The notes under the pieces: model-generated
Seen by the model: only the letters and a program-made list of their open reading frames with translations
The model's database searches: none
What the model was told of the DNA's origin: nothing
Shown: piece by piece, positions 1-64,000 of the stretch
How the letters are laid out: every line of letters starts with the position of its first letter
Numbering within the stretch: position 1 is the stretch's first letter
Translations under genes and position numbers: made by a program
Origin: Cupriavidus sp. D39
GTDB lineage: Bacteria; Pseudomonadota; Gammaproteobacteria; Burkholderiales; Burkholderiaceae
Direction of reading: 5' to 3'
NCBI RefSeq assembly: GCF_026627925.1
Contig: NZ_JAPNLE010000009.1
Span: forward strand, 3,534,001-3,598,000
DNA: 64,000 nt

Positions 1-2
1 CG

Positions 3-1420
3 GTGCCGGCCATTGCCAATGACCTGAACGGCTTTGGCCATTTGTCGTGGATCGTGACGGCTTACCTGATCACGTCCACCGTTTCCACGCCCTTGTACGG
101 CAAGTTGTCGGATACCTATGGGCGGCGCCGGCTGTTGATGCTGGCGATCGGGCTGTTCATCCTGGCTTCGGTGGCGTGCGCGATGGCGGCTACGCTGGAG
201 CAGCTGATCCTGTTCCGTGCGCTGCAAGGCATTGGCGGTGGCGGCTTGATGGCGCTGGCGCAGGCGGCGATCGCGGATGTGGTGGCGCCGCGCCAGCGTG
301 GCCGTTACCAGGGTTACCTGGCGACCGTGTGGGCGGTGGCTTCCATTGCCGGCCCGCTGGTGGGCGGCTGGACCTCGGATCACCTGTCGTGGCGCTGGCT
401 GTTCTGGATCAATGTGCCGCTGGGGCTGCTGGCCATGTTCATGTGCCATCGCGGGCTGAGCCAGTTGCAGGTGCGCGGCGGCTCGGCGCGGGTGGACTGG
501 GGCGGCGCGTTGCTGCTGACCGTCTCCATCGTGGCGTTCCTGTTGGCGATGAGCTGGGGCGGCGATGTCTATGACTGGATCTCGCCGGAAATCGCTGGCC
601 TGGCGCTGCTGGCCTTGGTGGCGGTGGCCGCGCTGGTCTGGCAGGAGCGCCGCGCGGGCGACCCGATGCTGCCGCCGCGGCTGTTCCGCAACCGCGCCTA
701 TGTGCTGGGCGTGGCGGCGTCCGCGATGGCGGCGCTGAATATCTTCTTGTGCATCTTCGCGCTGCCGCTGCATTTCCAGCTGGTGCGCGGCGCAGATGCG
801 TCGGAATCCGGCTTGCTGGTGGTGCCGTTCCTGCTTTCCACGGTGGCGGGCAACTTTATCGTGGCCGGGCTGGCGCCGCGCCTGGGGCGGATGCGCGGCA
901 TCCTGACCGGCGGCTTCATTGCGGCGGCGCTGGGCCTGGCGGCGCTGGTGGCGGTTGCGCCGTCCACGCCGCTGGCGCTCGTGCTGCTGGCAATGATGGT
1001 GGCCGGCGTGGGGCTTGGCATGACCATGGTCGGCACCTTGATGACCGTGCAGAACGTGCTGGAGCCCCGCGATACCGGCGCCGGCACCGGCGCGCTGCTG
1101 GTGCTGCGCTCGCTCGGCAGCGCCTTTGGCGGCGCGCTGGCCGGCACCTTGCTGACGCTGGAATTCCGCAACGCCCTGCATGCCTCCGGCGTGACGCAGG
1201 CGCTGGACCTGGGCGCGCTGCGCCACGGCAGCGAGGCGCTGGCCCATCTCCTCCCGCGGTGCGGGACGTGCTGACGGGCGGCGTGGAGTCGGGCTTCCGG
1301 CTGATCTTTGCCGTGGGCGCCGTCGCGGCCTTGCTGGCGCTGGCGATCGTGCGCCGCATGCCCGACGTGGAGCTGCGCAGCAGCGTGACCGAGCACGCGG
1401 CGACGCTGGCGATGGAGTAA
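3..1420 (+). CDS. DHA2-family MFS drug exporter (5' end outside window; one frameshift)
   Basis: Inner-membrane proton-coupled exporter of the EmrB/QacA (14-TM, DHA2) type. The visible part starts at the end of the first membrane segment; the real start lies left of the window. Motif A (GKLSDTYGRRR) is near visible residue 33 and motif C (AGPLVGGW) near residue 115, followed by alternating hydrophobic segments. The frame breaks at the CCC run at 1253-1255 and gives an early stop at 1274. Adding one C restores a normal tail (LLPAVRDVLTGG...) to a stop at 1418-1420. Substrate cannot be told. Family assignment is firm; functional state depends on whether the frameshift is real. Confidence 0.85.
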
Positions 1421-1491
1421 GCGGGGGCCTGCGCATCCATTGAGCGGTCAAGGGCGTAAACCAGGGACAGACCATCTCCGGAGTTTCCTTC

Positions 1492-2139
1492 ATGCGCAGC
1501 CTTCCCGAACAGCGCTCACGCGCCTTGCAACGCATCGCCTTGTCGGGTGCGTTGGTCCTGGCCGCTGCCGCCGCTGTCGTCGCCACCCCGCGTCTTGCGC
1601 AAGCCGCCGATGCCCCCGCAGCGGCAGTAGCCACGGCCGCCAAGCCGGCCGGCGCCTGCCCGGCTTCGCTCAACTTCAAGTTCCCCCGCCTGCAGGACGA
1701 AGCGCCGCAAAACCTCTGCCAGTACGCCGGCAAGGTCGTGGTGGTGGTCAATACCGCTAGCTATTGCGGCTTTACCCCGCAGTACGAAGGGCTGGAGGCG
1801 CTGTACGCCAAGTATCGCGAACGCGGGCTGGTGGTGCTGGGCTTCCCCTCGAACGACTTCTCGCAGGAGCCCGGGTCTTCCAAGGAGATCGCGGACTTTT
1901 GCTACAACACCTACGGCGTGAAATTCCCCATGCTGGGCAAGTCGCATGTGCGCGGCAGCGATGCCAATCCCATGTATGCGCTGCTGGCCAAGCAGTCCGG
2001 CACCACGCCCAAGTGGAATTTCTACAAGTACGTGATCGACCGCAACGGCCAGGTGGTGGGCAGCTACAACAGCATGACCAAGCCCGACGACAAGCAGTTC
2101 GTCAGCAAGATCGAGCAGCTGCTGGACGGCGCACGCTAA
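1492..2139 (+). CDS. Periplasmic glutathione peroxidase-family thiol peroxidase
   Basis: 215 aa. A signal peptide (about residues 1-38, ending LAQA) targets it to the periplasm. The GPx fold follows, with peroxidatic cysteine Cys92 in NTASYCGFTPQYEG, the QEPG segment (Gln125) and the WNF motif that completes the active-site tetrad. The usual PCNQF block is reduced to PSNDF, but a cysteine at 137 (DFCYNTYGV) sits where thioredoxin-dependent GPx enzymes keep the resolving cysteine. It therefore probably reduces peroxides with thioredoxin-like donors rather than glutathione (inference). It is convergent with the next gene, only four bases apart. Confidence 0.88.
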   Translation: MRSLPEQRSRALQRIALSGALVLAAAAAVVATPRLAQAADAPAAAVATAAKPAGACPASLNFKFPRLQDEAPQNLCQYAGKVVVVVNTASYCGFTPQYEGLEALYAKYRERGLVVLGFPSNDFSQEPGSSKEIADFCYNTYGVKFPMLGKSHVRGSDANPMYALLAKQSGTTPKWNFYKYVIDRNGQVVGSYNSMTKPDDKQFVSKIEQLLDGAR

Positions 2140-2143
2140 GCCG

Positions 2144-3415
2144 CTAAGCGACAATCCTCACCGCACGGCTTCGCATCATGAAGCCGTGCGCCACCAGGTT
2201 GAGCGCGGCAAAGCCAATCCCGGCCAGGCACACCGCTTGCCAGCCCCCAACCGCCCAGGCGGCGCCACCCACCAGCGCGCCCGATGCGCCACCCACGAAG
2301 AAGATCCCCACGAACAAGCCGTTGAGCCGGCCGCGCGCGGCCGCGTCCAGCAGGTTGATCTCGCGCCGGCCAAAGGTCTGGTCGGCGGTGACGCCAGCGT
2401 CCAGCACGATGGCGGCCACCACCAGCAGGCCAAGCGCCAGCGCCCGGTGCGCCTCGGCCGCGAAGCCGAACCAGCCACCGGCCGCCGCCCCCGCCAGCAG
2501 CAACGCGGCCAGTACGGCCAGCTGCGACACCACCGTGCCGGCCCGGCCATGGCCATGATCGCCCAGGCGGCCGGCCACCGGCGCCGCCACCGCGCCTGCC
2601 GCGCCGGCCAGCGCGAACAGCGCCAAGCCATGGCTGCCTAGCGCAAACGGCGGCTGCGCCAGCCGCAGGGCCACCGCGGTCCAGAACGCGCTGAAAGCCG
2701 CCATCGACAGCGCTGCGGTCAGTGCGTGCTGGCGCAGCACCGGCTGGCTGCGCAGCAACTGCCACATCGAGGCAATCAGGCTGGCGTAGCGATGGCCGCT
2801 GGCCGGCCTGCGGCTTGGCAGCCAGCGCAGCAGCACGGCTGCCAGCAAGGCATCGAGCCCCGCCAGCATGGCGTAGCAGGCACGCCATCCGCCCGCGCCG
2901 GCCAGCAGGCTGGCCAGCGGGCGCGACAGCAGGATGCCCAGCATCAGCCCGCTCATCACATTGCCCACCGCACGCCCGCGCCGCGCAGGCGGCGCCATCA
3001 GCGCGGCCAGCGGCACCAGCATCTGGATGGCGCAGGAGCCCGCGCCGGCGGCAAATACCGCCAGGAAGAACACCGCGCCCGACCACGCCATCGCCGCCAG
3101 CGCGAGCATGGCCGCGCACATCAGCAGCGTGCCGGCCACCAGTCGGCGGTTCTCCAGCAGGTCGGCCAGCGGCACCAGCAACAGCAAGCCAGTGGCATAG
3201 CCAAGCTGCGGCAGCGTCGCTACCAGCCCGCGCCAGGCGGGCGGCAGGCCAAGCGCGGCGCTGACGGGCCCGGTCAGGGGCTGGGCGGCGAACAGGTTGA
3301 TCACCATCACACCGACGGCGGCGGCGAAGAACAGCGTCAGCGCGCCGGTCAGCTCGGGCGTGCCGGGCGCGATGCCTGGCGGGGCCGTGTTCAGGGTGGA
3401 AGCGGGGCAAGACAT
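2144..3415 (-). CDS. MFS exporter divergent from a LysR regulator
   Basis: 423 aa, about 12 membrane segments, inner membrane. The first segment carries INLFAAQPLTGPVSAALG and then TLPQLGYATGLLLLVPL, the pattern of the Bcr/YnfM-like 12-TM MFS exporters common beside LysR genes in Burkholderiales. I chose the ATG at 3415 because an AGGAG lies six bases upstream; an in-frame ATG at 3451 has no such site. It is divergent from the LysR gene at 3614, and the intergenic region holds a LysR-type inverted repeat, so that regulator probably controls it. Substrate unknown. Confidence 0.82.
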   Translation of the reverse strand: MSCPASTLNTAPPGIAPGTPELTGALTLFFAAAVGVMVINLFAAQPLTGPVSAALGLPPAWRGLVATLPQLGYATGLLLLVPLADLLENRRLVAGTLLMCAAMLALAAMAWSGAVFFLAVFAAGAGSCAIQMLVPLAALMAPPARRGRAVGNVMSGLMLGILLSRPLASLLAGAGGWRACYAMLAGLDALLAAVLLRWLPSRRPASGHRYASLIASMWQLLRSQPVLRQHALTAALSMAAFSAFWTAVALRLAQPPFALGSHGLALFALAGAAGAVAAPVAGRLGDHGHGRAGTVVSQLAVLAALLLAGAAAGGWFGFAAEAHRALALGLLVVAAIVLDAGVTADQTFGRREINLLDAAARGRLNGLFVGIFFVGGASGALVGGAAWAVGGWQAVCLAGIGFAALNLVAHGFMMRSRAVRIVA

Positions 3416-3516
3416 GTGGGCTCCTGTTGCGCCGGGCCGGCGGGGCATCACGTTGCCGCGCCGGCGGGCAAGGTTGAGTCGCCAATGCTAGGATTGCGCT
3501 GTCTATGCGGCAATTG

Positions 3517-3535
3517 AAAGATTGGGATAATCTTT
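3517..3535. promoter_or_regulatory. LysR-type operator candidate
   Basis: Perfect inverted repeat AAAGATT-GGGAT-AATCTTT between the divergent MFS and LysR genes. Arm length and spacing fit a LysR (T-N11-A) recognition site. Position is seen; its role is inferred from context. Confidence 0.55.
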
Positions 3536-3613
3536 ATGCGAGTTTGTTTGCATCATTCGCGGCTGCCCGCTCAGCCTGCCTAATAAAGAACCAAAGAACT
3601 AAAAGAACCCGCC

Positions 3614-4564
3614 ATGAACACCCGCGACATCGAAGCCTTTATCGCCGTAGTGGAAGCCGGCTCGATGGTGCGCGCCGCCACCCGCCTGCACCTGACCCAG
3701 CCGGGCTTGACCCGCCGCGTGCAAAGCCTGGAAGCGCTCATCGGCGTGGCCTTGCTGGACCGCCAGGCCAAGCCGCTGCGCCCGACCGCCGCCGGGCAGG
3801 AGGTCTACGAGCTGGGCAAGCGCGTGCTGCACGCCACCGACGACCTGATGTCGCGCGCCGCGCGCGGCGCGCAGGTGGTGGGCGAGTTGCGCCTAGGCGT
3901 GCCGCCGTTCCTGTCCGAGATGGCGCTGGACCGCCCCATAGACCTGCTGCGCGAGCAGTTCCCCACGCTGACCGTGCGCGTGAGGGCAGGCTGGACGCCG
4001 GGTTTGCTCGATCAAGCGGAAAGCGGCAAGGTCGATGTAGCTGCCGTGCTGCTGCCCGATGGCGTGGCGCCGCCGGCCGCGCTCACCGCGCGCGAGCTGG
4101 GCCGCTACACCACGCTGATAGTGGCCGGGCGCGGGCTGGCGTTCCCGCCCAAGGGCGTGAGCCTGCGCGACCTCGCCGCGTACCCTTGGGTGCTCAACCA
4201 GGACGGCTGCGGCATGCGCTCGGCGCTGCGCCACGCGCTGGATGCCGCGCACCTGCCGTTCAACGTGGCCGTGGAGGCCTTCGGCGCTGAGTTGCAGTTG
4301 TCGCTGGTGGCGCGGGGCATCGGCATCGGCGCGGTCACGCCGGAAGTGCTGGCGGGCAGCGCGCACCGCGATGCGGTGCAGGTGGTGCCGGTGCGGGATT
4401 TTCGCGCGGGGCTCACCGCCTGGCTGCTGCACGCGCCGCTGCCGCGCAGGCTGGGCGCGCCGCTCGAGTTGTTGTTCAACGCGCTGCGCGAAGAAATCGC
4501 CTCGACGGCGATCGCGTCAGGTCTCGCGGCACCTGCCGCACCTGTCGCATCTGAGCACGACTGA
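3614..4564 (+). CDS. LysR-family transcriptional regulator
   Basis: 316 aa. An N-terminal winged helix-turn-helix (residues 1-60; AATRLHLTQPGLTRRVQSLE) is followed by a periplasmic-binding-protein-like effector domain starting near residue 90 (GELRLGVPPFLSEMA). It is transcribed away from the MFS exporter at 2144-3415, with an operator-like repeat between them, so it most likely controls the exporter and itself. The effector is unknown. The tail is rich in Ala-Pro and ends at 4562-4564. Confidence 0.9.
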   Translation: MNTRDIEAFIAVVEAGSMVRAATRLHLTQPGLTRRVQSLEALIGVALLDRQAKPLRPTAAGQEVYELGKRVLHATDDLMSRAARGAQVVGELRLGVPPFLSEMALDRPIDLLREQFPTLTVRVRAGWTPGLLDQAESGKVDVAAVLLPDGVAPPAALTARELGRYTTLIVAGRGLAFPPKGVSLRDLAAYPWVLNQDGCGMRSALRHALDAAHLPFNVAVEAFGAELQLSLVARGIGIGAVTPEVLAGSAHRDAVQVVPVRDFRAGLTAWLLHAPLPRRLGAPLELLFNALREEIASTAIASGLAAPAAPVASEHD

Positions 4565-4769
4565 GCACGATTCGATCGCGGCTTGACCGGCGTCAAGCCG
4601 CCGGGGCGCCGCCATCGCTACTTTCGCCGCTTTGGGGAGAGACAGGCGATGGCCATCACGCGCTACGACGCCGGCGGACACGTGCCGCACCACGGCCCGT
4701 CGATTCGCGGCAAGGCCATGGTGGCGCAGTTGATCGACTGGCGGCAGCCTTTCGGCACAGCTTGCGCTA

Positions 4770-5396
4770 TCAATCGCGCGCCAGCCCTTCGGCCACCAGC
4801 GCTTCGTGCACCTTGGGCCGCGCAGCCACGCGCGACAGGTAGGCCTGCAGCGCGGGGTAAGGGTTGAGCGGCATGTTCAGGAAATTGGCCCAGTTGGCCA
4901 CAGCGAAGCAGTAGGCGTCGACCACGGTGAACTGCTTGCCGCACAGGTAATCGCGGGTGGCCAGGTGCCGGTCCAGTTCGGCGAAGCGCAGGGCCACCTT
5001 GGCCTTGCAATCCTCGCGCGTGCTTTCCGCGGTTTCCTTGTGCCAAAGCCACGGACTGAAGACCTTGTGCAACTCGGTTGAGACCAGCGTCAGCCAGCCC
5101 ACCGCTTCCAGGCGTTCCCGGGTGCCGGCCGCCGGCAGCAGCGCCTTGCCCGGGGCGAGGTCCGCCACGTATTGCAGCAGCGACGCGGCTTCGGTATGGC
5201 GCGCGCCATCGTCCAGTTGCAGCAGCGGCACATAGCCGCGCGGGCTCACCTTGTAGAAGTCATCGCTGCCGTGTTCCGGCTCGGCCAGCTTGTGCTGTGC
5301 CAGGTCGACCTTGGCGAGCGTGAATGGCAGGCCTGCTTCGCGCAATGCGATATGGACGGCCAGGGAGCAAGCGCCAGGGGAGTAGTAGAGCTTCAT
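4770..5396 (-). CDS. Beta-class glutathione S-transferase
   Basis: 208 aa cytosolic GST. The N-terminus MKLYYSPGACSLAVHIALRE has the Cys10 and CSL signature of the bacterial beta class. The glutathione-binding VPLLQLDDG and TEAASLLQYVADL segments follow, and the alpha-helical C-terminal domain begins near residue 88. It likely conjugates or reduces electrophiles and peroxides with glutathione. It is divergent from a LysR gene at 5532 with two palindromes between them, suggesting induction through that regulator. The start is fixed by the conserved N-terminus, which lies inside a longer open frame. Confidence 0.9.
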   Translation of the reverse strand: MKLYYSPGACSLAVHIALREAGLPFTLAKVDLAQHKLAEPEHGSDDFYKVSPRGYVPLLQLDDGARHTEAASLLQYVADLAPGKALLPAAGTRERLEAVGWLTLVSTELHKVFSPWLWHKETAESTREDCKAKVALRFAELDRHLATRDYLCGKQFTVVDAYCFAVANWANFLNMPLNPYPALQAYLSRVAARPKVHEALVAEGLARD

Positions 5397-5474
5397 CGGG
5401 TTGTCCTCGCTGTTTTGGGTTCGGAGTTTCGGGGTTTGCCGCCACGGCTTGTGGTGGCAGTGCAGGCAGTCTAG

Positions 5475-5531
5475 GATTGCGGCAGTGCAATCGCAATGCG
5501 CGCTGGTGCAAGTCATGACTGCAAATTTGCA
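5475..5531. promoter_or_regulatory. Two palindromic operator candidates between GST and LysR genes
   Basis: GATTGC-GGCAGT-GCAATC at 5475-5492 is a perfect inverted repeat. TGCAAATTTGCA at 5520-5531 is a perfect 12-bp palindrome that abuts the LysR start codon at 5532. The second would block translation initiation or the promoter of the LysR gene itself, which fits autorepression (inference). Confidence 0.5.
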
Positions 5532-6442
5532 ATGAATATGCCCTACCAACTCTCTTCCCCCGATCTCGACGTGGTGCTGGCACTGGTGCGCGGCGCCACG
5601 CTGGCTGAAGCCGGGCGCCGGCTCGGGCTCGATGCCTCCACCGTGTTCCGCGCGCTCCAGCGCATCGAGAAAGGGCTGGGGCGGCGCTTGTTCGAGCGCA
5701 GCCGCGCGGGCTACCTGCCGACCGAACTCGCACAGCAGTTCGCGCAGCATGCCGAACGCATTGAGGCCGAGCTGGAGGCGGCGCGCGCGCATGCTTCGGT
5801 ATCCGCGGGCACGGTGTCGGGCCTGGTGCGCATCACCACCACCGATACCGTGCTGCATGGCATGGTGCTGCCGGCGCTGGCGCCGCTCGGGCGCCAGCAT
5901 CCCGGGCTGAGCTTCGAGCTGATCGCCACCAATGAGCTGGTCAGCCTGACCCGGCGCGACGCCGACATCGCCGTGCGCGCCACGCGGCATCCGCCCGACC
6001 ACCTGATCGGCAAGTGCCTCGGCCCCTGCGTGTGGCGGTGTTCGCGGCGCGGGGGCTGGTGGAGGCGGCGGGCATCGCGCTGCCCAAGCCCGGCGGCTGC
6101 GTCGACCTTGCCGCGCTAGCGGCCCTGCCCTGGATCGCGCCGGACGAGGCCATGCCCGATCACCCGTCAGTGCGCTGGCGCCGCAAGCACCTGCCGCGCG
6201 TGGCGCCGCAGTACCGCGTCAACAGCATCGCCGGCGTGCTGGAAGGCGTCGAGGCAGGGCTCGGCGCCGGCATTGTCTCGCTGATGATCGGGCGGCGCAG
6301 CGGCAAGCTGGTGGCGCTCACCGGCACGCTGGACGAGTGCGACACCGACCTGTGGCTGCTGACGCATCCCGAGTCCCGGCATTTGCGGCGCATCGCCACC
6401 GTGGTCAGTCATCTGGCGGAGCATGTCAGGCTGGATGAGTAG
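5532..6442 (+). CDS. LysR-family regulator (one frameshift)
   Basis: About 303 aa when repaired. The N-terminal HTH is at residues 5-60 (TLAEAGRRLGLDASTVFRAL); the effector domain starts near residue 95. The frame breaks in the CCCC run at 6023-6026. Adding one C joins LIGKCLGP to LRVAVFAARGLVEAAG and the gene then runs to 6442. It is divergent from the glutathione S-transferase and probably regulates it. The effector-domain sequence DADIAVRATRHPPDHLIG is typical of regulators of small metabolic or detoxification genes. Confidence 0.85.
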
Positions 6443-6460
6443 GGCGGTGAGAGCGTATGC

Positions 6461-7353
6461 TCACGGCGCTGCCAGCGCGGCGGGAATGGCGCTGGCCAAA
6501 AATCGTAGACCGCGCGGATGCGCGCGCTGCCGCGGATTTCCCTGTGCACGGTGAGCCAGACCGGCAGCGGCGGAATGGACAGCGCCGGCAGCACGGTGCG
6601 CACGCGCGCATCGCCGGCGGCGATATAGCGCGCCGCAAAGCCCACGCCCAGGCCGGCGCGGATCGACTGCCACAGCACGATATCGTCATCGCTGCGCACC
6701 GCAAACGCCTCGCGGGCGACCTCCACGCCCATGGCGCGAAAGCCGCGCAAGATCGTGTCGTCGTGGTCATAGCCGATCAGGTCAAAGCGCAACAGGTCTT
6801 GCGCCGTGCGCGGCACGCCCTTGCGCCGCAGGTAGTCCTCGTGGGCGCAGGCGCATAGCGCCACGGACGCCACCTTGCGCGCGATCAGCGAGGCCTGCGT
6901 GGGCCGCACCATGCGGATGGCGATATCGGCCTCGCGCCGCAGCAGGTTGCTGACGACGTTGGACGACACCACTTCGATGGCGATTTGCGGCTCGTGCAGG
7001 CGCAGGTCCGCCAGCAGCGGCGGCAGCAGGTAGCTCGCCACCGCGCGGCTGGCGGAGATGCGCACCGTCCCCGCAATGCCCGCCTGGTCGCGCGCCAGCG
7101 TGCGCGCTACCGCATCGGCCCCTTGCTGCATGGCGCGCGCGTGCCCGGCGATGGCGCGCGCGGCATCGGTGGGCTGCAGGCCGTGGCCGGTGCGCTCGAA
7201 CAGCGGCACGCCGAGCTGCGCCTCCAGTTGCGCCACGTGGCGCCCAAGCGTGGGCTGGCTGCTGGACAGCTGGCGCGCCGCGCCCAGCAGGCTGCCGGCC
7301 TCCATCACGGCCAGGAAGGAGCGCATCAGCGCCCAGTCGAATTCTTCGGCCAT
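6461..7353 (-). CDS. LysR-family regulator (frameshift near C-terminus)
   Basis: About 297 aa when repaired. The N-terminal HTH reads GSLLGAARQLSSSQPTLGRHV; the effector domain begins near residue 95 (GTVRISASRAVASYLLPPLL). As sequenced, the frame runs past the natural end into a stop at 6409. Adding one A to the AAAAA run at 6498-6502 gives the usual C-terminus VYDFLASAIPAALAAP and a stop at 6461. It is divergent from the epimerase-like gene at 7495 and probably controls it; a LysR-type repeat lies between. Confidence 0.87.
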
Positions 7354-7401
7354 TCTCTCTATCGCTCCTTGCCTGGCGGGCTATTCAAAAATGAATTCGT
7401 G

Positions 7402-7421
7402 AATTGCCAAATCGTACAATT
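7402..7421. promoter_or_regulatory. LysR-type operator candidate
   Basis: Inverted repeat AATTG-N10-CAATT in the divergent intergenic region between the LysR gene and the epimerase-like gene. Spacing fits a LysR box; function inferred. Confidence 0.45.
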
Positions 7422-7494
7422 GTGGAGGAGCGAAGGATCGCCCACAATGGTCTTCAGGCGATGCCACAAGGGGAACGCGATGCAGGAGAACGTG

Positions 7495-8442
7495 ATGCGC
7501 GACACCGTATTGATACTCGGCGCCAACGGCCGGCTCGGCCGCACCTTGGTGGACGCCTTTGCCGCCGCCGGCTGGACCGTGCTGGCGCAGGCACGCCGTG
7601 CGCTGGCCGGCACTGTGCCGCAAAATGTGCGCGGCCTGGCCATCGACGTGGCCGACACCGCGCAACTGCTCGCCGCGGCGCGCGGCGCCAGTGTGGTGGT
7701 GAACGCGCTCAACCCGGTCTATACCGAGTGGGAGCAGCACGCCGAAGCGCTGGCGCGCAGCGCGATGGCGGTGGCGCAGGCGCTGGACGCCCTGCTGCTG
7801 TTTCCCGGCAACGTCTACAACTTCGGCGAGTCGATGCCTGCGCTGCTGCGCCCCGACACCGCCGAGCGGCCCAGCGCGCGCAAGGGCGAGATCCGCCGCG
7901 CCATCGAGGCCGCCATGCGCGAGCGCGCGCCCGGGCTGCGCAGCGTGATCATCCGCGCCGGCGACTTCTTCGGCGGCCCGGGCCGCGGCGCATGGATGGA
8001 CCTGGCGATCGCCAAGTCGCTCGATCAAGGCAAGGTGGTCTATCCCGGCCCGCGCGACCGCGCGCATGCCTGGGCCTACCTGCCCGACCTGGCGCAGGCC
8101 TTCGAGGCGGTGGCACGGCGCCACGCGGATCTGCGGGGACACACCGTGCTGCATTTCGCGGGATATACGCTAACGGGCGATGAACTGGTGAGCGCGCTGG
8201 CCGAAGCCAGCGGCATGCCGCACGCACCGCGCGTGGGGGGCATGCCGTGGTGGCTGATCCGCACCGGCGCAGCGGTGGTGCCGATGTGGCGCGAGCTGGC
8301 CGAGATGGCTTACTTGTGGAAGGTGCCGCACGCGCTCGATGGCACGGCGTTGGCAGCCTTGGTGGGCGAGCTGCCGCGCACGCCGCTCAAGCAAGCGCTG
8401 CGCGCAAGCCTGGGCGAACTGGGTTTGCGGGTGGCGGCCTGA
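7495..8442 (+). CDS. NAD(P)-dependent epimerase/dehydratase-like protein
   Basis: 315 aa. The Rossmann glycine motif LGANGRLGRTL is at residues 6-16, with an extended short-chain dehydrogenase fold and an atypical active site (FPGNVYNFGE near residue 103). It probably binds NAD(P)H and acts on a sugar- or quinone-like small molecule; the substrate is unknown. ATG at 7495 has AGGAGA seven bases upstream. ATG at 7480 is also possible, preceded by AGGGGAA. It is divergent from a LysR gene, a common arrangement for stress-induced reductases. Confidence 0.82.
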   Translation: MRDTVLILGANGRLGRTLVDAFAAAGWTVLAQARRALAGTVPQNVRGLAIDVADTAQLLAAARGASVVVNALNPVYTEWEQHAEALARSAMAVAQALDALLLFPGNVYNFGESMPALLRPDTAERPSARKGEIRRAIEAAMRERAPGLRSVIIRAGDFFGGPGRGAWMDLAIAKSLDQGKVVYPGPRDRAHAWAYLPDLAQAFEAVARRHADLRGHTVLHFAGYTLTGDELVSALAEASGMPHAPRVGGMPWWLIRTGAAVVPMWRELAEMAYLWKVPHALDGTALAALVGELPRTPLKQALRASLGELGLRVAA

Positions 8443-8449
8443 GCGCGGG

Positions 8450-8923
8450 CTAGGCTTGCGCAATGATGTCGGCGCGTGTCACCACGCTGCCGAAATGATG
8501 CCGCCACAGCTTCGCGCCCAGCGCACCGGAAGGATCGAGAGAAGACCCGACGGTGAGGTCGGAGATCAGCGTAGGCTGCAGGCCCGCATCAAACAGCGCG
8601 AAGCCCGCAGCCAGCACGCAGGTCTCGGTCTGGATGCCTGCAACAAGGACACGTTCCGGCGCCAGCTCGCCCAGATACGCAATCGCGTCGGCGGACGGAA
8701 GATAACCATGCTTCACGAACACGCGATCCGCCGGAATCAGGGACTGGTCGCCGGTGCCGGGTGCCCAGCCGAGCTGGCGCATGAATGGCGTGCGCGATTC
8801 GTCATGGTGTTCCACGGTCGCCACCGAAGGCATCTGGCCGATCAGTGGCAGCAGGCCATCGATCAGCCATTGCGGCGGCGAGAACGTGGGCTGGACATCG
8901 ACGATCAACAAGGCTTGTCGCAA
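8450..8923 (-). CDS. Isochorismatase-family cysteine hydrolase (small)
   Basis: 157 aa, shorter than the usual 180-220. The catalytic triad of the family is visible: Asp9 (LLIVDVQPTF), Lys near residue 71 (VFVKHGY) and Cys near residue 101 (GIQTETCVLA). Members hydrolyse amides such as maleamate, nicotinamide or N-carbamoyl compounds. It starts at TTG with GGAGAGG just upstream. It is the last gene of the minus-strand operon that also carries a hydantoinase and a maleate-isomerase-like enzyme, so a half-amidase or carbamoylase role is plausible (inference). Confidence 0.85.
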   Translation of the reverse strand: MRQALLIVDVQPTFSPPQWLIDGLLPLIGQMPSVATVEHHDESRTPFMRQLGWAPGTGDQSLIPADRVFVKHGYLPSADAIAYLGELAPERVLVAGIQTETCVLAAGFALFDAGLQPTLISDLTVGSSLDPSGALGAKLWRHHFGSVVTRADIIAQA

Positions 8924-9001
8924 GATATCCTCTCCGGCGGTCGCATCGAAATGCTTGGCCGGGAGATTATAGGAGACGGAGCCCGCGCCCGACAGCGCGC
9001 A

Positions 9002-9739
9002 TTAGTCCAGCATCGCCGCCAGCGTAGGCGGCAACCCGCGATTCGGCTTGCGCGGCGGCCGCGCAAAGCTGCCCTCCGCCGCGCCTGTGGGCGCTAGCGC
9101 AACCAGGCTCTCGCAATGCCGGATCGCGCTCGACACGCCATCCACCACCGGCACCGGAATCCGGTCCTTGAGCGTACGCGCCAGCCCGGCCAGCGGCGCG
9201 CCGGCCACGATGATCACATCCGCGCCATCCTCGCGCACCGCCTTCAGGCTTAGCTCCTCCAGCCGCGCCGCGTGATCCTCCTGCACGCTGCCGATATCGC
9301 GCAACGGCTGCTGCAACGAACGCACGCTGGCCAGCCGCGAGGTCAGCCCGTTGGCCGCCACGCACTCGCGGTACCAGGCCTCGATCCGGTGCGAAATCGC
9401 AATGATGGAGAAGCGCTGCCCAAGCAGGCACGCGCTGGCCAGCGCCGCTTCCGTCATGCCCACCACCGGCACGTTGAAGAGTTCCTTCAAGCCCGCCAGG
9501 CCCGGATCGCCAAATGCCGCTACCACCAGGCCGTCGAACTGCCCCTGATGCTCGGCGGCCGCGCAAGCCGTCGCATAGCCGCCCACCAGCGCCTCGAACC
9601 GCGTCTCGATATAAGCCACGCCGAACTGCGCGGTAGCCATCGTCAGCGAAGTGCCAGGCGAAGCGGTACGCGTGGCCTCCGCGCGAATCAGCTCGGTAAC
9701 GCTCTCTGAAATATTGGGATTAACAACAAGAATACGCAT
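9002..9739 (-). CDS. Asp/Glu/hydantoin racemase-family protein lacking both usual cysteines
   Basis: 245 aa. The N-terminus RILVVNPNISESVTELI and the blocks AAFGDPGLAGLKE and VPVVGMTEAALASACLLG identify the hydantoin-racemase branch of the Asp/Glu racemase family. Family enzymes use a pair of cysteines as acid and base. Here the first position reads VVAAFGDPG (no Cys) and the second reads IIVAGAPLAGL, where CxG would be expected. Racemase chemistry is therefore doubtful; it may be a lyase, an isomerase with other residues, or a binding protein. It lies 17 bases after the hydantoinase and is surely cotranscribed with it. Confidence 0.82.
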   Translation of the reverse strand: MRILVVNPNISESVTELIRAEATRTASPGTSLTMATAQFGVAYIETRFEALVGGYATACAAAEHQGQFDGLVVAAFGDPGLAGLKELFNVPVVGMTEAALASACLLGQRFSIIAISHRIEAWYRECVAANGLTSRLASVRSLQQPLRDIGSVQEDHAARLEELSLKAVREDGADVIIVAGAPLAGLARTLKDRIPVPVVDGVSSAIRHCESLVALAPTGAAEGSFARPPRKPNRGLPPTLAAMLD

Positions 9740-9756
9740 GATCGTGTCCGCAAAAA

Positions 9757-11172
9757 TCAAACCAGCGAAGGCGCCCCCGCCGGCAAGAACCTTCCCCGCC
9801 CCGGCGCCGGCTCCAGGTACTTCCCATCCTCCACCAGCAACTCCCCACGCGAGAAGCAATGCACCGGCCAGCCGGTGACTTCGATGCCTTCATAGGGCGT
9901 GTAGTCCACCGCATGATGCAGGTCGCTATTGGCGATCCGCACCTTGCGCTGAGGATCCCACAACGCGATATCCGCATCGGCGCCCACGGCAATCGTCCCC
10001 TTGCGCGGATACAAGCCATACAGCCGCGCCGGCCGGTACGAAGTCAGCTCGACAAACTGATGCAGCGAAAGCCGGCCTTGCGCGATGCCGTTGAACAGCA
10101 GCGGCAGGCGCGTCTCGATGCCGGGCACGCCATTGGGAATGTGGTCGAACGGCTGAGCCGTGCCGCCCAGCTTCTTGCCTTGCGGATCGTCATAATTGAA
10201 CGGCGCATGGTCCGAGGAAAACACGCTGAACACGCCATTGGTCAGCGCACGCCAGACCGCCGCCTGGTTCTCGGGATCGCGCGGCGGCGGGCTGCAGACG
10301 CACTTGGCGCCCTCATAGCCATCATCGCCAGGCAACCCCATATCCTCGGCGGTCAGGTACAGGTACTGCGGGCAAGTCTCCGCCAGGATCGGTAGTCCCC
10401 TGCCCTGTGCCCAGCGAATCTGCTCGATCGCTTCCTTGCCGGAAACATGCACGATCAGGATCGGCACATCGACCAGCTCGGCGAACGTGATCGCGCGGTG
10501 CGTGGCTTCGCGTTCCACCAGCGCCGGGCGCGCCATGCCGTGGAAACGCGGCGAGATGCGTCCTTCCCCGACCAGCTTCTCGGTGAGCCAGGAAATGCAG
10601 TCCGCGTTCTCGGCATGCACCATCACCAGCGCATCGTTGCGCTTGGCCACGTCGAGCACGTCCAGCATCTCGCGGTCGGACAACTTCAGGTCGTCGTAGG
10701 TCATGTAGACCTTGAACGAGGTGTAGCCCTTGCGAATCAACTCGGGCAATTCGTTTTGCAGGACTTCCGGCGTAGGATCCGCCACGATCAGGTGGAACCC
10801 GTAATCCGCCACCGCGCGGCCTTCGGCGCGGCGATGGTAGTCCGCCACCGCTGCCTTGAGCGAGCCGCCCTTTTCCTGCGCCGCGAACGGGATCACCGTG
10901 GTGGTGCCGCCGCACACCGCCGCGCGCGTGCCGGTGAAGAAATCATCCGCCATGCGCATGCCGTCGGGCATGGGCTGGTCCAGGTGGACGTGGCCATCCA
11001 CGCCGCCCGGCAGCGCCAGCAGGCCGGTGGCATCCATTTCGCGCGCGGCGCGCGGCAGGTCGTGGCCCAGCATGGCGATGCGGCCGTCGCGCACGCCGAT
11101 ATCGCAAGTGAAGCGGTCGGAGGCGGTGACCACTTCGGCGTTGCGGATGACGAGATCGAGTTCGGTGTTCAT
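9757..11172 (-). CDS. Dihydropyrimidinase / D-hydantoinase-family cyclic amidohydrolase
   Basis: 471 aa, full length for the family, cytosolic. Binuclear metal ligands are all present: HVH in DGHVHLDQP (about residue 60), the carbamylated Lys in TSFKVYMTY, His in MVHAENAD, His in LIVHVSGKE, and Asp in FSSDHAPF. It opens cyclic ureides or imides such as dihydropyrimidines, hydantoins or maleimide-type rings. ATG at 11172 has a GAAGGAG upstream; the longer frame to 11202 would overlap the preceding gene. It sits between the isomerase-like and racemase-like genes with gaps of 13 and 17 bases. Confidence 0.92.
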   Translation of the reverse strand: MNTELDLVIRNAEVVTASDRFTCDIGVRDGRIAMLGHDLPRAAREMDATGLLALPGGVDGHVHLDQPMPDGMRMADDFFTGTRAAVCGGTTTVIPFAAQEKGGSLKAAVADYHRRAEGRAVADYGFHLIVADPTPEVLQNELPELIRKGYTSFKVYMTYDDLKLSDREMLDVLDVAKRNDALVMVHAENADCISWLTEKLVGEGRISPRFHGMARPALVEREATHRAITFAELVDVPILIVHVSGKEAIEQIRWAQGRGLPILAETCPQYLYLTAEDMGLPGDDGYEGAKCVCSPPPRDPENQAAVWRALTNGVFSVFSSDHAPFNYDDPQGKKLGGTAQPFDHIPNGVPGIETRLPLLFNGIAQGRLSLHQFVELTSYRPARLYGLYPRKGTIAVGADADIALWDPQRKVRIANSDLHHAVDYTPYEGIEVTGWPVHCFSRGELLVEDGKYLEPAPGRGRFLPAGAPSLV

Positions 11173-11185
11173 GCGCCCTGCTCCT

Positions 11186-11914
11186 TCATTCCACTTCGGC
11201 AAACAGGCGGCCCCAGCCGCGCAGCGCGCGCGTGTCCACGCCGGCCAGGCGCAGCGATTTCCACACCACGGTGGAGATGGTGTCGTAGACGGGGATGCCG
11301 GTCTCGGCTTCCAGTTCTTGCACCAGGTGCGCGGCGCGCAGGTTGGTGCAGAAGGTGGTGATGGCTGACGGCTTGTGCTGCGCCACTTCGCGCACCATGC
11401 GGCGGATGGTGTCTTCTTCCACGTCGGCGAAGCTGTAGTTCACGTGCAGGTCCAGGTGACGCTCGGCCGTGCAGCTAAAGCCGTTGCGCTTGTAGTTCTG
11501 CACGATGCGTTGCTGCACGTCGTCCAGGTAAGGCGTCACCAAGGCGAAGTCGCCCGCGCCGGTCTTCTCCAGGATTTCGTTCAGCGCCAGCACCGAGGTG
11601 GTGGCGGGAATGCCGGTGGCTTCGGTGATCTGGCGGCACAGTGCCTGGTCTTTCTCGAAGCCGAGCCAGCCGGACGAGGTGCCGTTCCACGCGATCACGT
11701 CCACGCGCGCATCGGCCAGCAGCTTGGCCGCGCCGATGATCTTGTCGAGATCGAACTGGCCCAGCGCCTGGTCGCGCAGCGAGATCTCGGTGACGGTGAA
11801 GCGCGAGAAATGCGCGCTGACGTTTGGCAGGCCGCTCACCATGGCGCTGGTGATGGGCTCCAGCGCGGTGTTGGAAGACGGCGTGAGCATGCCGAGGAGG
11901 GTGCGTTTGGTCAT
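11186..11914 (-). CDS. Maleate isomerase / arylmalonate decarboxylase-family protein
   Basis: 242 aa, Asp/Glu racemase superfamily. LGMLTPSSNTALEP at the N-terminus, WNGTSSGW near residue 77 and ITTFCTNLRAA near residue 188 match the maleate cis-trans isomerase group. The cysteine in the last motif is the conserved C-terminal one. At the first catalytic position the chain reads NGTSSG, without a cysteine. Likely action is isomerisation or decarboxylation of a small dicarboxylate produced by the ring-opening enzymes next to it; the exact substrate is not readable. Confidence 0.82.
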   Translation of the reverse strand: MTKRTLLGMLTPSSNTALEPITSAMVSGLPNVSAHFSRFTVTEISLRDQALGQFDLDKIIGAAKLLADARVDVIAWNGTSSGWLGFEKDQALCRQITEATGIPATTSVLALNEILEKTGAGDFALVTPYLDDVQQRIVQNYKRNGFSCTAERHLDLHVNYSFADVEEDTIRRMVREVAQHKPSAITTFCTNLRAAHLVQELEAETGIPVYDTISTVVWKSLRLAGVDTRALRGWGRLFAEVE

Positions 11915-11975
11915 GGGAATAAAGCTCTCAGGAGATGGCGTGGCCCGATGCGATGCGCCGCCCGGGCCATGCTCG

Positions 11976-13196
11976 TTATTGTTCGGGCTTGTCGTTGAAG
12001 GCGAGGGCGGTGCCGGGCTTGCCGTGGCTGGCGCGGGCCAGCACCAGCTCTTTCTGCAGCGCCGCTTGCCGCGCTGCGTCCGGCCTGACCTTGTTGCCGG
12101 CTTGCAGGGCAGGCAGCACGTAGTCGTTGACCATCTTGCGGTAGAGATCCAGGTAAGCCGCGTCGCGCAGGCCGCCGGCGGTGGACATGATGCTGTTCAT
12201 CACCACCACGGTGTTTTGCTGCGGCAGCACGGTGATGAACTGGCCCTTGAAGCCCATCGCGCTGAACTCGCGCTCGCTCTTCACGATGTTGTTGACCCAG
12301 CAGTAGTAGCCATAGTCGGCGGCCGGACCGGCGGGCGTGGTCATGCGCGCCACCCAGTCAGCGGGCACGATCTGCTGGCCTTGCCATTTGCCCTGGTTGA
12401 GCATCAGCAGGCCGAGCTTGGCCATGTCGATGGAGCGCAGCCGCAAGCCCCAGCCGCCCGAGACCGCACCCTTGCCGTCGGCGCCGTCCCAGCGGTAGTG
12501 CGACATGCCGAGCGGCTTGAACAGGCGCGCCTCGGCATAGCGTTGCTCGGGCTGGCCGCTGACCTGCGTGATGGTGGCGCCCACCAGGACGGGGTTGACG
12601 TCGATGTAATCAAACTCCGTGCCGGCCTTGGTGCGCACCGCGGCGGAGGCGGCGACCTTCAGGCGGTCGGGCACGCCGTAGTAGAGCGTATCGGTGCCTT
12701 CCACCAGCTTATAGGACAGGCCGCTGGACATCGACATCAGGTGGCGCAGCTCGATGTCCTGCTTGTCGGCCAGCGCCGGCGCCAGGTCCGGGCGCGCCGC
12801 GGCCAGCAGCGGGGCGGGCTTGTCCTGCGGGGTGAGTTTGCCGTCGCCCACCAGCGTGCCGACCAGCAGCGCGCTGATGAACTTGGTGACCGAGTACAAC
12901 TCGTGGTTGTAGTCGCGGCCGAGTTCGTCGCCATAGCGCTCGAACACCAGCTTGCCATCCTTGATGATGAGCAGGCTGCGCACGTCGAGCTGGTCGCGGC
13001 GGATCCATTGGGATAGCTCGATGAGCTTGCGCGAATCGACGCCGACGGCTTCGGGCTGGGCCGTGGGCAGGTCGGCGGACTGCGTGGCGGTTTGCGCTGC
13101 GGCCGGCGGCGCGGCGTTTTGAGCGTGGGCGTTGCCGAGCAGCAGCAGGGCGGCCAGCGTGGCGGCGCGCGCCAGCTTGCGTTGACTTGCTTTCAT
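11976..13196 (-). CDS. Secreted serine hydrolase, class C beta-lactamase/esterase fold
   Basis: 406 aa. The signal peptide (residues 1-24, ending NAHA) implies export to the periplasm. The nucleophile motif SVTK lies near residue 97; the second motif is degenerate (FDYIDVN in place of YxN) and the third reads MGFKGQ where lactamases have KTG. It is therefore more likely an esterase, amidase or D-aminopeptidase-like hydrolase than a beta-lactamase. GGAGGAGAC precedes the ATG at 13196. It lies inside the catabolic operon, so it may release the transported or hydrolysed substrate in the periplasm (inference). Confidence 0.85.
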   Translation of the reverse strand: MKASQRKLARAATLAALLLLGNAHAQNAAPPAAAQTATQSADLPTAQPEAVGVDSRKLIELSQWIRRDQLDVRSLLIIKDGKLVFERYGDELGRDYNHELYSVTKFISALLVGTLVGDGKLTPQDKPAPLLAAARPDLAPALADKQDIELRHLMSMSSGLSYKLVEGTDTLYYGVPDRLKVAASAAVRTKAGTEFDYIDVNPVLVGATITQVSGQPEQRYAEARLFKPLGMSHYRWDGADGKGAVSGGWGLRLRSIDMAKLGLLMLNQGKWQGQQIVPADWVARMTTPAGPAADYGYYCWVNNIVKSEREFSAMGFKGQFITVLPQQNTVVVMNSIMSTAGGLRDAAYLDLYRKMVNDYVLPALQAGNKVRPDAARQAALQKELVLARASHGKPGTALAFNDKPEQ

Positions 13197-13326
13197 GAGG
13201 TGTCTCCTCCACCGCCCGGCGCGGGGTGCGCTGCCAGGACGGGAGCGGTTCATGCCGCGACGCTGCCGGTAGGTGCCGGCGCGGCGCGGGCTTGGGGTGG
13301 AACGGGTCGTGGAGATCGCGCCGGGC

Positions 13327-14625
13327 TCAGACCGGCAGCTTCTTCTCGTAGTCGATCGCGGTCGAGGACAGCAGCAGGCCCACGCCGGCGGCGGCAAAGA
13401 ACATCAGCGCCAGGAAGTACGAGCCGGTGAACTGCACGATCATGCCGACGATGATGGGCACGGTGATGCCGCCGATATTGCCGCCCAGGTTCATGATGCC
13501 GCCCAGCACGCCCACCTTGTTGCGGGTGCCGAGGATGGACGGAATGCACCAGAACAGGCCGCACCAGCGCAGGAAGAACAGCGTGCAGGAGAGCAGGACC
13601 ACCACGACTACCGGATCCTTCACATAGGCCACCGAGAAGATCGACACGGTAGCCACCACGGCGGCGATGCCAAACAGCGTGCGCATCACCAGGTTGGGCC
13701 TGCCGCCCGCCGCCTTCCACTTGTCCGCGATCCAGCCGCCGACCAGTTCACCAACGAAGCCGGAGAAGAAGATGATGAAGCTGGCGCCGCCCATCTGCTT
13801 GATGTCGAAGCCGTGCACCTTGTTCAGGTAGTTGGGCATCCACGTCAGCAGGCCGTAGAACACGCTGTTGAAGCACATCCAGCCGATTGCCATGCACCAC
13901 ACGGAGCGGTACTTGAGGAAGTCGAGCGAGCGGCCCGACAGGTTGGCCGGCTCGGCGCGATGCTCGGTGGCTTGCGCGGCTTCGATATAGCTGGCTTCTA
14001 GCTCATTGACGCCACGGTGCTCGCGCGGGGAGTTGCGCACGTAGTACCACGCTGCCAGGCCAGCCAGCACGGTGCCCACGCCGGCGACCACGAAGGCCAG
14101 GCGCCAGGAACCCAGCGCGGTGATCAGCCAGGTGATGATGATGGCGCCGAGCGCCGCGCCCAGCGGCGCGCCGCCATCCAGCAGGGTGGCGCCGCGGCCG
14201 CGTTCGTTCTGCGTCATCCAGATCGCGTTTAGCTTGCCGCCGGCCGGGTAGATCGGCGCTTCAGCCGCGCCCAGCCCGAGCCGGGTCAGCAGCAGGGCGC
14301 CGGCGCTGGTGCACACCGCCGCCAGGGCCTGGAAGGCGCCCCAGAAGATGGTGGCGATGGCGATCACGATGCGCGGCTTGTACTTGTCCGCCAGCATGCC
14401 GCCGGGAATCTGCATGACCGCGTAGGTCCAGAAGAAGGAACTGAGGATCAGCCCCTGCATGGTGGGGCTGAGGTCGAACTCCTTGGCGATCAGCGGCATC
14501 GCTACCGAGAGCGAGGCCCGGTCGATGTAGTTGATGGCGATGAGGAACAACATCATCAGGAAAATCTTCCAGCGTACGGAGCTCTTCGTCTCCGTTAGCG
14601 CTGCAGCCCGGCTTGTCGTTTGCAT
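13327..14625 (-). CDS. MFS transporter, anion:cation symporter (ACS) type
   Basis: 432 aa, 12 membrane segments. The opening NYIDRASLSVAMPLIAKEF and FFWTYAVMQIPGGMLADKY are hallmarks of the ACS family (glucarate, galactonate, phthalate and hexuronate importers). It imports an organic anion with protons. It is the first gene of the minus-strand operon, preceded by AAAGGAGAC, and is divergent from a GntR regulator. Its presence at the head of the hydantoinase cluster suggests that the substrate or product is an organic acid anion. Confidence 0.88.
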   Translation of the reverse strand: MQTTSRAAALTETKSSVRWKIFLMMLFLIAINYIDRASLSVAMPLIAKEFDLSPTMQGLILSSFFWTYAVMQIPGGMLADKYKPRIVIAIATIFWGAFQALAAVCTSAGALLLTRLGLGAAEAPIYPAGGKLNAIWMTQNERGRGATLLDGGAPLGAALGAIIITWLITALGSWRLAFVVAGVGTVLAGLAAWYYVRNSPREHRGVNELEASYIEAAQATEHRAEPANLSGRSLDFLKYRSVWCMAIGWMCFNSVFYGLLTWMPNYLNKVHGFDIKQMGGASFIIFFSGFVGELVGGWIADKWKAAGGRPNLVMRTLFGIAAVVATVSIFSVAYVKDPVVVVVLLSCTLFFLRWCGLFWCIPSILGTRNKVGVLGGIMNLGGNIGGITVPIIVGMIVQFTGSYFLALMFFAAAGVGLLLSSTAIDYEKKLPV

Positions 14626-14707
14626 GACGCTTGTCTCCTTTGGGGGAATGGTAGAGCGGTTTGTGTTGTGTGTCGCGCAACTTGGACGGAGTATAGGATA
14701 CGTAATC

Positions 14708-14717
14708 TGTAATTACA
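14708..14717. promoter_or_regulatory. GntR-type operator candidate
   Basis: Perfect palindrome TGTAATTACA between the divergent ACS transporter and GntR genes, in an A+T-rich stretch that should hold both promoters. It resembles the TNGT-N3-ACNA class of FCD-GntR sites. Role inferred. Confidence 0.45.
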
Positions 14718-14804
14718 ACTGTCGTAAGTCATTGATTTTATTGTTAAGAAAACGCACAATTTTGGGATGTGTTAGCCTTCTTGTGGTGCATGTTCCCCAT
14801 CCCG

Positions 14805-15535
14805 ATGATGTCTGTGACTCAAACGCTTCCTAAATCCACCCGCCTGCGCACCCTCGGCATGTCGGCCGAAATCGCCGCCCGGCTGCGCACCATGATCGAA
14901 GAGGGCGAACTGCCCCCGGCGCGCGCATCGACGAGCGTGCCTTCTGCGAGATGTTCGATGTCTCCAAGACGCCGCTGCGCGAGGCGCTCAAGGTGCTGGT
15001 GTCCGAAGGCCTGGTGCTGCATCGGCAGTACATCGGCTACCGCGTGGCGCCGCTCGACTTCGATGAGCTGCGCTCCACCTTCGAGACCCTGCACGGGCTT
15101 GAAGCCACGGCCGGCGAACTCGCTGCGGCGCGCCTGTCCGAGGCGGCCATGGCGCGGCTCGAGCGCAAGCACCAGGCCATGCTGGAGGCCCATGCCGCCG
15201 GGCGGCGCACCGAGTACTTCCGCACCAACCAGGAAATTCACCAGCTGATCATCGACGGCGCCGCCAATCCGGTGCTGGCCGGCATCTACGCCACGCTGAT
15301 GAGCAAGGTCCACCGCGCGCGCGGCGCCGCCAATGCGGATATGCTGCGCTGGCAGGAGTCGCACGAGGAACACGAGGCCATCATGGCCGCGCTGCGCGAA
15401 CCGGGCCGCCTGCGGCTGGCGCAGGTGCTGCGCCAGCATTCCGAGAACACTGCAAAAGAAGTCCTGACCGTGGTCGCGCGGACCCTTTCCGAGCCCGCCG
15501 GCCGCATCGCCACCGAAGCCAAGGGGAAACGATGA
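14805..15535 (+). CDS. GntR-family (FCD domain) regulator, one frameshift
   Basis: About 243 aa when repaired. The winged HTH is interrupted at the CCCCC run at 14913-14917. Adding one C joins EEGELPP to GARIDERAFCEMFDVSKTPL, the standard GntR helix block. The FCD effector domain follows, with the metal-binding histidines in NQEIHQLI and the C-terminal helices. It is divergent from the ACS transporter operon and its stop overlaps the start of the next gene (ATGA), so it is in one transcript with the hydrolase and probably controls both directions. The start could also be 14808 or 14790. Confidence 0.83.
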
Positions 15536-16373
15536 AACTAGTACGTGTGGGTAAGCCGGGCGCGGAGCGCCCGGGTCTGATCGATGCCGAAGGCCGCGTA
15601 CGCGACCTGTCCGGCGTGCTCGACGGCCTCGGGCCGCGGGAGCTGTCCGCCGAGGCGCTGGCGCGCCTGGCCAAGCTGGACCCGGCCACGCTGCCGGTGG
15701 TGCAGGCAGAGCGCTTCGGCGTGCCCTGGACCGGCATCGGCAAGATCGTGGCGATCGGCCTGAACTACGCCGACCACGCCGCCGAGGCCGGCATGGCGCT
15801 GCCGGCCGAGCCCATCGTCTTCCTCAAAGCCAACAGCTCGCTCAACGGGCCCAACGACACGGTGATGCTGCCGCGCGGCTCCGAGAAGACCGACTGGGAA
15901 GTGGAGCTGGGCGTGGTGATCGGCAAGGTCGCGCGCGACGTCCCGCTCGCCGATGCGCTCTCGCATGTGGCCGGCTACTGCGTGGTGAACGACGTCTCCG
16001 AGCGCGAATTCCAGATCGAGCGCGGCGGCACCTGGGACAAGGGCAAGGGCTGCGACACCTTCTGCCCGGTCGGCCCGTGGCTGGTCACGCGCGACGAAGT
16101 GGCCGACCCGCAAGCGCTGGGGCTCTGGCTGGAGGTCAACGGCGAGCGCGTGCAAAGGGCAGCACCGCCACCATGGTGTTCGACGTGGCCACGCTGGTGA
16201 GCTACGTCAGCCGCTTCATGACGCTGCACCCCGGCGACCTGATCTGCACCGGCACGCCGCCGGGCGTGGGCATGGGCTTCAAGCCGCCGCGCTTCCTCAA
16301 GGCGGGCGACACCATGCGCCTGGGCATCGACGGCCTGGGCGAGCAGGGCCAGACGGTGGTGGCGTACGCGTAG
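15532..16373 (+). CDS. Fumarylacetoacetate hydrolase-family enzyme (one frameshift)
   Basis: About 280 aa when repaired. The core GLNYADHAAEAG, PIVFLKANSSLNGPNDTV and EKTDWEVELGVVIG are those of the FAH family (2,4-diketo-3-deoxyfuconate hydrolase, ureidoglycolate lyase and acylpyruvate hydrolase group). The metal ligands Glu-Glu-Asp fall in WEVELGVVIG and GYCVVNDVSERE. The frame breaks at AAAGGG (16154-16159); one extra A gives RVQKGSTATMVFDVATLVSYVS and the normal C-terminus. It likely cleaves a beta-diketo or acylpyruvate acid. It overlaps the GntR gene by four bases. Confidence 0.86.
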
Positions 16374-16395
16374 GCTGGGTTATCCGAAAGACGCG

Positions 16396-16427
16396 AAGAA
16401 GGGCGGCCAGCAATGGCCGCCCTTCTT
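16396..16427 (+). terminator. Strong hairpin terminator after the FAH-family gene
   Basis: A 13-bp perfect stem (AAGAAGGGCGGCC paired with GGCCGCCCTTCTT) around a six-base loop, 23 bases after the stop codon. A short T-rich stretch follows. Confidence 0.75.
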
Positions 16428-16503
16428 GCTTGTTGGCAAGCCTGGGGCATTAGCCGAAGCCGACAGGCCGGGCCAAAGCCGCGCGCCATGACGACGTCTG
16501 TTT

Positions 16504-16542
16504 CTCCCTCTCCCCTCAGGGGGAGAGGGCCGGGGAGAGGGG
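16504..16542. repeat. Dispersed CTCTCCC/GGGAGAG palindromic repeat, copy 1
   Basis: Intergenic palindromic element with CCCTCTCCCCT facing GGGGAGAGGG. Related copies lie at 18176-18213, 45158-45205 and 45266-45312. It has no coding content. Confidence 0.65.
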
Positions 16543-16602
16543 TGGCTTAGTCAATATGACTCCCCTGGGGCAAAGAGGGCTGGCCCGCCGCGAGGAATCA
16601 AA

Positions 16603-17990
16603 CGCGGGTTAGCATGACTGCCAGAGCCGCATGGTGTGGACAGCGCCACACCCGGCGATTTCCAGCGCGGAGGCCAGCATGGAACACGATAGCACTTTGT
16701 ACGTGGGTCTTGACGTCCATAAGGACTCGATCACGGTCGCCTACGCACTCGGCGCGGGCGAGGTCGAACTGCTTGGCAAGATCGGTACCTCGAAGGCCGA
16801 TATCGATCGCCTGTGCAAGCGCCTGCAGTCTAAAGCGAGCCGGATCCGCATCGTCTACGAGGCAGGCCCTTGCGGCTATGGCCTTTACCGGCAGCTTGCA
16901 GGGAAGGGATTCGAGTGCATGGTGTGCGCGCCGTCGCTGATCCCGAAGAAACCCGGCGAGCGCGTCAAGACCGATCGGCGCGATGCGGTCAAGCTCGTGC
17001 GATCGCTGCGCGCCGGCGACCTCTCGGCGGTGTACGTGCCCAGTGTGGAGGACGAAGCGTTCCGGGATCTGTCACGCGCGTGGGTCAGCGCCAAGGACGA
17101 TCTGAAGCGCGCCCGGCAACGGCTGAAGGCCTTTCTGCTTTCACATGGGGTGCGCTACAGCGGCAGAGCCGACTGGGGACCGGCGCACCGGCGCTGGATC
17201 AGTACCTTTGCGTTCGACACCGTGTGGCAGCAACTTGCCTTTGACGAATATCGACGTGCCATCGAGGATCGGCTCGCGCAATGCAGCCGTCTCGAAGCGG
17301 CCTTGCGCGAAGCCGTGGTCAACTGGCGCTTCTATCCGGCCGTACTGGGCTTGCAGGCCATGCGCGGCGTGCAGTTCACCACGGCGATAGGCATGCTCGC
17401 CGAATTGGGCGATCTCTCGCGCTTTGTGCATCCGCGCCAACTGATGGCCTGGCTCGGGGTGACGCCCGCCGAACATTCATCGGGGGAAAAACGGCGCCAA
17501 GGCAGCATCACCAAGAACGGCAATAGTTATGCAAGAAAGCTGCTAATCGAAGCCGCCTGGAGTTACCGGCACCCGGCACGTGTGAGCCCCGAGATTCAGC
17601 GACGGCACGAAGGCATCCCGAAGGCCATCGTTGACCGGTCCTGGGACGCCCAGGTTCGACTGTGCCGGCGCTATCGAAGACTTGCCGCGCGCGGCAAGAA
17701 CCCGAACATTGCGGTGGTTGCGGTGGCCCGCGAACTGAGCGGGTTCATCTGGGACATCAGCCGGCTCGCCATGTCGCTTGCCATACCGAACGCGGCGCAG
17801 ACAACGTAACCCAGCGCCAAGGTACCAACCTATCTGCCACCTACTGTGGAGCCAGTTTCCTGAAGGGCGACGTAGCCCGGCACACGAGCAACCCGCGACC
17901 TAGCTAGGCAACGGATTTCATCCGACTTGCGGCCTTAGATAGCGGCAGGCTCATTGGGCGGACCTCTGTAATGCGGTAACCAACCCGCGG
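16603..17990 (+). mobile_element. IS110-family insertion sequence (ends approximate)
   Basis: Bounded provisionally by an 8-bp inverted repeat: CGCGGGTT at 16603-16610 and AACCCGCG at 17982-17989. A second AACCCGCG is at 17890-17897, so the right end is uncertain. The element has no long terminal repeats, as expected for this family. About 75 bases lie left of the transposase, including the hairpin GTGTGG-ACAGCG-CCACAC at 16634-16651, and 180 or more lie to the right. The longer right side is where IS1111-group members carry their guide (bridge) RNA; that placement here is inference. Confidence 0.6.
16679..17809 (+). CDS. IS110-family (DEDD) transposase
   Basis: 376 aa, full length. The RuvC-like N-terminal domain shows [17 protein letters not shown] (first Asp) and [15 protein letters not shown] (Glu), then [19 protein letters not shown]. 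The C-terminal transposase_20 domain shows [40 protein letters not shown] and [14 protein letters not shown], including the serine region that IS110 enzymes use for strand cleavage. The ATG at 16679 is chosen from the family's usual start. The gene appears intact, so the element could be active. Confidence 0.93.
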
Positions 17991-18042
17991 ATATCAGCGT
18001 GATCCACCGTCGAGACTTACTGCTACGTCGCCCTCCAGGAAA
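17856..18042. repeat. Segment closed by a 21-bp inverted repeat downstream of the IS110 transposase
   Basis: 17856-17876 and 18022-18042 are inverted copies of 21 bases with one mismatch (core GGGCGACGTAGC / GCTACGTCGCCC). Between them are smaller palindromes: CCTAGCTAGG (17899-17908), CGGAT-TTC-ATCCG (17913-17925) and two AACCCGCG boxes. No open frame of note. It may be a structured RNA, a MITE-like unit, or the right end of the IS. Confidence 0.6.
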
Positions 18043-18111
18043 TTGGGGAACAACCATGCAACCGTGAAACTGAATCAAACCAATCTCGATTGACACGGGG
18101 AGTCATATCAG

Positions 18112-18213
18112 CTAGGAGCTACTTGGAGCAAAGCCCGTGGTGTTTTCCAGCAAGCAGGCGTAACGAGCGCCCGCCCTCTCCCCCAGCCCCTCTCCCGCAC
18201 GCGGGAGAGGGAG
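18112..18213 (+). repeat. Dispersed ~100-bp repeat, copy A
   Basis: This segment (CTAGGAGC...ACTTG..., through ACGAGCGCCCGCCCTCTCCC, to GGGAGAGGG) is repeated in reverse orientation at 45158-45260 between kdpC and kdpD, with about 80-85% identity by eye. The right part is the CTCTCCC/GGGAGAG palindrome shared with the other copies. The remainder of 18214-18455 holds nothing recognisable except an A+T-richer promoter-like stretch before the next gene. Confidence 0.7.
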
Positions 18214-18455
18214 CATGACAACGCAGATCCGGCTTTTTGCCTGTCGCTTGTACCGCTGTCGACACCGGCGCCGCACACCTGCACCGCACGCCTGCAAATC
18301 TCCCCGCTATCCCTTTGAGCGCGGGATCGTCCCCCGTTCGCAACAGTTGTTCCCCTGATTTCGCTACAAAGGGTTAAACCGTTTGCGCTCTGCGCCCAGC
18401 GTGAAATACTGTTTTCTATACGCCCCGCAAAGGCCTCAGAAAAACGAGTACTGCC

Positions 18456-19721
18456 ATGTCAGAACACGCCCCCGAACTGATCGAGTCACTTCTTGCCGAC
18501 TCGCACGCGACCCGATCCGCCGCCGCCTCTCCCTCCACCTCCCGCGCTTCACGATTCTGTGAGCTGGCCGACACCATCGACAGCCGCGCCGAGCTGGAAG
18601 CCATCCGCCACAGCATCCACCAGCACCCCGAGCTCGCCTTCGACGAAGTGCGCACCGCCGAGCTGGTCGCCACCTGGCTCGAAGCCTGGGGCTACGAGGT
18701 GACGCGCAGCGTCGGCGGCACCGGCGTGGTCGGCACGCTGCGCGAAGGCGGTGGTCCGCGCAGCATCGGCGTGCGCGCTGACATGGACGCGCTGCCCATT
18801 CATGAGCGCACCGGCTTGGCGTACGCCAGCATCCACGCCGGCAAGATGCACGCGTGCGGCCACGACGGCCACACCACCGTGCTGCTGGGCGCGGCCCGCC
18901 AACTGGCCCGCACGCGCAACTTCAACGGCACCGTCAACCTGATCTTCCAGCCCGCCGAAGAAATCGGCTCCGGCGGCGGCGCCGAGCGCATGCTTGCCGA
19001 CGGCCTGTTCGAGCGCTTCCCCTGCGACGCGATCTTCGGGCTGCACAACCACCCCGGCGTGGAAGCCGGCACCTTCATGTTCCGCGCCGGCCCGTTCATG
19101 GCGGCCTGCGATACGGTCGCCATCACCATCCGCGGCAAGGGCGGCCACGCGGCCCGCCCGCACCAGTCGATCGACCCGATCCTGGTCGCCGGCAGCCTGG
19201 TGATGGCGCTGCAGAGCATCGTGTCGCGCAATATCGACCCGAACGAAACCGCCGTGGTCACCATCGGGACGCTGCATGCCGGGCATGTGCCCAATGTGAT
19301 TCCCGAGAGCGCCAAGCTGGAGCTGAGCGTGCGGTCGTTCAGTCCCGATGTGCGGCGCACGCTGGAAGATCGCATCCGCAAGCTGGTGACTTCACATGTG
19401 GAGGGCTATGGCGCTACGGTGGAGATCGATTACATCCGGGGCTACCCGGTGCTGGTCAACAGTGAGCGCGAGACCGAGTTCGCTCGCCAGGTGGCTGAGG
19501 AACTGGTTGGGCCTGACAACGTGGTGGCGAATTTCCCGCTGATCGCCGGGAGTGAGGATTTTGCTTACTTCCTGCAGCAGCGGCCGGGGTGTTTTGTGCG
19601 GATGGGGAATGGGGCGGGGCAGCCTTTGCTGCATAACGCTGGGTATGATTTTAATGATGAGAATTTGACGGTTGGGGCGGCTTATTGGGCTAGGTTGGTG
19701 GAGAGGTATTTGGAGGTGTAA
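18456..19721 (+). CDS. M20D amidohydrolase (hippurate hydrolase / aminoacylase type)
   Basis: 421 aa, cytosolic metallopeptidase-fold amidase. Metal and catalytic motifs: GVRADMDALPIHE, MHACGHDGHTT, FQPAEEIGSGGGAE, GLHNHPG and IAGSEDFAYF. It cleaves an N-acyl amino acid or related amide. An N-terminal extension of about 35 residues, rich in Ser/Ala, precedes the usual start. It stands alone between an IS110 element and a repeat block. The last 180 bases switch from C-ending to G/T-rich codons, unlike the rest of the gene. Confidence 0.9.
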   Translation: MSEHAPELIESLLADSHATRSAAASPSTSRASRFCELADTIDSRAELEAIRHSIHQHPELAFDEVRTAELVATWLEAWGYEVTRSVGGTGVVGTLREGGGPRSIGVRADMDALPIHERTGLAYASIHAGKMHACGHDGHTTVLLGAARQLARTRNFNGTVNLIFQPAEEIGSGGGAERMLADGLFERFPCDAIFGLHNHPGVEAGTFMFRAGPFMAACDTVAITIRGKGGHAARPHQSIDPILVAGSLVMALQSIVSRNIDPNETAVVTIGTLHAGHVPNVIPESAKLELSVRSFSPDVRRTLEDRIRKLVTSHVEGYGATVEIDYIRGYPVLVNSERETEFARQVAEELVGPDNVVANFPLIAGSEDFAYFLQQRPGCFVRMGNGAGQPLLHNAGYDFNDENLTVGAAYWARLVERYLEV

Positions 19722-19796
19722 AGGGGGATGGTTGGGGTGGTTGGGGGCAAGGGCAGACCAGTTAGCTCTTGTTGTATTGGTTGGTGTCTTTTTTGG

Positions 19797-19876
19797 GCGG
19801 CGTTGGTTTTTGGACCCAAGAGCCGTACGACATCCCCCTGCGGGGGCTGCCGGTCACTTTTCTTTGCGCGGCAAAG
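19797..19876 (-). repeat. Left fragment of the inverted 389-bp repeat unit
   Basis: Contains GCCGTACGACATCCCCCTGC and GGGGGCTGCCGGTCACTTTT, the reverse complement of the segment present in each direct unit (for example near 21138-21190). It is cut from the rest of its unit by the IS5-type remnant starting at 19877. Confidence 0.75.
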
Positions 19877-20473
19877 AGGGTGGAGACAAAAGAAAGAAAG
19901 ACCTATTCTTCCTAAACTGAACATGGAGATGCAGTCATGGGGAAGATGGGAAGGCCCTTGGCCATAGACGAGGAGCATCACGCGCAGTTGCGGGAACTGG
20001 TGAGAGGCCATCCGAACGCGACGATGAGGGAGTTGGCCCAAAGCCTTGCCGAGCAAGGTGGCCCCAGGGTCAGCACGGTCACGCTGGCGGCGGCTTTGCG
20101 CCGCGCTGGATTGAAGCGAGTTGCGCAACCCAGCGCTGTACTCTATGCAAAGCCCAGTGAGCCCGCGCATTACGGCTACAGCGATTCTCATCGCCTGGAG
20201 CCGGCCGATCCTGGCAAGTACACCAGTTGCCTGACCGATGCCGAATGGGCGCTGGCGGCCGACCTGTTCGAACGGCCAGAGGGACATCGGGGACGACCTG
20301 CGGTGTACGAGAGGCGCCGCATGGTCAAGCGCACCCATGCCTGGAACGAGCGCTCGCGCCGCCTGATCATGCATCACGATCGCAGCATCGCCAGCGCAAC
20401 CGCCTGGGTCTGGCTATCTCAGGCACGTTTGCTCGTACGCCGATTGACCAATGCCTGAATTTGTCCTCACCCT
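19877..20473 (+). mobile_element. IS5-type element with internal deletion (MITE-like)
   Basis: Terminal inverted repeats AGGGTGGAGACAAA (19877-19890) and TTTGTCCTCACCCT (20460-20473) match at 12 of 14 positions. CAAAG at 19872-19876 and 20474-20478 flanks both ends as a target duplication. The element splits an inverted copy of the 389-bp repeat, so it arrived later. At 597 bp it is about half the size of a complete IS5-type element; the central catalytic part is gone. Confidence 0.8.
19937..20458 (+). pseudogene. Internally deleted IS5-type transposase
   Basis: An open frame of 173 aa that joins two ends of a transposase. Residues 1-70 form a helix-turn-helix region (HPNATMRELAQSLAEQ); residues 95-125 (YTSCLTDAEWALAADLF) are the usual start of IS5-type DDE transposases. 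At about residue 130 the chain jumps directly to MVKRTHAWNERSRRLIMHHD, the extreme C-terminus. The DDE catalytic residues are missing. The deletion kept the frame, so a DNA-binding peptide could still be made and might repress or bind related elements (inference). Confidence 0.8.
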
Positions 20474-20734
20474 CAAAGAAAACTAACGAAAGAAAGCCGC
20501 CCTGCCGGGGGCAGAGCAATAAGGCTTATGTGGGGCCGGTGGTTGCGTCGTACGGCCCTGAGTGTTGGCTGGCGTGTCCTACCGGCCTGGAGGTCATCGC
20601 ACCTGCATGACCCACGGGTTTCGTGGTGCGGCCCCTGACCTCGCGTGCGGTGACCATTCCCACATCTGCCGTTCGCGGTGCGGAGGGCCGCGATGCAGCC
20701 CACGTTTCTGGTTTCGTGGTTTTGTCTCTGGCGG
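20474..20734 (-). repeat. Inverted copy of the 389-bp repeat unit (main part)
   Basis: Reverse complement of the direct units: the same landmarks (TGGTTTCGTGGTTTTGTCTC, CCTGAGTGTTGGCTGGCGTG) appear on the opposite strand. Together with 19797-19876 it forms one unit facing the tandem array. The spacer 20735-20837 between the inverted and direct units has no recognisable content. Confidence 0.75.
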
Positions 20735-20837
20735 CGAATGCCCGGCCATTTGATGCCCTGCCGTACCGGCGCTGCCGGCAACTTGCTATCAGTCCTCCTG
20801 GTTTCGTGGTGGGCACCGTGGCCCGGTCCGCGAGGGT

Positions 20838-21985
20838 TCACGCTCGAACACCACCGCGCTTGCCCTCCGAGACAAAACCACGAAACCAGCCACACCCGAA
20901 ACAGGGCAGCCCCTCGCGCCGCGAACGGCAGATGGCCGAACGCGCACCGCACACGAGGTCAGGGGCCGCACCACGAAACCCGTGGGTCATGCAGGTGCGA
21001 TGACCTGTGGGCAGGTAAGGCACGCCAGCCAACACTCAGGGCCGTACGACGCAACCACAGAGGCAAAAACAGCCTTATTGCTCTGCCCCCGGCAGGGCGG
21101 CTTTCTTCTCGTTAGTCTTCTTTGCCGCGCAAAGAAGAGTGACCGGCAGCCCCCGCAGGGGGATGTCGTACGGCCCTTGGGTGCAAAAGCCAACGCCGCA
21201 AAAATCAAAGCCCAACCACAAGACAAGAGCCCTCGAACATCACCGCGCTTGCCCTCCGAGACAAAACCACGAAACCAGCCACACCCGAAACAGCGCAGCC
21301 CCTCGCGCCGCGAACGGCAGATGGTCGAACGCGCACCGCACACGAGGTCAGGGGCCCCACCACGAAACCCATGGGTCATGCAGTTACGATGACCTCCAGG
21401 CCGGTGGGACACGCCAGCCAACACTCAGGGCCGTACGACGCAACCACAGAGGCAAAAAAAGCCTTATTGCTCTGCCCCCGGCAGGGCGGCTTTCTTTCGT
21501 TAGTTTTCTTTTGCCGGTCAAAGAAAAGTGACCGGCAGCCCCCGCAGGGGGATGTCGTATGGCACTTGGGTGCAAAAGCCAACGCCGCAAAAATCAAAGC
21601 CCAACCACAAGACAAGAGCCCTCGAACATCACCGCGCCTGCCCTCCGAGACAAAACCACGAAACCAGCCACACTCGAAACAGCGCAGCCCCTCGCGCCGC
21701 GAACGGCAGATGGCCGAACGCTCACCGCAAACGAGGTCGGGGGCTGCACGACGAAACCCATGGGTCATGCAGTTGCGATGACCTCCAAGCCGGTAGGACA
21801 CGCCAGCCAACACTCAGGGCCGTACGACGCAACCACAGAGGCAAAAACAGCCTTATTGTTCTGCCCCCGGCAGGGCGGCTTTCTTCTCGTTAGTCTTCTT
21901 TGCCGCGCAAAGAAGAGTGACCGGCAGCCCCCGCAGGGGGATGTCGTACGGCCCTTGGGTGCAAAAGCCAACGCCAACAAACAAA
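20838..21985 (+). repeat. Tandem array, about three units of ~389 bp
   Basis: The landmark CTTGCCCTCCGAGACAAAAC recurs at about 20857, 21247 and 21636 (CTTGCC varies to CCTGCC), giving a period of 389-390. Each unit also contains GCCAACACTCAGGGCCGTAC, CCCCCGGCAGGGCGGCTTTC and TGACCGGCAGCCCCCGCAGG. The third unit ends around 21985. Open frames of 130-145 codons recur with the same period on both strands; they have no recognised homology and I do not call them genes. 21986-22104 is a G+C-poor, C/A-rich tail with nothing recognisable. Confidence 0.85.
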
Positions 21986-22104
21986 GCCCAACCTCGCAGC
22001 AAGAGCCAAATGTGCTGCGCTTGGGCCCAAAAACCACCATCGATCCAAAAGCGCCCAAAGCCCCAAAGCCCCACGCCTAAAAAGCCCCACCCCACCCCCA
22101 AAAT

Positions 22105-23000
22105 TCACCGAAAAAACCCACTAGGCGGCACCCCAAACTGCCTCCTAAACATAGTAGAAAACGCACTAGGACTCTCATACCCCAAATCCAAAGCCACATC
22201 CACCACCTTAGCCCCGGCGGCCAGCCCCTCCAACGCCGACAGCAACCTCGCCTGCTGCCTCCACTGCCCAAACGTCATCCCCGTCTCCCGCGCAAACCGC
22301 CGCTGGATCGTCTTGGGATCCACCCCTAGCCGCTCCCCCATTGCGCCAAAGTCAGCGCCGTATCGGGCGCCCCGACAATCGCATCGCAGATCTCCCGCAA
22401 ACCGGCATCCGCAGGCCGCGGCAAGTGCAACGGCAACGTCGGCACCAGCATCACTTCATCCAGCAGCAGCCGCATCAGCCGCCCGTCGCGCGATTCGGCC
22501 GCGTAGGGTGTCGGGATATCGATCGCGGCGAGGATGAGCTCGCGCAGCAGCGGCGTGATGCCAAGCACGGTGCAGCGGGTGGGCAGGTTGGCGGCGGCGT
22601 CCGGCCGGATATAGGCGGTGCGCATGCGCACGTGCCCGACCATGCGGATCCAGTGCACCGTGCCCCCAGGCATCCACATGCCGCGGGTTGGGGGCACGAT
22701 CCATTGCCCTTCGGCGGTGGCGACCACCATCACGCCATGCACCGCGTGGATGAGCTGCGCGTTGGGATGCTGGTGCGGCTTGGTGACGTGGCCGGGCTGG
22801 TAGTCGGCGGCCATGGCGGTGACCGGCATGGGGCTGCGGTCGTATTGCAGGTAGGCGGGCGATTTGGAGTAGGTGTCGGCGCGGTCCATGCCGGGCGGGG
22901 AGGGGATCAGGCGGGGCGTGGGGTTTTCGTCGTGCCGGGCGAGCGGTGTGTCGTCTAGCCCGTTGTTGCGCTGCGAAAGGTGCGTGACGGGACGGGGCAT
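22105..23000 (-). CDS. AraC-family regulator (one frameshift)
   Basis: About 298 aa when repaired. An N-terminal cupin-like sensing domain (HPNAQLIHAVHGVMVV, MWMPGGTVHWIRM) precedes the two-HTH C-terminal domain (LGVDPKTIQRRFARETG, VVDVALDLGYESPSAFSTMF). The break is in the CCCCC run at 22335-22339; one more base joins ALTLAQWG to ERLGVDPKTIQRR. It is divergent from the fsr-like exporter, as NimR is to NimT in Escherichia coli, so it likely activates that exporter. Its last codons are unusually G/T-rich. Confidence 0.86.
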
Positions 23001-23114
23001 GTCCTTTTCTCCAAGGTTCCGGCCCTATTCTCGCAGGACAGGCGGATTTGCGCCATTTAGCATGGTCGCCACGATTCCCTAGTTGCCTTTTCAGCCCCTT
23101 AATTCTTCTCCAAC

Positions 23115-24369
23115 ATGAGCAGCCGCATCGATACCGCGCCCGGCGGCGCGAATGCCTCGCCGCAAGGCCAGGCGCAGACTTCTACAAGCGCGCAGGCCGC
23201 CGAGCGGACCGGTTTTCGCGTACTCGGGGCGATCAGTTTTTCGCACTTCCTCAATGACATGATCCAGTCGCTGATCCTGGCCATCTATCCGATGCTCAAG
23301 GGCGGCTTCAACCTCAGCTTTACCCAGATCGGGCTGCTTACGCTGACGTACCAGATCACTGCTTCGCTGCTGCAGCCGGTGGTGGGCCTGTACACGGACA
23401 AGCATCCCAGCCGCAGTCGCTGTCGATCGGCATGGGCTTCACGCTGTGCGGCTTGCTGCTGTTGTCGGTGGCGCCTACCTATGGCGTGCTGCTGCTGGCG
23501 GCCGCGCTGGTGGGCACCGGGTCGTCGATCTTCCATCCGGAGTCGTCGCGCGTGGCGCGCATGGCGTCGGGCGGGCAGCACGGGCTGGCGCAGTCGATCT
23601 TCCAGGTTGGCGGCAATGCGGGCAGCGCTACCGGGCCGCTGCTGGCGGCGTGGATCGTGCATCAGCAAAGCAGCGTGGCGTGGTTTTCGCTGGCGGCGTT
23701 GCTGGCGATTGCCGTGCTGTGGCAGATCGGCAGCTGGTACGGCCGCGAGCTGGCGCATACCACGCGCAAGCGCAAGGCTGCCGTCACCGCCGCGCCGCTG
23801 CCGCGCAGCACCGTGGTGCGTGCCATGGTGGTGCTGATGGCGCTGGTGTTCTCCAAGTATTTCTACATGGCGAGCCTGAACACCTATTACACCTTCTACC
23901 TGATGGAGCGCTTTGGCCTGACGCGGCAAAGCTCGCAGCTCTACCTGTTCGTATTCCTGTTCGCGGTGGCGGCCGGCACCATCCTGGGCGGCCCGATCGG
24001 CGACCGTATCGGCCGCAAGCGCGTGATCTGGGCGTCGATCCTGGGCGTGGCGCCGTTCACGCTGATGCTGCCGCATGCCAACCTGTTCTGGACCGGCGTG
24101 CTGTCGTTCATCATCGGCTTTATCCTGGCCTCGGCGTTCTCGGCGATCCTGGTGTTCGCGCAGGAACTGATCCCGGGCAAGGTGGGCATGGTGTCGGGGC
24201 TGTTCTTCGGCTTTGCTTTCGGCATGGGCGGCATCGGCGCCGCGGTGCTGGGCAAGCTGGCCGACGCGCATGGCATCCAATCGGTTTACCAGCTGTGCGC
24301 CTTCCTGCCACTGCTGGGCTTGCTGGCCATTTTCCTGCCCGACCTGGGCGGGCGAAAAAGCAGGCCTGA
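23115..24369 (+). CDS. fsr: Fosmidomycin-resistance (Fsr) type MFS exporter, two frameshifts
   Basis: About 418 aa when repaired; 12 membrane segments, inner membrane. ISFSHFLNDMIQSLILAIYP and FNLSFTQIGLLTLTYQ at the N-terminus and VGTGSSIFHPESSRVARMAS are the Fsr signatures. The frame breaks at CCC 23406-23408 (joining YTDKHP to QPQSLSIGMGFT) and at AAAAA 24355-24359, where one more A gives the short natural tail GGRKKQA. Probable drug or metabolite exporter; fosmidomycin itself is known only for the family. Divergent from the AraC regulator. 24370-24493 holds nothing recognisable. Confidence 0.85.
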
Positions 24370-24493
24370 GCCTGCGCGCAGCGGCCCGCGGCCATATCGC
24401 TGTTCGATTTCATGCACCGTCGTGGTGCCAATGCGCCACATTGCAGCAACCCCACGCGGTGCGTGGCGCACCCGTGGGGCTGCCGTCTCAGCA

Positions 24494-25558
24494 TCAAGCC
24501 TGTCCTGCAGGATGCCTGCCGCCTGGCGGATGCTGGACGATCACGCCGTACCACCCCAGCCCCGGATAGGTCTCGTAACCCGGCGTGCGGGCAAACGCCA
24601 CCAGCGCGCCGTCCGGCGCCTCGTACCAGCCGGTGGGGTTGTTGTCGTCCTTCAGGGCGAAGGTCTCGGCCAGCAAGCCCACGCCATCCGACGCGGCGAT
24701 GACGCGGTGCTTCGCGTCCACCAGCAGGCAGCGCGTGCGCTGCCAGTCTTCCGGGGATAGCCGCACGCCCTTGACCACCGTCTGCGCCTGCGGCGCCCAG
24801 TTGAAGAAGATGGCGAGCACGCCGGCGGGCTCGCCGTTGGCGCGGCCGCCTTCGCGGATGGCGGTGGCGTAGGTGGCCACGCTGGCGTTGTCGAGAAAGC
24901 GCGACACCGCGACATCGTGCGCGACATAGTCGTCGCCCGACGTGGTGGCAATCGCGCGCTTGAACCATTCCACGCCCGAGACATTGCGCCCTGCCACGCC
25001 GGGGTAGGCGTGCGGGCGGCCATTGGCGAGGACGCGTCCCTGCGCGTCGATGACCCACAGGTCGAGGTAGACGGTGTAGCTGTTCAGGATGACGCCAAGG
25101 CGTTCGCTCGCATGGCTGGCGGTGGTGCGCTCGGGGCTGCTCACTGCCTCCACGAGGGCGGCGTCGGTGGCCCACCAGCGCACGTCGCAGGAGCGCTCGT
25201 AGAGGTTGCGGTCGACCACGTCGATCATGTTCAGCGCCATGTCGGCCAGGCGCTGGCCCTGGTGGCCGCGCATCTGCCGGATCATGGCGTCGCCGAGCTG
25301 GGTGAGCTCGGCGATGGAGCCGCCCAGCTCCGTGGTCAGCTCGCCGGTGATGCCGGAGATGCGCTCGGAGACCTGCTTGACCTGATTCGCCACGACGCTG
25401 AAGCCGCGGCCCGCATCGCCGGCGCGCGCCGCCTCGATCAAGGCGTTCAGGGCGAGGAACTTCGTTTCCCGGTTGATCTCCGCGATGCTGGAGATCTTGT
25501 TGTCCGCGATATATCCAACGTGGTGAGACAGCTCGACGATGCGGTCTGCGCTTGCCAT
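24494..25558 (-). CDS. Soluble chemoreceptor-like protein: short MCP tip followed by a Cache domain
   Basis: 354 aa, no signal peptide and no convincing membrane segment. Residues 15-70 are the methyl-accepting-protein hairpin tip (INRETKFLALNALIEAARAG, GRGFSVVANQVKQVSERI), which normally contacts CheA/CheW at the C-terminal end of a receptor. Here it is at the N-terminus, and a double-Cache-like sensor follows (YLDLWVIDAQGRVLANGRPH, VSGVEWFKRAIATTSGDDYV). The order is the reverse of normal, and the coiled-coil stalk is very short. GGGAGA lies upstream of the ATG at 25558. It could be a cytosolic ligand-controlled array modulator. The gene has no operon partners. Confidence 0.8.
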   Translation of the reverse strand: MASADRIVELSHHVGYIADNKISSIAEINRETKFLALNALIEAARAGDAGRGFSVVANQVKQVSERISGITGELTTELGGSIAELTQLGDAMIRQMRGHQGQRLADMALNMIDVVDRNLYERSCDVRWWATDAALVEAVSSPERTTASHASERLGVILNSYTVYLDLWVIDAQGRVLANGRPHAYPGVAGRNVSGVEWFKRAIATTSGDDYVAHDVAVSRFLDNASVATYATAIREGGRANGEPAGVLAIFFNWAPQAQTVVKGVRLSPEDWQRTRCLLVDAKHRVIAASDGVGLLAETFALKDDNNPTGWYEAPDGALVAFARTPGYETYPGLGWYGVIVQHPPGGRHPAGQA

Positions 25559-25734
25559 ACGGTATCTCCCATTACAGATCCAGTGACCAGTCAGGAGCCC
25601 GGCGTGTGCTGTCGAAAACGGTCCGCACCATGTTTGTTCTGCGTCGCTCCTGTCGTTCTGCATAGGCGAGAAGCGTGCCAGCCTGGCATCAGGCTGGCAT
25701 CAGGCTGGCACCAGCGACAGGATGAGCGAGCGGA

Positions 25735-27048
25735 TCAGCGGCCGGTCTTGTCCTGCGACACGTCCATGATCATGCGCGTGAGCAGGTACAGGCGCGGCGT
25801 GACAGAGTTGAGGTCGACGTATTCCGCATCGTTGGAGTGTGCGCCAAAGCCGCGCAGGCCGAAGCGCTCGATCACCGGTGCCTTGGTGGCGGCCGCGGCG
25901 AACGCGGCATCGGTGCCGCCGCCCTCGGCGGTGTCGTACACGGCCAGCTTCTCGCCGATCTCCGCATACACGCCTTGCGCGTGCGCGGCCAGCTTGCGCG
26001 CGGCGTCGGTGACTTCCAGCGGCGGGCGGCGGCGTTCGAACTTGACCTCGACCTTGGTATCGGGGATCAGTTGCTTCTTCACGCGTTCGGCCAGCGTGCG
26101 TTCCAGGCTGTCGTAGTCGGCGGTGCGCAGCACGCGCACATCGGCCTGGGCCGTGGCGATGGCGGGGATCACGTTGCGGTTGGTGCCGGCGGAGGAAATC
26201 GTCCAGTTCACCTTGAGCCCGCTCTCGGGGTTGGACAGGTCGCGCATCTGCAGGATCTGGTGCGACAGTTCATACAGTGCGTTGCGGCCGTTCTCGGGCG
26301 AGCTGCCGGCGTGCGAGGCCTTGCCGTGCACGGTCAGCGAGATGGCACCGATGCCGCTGGTGGCGAGCGACAGGCGGTCGCCGGTCACGCGCGTGGCTTC
26401 GCAGGAGAACACCGCGTCTTGCTGGCTGCCCATCCTGGTCAGCATGGCGCGCGCGCCCGGCGAGCTGATTTCCTCGTCGCCATTGATCAGCACGGTGAGC
26501 GTGCCGTAGTCCTTGAAGCCCATCTTCTGGAGGATGGCCACCGTATGCAGGATCACCGCCACGCCGTTCTTGTCGTCGGCGATGCCCAGGCCATAGGCGC
26601 GCTCGCCGTCGACGCGGAACGGCTGCTGCGCCAGCATGCCGCGCAGGTAGACCGTGTCCATGTGGCCGATCAGCATGATGTTGCGCTTGCCCGTGCCCTT
26701 GAACTGCGCCATCACCATCTTGCCCACCTGCTTGGGCGTGTCTTCCATGCGGTAGACCTCGGTGGGCTCGATCAGCTGCGCGTCGCCGCCCATCGCGGCC
26801 AGGCGGTCGCGGATCAGCGTGGCAATGCGGTCCAGCCCTTCGATGTCCTTGCTGCCGGATTCGATCGAGACCAGGTCTTTGAGCGTGGCGATCAGTGCCG
26901 GCTTTTCTTGCTGGGACAGCTGGTAGGCGGGCTCCACCGGCGCCGCTTGCGCGGCAGCAGCGCAAAGCAGGGCGGCGAGCGCTGCGGCCGCCTTCAAGGA
27001 GGGACGAGGGGAAAACGCGCTGGTGCGCGGGGTAACGGTCAAACGCAT
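25735..27048 (-). CDS. Periplasmic M20 carboxypeptidase (glutamate carboxypeptidase G2-like)
   Basis: 437 aa. Signal peptide residues 1-36 (ending AQAA). The two-zinc M20A site is complete: MLIGHMDTVY, GLGIADDKNGVAV, LINGDEEISSPG, SCEATR and the late FGAHSNDAEYV. Lid domain residues SHAGSSPENGRNAL are present. It probably removes C-terminal glutamate from folate- or peptide-like substrates in the periplasm. It stands alone with its own promoter region; the next gene upstream is the MarR regulator 124 bases away in the same direction, with no clear link. Confidence 0.9.
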   Translation of the reverse strand: MRLTVTPRTSAFSPRPSLKAAAALAALLCAAAAQAAPVEPAYQLSQQEKPALIATLKDLVSIESGSKDIEGLDRIATLIRDRLAAMGGDAQLIEPTEVYRMEDTPKQVGKMVMAQFKGTGKRNIMLIGHMDTVYLRGMLAQQPFRVDGERAYGLGIADDKNGVAVILHTVAILQKMGFKDYGTLTVLINGDEEISSPGARAMLTRMGSQQDAVFSCEATRVTGDRLSLATSGIGAISLTVHGKASHAGSSPENGRNALYELSHQILQMRDLSNPESGLKVNWTISSAGTNRNVIPAIATAQADVRVLRTADYDSLERTLAERVKKQLIPDTKVEVKFERRRPPLEVTDAARKLAAHAQGVYAEIGEKLAVYDTAEGGGTDAAFAAAATKAPVIERFGLRGFGAHSNDAEYVDLNSVTPRLYLLTRMIMDVSQDKTGR

Positions 27049-27172
27049 GCGGTGGGCTCCGTGGTGCAGTGAGGAAAAACGCAGTGAGGGGAAACGGGTA
27101 AAGGGCAAGGCGGGGTGCAGGGTTCGTGCCAGCCGGGGCGCAAGCATCGCTGCGACGCGCCTTTCGGCCGCG

Positions 27173-27751
27173 CTATTCGTCGGCCGCCTCGAAGCCTTGC
27201 AGCCAGCGCCGCAGCAGGCTTGCCAGCTGCTTGCGCTCGGCGGCCGAGAGCCCTTCGAGCAAGCGATGCTCATTGGCCACGTGCACCTCCAGCGCGTGGT
27301 CGATGCGGGTGCGGCCCGGCTGGGTCAGCTCGATCAGCAGCCCGCGCCGGTCGTCCGGGTTGGGGCTGCGGCGCACCAGCCCGGCGCGCTCGAGATGGTC
27401 GATCCGGTTGGTCATGGTGCCCGAGGTGATCATCAGCGAATCGATCAGCGCGCCCGGCGACAGCGCATAGGGTGGCCCGGAGCGGCGCAGTGTGGCCAGC
27501 ACGTCGAACTCCCAGGTATTCAGGCCGGTCGGCGCCAGCGCGGACTCCACCGCGCGATCGGTGTGGCGCGCCAGGCGCCAGACCCGGCCGATGATGCCCA
27601 TCGGCGCGGCGTCCAGGTCAGGGCGCTCGCGTGCCCACTGGGCCAGGATGCGGTCGACGCGATCGCCCCCGCCTTCGGGTGCATCGTCGCTGCCAGCTTT
27701 AGGGGAGGGCGCCGTCGCGCTGCTTGCCTTGGGTTTGCCGCGAGTGGCCAT
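27173..27751 (-). CDS. MarR-family regulator
   Basis: 192 aa. The winged HTH runs from about residue 72 to 150: LNTWEFDVLATLRRSG, PGALIDSLMITSGTMTNRID, and the wing NPDDRRGLLIELT. The first 40 residues are a low-complexity Lys/Pro/Ser leader. It is divergent from an EamA exporter, with two palindromic operators in the 90-base gap, so it very likely represses that exporter and itself until a small ligand binds. Confidence 0.92.
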   Translation of the reverse strand: MATRGKPKASSATAPSPKAGSDDAPEGGGDRVDRILAQWARERPDLDAAPMGIIGRVWRLARHTDRAVESALAPTGLNTWEFDVLATLRRSGPPYALSPGALIDSLMITSGTMTNRIDHLERAGLVRRSPNPDDRRGLLIELTQPGRTRIDHALEVHVANEHRLLEGLSAAERKQLASLLRRWLQGFEAADE

Positions 27752-27784
27752 GGTGGGCTGCTGTTTATCCTGGATGACGAGAAT

Positions 27785-27838
27785 CTTGACATCAAGGCGT
27801 CCGGTTCGTAAAGTGAGATTTATATCTTGATATCAAGA
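27785..27838. promoter_or_regulatory. Paired MarR operators
   Basis: TCTTGATATCAAGA at 27825-27838 is a perfect 14-bp palindrome; CTTGACATCAAG at 27785-27796 is a near-perfect second copy. Their centres are 41 bp apart, close to four helical turns, so two dimers would lie on the same DNA face. They cover the divergent MarR/EamA promoters. Confidence 0.7.
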
Positions 27839-27872
27839 ATATTTGTCTGAAGAAAAATGGAGGCATGACGAC

Positions 27873-28886
27873 ATGAAGCCCGACGCCCAGCCCGCCTCGC
27901 CATCTCTGCTCGCGGCGCTCCCATCCTCGTCGTCCTGCACGTCCACCACGTCGTCCTCCACGGCTGCGCCGCAGGTCCAGGTACGCACGGCGGATGTCCT
28001 GCTGACCGCTTCGGCGCCCCTGATCTGGGGCAGTACCTACCTGATCACCAGCCAGTGGCTGCCGCCGGGACAGCCGCTGCTGTCCGGCGTGATCCGCGCG
28101 CTGCCGGCCGGCCTGGCGATGCTGGCGTGGGGCCGGCAACTGCCGCGCGGCGGCTGGTGGTGGAAGGCGGCGGTGCTGGGCGTGCTCAACATTGGCCTGT
28201 TCCAGGCCATGCTGTTTATCGCCGCCTACCGGCTGCCGGGCGGCGTGGCGGCCACCGTGGGCGCAATCCAGCCCTTGCTGGTGGTGCTGCTGGCGTGGCT
28301 GCTGCTGGGCGCGCGGCCGCATCTGGCTGCGTGGCTGGCGGGGCTGGGCGGCATTGGCGGCGTGGCCTTGCTGGTGCTGGGGCCCGCCGCGCGGCTGGAT
28401 GCCGTGGGCGTGGCGGCGGCTGCGGCCGGCGCGGTGTCGATGGCGCTGGGCACGGTGCTCGCCAAGCGCTGGCGCCCGCCGGTCACGCCGCTGGTGCTCA
28501 CCGCGTGGCAGCTCACCGCGGGCGCCTTGTTCCTGCTGCCGTTTGCGCTGGCCTTCGAGACGCTGCCGGCGCGCTTGACGCTGCCCAACGTGCTTGGCTA
28601 CATGTGGCTGTGCGTGGCCGGCGCCGGCGTGAGCTATGCATTCTGGTTCCGCGGCATCGGCCGCCTGCCGACCGCCGCGGTCTCCGCGCTTGGCCTGCTC
28701 AGCCCCGTTAGCGCGACCGTGCTGGGCTTCCTGGTGCTAGGCCAGACCCTTAGCCCGGCGCAGATGGCCGGCGCACTGCTGGTGCTGGCTAGCGTGTGGC
28801 TGGGGCAGCGCGCGCCGAAGGCGGCGCAGGCCGTTGCCGGGGGCTCCGATAAGGCGCATCCGCCGTTGCCGCAGCGGCAAGGGTGA
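27873..28886 (+). CDS. EamA-family (DMT superfamily) exporter
   Basis: 337 aa, ten membrane segments in two EamA repeats (ASAPLIWGSTYLITSQWLPP; GAVSMALGTVLAKRW). Inner-membrane metabolite exporter of the RhaT/EamA type; substrate unknown. ATG at 27873 has GGAGG nine bases upstream; a TTG at 27843 would add ten residues and lies against the operator. Under control of the divergent MarR gene. The N-terminal 35 residues are an unusual Ser/Thr/Ala stretch. Confidence 0.88.
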   Translation: MKPDAQPASPSLLAALPSSSSCTSTTSSSTAAPQVQVRTADVLLTASAPLIWGSTYLITSQWLPPGQPLLSGVIRALPAGLAMLAWGRQLPRGGWWWKAAVLGVLNIGLFQAMLFIAAYRLPGGVAATVGAIQPLLVVLLAWLLLGARPHLAAWLAGLGGIGGVALLVLGPAARLDAVGVAAAAAGAVSMALGTVLAKRWRPPVTPLVLTAWQLTAGALFLLPFALAFETLPARLTLPNVLGYMWLCVAGAGVSYAFWFRGIGRLPTAAVSALGLLSPVSATVLGFLVLGQTLSPAQMAGALLVLASVWLGQRAPKAAQAVAGGSDKAHPPLPQRQG

Positions 28887-28932
28887 ATGACAAGGGTGAA
28901 TGGCGCGCCGATTTTGCGGCATCATGGCGGGC

Positions 28933-29214
28933 ATGACGCCTGCCGTACCTTCCCCTACCCCCACCCGGCCCGCTTGCGATCACTGCCTGGCGCTAGCGGC
29001 GGATTCCCGCCGGCGCGAGCCGCATGAGCGGCTCGTGCTCAAGCACACCGCGCCGCTGGTCAGCCAGAGCGCCGCCGGCGTGCCGTTCAGCATGCTCACG
29101 TTCACCTGCCGCGAGTGCGGCACCGTATGGCGCCTCTATGACCGCGCCAACGAGCTCTTTGTCTCGTGGGTGCCGGACCGCCCGTTGGGCCGCGGCGCCG
29201 ATCGGATAACATAG
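28933..29214 (+). CDS. Small zinc-ribbon-like protein
   Basis: 93 aa, function not recognised. Two CxxC knuckles (ACDHCLAL near residue 16 and FTCRECGTVW near residue 60) about 44 residues apart suggest one zinc ribbon. The segment between is charged (RRREPHERLVLKH). The C-terminus contains GTVWRLYDRANELFVSW, a pattern often seen in small proteins that bind nucleic acid or partner proteins. Start chosen at the second in-frame ATG; 28900 is possible. Confidence 0.6.
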   Translation: MTPAVPSPTPTRPACDHCLALAADSRRREPHERLVLKHTAPLVSQSAAGVPFSMLTFTCRECGTVWRLYDRANELFVSWVPDRPLGRGADRIT

Positions 29215-29340
29215 CGCCTGTTTCCTGCAGGCGTGCTGACGGGCCAGCGCCCGGTCCCGGGCCGCCCGGCGGCGCCAGCGCGGCCAAGTTCCGTTGTTCC
29301 GTCGTTCCGTCTCCCAACCGTTGTCCTCGTCGTTCCCTCC

Positions 29341-30336
29341 ATGTCCGCTTCCCACCGAATTCCCCTGCTGGCTGCTGCCTCCGTGGTTGCCGCCGCCCTG
29401 GCGAGCCCGCTCGCCAACGCCGCTGACGCCGCTAACACGTATCCCGCGCGCCCGATCCGGCTGATCGTGGCCTATCCCACCGGCGGCATCAGCGACACCG
29501 TGGCGCGCGCGCTCGGCGAGCGCCTGTCGGCCCAGATGGGCGCCTCGGTGGTGGTGGAAAACAAGGCGGGCGCGGGCGGCAGCATCGGCATCGACGCCGT
29601 GGCCAAGGCCGCGCCGGACGGCTATACGCTGGGCTTTGCCTCGACCAGCCCGCTCACGCTCAACCCGCACGTGGGCCACGTCAACTACGATCCGCAGCGC
29701 GACATCGCGCCGGTCATGAGCGTGATGTACTCGCCGGTGCTGGTGATCGCCACGTCGAGCTTCGGCGGCAAGTCGTTCCAGGACCTGCTGGCGCAAGCCA
29801 AGGCCAAGCCCGGCTCGGTGCGCTGGGCCACGTCGGGCCTGGGCACGGTGGGCCATGTCATGCTGGAGCAGATCAAGTCCAAGGCCAAGGCCGACCTGAC
29901 CCTGATCCCCTACAAAGGCGCGGGCCAGCAGATGAACGACGCCCTCGGCGGCCAGTTCGAGGTGATGAGCACCAACGCCAGCCCCATGCTGACCCAGCAT
30001 ATGCAGGCTGCCCGGCTGCGCCCGCTGGCGGTGGGCGCGCCCAAGCGCATCGAGTCGCTGCCCAATGTGCCGACCCTTGCCGAGCTGGGGTATCCGAAAG
30101 CCAACCTGACTTCCACCTTCGGCATCTTCGCGCCCGCCCACACGCCGGTGGCCATCATCACCAGGCTGAATGCCGAACTGAACAAGGCCCTGCAAGAGCC
30201 CGAGGTGCGCGAGCGCCTGCTCAAGGGCGGCGAAGTCCCCACCGGCGGCACCGCCGCGCAGTTCGCCAAGGCCATCCATGCGGAATACGACGACAACGCC
30301 CGCATCGTGAAGGAAGCGGGCATCAAGGCGGACTGA
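29341..30336 (+). CDS. Bug-family (TctC-like) periplasmic solute receptor
   Basis: 331 aa. The signal peptide ends near ANAAD. The Bug fold is clear: YPARPIRLIVAYPTGGISDT, VVVENKAGAGGSIGIDAVAK, ADLTLIPYKGAGQQMNDALG, and VPTLAELGYPK. These receptors bind carboxylates or amino-acid-like ligands. No TctA/TctB membrane partners are nearby, so this is one of the many orphan receptors of this order. The longer in-frame start at 29233 would put a Pro-rich leader before the signal peptide, so the ATG at 29341 is preferred. Confidence 0.92.
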   Translation: MSASHRIPLLAAASVVAAALASPLANAADAANTYPARPIRLIVAYPTGGISDTVARALGERLSAQMGASVVVENKAGAGGSIGIDAVAKAAPDGYTLGFASTSPLTLNPHVGHVNYDPQRDIAPVMSVMYSPVLVIATSSFGGKSFQDLLAQAKAKPGSVRWATSGLGTVGHVMLEQIKSKAKADLTLIPYKGAGQQMNDALGGQFEVMSTNASPMLTQHMQAARLRPLAVGAPKRIESLPNVPTLAELGYPKANLTSTFGIFAPAHTPVAIITRLNAELNKALQEPEVRERLLKGGEVPTGGTAAQFAKAIHAEYDDNARIVKEAGIKAD

Positions 30337-30380
30337 CGGGACAAGGCTGGCGAAAAAGGACGGGCAGCCGCATTGCCGCA

Positions 30381-31072
30381 TCACGGCTGCTCGATCAGGT
30401 CCAGCCGGCAGCCGGTGGCATACACCGCCGACAGGCGTACGCCGTTGCGCGGCTCCAGCGCCAGCTTGGTGCGCACGCGCGACAGGTGGCTGTCCACCGT
30501 GCGCGATGCCGGCGGCACGCCGCGGCGCCAGACCGATTCCTCGATGGTCTGGCGCAGCAACAACTGGCCGGCATGGCGGAACAGCAAGACCGCCAGCTCA
30601 TACTCCTTGGGCGCCAGCTTGACCAGGCGGCCATTGACGAAGGCGCGCCGCTCGGCCAGCACAAAGCGGTAGGCGCCCAGCTTCAGGTCACCGCAGGCCG
30701 GCGCCACCGGCGCCATGCGCCGCAGCAGCGCATCGACGCGCGCCGCCAGCTCGGCGCGGCGCACCGGGGCCGGCAGGAAGGCATCCGCGCCATGGGCGAA
30801 GCACCGGGCGATATGTCGTCGTCATCGTGCTGGCTCAGCAGCATCACCGGCAATTCATTGCCGAGGGTACGGCGTATCCACAGCAAGACGTCGCGCGCCG
30901 GGATGCCGGGAATCTCCCAGGCCATCAGCAACAGCGCGTATGGCTCGTTGCGCAGCGCCTGCATCAGCGCGCCCCCTTCGCGAAAGCGCACCGCCTCATG
31001 GCCGCCGAGCCTGAGCGTCTGCTCCAGCAGGATGGCTCTTGCCGGGTTGTCCTCCAGTACTGCGACTCGCAT
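30381..31072 (-). CDS. OmpR-family regulator with degenerate receiver (one frameshift)
   Basis: About 230 aa when repaired. The receiver begins RVAVLEDNPARAILLEQTL, but the phospho-acceptor position reads LLLMAWEIPG (Ala in place of Asp) and the conserved Lys is lost (AFLPAPVRR in place of LKPVRR). The C-terminal OmpR winged helix is intact (LVKLAPKEYELAVLLFRHAG, RTVDSHLSRVRTKLALEP). The frame breaks at GGG 30806-30808. It should not be controlled by phosphorylation. It is divergent from the intact paralogue at 31299 and shares its DNA-binding helix almost exactly. Confidence 0.85.
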
Positions 31073-31298
31073 GAACTCTCTCCTCGTGCGCGGCATTGCC
31101 AGGGCATCTTAGCGTCGCGGCCCGCGTCGCGGACAGTTAAAGGAAGCCTCCGCCGCAGATTACGAAAATTCTCATCCGAAAGACTTCTCCCGCGGTTTTT
31201 AATGACGGATAGCCCCGCATCGTCGGGTCATTCCCTGGCGCCGACCGCGCCAATCACCGCGAGACCGGCAGGCGTCCAAGCCTTTCCGGCCAAATTGC

Positions 31299-32003
31299 AT
31301 GGGTATGAAGATCGCTTCACTGGAAGACGAACCCGCCGAGGCGGCCCTGATCCGGCAGATACTCGGCGAGGCCGGGCATGCCTGCACCACCTTCACGCGC
31401 AGCCGCGACCTGCTGCTGCAACTGCGCGAGGAAAACTTCGACCTGCTGCTGCTCGACTGGCAGATGCCGGATCTCTCCGGCAAGGAGGTCCTGACCTGGG
31501 TGCGCGCCAACCTGGACCGGCGCGTGCCGGTGATGTTCCTGACCTGCCGCGTGGCGGAGGAAGACATCGTCGATGGCCTCGCCACCGGCGCCGACGACTA
31601 CATGCTCAAGCCAGTGCGCCGCGGCGAGCTGCTGGCGCGCACCCATTCGCTGCTGCGCCGCGCCTATCCGGACCCCGGCAGCAGCTGCGCGCAGGTAGCG
31701 CTGGCCGATTACGTCATCGACTGCGCCGCGCGCACGGTGGCGCATCGCGCCCAGCCGCTCAGGCTGACCCCCAAGGAGTTCGACCTGGCCGTGCTGCTGT
31801 TTCGCAACGAAGGCCGCATCGTGTCGCGCGACCATATCGTGGCGGCGGTCTGGGGGCGCGAGATCTCGCCGCTGTCGCGCACCATCGATACCCATATGTC
31901 GCGCGTGCGCAGCAAGCTGGCCCTGCATCCGGAGCACGGGCTGCGGCTGCTGCCCGTCTACACGCATGGCTACCGTCTCGAACTCACCAGCGCGGCGCGA
32001 TGA
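31299..32003 (+). CDS. OmpR-family response regulator
   Basis: 234 aa. Intact receiver: acidic pair LEDEP, phospho-acceptor Asp in FDLLLLDWQMPD, Thr in VMFLTCR and Lys in DYMLKPVRR. The C-terminal winged helix carries LRLTPKEFDLAVLLFRNEGR and RTIDTHMSRVRSKLALHPEH. Its stop overlaps the start of the histidine-kinase-like gene (ATGA), so the two are translationally coupled. Target genes unknown; a porin lies 900 bases downstream on the other strand. Confidence 0.92.
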   Translation: MGMKIASLEDEPAEAALIRQILGEAGHACTTFTRSRDLLLQLREENFDLLLLDWQMPDLSGKEVLTWVRANLDRRVPVMFLTCRVAEEDIVDGLATGADDYMLKPVRRGELLARTHSLLRRAYPDPGSSCAQVALADYVIDCAARTVAHRAQPLRLTPKEFDLAVLLFRNEGRIVSRDHIVAAVWGREISPLSRTIDTHMSRVRSKLALHPEHGLRLLPVYTHGYRLELTSAAR

Positions 32004-32827
32004 CGGCATGGCTGCGCTGTGAAATCCTGCGGTGGGTGGCTGGCCTGCGTGCTGCCGCGCGCTACCTGGAGCGTCTCGCTCACAGGATGGGGGCGGGCAT
32101 GGAGGAGGGCAGGCGCGACAAGCCCACGGGCATGGCCGCCATCCGCGCCATGCTGCCTGCCGGCGGCGCCGTCGATGCGGCGGCCTGCGACAGCGCGGCG
32201 CTGGCATCCTGGCAAACCGCCATGCGCGCGCTGTCGCACGATTTGCGCGCGCCGCAGAGTGCCATCCTGGCGCTGGCGCAATTGCAGCAGGACGTGCCGT
32301 GCGCACACGCGTTCGAGGCCTTCGCCGCGCAGGCAGCGGGCTATGCGCAGGCGTCGCTGCGCCTCACCGACGACATCGCGCGGCTGTTGCGCGAGCTGGC
32401 GCATGATTACCGCATGGAGGTCCTGGAGCTGACGGCGCTGCTACGCGAGTCCGCCGACACGCTCTGGCCGCATGCCGGGCCCGCGCCCGAACTCGACCTG
32501 GCAGGCCGCAAGGCCTGGATACGGGCCGATGCCGCCATGCTGCCCGAGGCCCTGCGCGTGCTGATGGCGCTGGCCATGTCGGCAGCCGGGAGCACGCCGC
32601 CGCGGGTGCGCCAGCGGCTCGACGGCCGCCTCTGCCGGATCTCCATCGCCTTCGTGCCCGACCCCGATGCCGAGGCGTGGCAGGCGGCGCGCGGCGATGC
32701 GCCGGCCCTGCAGTTCTGCCGCCGCGTGCTGCTGCGCCATGGCGGCGCGCTCGACGCCGGCGGCAGTGCCGAAACCGATGCCGATCGGCGCGTCACCTGG
32801 CATCTGCGCCTGCCGGTGCTGCCATGA
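32000..32827 (+). CDS. Short histidine-kinase-like protein with degenerate ATP-binding domain
   Basis: 275 aa, no clear sensor or membrane domain. A dimerisation/phospho-acceptor helix is visible (MRALSHDLRAPQSAILALAQ, His near residue 80). The catalytic domain is poor: the N-box position reads ALRVLMALAMSAAG without the Asn, and no DxGxG box is present. It may act as a phosphatase, a phosphotransfer partner or a pseudokinase for the coupled regulator. An Arg-rich N-terminus of about 40 residues precedes it. Confidence 0.72.
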   Translation: MTAWLRCEILRWVAGLRAAARYLERLAHRMGAGMEEGRRDKPTGMAAIRAMLPAGGAVDAAACDSAALASWQTAMRALSHDLRAPQSAILALAQLQQDVPCAHAFEAFAAQAAGYAQASLRLTDDIARLLRELAHDYRMEVLELTALLRESADTLWPHAGPAPELDLAGRKAWIRADAAMLPEALRVLMALAMSAAGSTPPRVRQRLDGRLCRISIAFVPDPDAEAWQAARGDAPALQFCRRVLLRHGGALDAGGSAETDADRRVTWHLRLPVLP

Positions 32828-32834
32828 AAAACAA

Positions 32835-32854
32835 AAAGCACCCGAAGGTGCTTT
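32835..32854. terminator. Bidirectional terminator between kinase-like gene and porin
   Basis: AAAGCACC-CGAA-GGTGCTTT, a perfect 8-bp stem with a GNRA-like tetraloop. It is flanked by A-rich sequence on the left and T-rich on the right, so it can serve both convergent genes. Confidence 0.75.
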
Positions 32855-32906
32855 CTTGTCGTCTGACGTGTCCCCCGCGCGAGCGGGGTCAAGCCTGAAG
32901 GGACAA

Positions 32907-33989
32907 TCAGAAAATGTGGCGAATACCGACGGCCGCACCGGTCTGGTTGTTCTTGCCCGGCAGTTCGGTCTTCGTTCCGCCGGTCAACTTGTTGTAGTCC
33001 ACGGTGCCGTAGACCTGGGTGCGCTTGGACAGCGAGTACTCGGCCAGCAGCACGCCGGTGTAGCGGTTGCCTTGGTTGTTGGACACGCCGTTCGCGTTCT
33101 TGACATGGTCGCCGTAGAACACGCCGGTCAGGGCCAGCGCCGGGGTGAGCTGGTAAGTCAGGCCCAGGTAACCGATGATGTCCTTGCGCGGGTTCGAGGT
33201 GAAGCTGCCCACCGGGACCGGGTTGGCGGTCCCAGCGGCCAGGGCGTCGCCGTTCAGGCTGGCGTCGACGGAACCGGTGCGGTCCTTGCCACCCACGTAG
33301 CCCAGGAATACCTTGGCCGGGCCGATACTGTACCGACCTGCCGCGCCCCACATTTGCTGCTTGTTGCCGTTCGTGTCGCGGGTTTCCTGGAACACGCCGC
33401 CGAAGCCGAACGGGCCGACGGTGTACGCAGCGCGGGTGCCCCAGTATTGCGAAGAGGTGAAGGAGCCAGCCTTTTCGCCAAAGCCGTAGCTGGCGCCCAC
33501 GTTCAGGCCGCCGAACTTGCCGTCATAGCTGACCACATTGTCATTGCGGAAGTTCGTCAGGAAGAACGGCCAGGCATTGGCGGTGTAGTTGCCGATGGTC
33601 AGCGGATCGTAGTCGCCGAAGAAGGTAAAGCCCTCGGTGTACTGGCGGCCCAGCTTGATAGTGCCGAAGTCGCCGGCCAGGCCCACATATGCCTGACGGC
33701 CGAACAGACGACCACCTTGGTTAGCCCTGCCGGTATCCGGATCGAAGCCGTTTTCCAGTTGGAAGATCGCCTTCAGGTTGTTGCCCAAGGCTTCGGTGCC
33801 CTTGATGCCCCAGCGGCTGTTGGTGATGGCGCCGTTGGTCAGCTGGTACAGGCTGTCATTGTTGGCGTTCGAATTGTTGGTGTAGCGCAGGCTCTGGTCG
33901 ACGATACCGTACAGGGTCACCGACGATTGGGCGTAGGCGCTGCCGGCCAGCAGCGTACCAAGTGCAAGGGTGAGGGCTGATTTCTTCAT
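32907..33989 (-). CDS. Gram-negative general diffusion porin
   Basis: 360 aa outer-membrane beta-barrel. Signal peptide residues 1-20 (ending SAYA), first strand SSVTLYGIVDQSLRYTNN, conserved loop 3 region and the C-terminal aromatic strand ending in Phe (AAVGIRHIF), needed for BAM insertion. It is the trimeric porin type of Burkholderiales. Upstream, 34044-34062 holds the inverted repeat GTTTAC-N7-GTAAAC, a candidate regulator site. Codon use is strongly biased, as expected for a highly made protein. Confidence 0.95.
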   Translation of the reverse strand: MKKSALTLALGTLLAGSAYAQSSVTLYGIVDQSLRYTNNSNANNDSLYQLTNGAITNSRWGIKGTEALGNNLKAIFQLENGFDPDTGRANQGGRLFGRQAYVGLAGDFGTIKLGRQYTEGFTFFGDYDPLTIGNYTANAWPFFLTNFRNDNVVSYDGKFGGLNVGASYGFGEKAGSFTSSQYWGTRAAYTVGPFGFGGVFQETRDTNGNKQQMWGAAGRYSIGPAKVFLGYVGGKDRTGSVDASLNGDALAAGTANPVPVGSFTSNPRKDIIGYLGLTYQLTPALALTGVFYGDHVKNANGVSNNQGNRYTGVLLAEYSLSKRTQVYGTVDYNKLTGGTKTELPGKNNQTGAAVGIRHIF

Positions 33990-34043
33990 ATGGCTCCTTT
34001 TCTATTCTGTGGTGTCCGCGGCCGGATCGCGGCGGCGGACGAG

Positions 34044-34062
34044 TTTACGTTTCGTGTAAACG
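34044..34062. promoter_or_regulatory. Inverted repeat upstream of the porin
   Basis: GTTTAC-GTTTCGT-GTAAAC lies 55-73 bases upstream of the porin start, in an A+T-rich promoter-like stretch. A regulator site is plausible; which protein binds is unknown. The rest of the 350-base gap (33990-34341) also holds CCCCACGGCCGTGGGG (34213-34228), a perfect palindrome, and no gene. Confidence 0.4.
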
Positions 34063-34311
34063 CCCGCGAAAATTTAACAAAACAGAAAAGATTTAGACAC
34101 TAATGCACACCGTTGACAGCCTCTAAGCCGGCAATTGGTGCAAAAGCGTTGCGACGCCGCGACAAATTTACATAATGGTGCATCGCGAGATGAAGCCAGC
34201 ACTACTCGTGCACCCCACGGCCGTGGGGATGGTGCCGGCACTGCGAGCGCGCTCCGGTTGCCAAGGCTGGCCAGGCGGGCGTTTCATGGTGAAGCGCCGC
34301 CGCTTGAAGCG

Positions 34312-34333
34312 CGGGCCGGCGACCGCTGGCCCG
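34312..34333 (-). terminator. Possible terminator after the min operon
   Basis: CGGGCC-N10-GGCCCG hairpin nine bases past the minE stop on the minus strand. No T-tract follows, so it may be a weak or Rho-assisted end. Confidence 0.35.
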
Positions 34334-34341
34334 GCTCAGGG

Positions 34342-34596
34342 TTATCCCTGTGGAATCTCGATCTTGACCTCGAGCACCTCGAGATTGTCCTGGCGTTCCA
34401 GGCTCACGCGCAGGTCCTGGTCGCTGATCTTGACATACTTCGAAATCACCGCGACCAGCTCGCGCTGCAGGGCGGGAAGGTAATCGGCCGGCGCGGAATG
34501 GCCGGTGCGTTCATGGGCGAGGATGATCTGCAACCGCTCCTTGGCAACCGAGGCGGACTTCTTCTTCTCGCCGAGCAGGAAGGACAGAATCGACAT
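34342..34596 (-). CDS. minE: Cell division topological specificity factor MinE
   Basis: 84 aa, normal length. The N-terminus [20 protein letters not shown] is the membrane-targeting helix followed by the MinD-contact region ([12 protein letters not shown]). The C-terminal topological domain reads [20 protein letters not shown]. It stimulates MinD ATPase and drives pole-to-pole oscillation, placing the Z ring at midcell. It is the last gene of minCDE, 14 bases after minD. Confidence 0.97.
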
Positions 34597-34610
34597 GATG
34601 GTAGACCCCC

Positions 34611-35426
34611 TTACTTGTTGCCGAAGATGCGCGAGAGCAGCCCCGGCTTTTGATAGTCGACAAAGCGCATCGGCTTGTCCTTGCCGAGGAAGCGGTCCAC
34701 CAGGTCGCCATAGGCGTCGGCCACGTCGGAGCCTTCCAGGTGGATGGCCGGCGTGCCCTGGTTGGACGCGTGCAGCACGGCTTCGGATTCCGGCACCACG
34801 CCGATCAGCTTGATGCGCAGGATTTCCTGGATGTCGGTAAGCGACAGCATTTCGCCGCCGTGCACGCGCTTCGGGTTGTAGCGCGTGATCAGCAGGTGTT
34901 CCTTGATCGGGTCGCCGCCTTCGGCAGCGCGCTTGGTCTTGGACGACAGGATGCCCAGGATGCGGTCCGAGTCGCGCACCGAGGACACCTCGGGGTTGGT
35001 CACGACCAGGGCCTCGTCGGCGAAATACATGGCCAGGAGGGCGCCGGACTCGATGCCCGCGGGCGAGTCGCAGACGATGAACTCGAAGCCCATGTCGATC
35101 AGGCCATTGATGACCTTCTCCACGCCTTCCTTGGTGAGCGCGTCTTTGTCGCGCGTCTGCGAGGCCGGCAGGATGAACAGGTTCTCGCACTTCTTGTCCT
35201 TGATCAGCGCCTGGTTCAGGTTGGCTTCGCCCTGTACCACGTTGACCAGGTCATACACCACGCGACGCTCGCAACCCATGATCAGGTCGAGGTTGCGCAG
35301 GCCGACGTCGAAATCGATCACGGCAGTCTTGTGGCCACGCAGGGCCAGGCCGGCGGAAAAGCTGGCGCTGGTGGTGGTCTTGCCTACGCCTCCCTTGCCG
35401 GAGGTCACAACGATGATTTTTGCCAT
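34611..35426 (-). CDS. minD: Septum-site determining ATPase MinD
   Basis: 271 aa. Deviant Walker [19 protein letters not shown] at residues 11-28, switch region [20 protein letters not shown], and the C-terminal amphipathic membrane helix ([14 protein letters not shown]). It binds the membrane as an ATP dimer and recruits MinC, and MinE releases it. Middle gene of the operon. Confidence 0.98.
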
Positions 35427-35489
35427 GGCTCTTGGATCCAGTAATGGTTGAAGCTTGCGCTGCTTTTGGTTTGGGCTCTGCGGCGGGTG

Positions 35490-36313
35490 TTACTTCATCC
35501 GGAGCGGTTCGAGAATCAGTTTCTCCCCGGACAGCCGCACCTGGGCCGACTTGCCCAGCACATCGGCGGGCAGCGGCAGTTCGGCGGTGCGGTAGATGCC
35601 GGCGATGGAGAGCAGTTCGGGCTCCAGGCAGGTGCAGAAGATGCGCGCCTGCGCGTAGCCCTTGACCCCCGCCAGCGCGCGGCCGCGCAGCGGGGCATAA
35701 ATATGGATATTGCCTTCGGCGATGACCTCGGCGCCGTAGCTGACCAGGTCGAGGATCACCACGTCGCCGGCAGCGTAGATCTGCTGGCCGGAGCGCAACG
35801 GCTTGTCGATCAGCATGGTGGGCAGGCTGCGCGACGCGGCTTCGGCGATGGCAGCCGCGGCGGCGGCTTCCACTTCGGCGGCCGCGGCCTTTGCCTCGGC
35901 CTGGGCCGCAGCCTGGGCGTCGGCCAGTGCTTCGGCGGGCGAGGGCCTGCCGGCGCGGCGGGCTCGGCCTGCGGGGCCTCGTCCCGGCCGCCGCGCCGGC
36001 TCTGGCTATCCAGCAGCGGCAGGCCGAACGACTCGGCCCAGCCCCGCTGTGCCTCGCGGGCCACCACGCCGATGGCGCGGGCCTTGAGCAGGGCCAGGGT
36101 CTCGATCACCGTGTCCAGGGCTACCTGGTCGTCGCCTTCCAGCCGGCGCAGGTCCAGGGCCACCACATCGTTGGAGAAGAAATCGGGGGTCGATTCGAAA
36201 CGGGACAGGAGATCGTCACGCAGCGCCGCGATGTCAGTGGTCTTGAGAGCGAGAAGGAGGGCGTCGACATTGCCACTGCGCAGCTCGAAGCGTGGCGATT
36301 TCTTCTGGGACAT
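35490..36313 (-). CDS. minC: Septum site inhibitor MinC (one frameshift)
   Basis: About 274 aa when repaired. The N-terminal FtsZ-inhibiting domain starts [20 protein letters not shown] and includes [20 protein letters not shown]. An unusually long Ala/Glu-rich linker (about residues 115-155) follows, then the C-terminal MinD-binding beta-helix ([36 protein letters not shown]). The break is at GGG 35943-35945 in the linker; one more base restores [19 protein letters not shown]. As sequenced, the MinD-binding domain would be lost, which a min-positive cell would hardly tolerate. Confidence 0.93.
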
Positions 36314-36457
36314 AGTCGGTGACCGTGGAAATGGGACATTCTAACTTCGTCTGGGTGCAGAACTGTAACAAATGCCGGATGACAGGAGACCAGTGCCGGA
36401 TGCGGCGCGTTGACGGCGCTCTTGTTACGATTGCGCCATCTGAACAACGGAGCAATC

Positions 36458-37429
36458 ATGGGCGCGATCGTCAACAGTGTGGCCTACCGCAGCGGCAAGC
36501 GCGTGGGCGATGTCGCCCTGGACCAGATCAGCGACGCAATCGCTGTCCCCGGCACCTTCGTCTGGCTGGGCTTGCACGAACCGGACCTGCCCCTGCTGCG
36601 CAAGGTGCAGCAGGAATTTGGCCTGCACGACCTGGCGGTGGAGGATGCCCTGGACGCCCACCAGCGCCCCAAGCTGGAGACCTACGGCGACTCTATCTTC
36701 ATCGTGCTGAACACCGCACAACTGGTGGACGAGGAGGTGGTGGTGGGCGAGACCCACCTGTTCGTCGGCCCCAACTATGTGGTGTCGGTCCGTCACGGCG
36801 TGAGCAGCAGCTACGCGCCGGTGCGCGAGCGCTGCGAAAGCGACGCGCGCGCGCTGGCCAACGGCCCGGGGTACGTGCTCTACGCGCTGATGGATTTCGT
36901 GGTGGACCACTACATGCCCATCGTCACCCGGCTCGAGGATGCCTTCGAGCAGCTTGAGCAAGGCATCTTCCGCGACGAGTTCGACCGCGCCGCGATCGAG
37001 CACCTGTACCACATCAAGCGCCAGGTGCTGCGCCTGCGCAATGCGGTCTACCCGATCGAGGAGATCTGCGGGCAACTGATCCGCTTGCACGAGGACCTGG
37101 TGCCCAAGGAGCTGCGCGCGTACTTCCGCGACATCGAGGACCATGCCAGCCGCCTGGTGCGCACGCTCGACGTGGTGCGCGAGATGCTGACCACCGCGGT
37201 GCAGGTGAACCTGGCGCTGGTCACGGTGGGCCAGAACGAAGTGGTCAAGCGCCTGGCCGGCTGGGGCGCCATCCTGGCGATTCCCACCGTGGTGTTCAGC
37301 TTGTACGGCATGAACTTCAATTTCATGCCGGAGCTGAAGTTCCACTATGCCTATCCGGTGGTGATCGGGGTGACCGCGCTGGCCTGCGGCGGGCTCTGGC
37401 GCAAGCTGCATAAGTCCGGCTGGATCTGA
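36458..37429 (+). CDS. corA: CorA-family magnesium/divalent cation channel
   Basis: 323 aa, pentameric inner-membrane channel. The large N-terminal cytosolic funnel precedes the long stalk helix. Two membrane segments at the C-terminus flank the selectivity motif YGMNF (near residue 288), and MPEL follows in the loop. The C-terminal basic tail WRKLHKSGWI is typical. Start chosen at the ATG after CGGAG; a longer frame from 36410 lacks support. Divergent from minC. 37430-37714 downstream shows no gene. Confidence 0.95.
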   Translation: MGAIVNSVAYRSGKRVGDVALDQISDAIAVPGTFVWLGLHEPDLPLLRKVQQEFGLHDLAVEDALDAHQRPKLETYGDSIFIVLNTAQLVDEEVVVGETHLFVGPNYVVSVRHGVSSSYAPVRERCESDARALANGPGYVLYALMDFVVDHYMPIVTRLEDAFEQLEQGIFRDEFDRAAIEHLYHIKRQVLRLRNAVYPIEEICGQLIRLHEDLVPKELRAYFRDIEDHASRLVRTLDVVREMLTTAVQVNLALVTVGQNEVVKRLAGWGAILAIPTVVFSLYGMNFNFMPELKFHYAYPVVIGVTALACGGLWRKLHKSGWI

Positions 37430-37714
37430 CCCGCGCGGCGCGGCCCTGCTGCCACGCCTGCCGTCCCCACGGAGCCCCCGTTTTTCCCTGCCATTCCTCC
37501 CCGCGCAGTCCGGGGCGGGACGCCATGCCATGTTTATGGGATTCCCACCTGCTGGCCGGCTGCTTAGTCTTGCCCGTGCCGGGGGACGCAAGCCCGCTGC
37601 CATCGGCCGGCTAACGAATAGCAAGGTCCTGCCGTAAATCAAATTGCCGGCACGGCGCTGGCAAAAAAGAAAAGCAGAAGAAACACCGGAATCCATTCTC
37701 AGGGGAGAAATCCA

Positions 37715-39801
37715 ATGAAGCTTCAACTTCAGGCATTCGGGGTCGCGCTGAGCGGCGCGGCGCTGCTGGCGCTGGCCGCTTGCGGCGGCGGTGGCAGCGA
37801 TAGCGCAAGCAGCGGTTCCACCGGCGACAAGCCGGTCCTGGCCGCGGCCGCGGTGACCGGCACGGCCGCCACCGGCGCCGCGCTCGCCAACGCCAACGTG
37901 GCCATTACCGATAGCGCGGGCGCGTCGCCCTGCCAGGAGGCCGCGATCACCACCAGCGCCCTGGGCAGCTACACCTGCACCCTGAAGACGGGCGAGGTCG
38001 CGCCGTTCTTCGTGGTCGTCACGGATCCCACGGGCAACACTGCCCCGCTGGTCAGCGTGAGCACCGTCACGCCGGTTGCCGGCGCCAAGCTGACCATCAA
38101 CGCCACGCCGCTGACCACCGCCATCGTGGCGCAGCTGGCCGCCGACGGCAATCCGCTGACGCTCGTCAGCGGCAAGACGGTGGATGCGGCCGCCCTGCAA
38201 AAGGTCACCGCCAACGTGGTCGCGCAGCTCGCCAGCGTGCTCGCCGCCATCGGCGCCCCCGCCGGCTACGACCCGTTCTCGACCGCCATCACGGCCGCAA
38301 CGTCAGCCGGCGTCGGCAATACCGCCGACCAGTTGCTCGATATCGTCAAGGTGGTGACGGACCCGGCCACCGGCAAGCTGGCGCTGGCCACCGTGGATAA
38401 CCCGACGCCCGTGGCCATCGCCACCGCCACCAGCACGGGCGGCACGCTCGCTGCGCCGCCCGCCGCCGTCGCGGCCCTGCCGCAGGCAGCCCAGGCGGTC
38501 GCCAAGGCGTTCTCGGCCTGCTTCGCGCTGCCCGTCTCGCAGCGCGTGACGTCCTCCGATGCCACGCTGCCCGCCTCGCAAGGCGGCCCGGAGGTCAACG
38601 GGGTGGCATCCGCGTGCCAGAACATCGCTGCTGACATCAGCAACGCGGCCGCAGTCGATTTCCTGCACAACGGCTACTACTTCGGACAGCTGCTCTATGG
38701 CATCCTGACCAGCGATTCCATGACGAACGCCCAGTTCAGCGTGCCGGAAATCATGGCGTTCTATCCCGCCGCATCGACTGCCTCGGGGCGCGACGAAGCC
38801 ATCCTCAACCTCAAGTACCTGGACGCCAGCGGCAATCCCGGCAACATCATCACCACGGCACGCGATATCGCGGGCGGCGCGACCAGCGCGCATCCGTCGA
38901 GCTGGTGGCTGGTCGGCAACCAGCAGCCGGTGGATGTCACGCTCAAGCTCCAGATCCGGCGCGTCGAGCAGCTCAACCCTGGCTTTAACAAGAACAACAA
39001 CAACTACAGCCACTTCCAGAGCGGCATCCAGTTCCTGATCAACGCCAAGGGTCCGGGCAGCGTTGTCAACAACGCCCCCTGAGCTATGCGCGTGTGACCG
39101 GGCCCGGCTTGCCGAGCAATGGCATCGTCTATATCGCGCCGGTTTCGGCCGAGGTGGGCCAGACCTACATGGACGTGAGCAACAAGACCGGCACGGTGCC
39201 CGTCACCGCCCAGTGCGGCAACGAGTTCAGCCCACCCACGCCGTCGTACAACTGCCCGAACTTCTGGTTCTCGCGGACCGTCGGCCTCAGCGGTAGCGCA
39301 GCCAGCACCCTGGCGGGCAATCCCGCCAACCTGGTGTGGGCGCAAGCGGCGGACAACGCCGATGCCTCCAAGGTGGTCAAGGGTGCGAAGTACCGTATCG
39401 AGCTGTTCCACGGCACCAACACCTCGCCGACCTACAGCTACACCAAGACCCTGCTGAGCGACCTCGTGCCGGCCACCCAAGGGGTGAACCTGCCGTGGAA
39501 CACGCTGGGCAGCAAATCGCTGGCCGCGCTGGACCCGTCAAACGCCAGCCTGGCCGGTGCGCAGTCGTCGCTGACGGCGGACTGGGTGCAGAACGTGGCC
39601 GCCCAGCAGATCGGCAGCGTGGCCGCCTCGGTCGACAGCATCGGGACCTGGAGCACGTCCACGCCGGCGCCCAAGGGCGCGACCTCGATCGTGGTCAATG
39701 CGGCGGTGCCGGCCTTCACGGCCACCACCACGCGCGGCCTGCTGTTCGGGTATCGCATGCTGGATAACACCAACAAGTCGGCGGTCTATACGTACAACTG
39801 A
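37715..39801 (+). CDS. Large surface or periplasmic lipoprotein of unknown function (one frameshift)
   Basis: About 695 aa when repaired. The signal peptide ends in the lipobox LALAACGGGGSD, with Cys23 as the lipidated residue, followed by a Gly/Ser linker. Residues 48-110 look like a carboxypeptidase-regulatory-like beta domain (AATGAALANANVAITDSAGA). The rest is Ala/Thr-rich with scattered cysteines, without a family I recognise. The frame breaks at CCCCC 39075-39079; one more C joins VVNNAPLSYARVTGPG. AGGGGAGAAATCC precedes the ATG. It is a single-gene transcript closed by a strong terminator. Confidence 0.8.
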
Positions 39802-39892
39802 TCTACAACGGATCTACAAGGGATTCTACGTATTCAACGGATCAGGCGCTCCTGACGCGGCCGGCGCCACAGCCGGCTTCGGCGTCCTGCAT

Positions 39893-39928
39893 AGCCCCGC
39901 AAGGCCAAAAGCCTGCGGGGCTTTTTTT
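39893..39928 (+). terminator. Rho-independent terminator
   Basis: GCCCCGC (39894-39900) pairs with GCGGGGC (39915-39921), with AAGGCC/GGC bases extending the loop side, followed by seven T residues. It ends the lipoprotein transcript ahead of the kdp promoter. Confidence 0.85.
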
Positions 39929-39989
39929 AGCCGGCACATGCGCCGTGCGGCGGCGCCGCCACGCGCCTTCGCGCCGTTTTTACGCGTTC

Positions 39990-40008
39990 TTTATATTTTC
40001 TTTACACC
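39990..40008 (+). promoter_or_regulatory. KdpE-type binding site candidate upstream of kdp
   Basis: TTTATATTTTCTTTACACC is an A+T island in otherwise very G+C-rich DNA, 77-95 bases before the first kdp-linked start codon. It closely resembles the T-rich KdpE site known upstream of E. coli kdpF (TTTATA-T-run-TTTACACC). Sequence seen; binding inferred. Confidence 0.55.
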
Positions 40009-40084
40009 TCAGCCTCCCTCTCTACCCCGTTTTTACCGCTCGATCCCTAATCTGCCATCTGTGAATCACTCACGGTGTGTTGCC

Positions 40085-40252
40085 ATGGACGGGATCTATT
40101 TCATTGGTTTGTTGCTGTTTGGTGCGCTGACTGGCGCACTGCTGCTCTTGTGCGCCGCGCTCGCAGGCAAACCGCCGGGAGCGTCCGAGGGACCGGGCGC
40201 AGACGCCGCCGACGCGCGCCGCAAGGACAGCGCCACGGACAGGAGGCTGTGA
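40085..40252 (+). CDS. Small single-span membrane protein at the head of the kdp operon
   Basis: 55 aa. One hydrophobic helix (YFIGLLLFGALTGALLLLCA, residues 5-24) is followed by a Pro/Gly/Ala/Asp-rich cytosolic tail. The stop codon overlaps the kdpF start (TGATG), so it is translationally coupled to kdpF. It is similar in kind to KdpF, which stabilises the KdpABC complex, but is not KdpF. I do not recognise a named family; an accessory subunit or leader peptide is possible. Confidence 0.6.
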   Translation: MDGIYFIGLLLFGALTGALLLLCAALAGKPPGASEGPGADAADARRKDSATDRRL

Positions 40253-40341
40253 TGGACTGGGCTGACCTCTTGGGCGGCGTGCTCGCCGTTGCTGTCTTTA
40301 TCTACCTCCTGATCGCCCTGTTCCGGCCGGAGAAATTCTGA
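40252..40341 (+). CDS. kdpF: Potassium-transporting ATPase subunit KdpF
   Basis: 29 aa single-span peptide ([20 protein letters not shown], then LFRPEKF), the normal KdpF size and C-terminal RPEKF. It stabilises the KdpABC complex in the inner membrane. AGGAGG lies ahead of the ATG, and both ends overlap neighbours by TGATG, showing tight translational coupling. Confidence 0.93.
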
Positions 40342-42161
40342 TGTCCACCGAATTCCTGGGACTACTGGTCCTCTACCTTGCCATCCTGCTGGCGCTCGCG
40401 CCCTTCGTGGGGCGCTATATCCGCCGCGCGATGGAAGACGACCGCTACCGCGCCACGGCCTGGGGCCGCCCGTTCGAGCGCGTGCTGTATCGCTTGGCCG
40501 GCGTGCGCGCCAATGCCGAGATGGGCTGGAAGCAATATGCCATCGCGGTCATCGCTTTCAACATGCTGGGCGTGGTGGCGGTCTATGTGCTGCAGCGCGT
40601 GCAGGTCTGGCTGCCGCTCAACCCGCAAGGCTTCGGCGCGGTCTCGCCGGATTCCGCCTTCAATACCGCGATCAGCTTCGTGTCCAACACGAACTGGCAG
40701 GGCTACGCGGGCGAATCCACCATGAGCTATCTCACGCAGATGCTGGCGCTCACGGTGCAGAACTTCTTCTCGGCGGCCACCGGCATCGCCGTGGTGTTCG
40801 CGCTGATCCGCGGCTTCGCGCGCCAGAGCGCGGCCACCATCGGCAACTACTGGGTGGACATGACGCGCTGCACGCTCTACGTGCTGGTGCCGATTGCCGC
40901 CGCGATCGCGCTGGCGCTGGTCAGCCAGGGCGTGATCCAGAATTTCGACAGCTACAAGGAAGTCAGCCTGGTCACGCCCATCGAATACAGCCAGCCCAAG
41001 GTGGACGCAGCCGGCCAGCCCGTGCTCGACGCCAAGGGCGCGCCGGTGATGGAGGCCATGAAGACCGACAAGCAGACGCTGGCAATGGGCCCGGTGGCTT
41101 CGCAGGAAGCCATCAAGATGCTCGGCACCAACGGCGGCGGCTTCTTCAACGCCAACTCGGCGCATCCCTTCGAGAACCCGACCGAGCTCGCCAACCTGAT
41201 CCAGATGCTGGCCATCTTCCTGATCCCGGCAGCGCTGTGCTTCACCTTCGGCGAGATGGTCAAGGACCGCCGCCAGGGCGTGGCGATCCTGGCCTCGATG
41301 GCGGTGATCTTCATCGTGATGGCATGCGTCGCGGCGGCCTCCGAGCAGCAGGCCAACGCTGCGCTGGCGGGTTTGCCGATCGACCACGCGGCCAGCGCGC
41401 TGCAGGCGGGCGGCAATATGGAAGGCAAGGAAACGCGCTTTGGCATCGCCGCCACCGCGCTGTTCGCCACCATCACCACGGCAGCGTCGTGCGGCGCGGT
41501 CAACGCCATGCACGACTCCTTCACCGCCATCGGCGGGCTGGTGCCGATGCTGCTGATACAGCTTGGCGAGGTGGTGTTCGGCGGGGTTGGCTCGGGCCTG
41601 TACGGCATGCTGGTGTACGCGGTGCTCGCCGTGTTCATCGCGGGCTTGATGATCGGCCGCACGCCGGAGTACCTGGGCAAGAAGATCGAAACCTATGAGA
41701 TGAAGATGACCGCGGTGGCGATCCTCGTCACGCCGCTGCTGGTGCTGCTGGGCACGGCGGTGGCGGTGATGGTGGAGCCCGGCCGCGCGGGCGTGTTCAA
41801 CCCCGGCACGCACGGCTTCTCGGAAATCCTCTACGCGCTCTCGTCGGCGGCTAATAACAACGGCAGCGCCTTCGGCGGCTTGTCGGCGAACACGCCCTTC
41901 TACAACGTGCTGCTGGCCGCCGCGATGTGGTTCGGCCGCTTCTGGATCATCGTGCCGATCCTGGCCATGGCGGGCTCGCTGGCCGCCAAGCGCAGGCTGC
42001 CGGTGACGGGCGGCACCATGCCCACGCACGGCCCGCTGTTCGTGGTGCTGCTGGTCGGCTCGGTGCTGATGGTGGGCGCGCTCACCTATATCCCGGCGCT
42101 GGCGCTGGGCCCGGTGGCGGAGCAGCTGCAGGCGCCGGTGGTCTCGGCTGCGAGCAAGTAA
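40341..42161 (+). CDS. kdpA: Potassium-transporting ATPase channel subunit KdpA
   Basis: 606 aa, ten membrane segments, related to KtrB/TrkH channels. The four selectivity-loop regions are present: [60 protein letters not shown] and [13 protein letters not shown]. It selects K+ and passes it to the P-type pump KdpB. Overlaps kdpF by one base and its stop overlaps a kdpB start codon (TAATG). Confidence 0.98.
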
Positions 42162-42172
42162 TGGAGAAACGC

Positions 42173-44401
42173 ATGCAACAAGAATCCATGGTGACGGGCG
42201 GCAAGAACGCCGGCGTGGCACCGGCAAACACAACCCAGGCAACCAGCGTGGTCACGCCGGGCCTGGCCGCGCAAAAGAGTGGCGGCCATCATCGCCCGGC
42301 GCGCGGCGGCATGTTCGCGCCCGAGCTGGTCAAGCCCGCCCTGCTCGATGCGGTGAAGAAGCTCTCGCCGCGCGACCAGTTGCGCAACCCGGTGATGTTC
42401 GTGGTCTATGCGGGCAGCATCCTGACCACCATCCTGTTCTTGCGCGCGCTGTTCTCGCCCGCCACGGCGGGCGGCGAGAGCGCCGGCTTTATCCTGGCCG
42501 TGTCGGTGTGGCTGTGGTTCACCGTGCTGTTCGCCAACTTTGCCGAAGCGCTGGCAGAAGGGCGCAGCAAGCAGCAGGCCGAAGCGCTGCGCGGACTCAA
42601 GACCACCGTCACCGCCAAGCTGATCAAGGAAGGCCGGCGCGACTACCGCGCCGCCGGCGCCACCGAGCCGCGCGGCGCTGCCGCGCTGCGCCGTGGCGAC
42701 GTGGTGCTGGTCGAGGCCGGCGACATGGTGCCCGGCGACGGGGACGTGATCGAGGGCGTGGCCTCGGTGGACGAGAGCGCCATCACCGGCGAGTCGGCTC
42801 CCGTGATCCGCGAATCCGGCGGCGACTTTTCTTCGGTCACCGGCGGCACGCGCGTGCTGTCCGACTGGATCGTGGTGCGCATCACCACCAATCCGGGCGA
42901 GAGCTTCATCGACCGCATGATCACCATGGTGGAAGGCGCCAAGCGCCAGAAGACGCCGAACGAGCTGGCGCTGACCATCCTGCTGGTCGGGTTGACCATC
43001 GTGTTGCTGCTGGCCACCGCCACGCTGCAGCCGTTCTCGGTGTACAGCGTGTTCGTCGCCAAGGCCGGCATGCCCGTCACCATCACCGTGCTGATCGCGC
43101 TGCTGGTGTGCCTGATCCCGACCACCATCGGCGGCCTCTTGTCGGCCATCGGCGTGGCCGGCATGAGCCGCATGATGGAAGCCAACGTGATCGCCACCTC
43201 GGGCCGCGCGGTGGAGGCCGCCGGCGACGTGGACGTGCTGCTGCTCGACAAGACCGGCACCATCACCCACGGCAATCGCCAGGCTTCGCGCTTTATCGCC
43301 GCGCCCGGCGTGTCGGCGCAGCAACTGGCCGAAGCCGCCTGGCTGTCGTCGCTGGCCGATGAAACGCCGGAGGGCCGCAGCATCGTCACGCTGGCGCGCC
43401 AGCAGGCCGGCGCCGCCACGCCCGATATCAGCGCGCTGCGCCCGATCTTCGTGCCGTTTACCGCGCAGACCCGCATGAGCGGCGTGGATGCCGGCGGCCG
43501 CAGCGTGCGCAAGGGCGCCGCCGACGCCGTGCGCAAGTATGTGACCGAACGTGCCGGCAAGTTCCCCGACGCCGTGATGCTGGCCGTGGACGACGTGGCC
43601 CGCGCCGGCAGCACGCCGCTGGTGGTGGCTGAGTCCAGCACCGACGGCAATGGCGAGAACGTGCGCGTGCTCGGCGTGGTGGAACTCAAGGACATCGTCA
43701 AGTCCGGCATTCGCGAGCGCTTCGGCGAGCTGCGCAAGATGGGCATCAAGACGGTGATGATCACCGGCGACAACCGCCTCACCGCCGCGTCGATCGCAGC
43801 GGAAGCCGGCGTCGATGACTTCCTCGCCGAAGCCACGCCAGAAGCCAAGCTCAAGCTGATCCGCGACTACCAGGCCGAAGGCCGCCTGGTGGCGATGACC
43901 GGCGACGGCACCAACGATGCCCCGGCGCTGGCGCAGGCCGACGTGGCGGTGGCGATGAACAGCGGCACGCAGGCGGCGAAAGAAGCCGGCAACATGGTCG
44001 ACCTCGACAGCAATCCGACCAAGCTGATCGAGATCGTCGAGATCGGCAAGCAGATGCTGATGACGCGCGGCTCGCTGACCACCTTCAGCGTGGCCAACGA
44101 CGTGGCCAAGTACTTCGCCATCATCCCGGCCGCCTTCGCCACCACGTACCCGCAGCTCAACCAGCTCAACGTGATGGGCTTGTCCACGCCGGCCTCGGCC
44201 ATCCTGTCGGCGGTGATCTTCAACGCGCTGATCATCGTGGTGCTGATCCCGCTGGCGCTGCGCGGCGTGGTGTATCGCCCGCTCGGTGCGGCCATCTTGC
44301 TGCGGCGCAACCTGCTGGTGTACGGCCTCGGCGGCATCCTGGTGCCCTTTGTCGGCATCAAGGTGATCGACATGATCCTCACGCTGTTCGGCTGGGTCTG
44401 A
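42173..44401 (+). CDS. kdpB: Potassium-transporting P-type ATPase subunit KdpB
   Basis: 742 aa. P-type ATPase motifs are all present: TGES in the actuator domain, phosphorylated Asp in [20 protein letters not shown] in the nucleotide domain, and [20 protein letters not shown]. The N-terminal 45 residues are a longer, Gly/Thr-rich extension than usual. ATG at 42173 has GGAGAAA upstream; an in-frame ATG at 42161 overlaps the kdpA stop and is the alternative. It pumps K+ into the cell with ATP. Confidence 0.97.
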
Positions 44402-44458
44402 GCGCAGCATTGAACGCATCGCAAGCATCGCACGCGCTGCACATAAACGGAGCAATCC

Positions 44459-45046
44459 ATGAATACGCAAGTCCAACCCGCCCAGCCCGCCACGCCCATC
44501 CAGGGTGGCCTGCTGCGCCCCATGCTGACGATCTTTGTCGTGCTCTCGGCCGTCACCGGCCTGCTGTACCCCGGCGTGATCACCGGCATCTCGCGCGCCG
44601 TGTTCCCGCATGAAGCGGCCGGCTCGCTGATCGTCAAGGACGGCCGTGCCATCGGCTCGGAACTGATCGGCCAGCCGTTCTCGGACCCGAAGTACTTCTG
44701 GGGCCGCTTGTCGGCCACCGCGCCGATGCCTTATAACGCGGCGGCTTCCGCCGGCTCCAACCTCGGCCCGAGCAACCCGGCCCTGACCGATGCCGCGCGC
44801 GCCCGTATCGACGCGCTGCGCGAGGCAGATCCCGGCAACAAGGCGGCGGTGCCGGTGGATCTGGTCACGGCGTCCGGCAGTGGCCTCGATCCGCAGATCA
44901 GCCCTGCCGCGGCGCAGTACCAGGCGGCACGCGTGGCCCGGGTGCGCGGCTTGCCGCTGGAGCGCGTGCAGGCGCTGGTTGCGGCCAACACGGAAAAGCC
45001 GCTGCTCGCGGTGATGGGCGATCCGGTGGTGAATGTGCTTAGTTGA
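44459..45046 (+). CDS. kdpC: Potassium-transporting ATPase subunit KdpC
   Basis: 195 aa. One N-terminal membrane segment ([20 protein letters not shown]) and a periplasmic domain with the conserved [20 protein letters not shown] and [18 protein letters not shown]. It completes the KdpFABC pump. 57 bases separate it from kdpB, with a purine-rich ribosome site (CGGAG). Confidence 0.97.
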
Positions 45047-45157
45047 ATCTGGCGCTGGATGCGGAGAAGCGATGAGTTTGGGGCTACTGGTTCGCTCCGC
45101 CATCGTCATGGCGGCTGCGCTGGCCCATCCGTCGGCTCCGTTCAATGCCGCCGGTTC

Positions 45158-45312
45158 GCTCCCTCTCCCACTTGTGGGAGAGGGGTTGGGGGAGAGGGCG
45201 GGCGCTCGTCATGCCGTCGTGCTGGATAAAACCCGGGGCTCCGCTTCAAGTGGCTCCTAGCCAAACCGCCCCTCTCCCCAACCCTCTCCCCATGAGGGGA
45301 GAGGGAGAGACA
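45158..45312. repeat. Pair of inverted palindromic repeats between kdpC and kdpD
   Basis: 45158-45260 is the reverse-orientation copy of the ~100-bp repeat at 18112-18213. 45266-45312 is another CTCTCCCC/GGGGAGAG unit. The two face each other and could fold into one large hairpin in the kdp transcript, which would separate expression of the pump genes from kdpDE. The rest of the 393-base gap has no gene. Confidence 0.7.
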
Positions 45313-45439
45313 GCCGTCGTCGTAGCGCGCGGTTTTTGGCCTGTTCTGCTGCTTCGGCATGCGCCCCGGGCGCGCTATTCGCGCGGCGTTTGACCGCAGG
45401 CGTGGCACAATCGTTTTCATCCATCCTGCTCTGCGGGCA

Positions 45440-48385
45440 ATGACCCCCACCATGCCTGACACCGCCCAGCGCGACGCCCCCGACCGGCCCGATCCCGATG
45501 CCCTGCTGCAACGCATGCAGGAGGAGGGCGAGCGCGCCGCGCGCGGCAAGCTGCGTGTGTATTTCGGCGCTTCCGCCGGCGTCGGCAAGACCTTCGCCAT
45601 GCTCACCGCGGCGCGGGCGCTGCGCGAGCAGGGCAGCGATGTCGTGATCGGCGTGGTCGAGACCCATGGCCGCGCCGAGACCGAGGCGCTGATCGCGGAT
45701 CTGGAGCGGCTGCCGATGAAGGCCATGCCGCATCACAAGCTCGACGATCGCGTGCTGCTGGAGTTCGACCTGGACGGCGCGCTGGCCAGGCGCCCGGCGC
45801 TGATCCTGGTCGACGAGCTGGCGCACTCCAACGCGACCGGCAGCCGCCATCCCAAGCGCTGGCAGGACATCGAGGAATTGCTGTCGGCCGGCATCGATGT
45901 GTGGACCACCGTCAACGTCCAGCACCTGGACAGCCTCAACGAGGCGGTGGGCGGCATCACCGGCATCCGCGTGTGGGAGACGGTACCCGACACGGTCTTC
46001 GACGACGCCGACGAAGTCATCCTGGTGGACCTGCCCGCCGACGAATTGCTGCGGCGGCTGCGTGACGGCAAGGTCTACCTGCCGGAGCAGGCGCGCACCG
46101 CGGCCACCAATTTCTTCCGCAAGGGCAACCTGATCGCGTTGCGCGAGCTCGCGCTGCGCCGCACCGCCGACCGCGTCGACGATGACGTGCGCGCTTACCG
46201 CCATGCCGAATCGATCCGCCCGGTGTGGCGCACGCGCGAAGCGGTGCTGGCGTGCATCGGCACCGGCGACGATGCCGGGCAGGTGGTCAAGAGCGCGCGC
46301 CGGCTAGCCGGGCAACTGGATTGCGACTGGCATGTGGTCACGGTGGCCACGCCCCGCCTGGCGCCGTTTGCCGTGCATGAGCGCACCAACGTGCAGGAGG
46401 CGATGCGGCTCGCGGAAGAGCTCGGCGCGCGCACCGAAACCCTGGCCGGCAGCGATATCGTGCAGGCGGTGACGGGCTATGTGCGGCGCCACAACCTGAC
46501 CAAGGTGGTGGTGGGGCGCGCACCCGGCAACTGGCGCCCCGGCGGCGGCGGCCTGCTGGCGCGTGGCCGCGCGTTGATCGCGCTCAGTCTGGCGCCGTTC
46601 CTGGGCGCGCGCGCATGGCTGTTCGGGCGCCATAGCTTTGCCGATTCGCTGGCCCTGGGCTGCCCCGAGATCGACGTGATCCGCGTTGCCGCCGATGCCA
46701 TGGGCGCCGACACGCGCGGCCGCGCGCAGCCGGAGCTGGGGCGCGCCGACGTGCGCGAGGACCCGGCCCGCAACGACGTCAGCGGCGTGGTGGCGCACCG
46801 CGTGGACTACCTGTGGGCGATCGCGTGGTGCGCGGGCGCCAGCTTGTTGTCGGCGGTGGCGCGCCCGTGGTTCGAGCTGGTCAACATCGCCATGCTGTTC
46901 CTGGCCGCCGTGGTGGCGGTGGCGCTGCGCCACGGGCGCGGGCCCGCCGCGCTGGCCTCGGTGGTGTCGGTGGCGGCCTTCGACTTTTTCTTCGTGCCGC
47001 CGCGCATGTCGTTCTCGGTGAGCGATGTGCAGTACCTGGTGACGTTCGTGGTGATGCTTGCCGTGGGCCTTGTGATCGGCCAGCTCACTGCCGGCCTGCG
47101 CGAGCAAGCGCAGGTGTCGGTGGAGCGCGAAACCGATGCGCGCACCCTGTACGAGCTGGCGCGCGAGTTGTCCGCCGCTTTGATGCCCGAGCAGATCATC
47201 GACATCAGCAGCCGCTTCCTGCAAGCCGCGCTTGGCGCGCGCTCGGCATTCTTCCTGGTCTCGGCCAAGGGGCGGCTGATGCCGCCCGTGATCGATCCCA
47301 CGCAGCGCGGCAGCGACGCGATCGATCCCGTGCTGGCGCAATGGGTGTTCGATCACGGCCAGCCTGCCGGCACCGGCACCCACACGCTGCCGGGCAGCAC
47401 CGTGCTCTACCTGCCGCTCAAGGCGCCCATGCAGACGCGCGGCGTGCTGGCGGTGGAGCCGCAGGAGTGGCGCGCTTTCGCGCGGCCCGAGCGGCGCCGG
47501 CAGATCGATGTGTTCGCCACGCTGATCGCGATCGCCATCGAGCGGCTGCACTATGTGGCGGTGGCGCAGCAGGCGCTGGTGTCGATGGAATCGGAGCGGC
47601 TGCGCAGCTCGCTCTTGGCCGCGGTCTCGCATGATCTGCGCACGCCGCTGACCAGCCTGATCGGCATGGCCGAGACCATGCAGCGCGCGGAGCCGCCGCT
47701 GCCGCCGTCGCTGTCGGAAACGGTCGGCGCGATGCGCGAGCAGGCGCTGCGCATGCGCACCATGGTGGTCAACCTGCTCGACATGGCGCGCCTGCAAAGC
47801 CGCGACGTGCGCATGCAAAAAGAGTGGCAGTCGCTCGAAGAGCTGGTCGGCGCGGCGCTTGCCGGCATGCGCGATGCGCTGTCGCGGCACCGCGTGTCGG
47901 TCGCTGATTTATCGGCGCTGCCGCTGGTGGAGTGCGATGCGGTACTGATGGAGCGCGTGCTGTGCAACCTGCTGGAGAACGCTGCCAAGTACACGCCGCC
48001 GGGCACCGGCATCCGCATCTCCGGCGAAGTGGTCGAAGCGGAGGTGCGGCTCGCGGTGGCGGACGACGGCCCCGGCGTGCCGCGCGGGCAGGAGCTTTCG
48101 ATCTTCCAGAAATTCACGCGCGGCGAGCGCGAGTCCGCGACCGCGGGCGTTGGCCTCGGCCTGGCCGTGTGCGAAGCCATCGTGCAGGTGCACGGCGGGC
48201 GCATCTGGGTGGAGAGCGTGAACGCGGACCACACTGGCGCACGCTTTGTCGTGGCGCTGCCGCGCGGCAATCCGCCTGCGATCGAGCCCGAGCCATCCGA
48301 GTCGCTTGAGCCGGAGCTACACGCCACGCACGGAAACGGCGCTGGGCTGGTCGCGCACGATGCGGCGAACAAGGAGTCCAACTGA
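45440..48385 (+). CDS. kdpD: Osmosensitive K+ channel histidine kinase KdpD
   Basis: 981 aa. Order: KdpD domain with Walker A FGASAGVGKTF (about residue 42) and the Walker-B-like LILVDELAHSN; a USP-type domain around residues 255-430; four membrane helices (about 455-560); a GAF-like domain; HisKA with SHDLRTP; HATPase with NLLENAAKYTP, DDGPGVP and GVGLGLAV. It senses K+ shortage and phosphorylates KdpE. Start could also be the ATG at 45452. kdpE follows after one base. Confidence 0.96.
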   Translation: MTPTMPDTAQRDAPDRPDPDALLQRMQEEGERAARGKLRVYFGASAGVGKTFAMLTAARALREQGSDVVIGVVETHGRAETEALIADLERLPMKAMPHHKLDDRVLLEFDLDGALARRPALILVDELAHSNATGSRHPKRWQDIEELLSAGIDVWTTVNVQHLDSLNEAVGGITGIRVWETVPDTVFDDADEVILVDLPADELLRRLRDGKVYLPEQARTAATNFFRKGNLIALRELALRRTADRVDDDVRAYRHAESIRPVWRTREAVLACIGTGDDAGQVVKSARRLAGQLDCDWHVVTVATPRLAPFAVHERTNVQEAMRLAEELGARTETLAGSDIVQAVTGYVRRHNLTKVVVGRAPGNWRPGGGGLLARGRALIALSLAPFLGARAWLFGRHSFADSLALGCPEIDVIRVAADAMGADTRGRAQPELGRADVREDPARNDVSGVVAHRVDYLWAIAWCAGASLLSAVARPWFELVNIAMLFLAAVVAVALRHGRGPAALASVVSVAAFDFFFVPPRMSFSVSDVQYLVTFVVMLAVGLVIGQLTAGLREQAQVSVERETDARTLYELARELSAALMPEQIIDISSRFLQAALGARSAFFLVSAKGRLMPPVIDPTQRGSDAIDPVLAQWVFDHGQPAGTGTHTLPGSTVLYLPLKAPMQTRGVLAVEPQEWRAFARPERRRQIDVFATLIAIAIERLHYVAVAQQALVSMESERLRSSLLAAVSHDLRTPLTSLIGMAETMQRAEPPLPPSLSETVGAMREQALRMRTMVVNLLDMARLQSRDVRMQKEWQSLEELVGAALAGMRDALSRHRVSVADLSALPLVECDAVLMERVLCNLLENAAKYTPPGTGIRISGEVVEAEVRLAVADDGPGVPRGQELSIFQKFTRGERESATAGVGLGLAVCEAIVQVHGGRIWVESVNADHTGARFVVALPRGNPPAIEPEPSESLEPELHATHGNGAGLVAHDAANKESN

Positions 48386-48386
48386 A

Positions 48387-49082
48387 ATGGCATTTGAATT
48401 TTCGCCGACTGTCCTGCTGGTCGAAGACGAGCCGCATATCCGGCGCTTCGTGCGCGAGGCGCTGCAGGCAGAAGGCTGCGCCGTGCATGAGGCCGAGACG
48501 CTCAAGCGCGGCCTGATCGATGCCGGCACGCGCCAGCCCGACGTGGTGATCCTCGACCTGGGCCTGCCCGACGGCGACGGCATGACGCTGATCCGCGAGA
48601 TGCGCACCTGGACCGAAGTGCCCGTGCTGGTGCTATCGGCACGCTCCGGCGAGGACGACAAGATCGCAGCGCTGGACGCCGGCGCGGACGATTACCTGAC
48701 CAAGCCTTTCGGCGTGGGCGAGCTGATCGCGCGCGTGCGCGTGCTGCTGCGCAGGCATGCCAAGACCAATCCGCAAGGCACGCCGCAGATCGCCTTTGGC
48801 GAGGTGCAGATCGACCTGGCCAACCGCGTGGTCACCCGCGCCGGGCAGGATGTGCACCTGACGCCGATCGAGTATCGCTTGCTTGCCGTGCTGATCGCGC
48901 ATCGCGGCAAGGTCATGACGCATCGCGAACTGCTGCGTGAAGTATGGGGGCCGGCGCACTCGGAGAGCAGCCATTATTTGCGGGTGTATATGGGGCATTT
49001 GCGGCACAAGCTGGAGGCTGATCCGGCGCAGCCTTCGCATTTGATGACTGAGGTGGGGGTGGGGTATCGGTTTGTGGGGTGA
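48387..49082 (+). CDS. kdpE: KDP operon response regulator KdpE
   Basis: 231 aa, OmpR family. Receiver: VEDEP, phospho-acceptor Asp in VVILDLGLPDGDG, Thr/Ser switch in VLVLSARSGEDDK and Lys in DYLTKPFG. The C-terminal winged helix has LTPIEYRLLAVLIAHRGKVM and SHYLRVYMGHLRHKLE. It activates kdpFABC under K+ limitation. The last 100 bases are markedly G/T-rich compared with the rest. Confidence 0.96.
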   Translation: MAFEFSPTVLLVEDEPHIRRFVREALQAEGCAVHEAETLKRGLIDAGTRQPDVVILDLGLPDGDGMTLIREMRTWTEVPVLVLSARSGEDDKIAALDAGADDYLTKPFGVGELIARVRVLLRRHAKTNPQGTPQIAFGEVQIDLANRVVTRAGQDVHLTPIEYRLLAVLIAHRGKVMTHRELLREVWGPAHSESSHYLRVYMGHLRHKLEADPAQPSHLMTEVGVGYRFVG

Positions 49083-49117
49083 GGGAGTGGGGGAGTGGTT
49101 GTTGGTTGCAAGATTAG

Positions 49118-49165
49118 CTGCAACTGCAACTGCAACTGCAACTGCAACTGCAACTGCAACTGCAA
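49118..49165 (+). repeat. CTGCAA hexanucleotide microsatellite, 8 copies
   Basis: Eight perfect CTGCAA units immediately downstream of kdpE. It marks the outer end of the left arm of a large inverted repeat; the right arm ends in 18 inverted copies at 53604-53711. Confidence 0.95.
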
Positions 49166-49410
49166 AATCAGCTTCAAGTTCAACTGCTTAACGTCAAGGG
49201 CAACTGCAGTTTCACCTCCCCTGCGGGGAGGCGACCTACTTTCTTGTCTCGCCAAGAAAGTAGGCAAAGAAGGCGACCCGGATGGGGCGAAAGACTCCTC
49301 GTCGGCAGGCAAAAAGAGCGGCCGGAGGCCAAACTCGCATCGCCTTAAGGCGATACTCAAACATGGCCTCCTCGTTTCCGCTCTTTTTGCCTGCCGACGA
49401 GGCGCCCCAT
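49166..49410 (+). repeat. Left arm of the large inverted repeat
   Basis: AAAATCAGCTTCAAGTTCAA, CTGCAGTTTCACCTCCCCT, GGCGACCTACTTTCTTGTC, AGAAAGTAGGCAAAGAAGGC, AAGAGCGGCCGGAGGCC and ATCGCCTTAAGGCGAT follow in this order. The same order appears in reverse on the right side: 53603 down to 53516, then (after removing the IS3 insertion) 50007 down to about 49890. No gene is called within it. Confidence 0.75.
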
Positions 49411-49422
49411 AACGGGAGATGA

Positions 49423-49594
49423 AAACCTTGACGGCTCGCTGCGCATCGCGGGCGGGTGATTGCCGCCTAGGGGCGGGAATCACGGCTACACCGAATGGTG
49501 ATTTGAGGACATCGCTCTCCCACTGGTTCGGCCGTGTTTCCCGCCCGAGGGGCGGAAACACCCACGCGCGATGCGCAGCGAGCCGTCAAGGTTT
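49423..49594. repeat. 36-bp near-perfect inverted repeat
   Basis: 49423-49458 and 49559-49594 are inverted copies matching at 34 of 36 positions (core CTTGACGGCTCGCTGCGCAT). They enclose a hairpin-rich segment with GTGTTTCCCGCCC facing GGCGGAAACAC. Confidence 0.8.
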
Positions 49595-49880
49595 ACCTAG
49601 GCCGTATGGGGCGCCTCGGGACTTCACGAAAAGAGCGGCCGGAGGCCAAACTCACATCGCCTTAAGGCGATGCTCAGCTGCGCATCGCGGGCGGGTGATT
49701 GCCGCCTGGGGGCGGGAATCAAGGCTACACCGAATGGTGATTTGAGGACATCGCGCTCGCGCTGGTTCGGCCGTGTTTCCCGCCAGTCAGGCGGGAAACA
49801 CCCATGCGCGATGCGTAGCGAGCCGTCGAGGTTTACCTAGGCCGTATGGGGCGCCTCGGGATTCGACGAAAAGAGCGGAA
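49439..49880 (+). repeat. Two direct copies of a ~200-bp unit, period 239
   Basis: The unit starting CTGCGCATCGCGGGCGGGTG at 49439 recurs at 49678 and continues through GGCTACACCGAATGGTGATT, GGTTCGGCCGTGTTTCCCG and AGGTTTACCTAGGCCGTATG. Unit ends are about 49636 and 49880. No protein-coding support. Confidence 0.8.
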
Positions 49881-50515
49881 AAGAGGGACCCATGTTTGAG
49901 TATCGCCTTAAGGCGATGCGAGTTTGGGTCCCGGCCGCTCTTTTCGTCGAATCCCGAGGGGTAGTCGCCCCATCCGGCGCGCCTTTTTTGCCTACTTTTT
50001 TGGCAAGCGGCGTGTGTCAAGGTAGTTGTCGGTGTGCCAAGAAGGAAAGCGACAGTACGTCGTCGTACATGCTGTATCTGTGATGAGGGTAGGCCCCTCG
50101 GTTTCGCCGATCAGGCGGTGATACCAAACCACCCTGAGCTGCAGCCGTTAAGAGCGGTTGTGGTGAGCGTCAAGGGAAAAGGCGGGATGAATCTCGTCAG
50201 GTAGGCAAGGAGGAGGCGAACGCAAGTGAACCATCGAAGAAGTGTCGAGAATTGCAATGATGTCAAAACCGAGGGCTCGACAACACCTCGGGATAAGTCA
50301 GACGGCAACCTGGAGGTGGGTCTGACGGCATCCGGCATAGAGATGGCGCGACCTTCCTGCAGGCATGGATACGGAACTTGGGAACCTGTCGTCTCGATGC
50401 TAAGGGAGAAACTCAAGCGGAGAACCCGTGAGAGTCAGAGTACCAATGCGAGGCACAGGGGCGGAGTCATGCGTAGTAGCGGTGAAAGGGTTGTAATGAC
50501 CTCTGGAGCGAAGGC

Positions 50516-51823
50516 ATGACCTTGTCCGGCAGAGACCATAGAACAACCGCGATGCGGGAGGATTCCAGGGTCGACGCCAAGTCGTTCGAGATACCCAAGC
50601 GGTTGATTTGGGAAGCCTGGAAGCGTGTGGCCGCCAATCAAGGCGGGCCGGGCGTGGACAGCGAAAGTATTGAAATCTTCCGAAATCGTTTGGCAAGGAA
50701 TCTATACGCCCTGTGGAATCGAATGAGTTCGGGGAGTTATTTTCCCCAGCCGGTCAAAGAGGTGCTGATTCCGAAGGGGAGCGGGTTTCGTCCTCTCGGG
50801 ATACCGACCATCACTGACCGAGTGGCGCAGATGGCGGTCAAGTTAATGGTGGAGCCGAGAATCGATGCGATATTCCATGCATCATCGTTCGGTTATCGGC
50901 CGAACAAATCGGCGAAGCAAGCTGTGGCGCAAGCGAGAAGGAACTGTTGGCGCTACGATTGGGTAGTCGATATTGACTTGAAATCCTTCTTTGACACCAT
51001 CGACCACGAGCTTCTCAGGCGTGCGGTAGAAAAGCATGTCACGGAGCCATGGGTACGACTCTACATTAGACGCTGGCTAGAGAGCCCGGTGCAGAAGCAA
51101 ACCGGGGAATTGGTTGCTCGGGATAGAGGCACTCCGCAAGGCGGGGTGATCAGTCCATTGTTGGCTAACCTCTTTCTTCACTATGCGTTTGATCGATGGG
51201 TCCAGACCGAGCATCCGGAGGTGCCGTTTGAACGGTATGCCGACGATGTGGTTTGTCATTGCAGGACGAAGCATCAGGCGGAACAGTTCTTGTCTGCCTT
51301 GAGGGAACGGCTTACCGATTGTGGGCTTTCGCTACACCCGGAAAAGACGCGCTTGGTTTACTGCAAAGATGGACGACGTCGAGAGGACCATATCCATACA
51401 AAGTTCGACTTCCTTGGATTCAGCTTTCACGCTCGGACGGTACAGGACCGAGCGGGAAATTTGTTCAACGGATTCGGACCTGCGGTAAGTCAAAAGGCAC
51501 TAACGCGCATGTCTCAGGCCATCCGAAGCATGAGTCTCAATCGAAGTACCTCAATGACGCTGCGCGAACTGGCGCAGCGCATAAACCCAATGGTACGGGG
51601 ATGGGTGAATTACTACGGTGCTTTCTATCCAGAGCGGCTGAAACAGTTCTTGATCAGAATAGACTTACGGCTTGGCAGGTGGGCGCGAAATAAGTACAAG
51701 CGGTTGAGAGGACATAAACGAGGATCTTGGGCGTGGCTCAAACGATGTCGGGAAAGTCTTCCTCAGCTGTTCGCGCACTGGGATTTCTGTTTCGAAGAAC
51801 GGCGGACAAGAAGAGCCGTATGA
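50516..51823 (+). CDS. ltrA: Group II intron reverse transcriptase/maturase
   Basis: 435 aa. RT blocks run in order: GFRPLGIPTITDRVAQMAVK, SSFGYRPNKSAKQAVAQARR, VVDIDLKSFFDTIDHELLRR, RGTPQGGVISPLLANLFLHY and the catalytic RYADDVVCHC. The maturase X domain contains LAQRINPMVRGWVNYYGAFY. It ends without an HNH endonuclease domain, so it probably moves by a route that does not cut the second strand. The stop codon lies inside domain V of the intron. Frame intact. Confidence 0.95.
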   Translation: MTLSGRDHRTTAMREDSRVDAKSFEIPKRLIWEAWKRVAANQGGPGVDSESIEIFRNRLARNLYALWNRMSSGSYFPQPVKEVLIPKGSGFRPLGIPTITDRVAQMAVKLMVEPRIDAIFHASSFGYRPNKSAKQAVAQARRNCWRYDWVVDIDLKSFFDTIDHELLRRAVEKHVTEPWVRLYIRRWLESPVQKQTGELVARDRGTPQGGVISPLLANLFLHYAFDRWVQTEHPEVPFERYADDVVCHCRTKHQAEQFLSALRERLTDCGLSLHPEKTRLVYCKDGRRREDHIHTKFDFLGFSFHARTVQDRAGNLFNGFGPAVSQKALTRMSQAIRSMSLNRSTSMTLRELAQRINPMVRGWVNYYGAFYPERLKQFLIRIDLRLGRWARNKYKRLRGHKRGSWAWLKRCRESLPQLFAHWDFCFEERRTRRAV

Positions 51824-51846
51824 ATCGAGAGATTCACGTACGGATC
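51813..51846 (+). ncRNA. Group II intron domain V
   Basis: A 34-base hairpin starting GAGCCGTATG and closing CGTACGGATC, with the catalytic AGC triad, a GAGA-type tetraloop (ATCGAGAGAT) and the two-base bulge before the 3' arm. This is the most conserved part of group II ribozymes. Confidence 0.92.
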
Positions 51847-51895
51847 TGTGAGAGCCTGAGGGGGCAGTTCCCTCGGGCCACTCGACCCTCAGCCG

Positions 51896-53443
51896 TTACG
51901 CTGCTTTCTTGCAATCCCCCACGTTTTGCTGCGCTCGTTCCGGGTTCAGGTACACGGCATCGACTAGCTGCCAGTTACGGATGCCCGCAGCCCAACGCTG
52001 CGGGTTCCGGGCTCGCGCGGCCTGATACAGCGCCGTGCGCTGCGCCAGCAGGGCAGTGGCTTTGCCCTGATGCCGCTGGCTTGGCGTGACGTATTTCAGG
52101 CTGCTGTGGCGGTGCTCGTCGTTGTACCAACGCACGAAGCTCAGCACCCAGGCACGCGCTTGCTCCAGGCTCTCGAACGGGCGCTCCGGCCACAGCGGGC
52201 AGTACTTCGCCGTGCGGAACAACGCTTCGGCGTAGGCGTTGTCGTTGCTCACCCTGGGCCGGCTGTAGGACGGCACCACGCCCAAGTCATACATCGTTGC
52301 CAGCATGCTCGCCCCCTTCATGGCCGTGCCATTGTCCGAGTGCAGCACCAGCGGGCGGCCCGCCGTCTGCTCGCGCAAACAACCGTGCATCAGCAGACGG
52401 CTGGCATGCTCGGCCGACTCGCTCTCATGCACCTCGTTGGCGACCAGTTTGCGGCTGTAAATGTCCTTCATCATGTACCAGTAGAAGAACCGTCCCTTGA
52501 CTGTGGTCGGTAGCCAAGTGATGTCCCAGCACCAAACCTGATTCGGACCTTCCGCCCGGTGCGTCGTCAACGGACGAGCGCTCGGGGCCTTGCTGCGGCC
52601 ACGCCGTCTGCCTTGTCCCGCCGCCTTCAGGACCCGGTAGAACGTCGATTCCGACGCCAGGTAGATCCCTTCGTCCGCCAGCTTCGGCACGATCTGGTGC
52701 GGCGTCAGGCTGGCATAGCCAGGCTGGTTCGCCGCCGTCAGCAATGCCTGCCGTTCCGCTTCGCTGAGCTTGTTGGCAGGCGCGTCGCGACGCGCCTCAA
52801 GCCGCTTATCGGCAGGGGCATGCCGCCAGCGCTGCAAGGTTCGCTCGGTCAAGCCCAGCGCTTCGCAGGCCATTGCCTGTCGCGCCCCGGCGCTCACCGC
52901 TTCATCGATCAACTGTATGGCTTCAAAGCGATCCGGGGTGCTGATCAGTCTTCCTCGTCCCGTCCCCAGATCGCTGCGGCTTTTTTGCAGTACCAGCAGC
53001 GCTGCCGTTTCCGCCAGCGCCGCATTCTTGCGCTTGAGCTCGCGCTCCAGTTCTCGTACACGCTTCTGCGCCGCTTCGTCTTCCCGGCGCTGCGCCAGGC
53101 TTCGCTTGGCCGGTGCCACCGCATTAGCCTGCTCGCACGCCTCGCGCCATTGCCGGATCTGCTCCGGCTGGATGCCCTTCATCCGGCAGTATTCCGACAG
53201 TTCCGCCTCACTCAGTGGCGCCGTCTCCAGCACCACGCGAAACTTGTCCGCACTGGACCATTGATCACTTTGCTTCCCGTCACCCGGCACAATTCTTCCT
53301 GCAGCTCTCGCCATCTCGCGCCAAGTCCGCAAGGTCACTGTCGTGATCCCCGTGGCCTTGGCCAACTCCACTACCGATCGGTTAAGCGGAGGCATCATCT
53401 GCTCGACCGCCCACTCCCGGCGCTCGGCCGTATATCGTTTCAT
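51896..53443 (-). CDS. IS3-family transposase, OrfA and OrfB in one frame
   Basis: 515 aa. The N-terminal part has two HTH segments (NRSVVELAKATGITTVTLRT; LSEYCRMKGIQPEQIRQW) and a leucine-zipper-like region rich in Arg/Glu (RVRELERELKRKNAALAETA). The C-terminal rve domain has the DDE triad: Asp in WCWDITWLP, Asp in LHSDNGTAMKG, and Glu in NAYAEALFRTAKYCP. Most IS3 members need a frameshift to join OrfA and OrfB; here they are continuous. ATG at 53443 chosen from the conserved KRYTAERREW start. The frame also stays open far upstream, through the microsatellite. Confidence 0.93.
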   Translation of the reverse strand: MKRYTAERREWAVEQMMPPLNRSVVELAKATGITTVTLRTWREMARAAGRIVPGDGKQSDQWSSADKFRVVLETAPLSEAELSEYCRMKGIQPEQIRQWREACEQANAVAPAKRSLAQRREDEAAQKRVRELERELKRKNAALAETAALLVLQKSRSDLGTGRGRLISTPDRFEAIQLIDEAVSAGARQAMACEALGLTERTLQRWRHAPADKRLEARRDAPANKLSEAERQALLTAANQPGYASLTPHQIVPKLADEGIYLASESTFYRVLKAAGQGRRRGRSKAPSARPLTTHRAEGPNQVWCWDITWLPTTVKGRFFYWYMMKDIYSRKLVANEVHESESAEHASRLLMHGCLREQTAGRPLVLHSDNGTAMKGASMLATMYDLGVVPSYSRPRVSNDNAYAEALFRTAKYCPLWPERPFESLEQARAWVLSFVRWYNDEHRHSSLKYVTPSQRHQGKATALLAQRTALYQAARARNPQRWAAGIRNWQLVDAVYLNPERAQQNVGDCKKAA

Positions 53444-53515
53444 CTTCCAGTCGCACACCACCCTCCATTTTGCTTCATCAAAGAAGACGGAGACGACAAG
53501 TATCCTGACATGGAG

Positions 53516-53603
53516 GGCAAGACAAAAAAGTAGGTCGCCTCCCCGAAGGGGAGGTGAAACTGCAGTTGCTTTTGAAGTTAAGCCGTTGAATTTGAAGCTG
53601 ATT
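53516..53603 (-). repeat. Right arm of the large inverted repeat (outer part)
   Basis: Reverse complement of 49166-49255: GACAAAAAAGTAGGTCGCC, CTCCCCGAAGGGGAGGTGAA and GAAGCTGATTTT. The inner continuation of this arm is at about 49890-50007, on the other side of the IS3 element, so the arm was split by that insertion. Confidence 0.75.
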
Positions 53604-55289
53604 TTGCAGTTGCAGTTGCAGTTGCAGTTGCAGTTGCAGTTGCAGTTGCAGTTGCAGTTGCAGTTGCAGTTGCAGTTGCAGTTGCAGTTGCAGTTGCAGT
53701 TGCAGTTGCAGTCCACACCCTCCCCCTACCCTCACCACACCCCAAAAACACCCCCGCCTGCTTATAAACATTAGTCTTGGCCACCACCTCCCCATGACTA
53801 ACCGTAGTGCGCGGCTTGAGCGTGCAAAACCATTCCAGCAGGTGCAGCCGCATCGCCGAGCGGATGGCTTCGTGGCTGGCATCCTCGCCCAGGTCGAAGA
53901 ACTCATCCGGGTCGCGTTCCAGGTCGAACAGCTGCGGGCGGAAACCCTGCCAGTGCACATACTTCCAGCGCGCATTGCGCACCATCCACGCCCGGCACTC
54001 GCCCGGTTGCCGGCCCAGCGCAATCCGCGCGCCGCGATAGGCGTAGTCCAGCTCCGACACCACGAAGTCCCGCCACTGGCCATTGCCGCGCTCGCGCGTG
54101 AGATCCAGCAGCGAGCGGCCTTCCACGCGATGGTCGGCCGGTGGCAGGCCCAGCGCGTCCAGCACCGTCGGCACCACGTCCACGGCCGAGACCATGCGCG
54201 CATCCGTGCTGCCGCGGGTGGCGTCGGCCTGGGCCGAGGGGTCGTAGACAATCAGCGGGATGTTCTGCACGGTGTCGTAGAACTGCTCCTTCTCGCCGAG
54301 CCAGTGGTCGCCCAGGAAGTCGCCGTGGTCTGCCGTGAACACGATCAGCGTGTCTTCCCAGCGGCCCAGGCGCTCCAGTTGTTCCCACAGCTCGCCGAGC
54401 CGGTCGTCGATCTGCTGCACCAGGCCTTGATAGGCGGGACGCACCGTGTCCGAGACTTCGCTGCGCATGAAGTTGGCGCACTCTTCCTGCGTGCGGTACG
54501 CGTCGAGCACCGGATGCGGGTTGTCCAGCTCCGCGTCGTGGCGCTTGAGCGGCAGGCAGTCGTCCAGCGAGTAAGCCGCGTGGTAGGGCGCGGGCGCCAT
54601 ATAGGGCCAGTGCGGCTTGACCAGTGACAGGTGCAGCACCCAGGGATCATCGCCGCGCGCGGCGATGTACTGCATTGCCTGGCCCACCGTATAGGCCGTC
54701 TCCGAATGCGGCTCCGCCACGCGTGCCGGCAAGCCCGCATTGCGCATCTGCCAGCCCGACACGATCTCCCTTGCGCGTTCTCGGCGCTGATCACGTAGTC
54801 CGTCCAGGGGTCCGCGCTGTCGTAGCCCTGCTTGCGCAGCCACTCGGCGTAGGCGCCGTGCGGCTCGGCGTGGTGGCCGTCGTGGCGGTCGACTTCAACA
54901 AAGTGCCCGCTTCGCAGCAACGTTTCCAGCTCGCTGCCACCGTCGAGGTGCAGGCGCTTCATGTTGGCGTTGTCGGGCATGACGTGGGTCTTGCCGGCCA
55001 GCGCCAGGGCACGGTGGCTGTCCTTCAGGTATTCGCCCAGCGTCACTTCGCCGACGGACAGCGGCACGCGGTTCCAGGTGGCGCCGTGGCTGCTCGGGTA
55101 GCGCCCGGTGTAGAAGCTCATGCGGCTCGGGCCGCAAACGCCGGAGGTGACGAATGCCTTGGTGAAGCGCACGCCGCGCGCGGCGAGGGCGTCGATATTC
55201 CTGGTGCGCAGGGTGGGGTGGCCGTAGCAGGCCAGGTGGTCCTGGCGTAGCTGGTCGCACATGATGAAGAGGGTGTTTCGTGTGGACAT
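53578..55289 (-). CDS. Type I (formylglycine) sulfatase / phosphonate monoester hydrolase family, with microsatellite-encoded tail
   Basis: About 570 aa when repaired. The active-site motif is SGVCGPSRMSFYTGRYPSS, with Cys52 expected to become formylglycine (CxPSR). Metal-site residues are in LFIMCDQLRQDHL and IVFTADHGDFLGDHW. It cleaves a sulfate or phosph(on)ate monoester; there is no signal peptide, so it acts in the cytosol. The frame breaks at CCC 54768-54770. After KQAGVFLGCGEGRGRVW the chain continues into about 18 Thr-Ala pairs from the microsatellite and ends KSASNSTA, which is not part of any sulfatase fold. No formylglycine-generating enzyme is nearby. Confidence 0.85.
53604..53711 (-). 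repeat. TTGCAG (inverted CTGCAA) microsatellite, 18 copies
   Basis: Eighteen perfect units. It is the inverted counterpart of the 8-copy array at 49118-49165 and lies inside the 3' end of the sulfatase reading frame, where it encodes a Thr-Ala repeat. Confidence 0.95.
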
Positions 55290-55431
55290 GGTTTTGTTGA
55301 AGCCGGTCAGGCCGCTGACCTGATCGGCATCAATTCAATAGATAACTGAGCGAATACTCATGAGGATTTCATCCATGCATCAAATAACATTCATGAAATG
55401 AATAATCTGTATGAAATCTGCCGGAACATTT

Positions 55432-56427
55432 TCAATCGCCGGTATAGCCAGAGGCCTTGACCACCGGCCCCCACCGCCCGGCATCCGCCGCCAGCACCTT
55501 CCCGAACTGCTCCGCGCTCCCGGTTTGCGGCTCCAGCCCCAGCTTCAGGAACCGCTCCTTCAGATCCGCCGACTGCACCGCATGCACGATCGCCGCATTC
55601 AGCCGCTCGATCGTTGCCTTCGGCACGCCGGCCGGCGCCAGGAACCCGTACCGGCCCAGCCCTTCGATGTCCTTATAGCCAAGCTCGGTAAACGTGGGCA
55701 CATCCGGCAATGCCACCGAGCGCTGCGTCCCTGAGCTTGCCAGTACGCGGATCTTGCCCGCGCGATGCATCTCGGTGAGATCGGCGAGCGTATCGACCGA
55801 GGCCGGCACCTGCCCGCCCACCAGCGCATTCATCAACGGTGCCGAGCCGTTGAATGGCACGTGCAGCATCTCCACGCCAACCTGCTTGCCGATCAGCAAG
55901 CCAAAGAAGTGTGGAATGCTGCCTAGCGCCGGCGAGGCGTAGGAATTGTTCTTGGCAGGGCTGGCCTTGAGCCACTCGATGTATTCCTTGAGCGTCCTGG
56001 CCGGCGTGCCGGGGCCGGTGGCCAGGGCCAGCTGGAAGTTGGCGGTTTGCGCCACCGGCGCGAAATCGCGCTGGATGTCGTAGTTCAGCTTGCGGTAGAC
56101 CAGCGGGGCGATGGTCATCACCGCGGAGTTGGCGACCACCAGCGTGTTGCCGTCGGCGGGCAGGGTTCGCGCATAGTCCATGACCAGGCGGCCGCCCGCG
56201 CCGGGCTTGTTCTCGATGACCACGGTTTGCTTGAGTTCCTCGCGCAGCTTGTCGCCGATCAGGCGGGCGGCCAGGTCGGCGGTGCCGCCGGCGGGGTAGC
56301 CCACCAGGATGCGCAGCGGGCGGTCGTTCTGGGCCCTGGCCGGCGCGCTGGCGAGGCACATGGCGGCCAGTGTGGTCATGGTGGCGAGGGTGGGGACTAG
56401 CGCGCGCAGCAGTTTGGCGGGTTTCAC
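55432..56427 (-). CDS. Bug-family (TctC-like) periplasmic solute receptor
   Basis: 331 aa. GTG start at 56427 with AGGAG five bases upstream; the longer frame to 56517 lacks a ribosome site. Signal peptide ending PARA, then RPLRILVGYPAGGTADLAAR, VVIENKPGAGGRLVMDYAR, VEMLHVPFNGSAPLMNALVG and VPTFTELGYKDIEG. It binds a small organic acid or similar ligand. It is next to the sulfatase in the same direction with 142 bases between, so a shared pathway is possible. No TctAB genes are nearby. Confidence 0.92.
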   Translation of the reverse strand: MKPAKLLRALVPTLATMTTLAAMCLASAPARAQNDRPLRILVGYPAGGTADLAARLIGDKLREELKQTVVIENKPGAGGRLVMDYARTLPADGNTLVVANSAVMTIAPLVYRKLNYDIQRDFAPVAQTANFQLALATGPGTPARTLKEYIEWLKASPAKNNSYASPALGSIPHFFGLLIGKQVGVEMLHVPFNGSAPLMNALVGGQVPASVDTLADLTEMHRAGKIRVLASSGTQRSVALPDVPTFTELGYKDIEGLGRYGFLAPAGVPKATIERLNAAIVHAVQSADLKERFLKLGLEPQTGSAEQFGKVLAADAGRWGPVVKASGYTGD

Positions 56428-56633
56428 GGGTTCTCCTGTTCTGTTGGTTCGGCAGCGGCGGGAAGCCGGCCAATTTATCGATACGGCCCGCGGGCGCCAA
56501 AGAAGGATTTCGCGCATCGATGTGCGCGTTTCGTTCCTGGGTTCATCCTGCCCGGCTGTACCCCGGCGGGTGCGCTTTGCGCGCGGCCCGCCGGTTCTTA
56601 TGTAGCGGCACAGACGCTAACACCCACCCATAT

Positions 56634-56646
56634 AATTGACAAAATC
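56634..56646. promoter_or_regulatory. Possible MarR operator
   Basis: TTGA-CAAAA-TCAA inverted repeat 21 bases before the MarR start codon, in an A+T-rich patch between the divergent Bug and MarR genes. Short arms, so tentative. Confidence 0.35.
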
Positions 56647-56667
56647 AACTAAATTTGCGGGTGCGGC

Positions 56668-57243
56668 ATGAATGGCAGCGAAGTGGGCGAGCAGGCGCGG
56701 GAGCCAGCGCGGGACGCAGGTCAAACGCTGCAGCATCCCGCCCGGCTGGCGGATTTCCTCAACTACCGCCTCTATCACCTGACCCGCGTCGCCCTGCAAG
56801 CCAGCGGGCATCACCTGCGCGCCGCGGCCGGGGTGAGCCGGCGCGAGTGGCGCATGCTGGCCTTCCTCGGCGAGCAGCCGGGCACGCGCCTGACGGAGCT
56901 GGCGCAAAGCGCAGGGCTGGACAAGGTGCTGGCCAGCCGCGCCGTGCACGCGCTGATGGCGCGCGGGCTGGTGCAGCGCGCCACGCGCGAGCAGGACCGG
57001 CGGGCGGCGGCGTTCGTGCTTAGCGACGAGGGCGAGGTGGTCTACCAGCTTGCCTTTGCGCAGGCGCAGGCCTTCAACGCCCGCCTGGCCGCCTGCCTGG
57101 ATGCGGAGGAGGCGCGGGTGCTGGCGCGGTGCCTGTCCCGGCTGCATGTGCAGGCGGAAGCCTTGCTCGCCGAGGCGCAAGCGCTGCCCAGCAGCGTACC
57201 TGCGCCCACGCAACCGGCGCAGGACTGGTGGCGCCAACCGTAA
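56668..57243 (+). CDS. MarR-family regulator
   Basis: 191 aa. Winged HTH: AAGVSRREWRMLAFLGEQPG, RLTELAQSAGLDKVLASRAV, and the wing TREQDRRAAAFVLSDEG. It is divergent from the Bug receptor (and sulfatase), which it may control. The C-terminal 20 residues are Pro/Ala-rich. The ligand is unknown. Confidence 0.9.
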   Translation: MNGSEVGEQAREPARDAGQTLQHPARLADFLNYRLYHLTRVALQASGHHLRAAAGVSRREWRMLAFLGEQPGTRLTELAQSAGLDKVLASRAVHALMARGLVQRATREQDRRAAAFVLSDEGEVVYQLAFAQAQAFNARLAACLDAEEARVLARCLSRLHVQAEALLAEAQALPSSVPAPTQPAQDWWRQP

Positions 57244-57335
57244 GGTTTGGCCGGCCGCTTCCGACTGCACCTGGCGACTTTCGAGTCTTACACTTGTACA
57301 CTTGGAGTCAGCGCGTGCCCTGCCTGGAGCCTGCC

Positions 57336-58069
57336 ATGCCGCTTGTCCGTCTCTTTCCTTCCCGCTTTCCTTCGCGATTGCGCGCTGCCTTCTTTATTGC
57401 CGCTCTTCCCCTGTACCTATTGGCCTCCCAGCACGCCCAGGCCGCGCGCCAGCCCCCGGCACCAGCGCAGGAACTGACGCGCCAGGCGGTGACCGCCTAC
57501 GACGCCGGCGCCTTCGATTCGGCCTTGCGGGATTTTGCCAAGGCGGCCCAGCAGGGCAACCGGCTCGCGCAGTACAACTACGCCATGATGCTGCTGCGCG
57601 GCGAGGGCACGCCGGTGCGCCAGGAGGAGGCGCTGATCTGGCTGCACCGCGCGGCCGAGAACGACATGACGCAGGCCCAGTTCACCTTTGGCGAGATGTA
57701 CGAGCATGGCGAACTGGTGCCGCGCTCGCTGGAGTCCGCCAACCAGTGGTACCGCCGCGCTGCCGAAGGCGGCCATGTGCAGGCGCAGGTGGAACTGGCG
57801 ACCAACTACTTCACCGGGCGGGGCCTCGCGCGGGACTATGGCAAGGCCTTCGAGTGGTACACGCGCGCCGCCACGGCGGGCGACGGCGGTGCCCAGTACA
57901 TCGTCGCCAGCTATTACGAGCGTGGCGAGCCCGGCGTGGTCGAGAAGGACATCGAGCAGGCCAAGATCTGGTACGCGCGCGCCGCCGCGCACGGTGACCC
58001 GGGGCGCTGGCCAAGCTGCGCTCACTGATAGAGCAGGGACTGAAGGCAAAACAGGCTGGCGCGATGTAA
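57336..58069 (+). CDS. Exported Sel1-repeat (TPR-like) protein, one frameshift
   Basis: About 244 aa when repaired. Signal peptide residues 1-38 (ending AQAAR). Four to five Sel1 repeats follow: GNRLAQYNYAMMLLRGEGTP, DMTQAQFTFGEMYEHGELV, GHVQAQVELATNYFTGRGLA and GDGGAQYIVASYYERGEPG. The frame breaks at GGGG 58001-58004; one more G gives GALAKLRSLIEQGLKAKQAG and a stop at 58069. Sel1 proteins are periplasmic scaffolds for protein-protein contacts. It lies just ahead of the transglutaminase gene. Confidence 0.85.
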
Positions 58070-58206
58070 TGCTGCGGTAGCCTGAGCATGATGCCATGGA
58101 GGGTCCGCTGCCCAGGCGTACGCCGCGCATGCTGTGTGTGCATCCGGGGGCGGTACAACTCTTGCTTGAGACAACAACACGAAACCTGCGCCAATGGGAG
58201 GCACTA

Positions 58207-61200
58207 GTGGCAACACACGTCGCACTGAACCATGTCACCCACTACCGGTACGACCGGCCCGTGAAGCTTTCGCCGCAGGTGGTCAGGCTCCGTCCTGCCC
58301 CGCACTGCCGCACGCCGATCCTTTCGTATTCGCTGCGCATCGAGCCCGAGCAGCACTTCGTGAACTGGCAGCAGGACCCGTTCGCCAACTACCTCGCCCG
58401 GCTGGTGATCCCCGAGCCGACCACTGAGTTCAAGATCACCGTCGACCTGGTGGTCGAGATGGCGGTCTACAACCCCTTCGACTTCTTCCTCGAGCCCTAC
58501 GCCGAGAATTTTCCTTTCACCTACGAGCCCGGCCTGGCGTACGAGCTGGCGCCCTACATGGTCAAGGGCGAGCCGACGCCGCGCTTTGCCGCCTTCGTGG
58601 AGAGCATTCCGCGCAACAAGCAGACCACGAGCGATTTCCTGGTGGCGCTAAACCAGCGCCTGCAAGAGGACATCCGCTACCTGATCCGCATGGAGCCGGG
58701 CGTGCAGACGCCAGAGCAGACTCTTGCGACCGGTGCAGGCTCCTGCCGGGATTCCGGCTGGCTGCTGGTGCAGACGCTGCGCCACCTGGGGCTGGCCGCG
58801 CGCTTCGTGTCCGGCTACCTGCTGCAACTGGCGCCCGACGTGAAATCCATCGACGGCCCCAGCGGCACCGAGGTGGACTTCACCGACCTGCATGCGTGGT
58901 GCGAGGTCTACCTGCCCGGCGCGGGCTGGATCGGGCTTGACCCTACCTCCGGCCTGCTGGCCGGCGAGGGCCATATCCCGGTGGCATGCACGCCCGAGCC
59001 GGGCAGCGCGGCGCCGGTCAGCGGCGCGGTCGACGAGAGCGAGGTGACCTTCCACCACGAGATGTCGATCACCCGCATCTATGAATCGCCGCGCGTGACC
59101 AAGCCCTATACCGAGGCGCAGTGGCAGGCGGTGGCGGCCGTGGGCGCCGAGGTCGACCTCCAGCTCAACGCGCAGGATGTGCGCCTGACCATGGGCGGCG
59201 AGCCGACCTTTGTCGCGGTCAAGGATCGCGATGGCGCGGAATGGAACACCGATGCGCTCGGCACCACCAAGCGCGCCTATGCCACCGAACTGGTGCATAA
59301 ACTGCGCGCGCGCTACGGCAAGGGCGGCTTCCTGCACTTCGGCCAGGGCAAGTGGTACCCGGGCGAGCAATTGCCGCGCTGGGCCCTGTCGATCTGCTGG
59401 CGCGCCGATGGCCAGCCCTGCTGGCAGGACCCGTCGCTGTTCGCCGACGAGCGCGAGCCGGCCGACTATACCGAGGCCGACGCGCGGCGCTTCCTCGATA
59501 GCCTGGCCACCCGCCTCGGGCTGAACCCCGGCTTTGTGCAGGCGGGCTATGAGGACACCTGGTATTACCTCTGGCGCGAGCGCCGCCTGCCGGTCAACGT
59601 CGACCCGCTGGAAGCACGGCTCGACGACGAGATGGAGCGCATGCGCCTGCGCCGCGTGTTCGATGGCGGCCTGGCGCGGCCCACCGGCTACGTGCTGCCG
59701 CTGCGGCGCACCGGCGAGGAAGACGGCCCGGCGCTGGCCGCCCACCGCTGGATCAGCGGGCCGTGGTTCTTCCGCGACGACCGCATGTACCTGCTGCCCG
59801 GCGATTCGCCGATGGGCTACCGCCTGCCGCTGGACGCCCTGCCCTGGGTGAGCGAGGCGGACTACCCGTGGCAGTTCGACCAGGACCCGTTCGCGGCGCG
59901 CTCGCCGCTGCCCACCGGGGCCCAGTTGCGCGCGCAACTGCCGGGGCTTGGCGCCCCAGGCGCCGAGCCTGGCCAGGCGGCGGAGTTCCGCGCCAGCACC
60001 GCGGCCTACCCCGCGCCCGGCTCGGCAGCGGCTGCGCGTGCCGGCAGGCTTGCCGGGGCCAAGCCGGGGACAGGCACGATCGGCGGCACGGTCGCGCCCG
60101 CCGCCCTGGCGGCGGACCTGGCGCGGGTGCCTGAGCGCGGTGAATCCGCGGGCTGGATCACCCGCACGGCGCTGTGCGTGGAAGTGCGCCATCCCAGCCG
60201 TGCCGCGGGCCCCAAGGCCGAGAAAGCGGCAGCGGGCGACAAGCGCGGCATGCTCTATGTGTTCATGCCGCCGCTGACCGTGCTGGAGGACTACCTGGAG
60301 CTGCTGGCCGCGGTGGAAGCCACCGCCGCCGGGCTGGGCGTGAAGATTGTGCTCGAAGGCTACCCGCCGCCGCGCGACGTGCGCCTCAAGCTGCTGCAGG
60401 TCACGCCCGATCCGGGCGTGATCGAGGTCAACATCCATCCCGCCGCCAACTGGGACGAACTGGTCGACCACACGGAATTCCTCTACCAGGCCGCCCACGA
60501 AACCTATCTCAGCACCGAGAAGTTCATGCTCGACGGGCGGCACACCGGCACCGGCGGCGGCAACCACTTCGTGCTGGGCGGCGCCACGCCGGCCGACAGC
60601 CCCTTCCTGCGGCGCCCCGATGTGCTGTCCAGCCTGATTGCGTACTGGCACAACCATCCCTCGCTGTCCTACCTGTTCTCGGGCATGTTCATCGGCCCGA
60701 CCAGCCAGGCGCCGCGCGTGGACGAGGCGCGCAACGACCAGCTCTACGAGCTCGAGATCGCCTTTGCCGAACTGCAGCACCAGCTCGACCGGATCTCCGG
60801 CCCGGAGGGAGGGGTTGGCGCGCACATGCCGCCCTGGCTGGTCGACCGCGCACTGCGCAATATCCTGATCGACGTCACCGGCAACACCCACCGCAGCGAG
60901 TTCTGCATCGACAAGCTCTACTCGCCCGACGGCCCCACCGGCCGCCTCGGCCTGCTGGAGCTGCGGGCGTTCGAGATGCCGCCGCATGCGCGCATGAGCC
61001 TGGTGCAGCAGTTGCTGCTGCGCGCGCTGGTGGCGCGCTTCTGGCGCGAGCCCTATCGCGGGCGGCTCACGCGCTGGGGCACGGAGCTGCATGACCGCTT
61101 CCTGCTAGGCACCTTCGTGCAGATGGATTTCGAGGACGTGCTCACCGAGATGCGCGAAGCCGGCTTTGCGTTTGACAACGCCTGGTTCGCGCCGCACTTC

Positions 61201-61749
61201 GAGTTCCGCTTCCCGCGCGTGGGCGAGCTCGCGGCCGGCGGCCTGTCGCTGACGCTGCGCACCGCGCTCGAGCCCTGGCATGTGATGGGCGAGGAGGGCA
61301 GTGCCGGCGGCACCGTGCGCTATGTGGATTCGTCGCTGGAACGCATCGAGGTGCGCGTGCTGGGCATGAACGACAGCCGCCACGTGGTTACCGTCAACGG
61401 CCGCGCGGTGCCGCTGCAGCCCACCGGGCGCGTCGGCGAGTTCGTGGCCGGGGTGCGCTACCGCGCGTGGGCGCCGCCGTCTGCGCTCCATCCCACCATT
61501 GCCTCCCATGCACCGCTGACTTTCGACGTTGTCGACACATGGATGGGGCGCAGCATCGGTGGATGCCAGTATCATGTTTCGCATCCGGGCGGGCGTAGCT
61601 ATGAGACCTTCCCGGTCAATGCGTACGAGGCTGAGAGCCGGCGCCTGACACGCTTCTTCACACTTGGCCACACGCCGGGCGTGATGCGCGTGGAACCGCC
61701 CCGGCGCAGCCTCGAGTTTCCGTTCACGCTGGATTTGCGACAACGCTGA
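58207..61749 (+). CDS. Transglutaminase-fold protein fused to DUF2126
   Basis: 1180 aa, very large. GTG at 58207 with GGGAGG five bases upstream. N-terminal bacterial transglutaminase-like domain (residues 1-90, THYRYDRPVKLSPQVVRLRP), then the core with Cys in GAGSCRDSGWLLVQTLRHLG, His in FTDLHAWCEVYLPGAGW and Asp in IGLDPTSGLLAGEGHI. The DUF2126 part follows to the end (LTMGGEPTFVAVKDRDG, TGTGGGNHFVLGG, GNTHRSEFCIDKLYSP, ending SLEFPFTLDLRQR). Families of this kind travel with ATP-grasp and alpha-E proteins and are predicted to make or cut amide bonds; the substrate is unknown. The next gene starts 27 bases later. Confidence 0.92.
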   Translation: MATHVALNHVTHYRYDRPVKLSPQVVRLRPAPHCRTPILSYSLRIEPEQHFVNWQQDPFANYLARLVIPEPTTEFKITVDLVVEMAVYNPFDFFLEPYAENFPFTYEPGLAYELAPYMVKGEPTPRFAAFVESIPRNKQTTSDFLVALNQRLQEDIRYLIRMEPGVQTPEQTLATGAGSCRDSGWLLVQTLRHLGLAARFVSGYLLQLAPDVKSIDGPSGTEVDFTDLHAWCEVYLPGAGWIGLDPTSGLLAGEGHIPVACTPEPGSAAPVSGAVDESEVTFHHEMSITRIYESPRVTKPYTEAQWQAVAAVGAEVDLQLNAQDVRLTMGGEPTFVAVKDRDGAEWNTDALGTTKRAYATELVHKLRARYGKGGFLHFGQGKWYPGEQLPRWALSICWRADGQPCWQDPSLFADEREPADYTEADARRFLDSLATRLGLNPGFVQAGYEDTWYYLWRERRLPVNVDPLEARLDDEMERMRLRRVFDGGLARPTGYVLPLRRTGEEDGPALAAHRWISGPWFFRDDRMYLLPGDSPMGYRLPLDALPWVSEADYPWQFDQDPFAARSPLPTGAQLRAQLPGLGAPGAEPGQAAEFRASTAAYPAPGSAAAARAGRLAGAKPGTGTIGGTVAPAALAADLARVPERGESAGWITRTALCVEVRHPSRAAGPKAEKAAAGDKRGMLYVFMPPLTVLEDYLELLAAVEATAAGLGVKIVLEGYPPPRDVRLKLLQVTPDPGVIEVNIHPAANWDELVDHTEFLYQAAHETYLSTEKFMLDGRHTGTGGGNHFVLGGATPADSPFLRRPDVLSSLIAYWHNHPSLSYLFSGMFIGPTSQAPRVDEARNDQLYELEIAFAELQHQLDRISGPEGGVGAHMPPWLVDRALRNILIDVTGNTHRSEFCIDKLYSPDGPTGRLGLLELRAFEMPPHARMSLVQQLLLRALVARFWREPYRGRLTRWGTELHDRFLLGTFVQMDFEDVLTEMREAGFAFDNAWFAPHFEFRFPRVGELAAGGLSLTLRTALEPWHVMGEEGSAGGTVRYVDSSLERIEVRVLGMNDSRHVVTVNGRAVPLQPTGRVGEFVAGVRYRAWAPPSALHPTIASHAPLTFDVVDTWMGRSIGGCQYHVSHPGGRSYETFPVNAYEAESRRLTRFFTLGHTPGVMRVEPPRRSLEFPFTLDLRQR

Positions 61750-61776
61750 TCCGGCACGCCCCCAAAGTCGCGCCCC

Positions 61777-64000
61777 GTGCCTCTCCAGCCGTCACTGCCT
61801 TTTGATGAAACCGCCCCTGCCGTCGACGCGGTGATGCACCGCGCGCGGCCGGTGCCACCTGGGCATCTTGATGAGCTGGGGGCATGCGGGGACGGGTTGC
61901 GCGAGCCCTGGGCGAGCTTTTTCAAGGTGCTGGGCGAGGAGGGCGTCGAAGGCCTCGACCAGCAGGCCGTCGCCATGGCGCGCCAGATCCGCGACAACGG
62001 CGTGACCTACAACGTCTACGCCGACTACACGGACAAGGCCGGCGCGCGCGCCTGGGCGCTTGACCTGCTGCCTTTCCTGGTTGCCGAGGAGGACTGGCAG
62101 AAAATCGAGCGCGGCGTGGCGCAGCGCGCGGAGCTGGCCAACGCCATGGTGGCCGACATCTACGGGCCGCAGACCTTGCTGTCCAAGGGTTTGCTGCCGG
62201 CCGGCCTGGTCTTTGGCCATCCCGGCTACCTGCGCCCGCTCAAGGGCTACCAGCCGCCGGGCGGCAACTTCCTGCATATCGTGGCGGTGGACCTGGCGCA
62301 TACCGTGGAGGGCGGCTGGACGGTGATGGCCCACCGCACGGAGACGCCTTCCGGGATGGGCTACGCGCTGGAGAACCGCCTCATCATCTCCAGCCTGTTC
62401 GCCGACGCCTTTCGCGAGCTGCGCGTGCGGCGCCTGCCCGCCGCATTCTCGCAACTGGTGGCCACGCTGGCGCAGCAGCCCGCGGCGCAGCCACCCGCGC
62501 CGGAATCCGCGGTCAACGCCGCCGCCACGGTCAGCAAGCACATCGTGCTGCTCACCCCGGGGCCCTATAACGAAACCTATTTCGAGCACACCTTCCTGGC
62601 CCGCTACCTCGGCATCACGCTGGTCGAGGGCAAGGACCTGACGGTGCGCAACGACGTGGTCTACCTGAAGACGCTGGCCGGGCTGGAGCGCGTCGACGTG
62701 GTGCTGCGCCGTCTCGACGATTCTTATTGCGACCCGGTCGAGCTGCGCCAGGATTCCACGCTCGGCGTGCCCGGGCTGTTGCAGGCGATGCGCGCGGGCA
62801 ATGTGCTGGTCTCCAACGCGCCCGGATCCGGCTTCCTGGAGACGCCGGCCATCCACGGCTTCCTGCCGGCCATTTCCCGCGCGTTGCTGGGCGAGGAGTT
62901 GTTGCTGCCGGGCGTGCCCAGCTGGTGGTGCGGCGAGGCCACGGCGCGCGAGGAGGCACTCGGGGAATTCACCGAAGCCTTCCTGATGCCAACCTACCCG
63001 CGCGGCATGGCGCAGCCGTTGGGAAGGCCCGCGCCTGGGCATGGAGCGCGGCCTGCAGCGCCTGGCGGGCTGGCGCGAGCGCATCGAGCAGGTGCCGGAT
63101 CTGTTCACCATCCAGGCCGACCTGCCGCTGTCGCACGCACCGCGCTGGGAAGGGCCGCATATCGGCTCGCGCGCCGCCATGCTGCGGGTCTATGCCATTG
63201 CCGACGGACGGGGTGGCTGGCAGGTGATGCCCGGCGGCTTTACCCGGCTCGCGGGGAAGGCCAGCCGGCCGTATCGATGCAGCTCGGCGGCTCCAGCACT
63301 GACACCTGGGTGTTGTCGAGCCAGCCGGCGCAGCCGGGAGGCGCGCCGCTGCAGTTCCCCATGGCCGGCGCGGCGCCCGGTCCGGCGGCCAAGCCGCTGG
63401 CGGTATCCAGCCGTGCCGCCGAGAACCTGTTCTGGGCCGGCCGCTACGCCGAGCGCGCGGAAAACAACGTACGCCTGTGCCGCCTGGTGCTGGGTTCGAT
63501 CGAAAGCAGCGACGACCGCGACGACAGCGCGCTCGACGTGATCGGTGAACTGGTGCGCGCCTGCGGCCTGTTGCCGACCGGCGCCCCGCAGCCGCGCGCT
63601 TCGCTGCGCGTGTTCGAGCGCAGCCTGGTGTCCGCGCTGGCGGAGAGCGCCGGCTGGACCAGCGTGGGCCAGAACCTGGCCAGCCACGTGCACGCCGCCA
63701 CCGAGATCCGCAACCGGCTGTCCAACGATCACTGGCGCACCATCCTCGCCGCGCGCAACGATTTTGGCGACGCCATGGAGGCGGCCTGCGCGGGTAGCCC
63801 TGGCGGCGCCGGCAGCGACGCGGGCAACTACGACCGCCCGCGCGTGCTGGCGGCGCTGGATCGCCTGTCCATGCAGCTCGCCGCCATCAGCGGCGCGCAG
63901 GGCGACCGCATGACCCGCGACGAAGCCTGGCGCCTGCTGTTCATCGGCCGCCATATCGAGCGCGTGGCCACGCTCTCGACCTTCCTGCAGGTGTTTGCGC
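61777..64000 (+). CDS. Circularly permuted ATP-grasp protein fused to alpha-E domain (3' end outside window; three frameshifts)
   Basis: At least 740 aa visible. GTG start at 61777. ATP-grasp core: NGVTYNVYADYTDKAGARAW, QRAELANAMVADIYGPQTLL, VAVDLAHTVEGGWTVMAHRT, PSGMGYALENRLI, TPGPYNETYFEH. The alpha-E (DUF403) domain begins SRAAENLFWAGRYAERAENN (about 63409) and runs off the right edge. Breaks near 63021-63023 (GGG), 63037-63039 (GGG) and 63265-63270; adding one base at each gives a continuous family-like chain. It probably forms an amide or ester bond with ATP, working with the transglutaminase-like neighbour. Confidence 0.88.
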   Translation, partial: MPLQPSLPFDETAPAVDAVMHRARPVPPGHLDELGACGDGLREPWASFFKVLGEEGVEGLDQQAVAMARQIRDNGVTYNVYADYTDKAGARAWALDLLPFLVAEEDWQKIERGVAQRAELANAMVADIYGPQTLLSKGLLPAGLVFGHPGYLRPLKGYQPPGGNFLHIVAVDLAHTVEGGWTVMAHRTETPSGMGYALENRLIISSLFADAFRELRVRRLPAAFSQLVATLAQQPAAQPPAPESAVNAAATVSKHIVLLTPGPYNETYFEHTFLARYLGITLVEGKDLTVRNDVVYLKTLAGLERVDVVLRRLDDSYCDPVELRQDSTLGVPGLLQAMRAGNVLVSNAPGSGFLETPAIHGFLPAISRALLGEELLLPGVPSWWCGEATAREEALGEFTEAFLMPTYPRGMAQPLGRPAPGHGARPAAPGGLARAHRAGAGSVHHPGRPAAVARTALGRAAYRLARRHAAGLCHCRRTGWLAGDARRLYPARGEGQPAVSMQLGGSSTDTWVLSSQPAQPGGAPLQFPMAGAAPGPAAKPLAVSSRAAENLFWAGRYAERAENNVRLCRLVLGSIESSDDRDDSALDVIGELVRACGLLPTGAPQPRASLRVFERSLVSALAESAGWTSVGQNLASHVHAATEIRNRLSNDHWRTILAARNDFGDAMEAACAGSPGGAGSDAGNYDRPRVLAALDRLSMQLAAISGAQGDRMTRDEAWRLLFIGRHIERVATLSTFLQVFA

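Follow-up and report, generated by a model that had tools for sequence, protein, structure and literature searches.

A group II intron in the terminal inverted repeats of an IS3-family element of Cupriavidus sp. D39 and its relatives in other genomes

Organisation of the nested locus

The window, the whole 64,000-nucleotide stretch of Cupriavidus sp. D39 DNA that was analysed, contains a group II intron in the left terminal repeat of an IS3-family insertion sequence (IS), which is itself inserted in one arm of an outer inverted repeat. The features of the locus, in window coordinates, are as follows:

49107..49253, no strand assigned: outer inverted repeat, left arm; 147 nt long, with 91% complementarity to 53516-53662
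50004..50007, + strand: left copy of the target duplication CAAG, 4 bp
50008..53517, - strand: IS of the IS3 family together with its intron (1655 bp once the intron is removed), transposase also on the - strand, ends taken from the comparison of five copies
50008..50031, + strand: outer 24 bp of the left terminal repeat, forming the 5' exon; last six bases TTGTCG, the presumed IBS1
50032..51886, + strand: group II intron, starting with GTGTG and ending with domain VI (...GAC)
50278..50283, + strand: presumed EBS1, CGACAA, complementary to TTGTCG
50516..51823, + strand: intron-encoded protein (IEP), 435 aa, with reverse transcriptase (RT; YADD at residue 241) and maturase domains
51811..51886, + strand: domains V-VI of the intron
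51896..53443, - strand: IS3-family transposase, a single 515-aa frame from ATG
53494..53517, - strand: right terminal repeat, intact, with the same homing motif, empty
53516..53662, no strand assigned: right arm of the outer inverted repeat, with the IS at its inner edge
53518..53521, + strand: right copy of the target duplication CAAG, 4 bp

Catalytic RNA domains, among them domains V-VI at the 3' end, and an encoded RT/maturase are both present, as expected of a bacterial group II intron. The Rfam models group-II-D1D4-2 (RF01999) and Intron_gpII (RF00029) match at 50085-50202 (109 bits) and 51811-51886 (55 bits), respectively, while the IEP contains the Pfam domains RVT_1 and GIIM and scores 415 bits against TIGR04416 (cut-off 300). 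No endonuclease domain was found in the IEP among Pfam matches at E values up to 5, which comprised RVT_1, GIIM and one sub-cut-off match to Phage_F (E 0.043). Its best match among solved structures is the GsI-IIC RT (166 bits), a match that does not settle the intron class. The presumed EBS1, CGACAA, is retained in 13 of 14 aligned introns (L054 differs), and a convincing EBS2 was not found for the intron.

The transposase was identified as IS3-type with the NCBIfam model NF033516 (236 bits, cut-off 160). Elements of the IS3 family generate short target duplications of 3-5 bp, and 4-bp duplications flank all five full-length copies of this IS found in the genome, with CAAG in the window and at L020, CTCG at L018 and L019 and CCAC at L017. 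The family is further characterised by two overlapping frames, orfA and orfB, and by tips of the form 5'-TG...CA-3'. The transposase is a single frame in the window, with its homologue spread over two frames in the related loci L027 and L034, and the tips of the element, CGGCG and CCCTCC, are not of the TG...CA form, TGTCA beginning 7-8 bp inside them.

The initial annotation, made from the letters of the window, proposed this three-level nesting and ordered the events as repeat, then IS, then intron. An intact-looking intron does lie in the left end of an IS inside a repeat arm, and the order is borne out at both junctions. Copies of the repeat arm without an IS are present at other places in the genome, with 36 matches at three or fewer mismatches, ten of them exact (reversed control pattern, 0 matches), and the intron is exactly absent from the homologous sites, namely the left ends at L017, L019 and L021 and the right ends in the window and at L018 and L020. 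The intron-free left ends, from the same genome, run from ...GTGTGTCAAGGTAGTTGTCG straight into CCTCAGCCGTTACGCTGC, the very join predicted for excision of the intron. Intron-free left ends that depart from this join would have refuted the annotation; the ones found match it letter for letter. The match of 19 out of 25 positions between the joined left end and the right end was reproduced exactly (binomial P 1.3e-7), and the transposase frame is untouched, as had been stated, with the intron at 50032-51886 and the transposase on the opposite strand at 51896-53443. Two details were revised. The IS tips, CGGCGTG at 50008 and CCCTCC at 53517, were placed 7-8 bp further out because their letters are common to IS copies at different sites. 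Of the GGCAAG noted on both sides of the element, the CAAG duplication stands, but the GG of the right-hand copy belongs to the IS end.

Filled and empty intron sites in the genome

Three intact copies of the intron, identical over 1855 bases, and two interrupted copies (L019 and L020) are present in the genome. On inspection of the IS copies for the intron target site, the same intron was found at the same point of a terminal repeat in each of the five full-length copies identified, occupying the left end in the window, L018 and L020 and the right end in L017 and L019; the other end of each intron-bearing IS carries the same motif, empty. The lack of an intron-free full-length IS among the copies found fits a recently saturated target. 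TTGTCG, the last six bases of the 5' exon, is common to both terminal repeats and complementary to the presumed EBS1, and exact matches to the motif GTCANNNTANTTGTCG number 11 across the genome, all of them at ends of this IS (one match for the backward control pattern). Introns in left ends are antisense to the transposase and lie beyond its stop codon, and those in right ends lie upstream of its start in the same direction; in left- and right-end copies alike the IS tip is parted from the rest of the repeat by 1.86 kb or more.

These arrangements are very probably the product of a mobile, endonuclease-lacking group II intron that homes to the inverted repeats bounding a single subgroup of IS3-family elements. 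The presumed EBS1, CGACAA, would pair with TTGTCG, which ends 24 bp inside both IS ends, and each IS would offer two homing sites of opposite polarity because TTGTCG is present at this distance from either end. Retrohoming would be the route of entry, and the end chosen is apparently the one exposed as single-stranded DNA during replication. The insertion keeps the transposase frame whole and shifts the IS tip 1.86 kb from the inner repeat, and an intron-bearing IS copy is, by analogy, probably immobilised.

The relation of the filled ends to replication was assessed on contig C9, treated as a circular chromosome with its origin deduced from dnaA (C9:3,436,178) and GC skew. The sign of the skew agrees with the dnaA origin in 18 of 20 sampled stretches (exceptions at 3.25 and 3.79 Mb), being negative throughout the ten samples that lie between 0.55 and 2.98 Mb; of the nine taken from 3.52 Mb onwards, past the contig end and up to 0.28 Mb, eight are positive. 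At 3.25 Mb the skew is positive, against the dnaA position, with no motif site nearby. Among the ten motif sites on C9, all five on the predicted lagging-strand template are filled, compared with none of the five on the leading-strand template (Fisher P 0.008), in a sample of only five filled sites of which those in the window and at L020 are possibly not independent events. The eleventh motif site, also empty, is an end of a truncated IS on contig C1, whose replicon was given no polarity. Filled and empty sites so distributed are what an endonuclease-lacking intron that primes on the replication fork would leave.

Whether the window and L020 represent two events bears directly on this count. 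The two loci may go back to one insertion, either duplicated along with the repeat or copied from arm to arm by gene conversion, which we regard as possible though somewhat less likely than not. The two loci occupy the same position in the repeat, are both flanked by CAAG duplications and are 17 kb apart, and the right-hand 182-bp stretch, comprising IS end and flank, is 98% identical between them. Their left flanks, however, are only 90-93% identical, against 99.9% for the IS and 98.7-100% for the intron parts, and two insertions into a repeated target fit equally well. With L020 left out as a possible duplicate, the filled sites number four of four on the lagging-strand template and none of four on the leading-strand template (P 0.029).

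Rather than homing repeatedly, the intron could have entered one IS once and then spread with it by IS plus intron transposition, so that the shared position would reflect descent. The position common to the three left-end copies (window, L018 and L020) and the target duplications around all five copies are in keeping with this scenario. It is nonetheless unlikely, and was rejected as a full account, on the grounds that opposite ends are occupied in near-identical IS copies (L017 and the window). Furthermore, the L019 intron sits in the right end of an IS that is only 88% identical, and the relatives described below lie in IS elements with divergent transposases. At least three separate insertions are thus required in this genome, given the occupation of opposite ends of near-identical IS copies and of an end of the 88%-identical IS. 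Transposition of IS and intron together may, however, explain L018, or the pair formed by the window and L020. Domestication of the intron, to the benefit of host or IS and perhaps through driving or insulation of the transposase, is highly improbable. The right-end introns (L017 and L019) do lie upstream of the transposase in its own direction, but those in left ends are antisense and past the stop codon, two of the five copies are broken by further insertions and no single arrangement is conserved.

Relatives of the intron in other genomes

A scan of genome contigs yielded 29 loci, 15 of which encode an IEP of at least about 64% identity, and the addition of two plasmid records gave 17 close loci. 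Four close loci without a readable 5' junction (L034, L035, L044 and L056) were left out of the 5' count, and L026, which coincides with L044/L071 in contig position and in its ends, was not counted separately. All 13 readable 5' junctions fit GTCANNNTANTTGTCG with at most one mismatch in its 12 fixed positions, by a pattern that was composed after the junctions had been seen and with three of the loci (L029, L031 and L053) coming from one strain. L027, L032 and L037 are each one base off TTGTCG. A homologous transposase adjoins the intron in eight of the ten readable 3' sides, entered from its stop side in five (L029, L030, L031, L035 and L082) and from its start side in three (L027, L034 and L037), the matches at L030 and L035 being short (38 and 47 aa). 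L032 has a 3' exon of only 140 bases, while L033 has a repeat-like 5' exon followed by unrelated frames and no transposase, and counts against the homing habit. The IS transposases beside the relatives are about 35-60% identical to that of the window, and the hosts include Cupriavidus, Paraburkholderia, Caballeronia, Rhodocyclus, Halomonas, Methyloglobulus and uncultured relatives.

The megaplasmid of Cupriavidus sp. KK10 provides both a filled left end (L082) and an empty counterpart (1276177); the join reads through, the first 21 bases of the 3' exon match, and single-base differences occur beyond. This replicon departs from the strand rule, as by GC skew its only occupied site (313851+) is on the leading-strand template and the intact lagging-strand site 1276177+ is empty, although a third site, 1185584-, which belongs to an IS fragment and lies on the leading strand, is unfilled in agreement with the rule. 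Since the KK10 intron copy is broken by three insertions, the filled site may predate a rearrangement; it was still counted against the rule. Insertion into the lagging-strand template, the behaviour of the RmInt1/RmInt2 type, is thus seen at the D39 sites given the origin deduced above, and the single occupied KK10 site is opposite.

Homing to such elements as a general habit of group II introns was considered and rejected, as 13 of the 14 loci with IEPs of 38-56% identity have no such transposase beside them, several of them having little flanking sequence. The fourteenth, L038, shows a weak transposase match (27% over 135 aa). An Escherichia coli cousin lies, by annotation, in an antitoxin gene. 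Among plasmid IEPs from Sinorhizobium the closest have 55% identity, and two of these cousins, the ones with a 3' exon that was read, have a different one, and so another target. A search of viral contigs gave no hit, and an order-wide search of 399 genomes at E 1e-150 returned a match in its own genome alone. A protein search gave 7794 relatives which, coming without genomic context, serve as background only.

Comparison with known introns that target insertion sequences

The closest parallel is RmInt2 of Sinorhizobium, which is reported to use both terminal inverted repeats of ISRm17 (PMC5894124). The same source presents the argument that at least one of the two repeats lies on the lagging-strand template (PMC5894124). 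The systems are alike in that a group II intron takes both repeats of one IS as its target; they differ in that here the host and IS are others, the IS is of the IS3 family, a set of related introns extends over several proteobacteria and occupancy is counted by strand. RmInt1 homes to ISRm2011-2, of the IS630 family, and is reported to block the spread of that IS (PMC5894124), and its IEP is without an endonuclease domain (PMC8914252 and PMC5010178). It resembles the D39 intron as an endonuclease-lacking, IS-homing intron and differs in having an IS630-family rather than an IS3-family target. The E. coli intron E.c.I4 is found in IS629, IS911, ISEc16 and ISEc31, and is similar in targeting IS3-like elements (PMC3522654). 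Class C introns likewise lack an endonuclease and insert at inverted-repeat motifs, terminators and attC sites (PMC4424553); their target is a type of motif, whereas a fixed sequence complementary to EBS1 is kept here.

The D39 system is therefore of a known kind, a second case beside RmInt2/ISRm17. Among the openly licensed papers listed, this intron lineage, its IS group and a count of filled against empty sites were not found, and for introns in IS ends those papers gave only RmInt2 and the IS-targeting introns of PMC3522654. Of all the parts of an IS, only the terminal repeats are not free to drift, and each element has two of them, with opposite polarity. An intron that needs a lagging-strand template is well served by such a target. 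The genome can be viewed as a natural experiment in which every usable end is filled and every unusable end is free, and this clean set of empty and filled sites bears on whether introns police transposons.

A serine recombinase element within intron RT genes

A 2.0-kb element, here termed X, interrupts the introns L019 and L020 at identical codons and has one large serine recombinase gene; some relatives of X carry a second, small gene. At least five full-length copies of X occur in the genome (L019, L020, L105, L111 and L113), and in all five of those listed X divides the RT of a group II intron at the PQGG motif (residues 207-214). Both orientations occur, and the RTs hit include some with only 30-39% identity to that of the window. 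An 81%-identical X in KK10 likewise splits an RT at PQGG. Three genomes of the same genus contain six further matches to X, of which four border an RT at the motif and two, which are fragments, do not. No paper describing a serine recombinase inside intron RT genes was found among those listed by the literature search.

The combined evidence leans towards a three-tier chain of parasites, in which the introns would live off the end repeats of IS elements and X would prey on the introns by integrating at the codons for their conserved RT motif, PQGG-V-I-S-P, in distantly related intron lineages and in two or more phyla. If so, X would attach at a sequence not readily lost by an intron that is to stay active.

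Homologues of X were found in 33 plasmid records, 16 of which were examined besides KK10. X splits an RT at or near the motif in eight of the 16, three of these eight being from Actinomycetota, and the other eight show no RT. The split is sharp in L128-L131 and L133, alignment ends overlap in L118 and L119, and X is shortened in L125. In the tree of X the RT-splitting elements fall into two groups, one of which also holds an element that does not split an RT, and the habit is therefore either old or arose more than once.

Elements nested within the intron

Beyond the window, the same genome carries an intron copy at locus L020 that is broken by further insertions:
L020:8176-10173, copy of the serine-recombinase element X, about 6-8 kb beyond the window end
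L020:6146-8100, transposase element of ~2 kb with a 580-aa frame, in the same intron copy as X

Element X is 2.0 kb in length, encodes one large serine recombinase and is inserted in the codons for the PQGG motif of group II intron reverse transcriptase (RT) genes. This location is shared by all five full-length copies from the strain's own genome among the matches listed (L019, L020, L105, L111 and L113), and likewise by the copy in Cupriavidus sp. KK10 (L082). Among plasmid homologues of X, the RT is split at or near the PQGG motif in eight of the sixteen examined. The 580-aa transposase element, which looks IS1634-like by eye, is flanked by a 7-bp duplication corresponding to intron nt 1044-1050 and is one more layer of the nest.

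The intergenic repeat and a hexamer run

The IS target in both the window and L020 is the AAAAAAGTAGG part of an intergenic repeat:
49107-49959, plus 36 places in the genome, nested palindromes with GCAACT runs

A run of the hexamer GCAGTT is open in several frames, and mechanically called ORFs therefore extend into it:
53578-54843 and 51896-53716, both minus strand, mechanical ORFs entering the GCAGTT run

These comprise a sulfatase-like frame (judged by eye) and the transposase frame, which are read within the run as Thr-Ala or Asn-Cys repeats.

Related introns and fragments

At the close-relative locus L029, two IS-end motifs lie head to head immediately 5' of the intron (2480-2516), as in an IS-IS junction. 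Cousin introns with 55% identity in the intron-encoded protein occur in Sinorhizobium meliloti ml59 (L104, L134 and L135); RT or maturase fragments are annotated at their flanks, suggesting that these introns may home into other introns. A fragment of the first 189 bases of the intron (L023:3267-3453; 92% identical) has a repeat-like 5' exon (CTCAAGATAGTTGTCG) and is adjoined by matches of another intron family.
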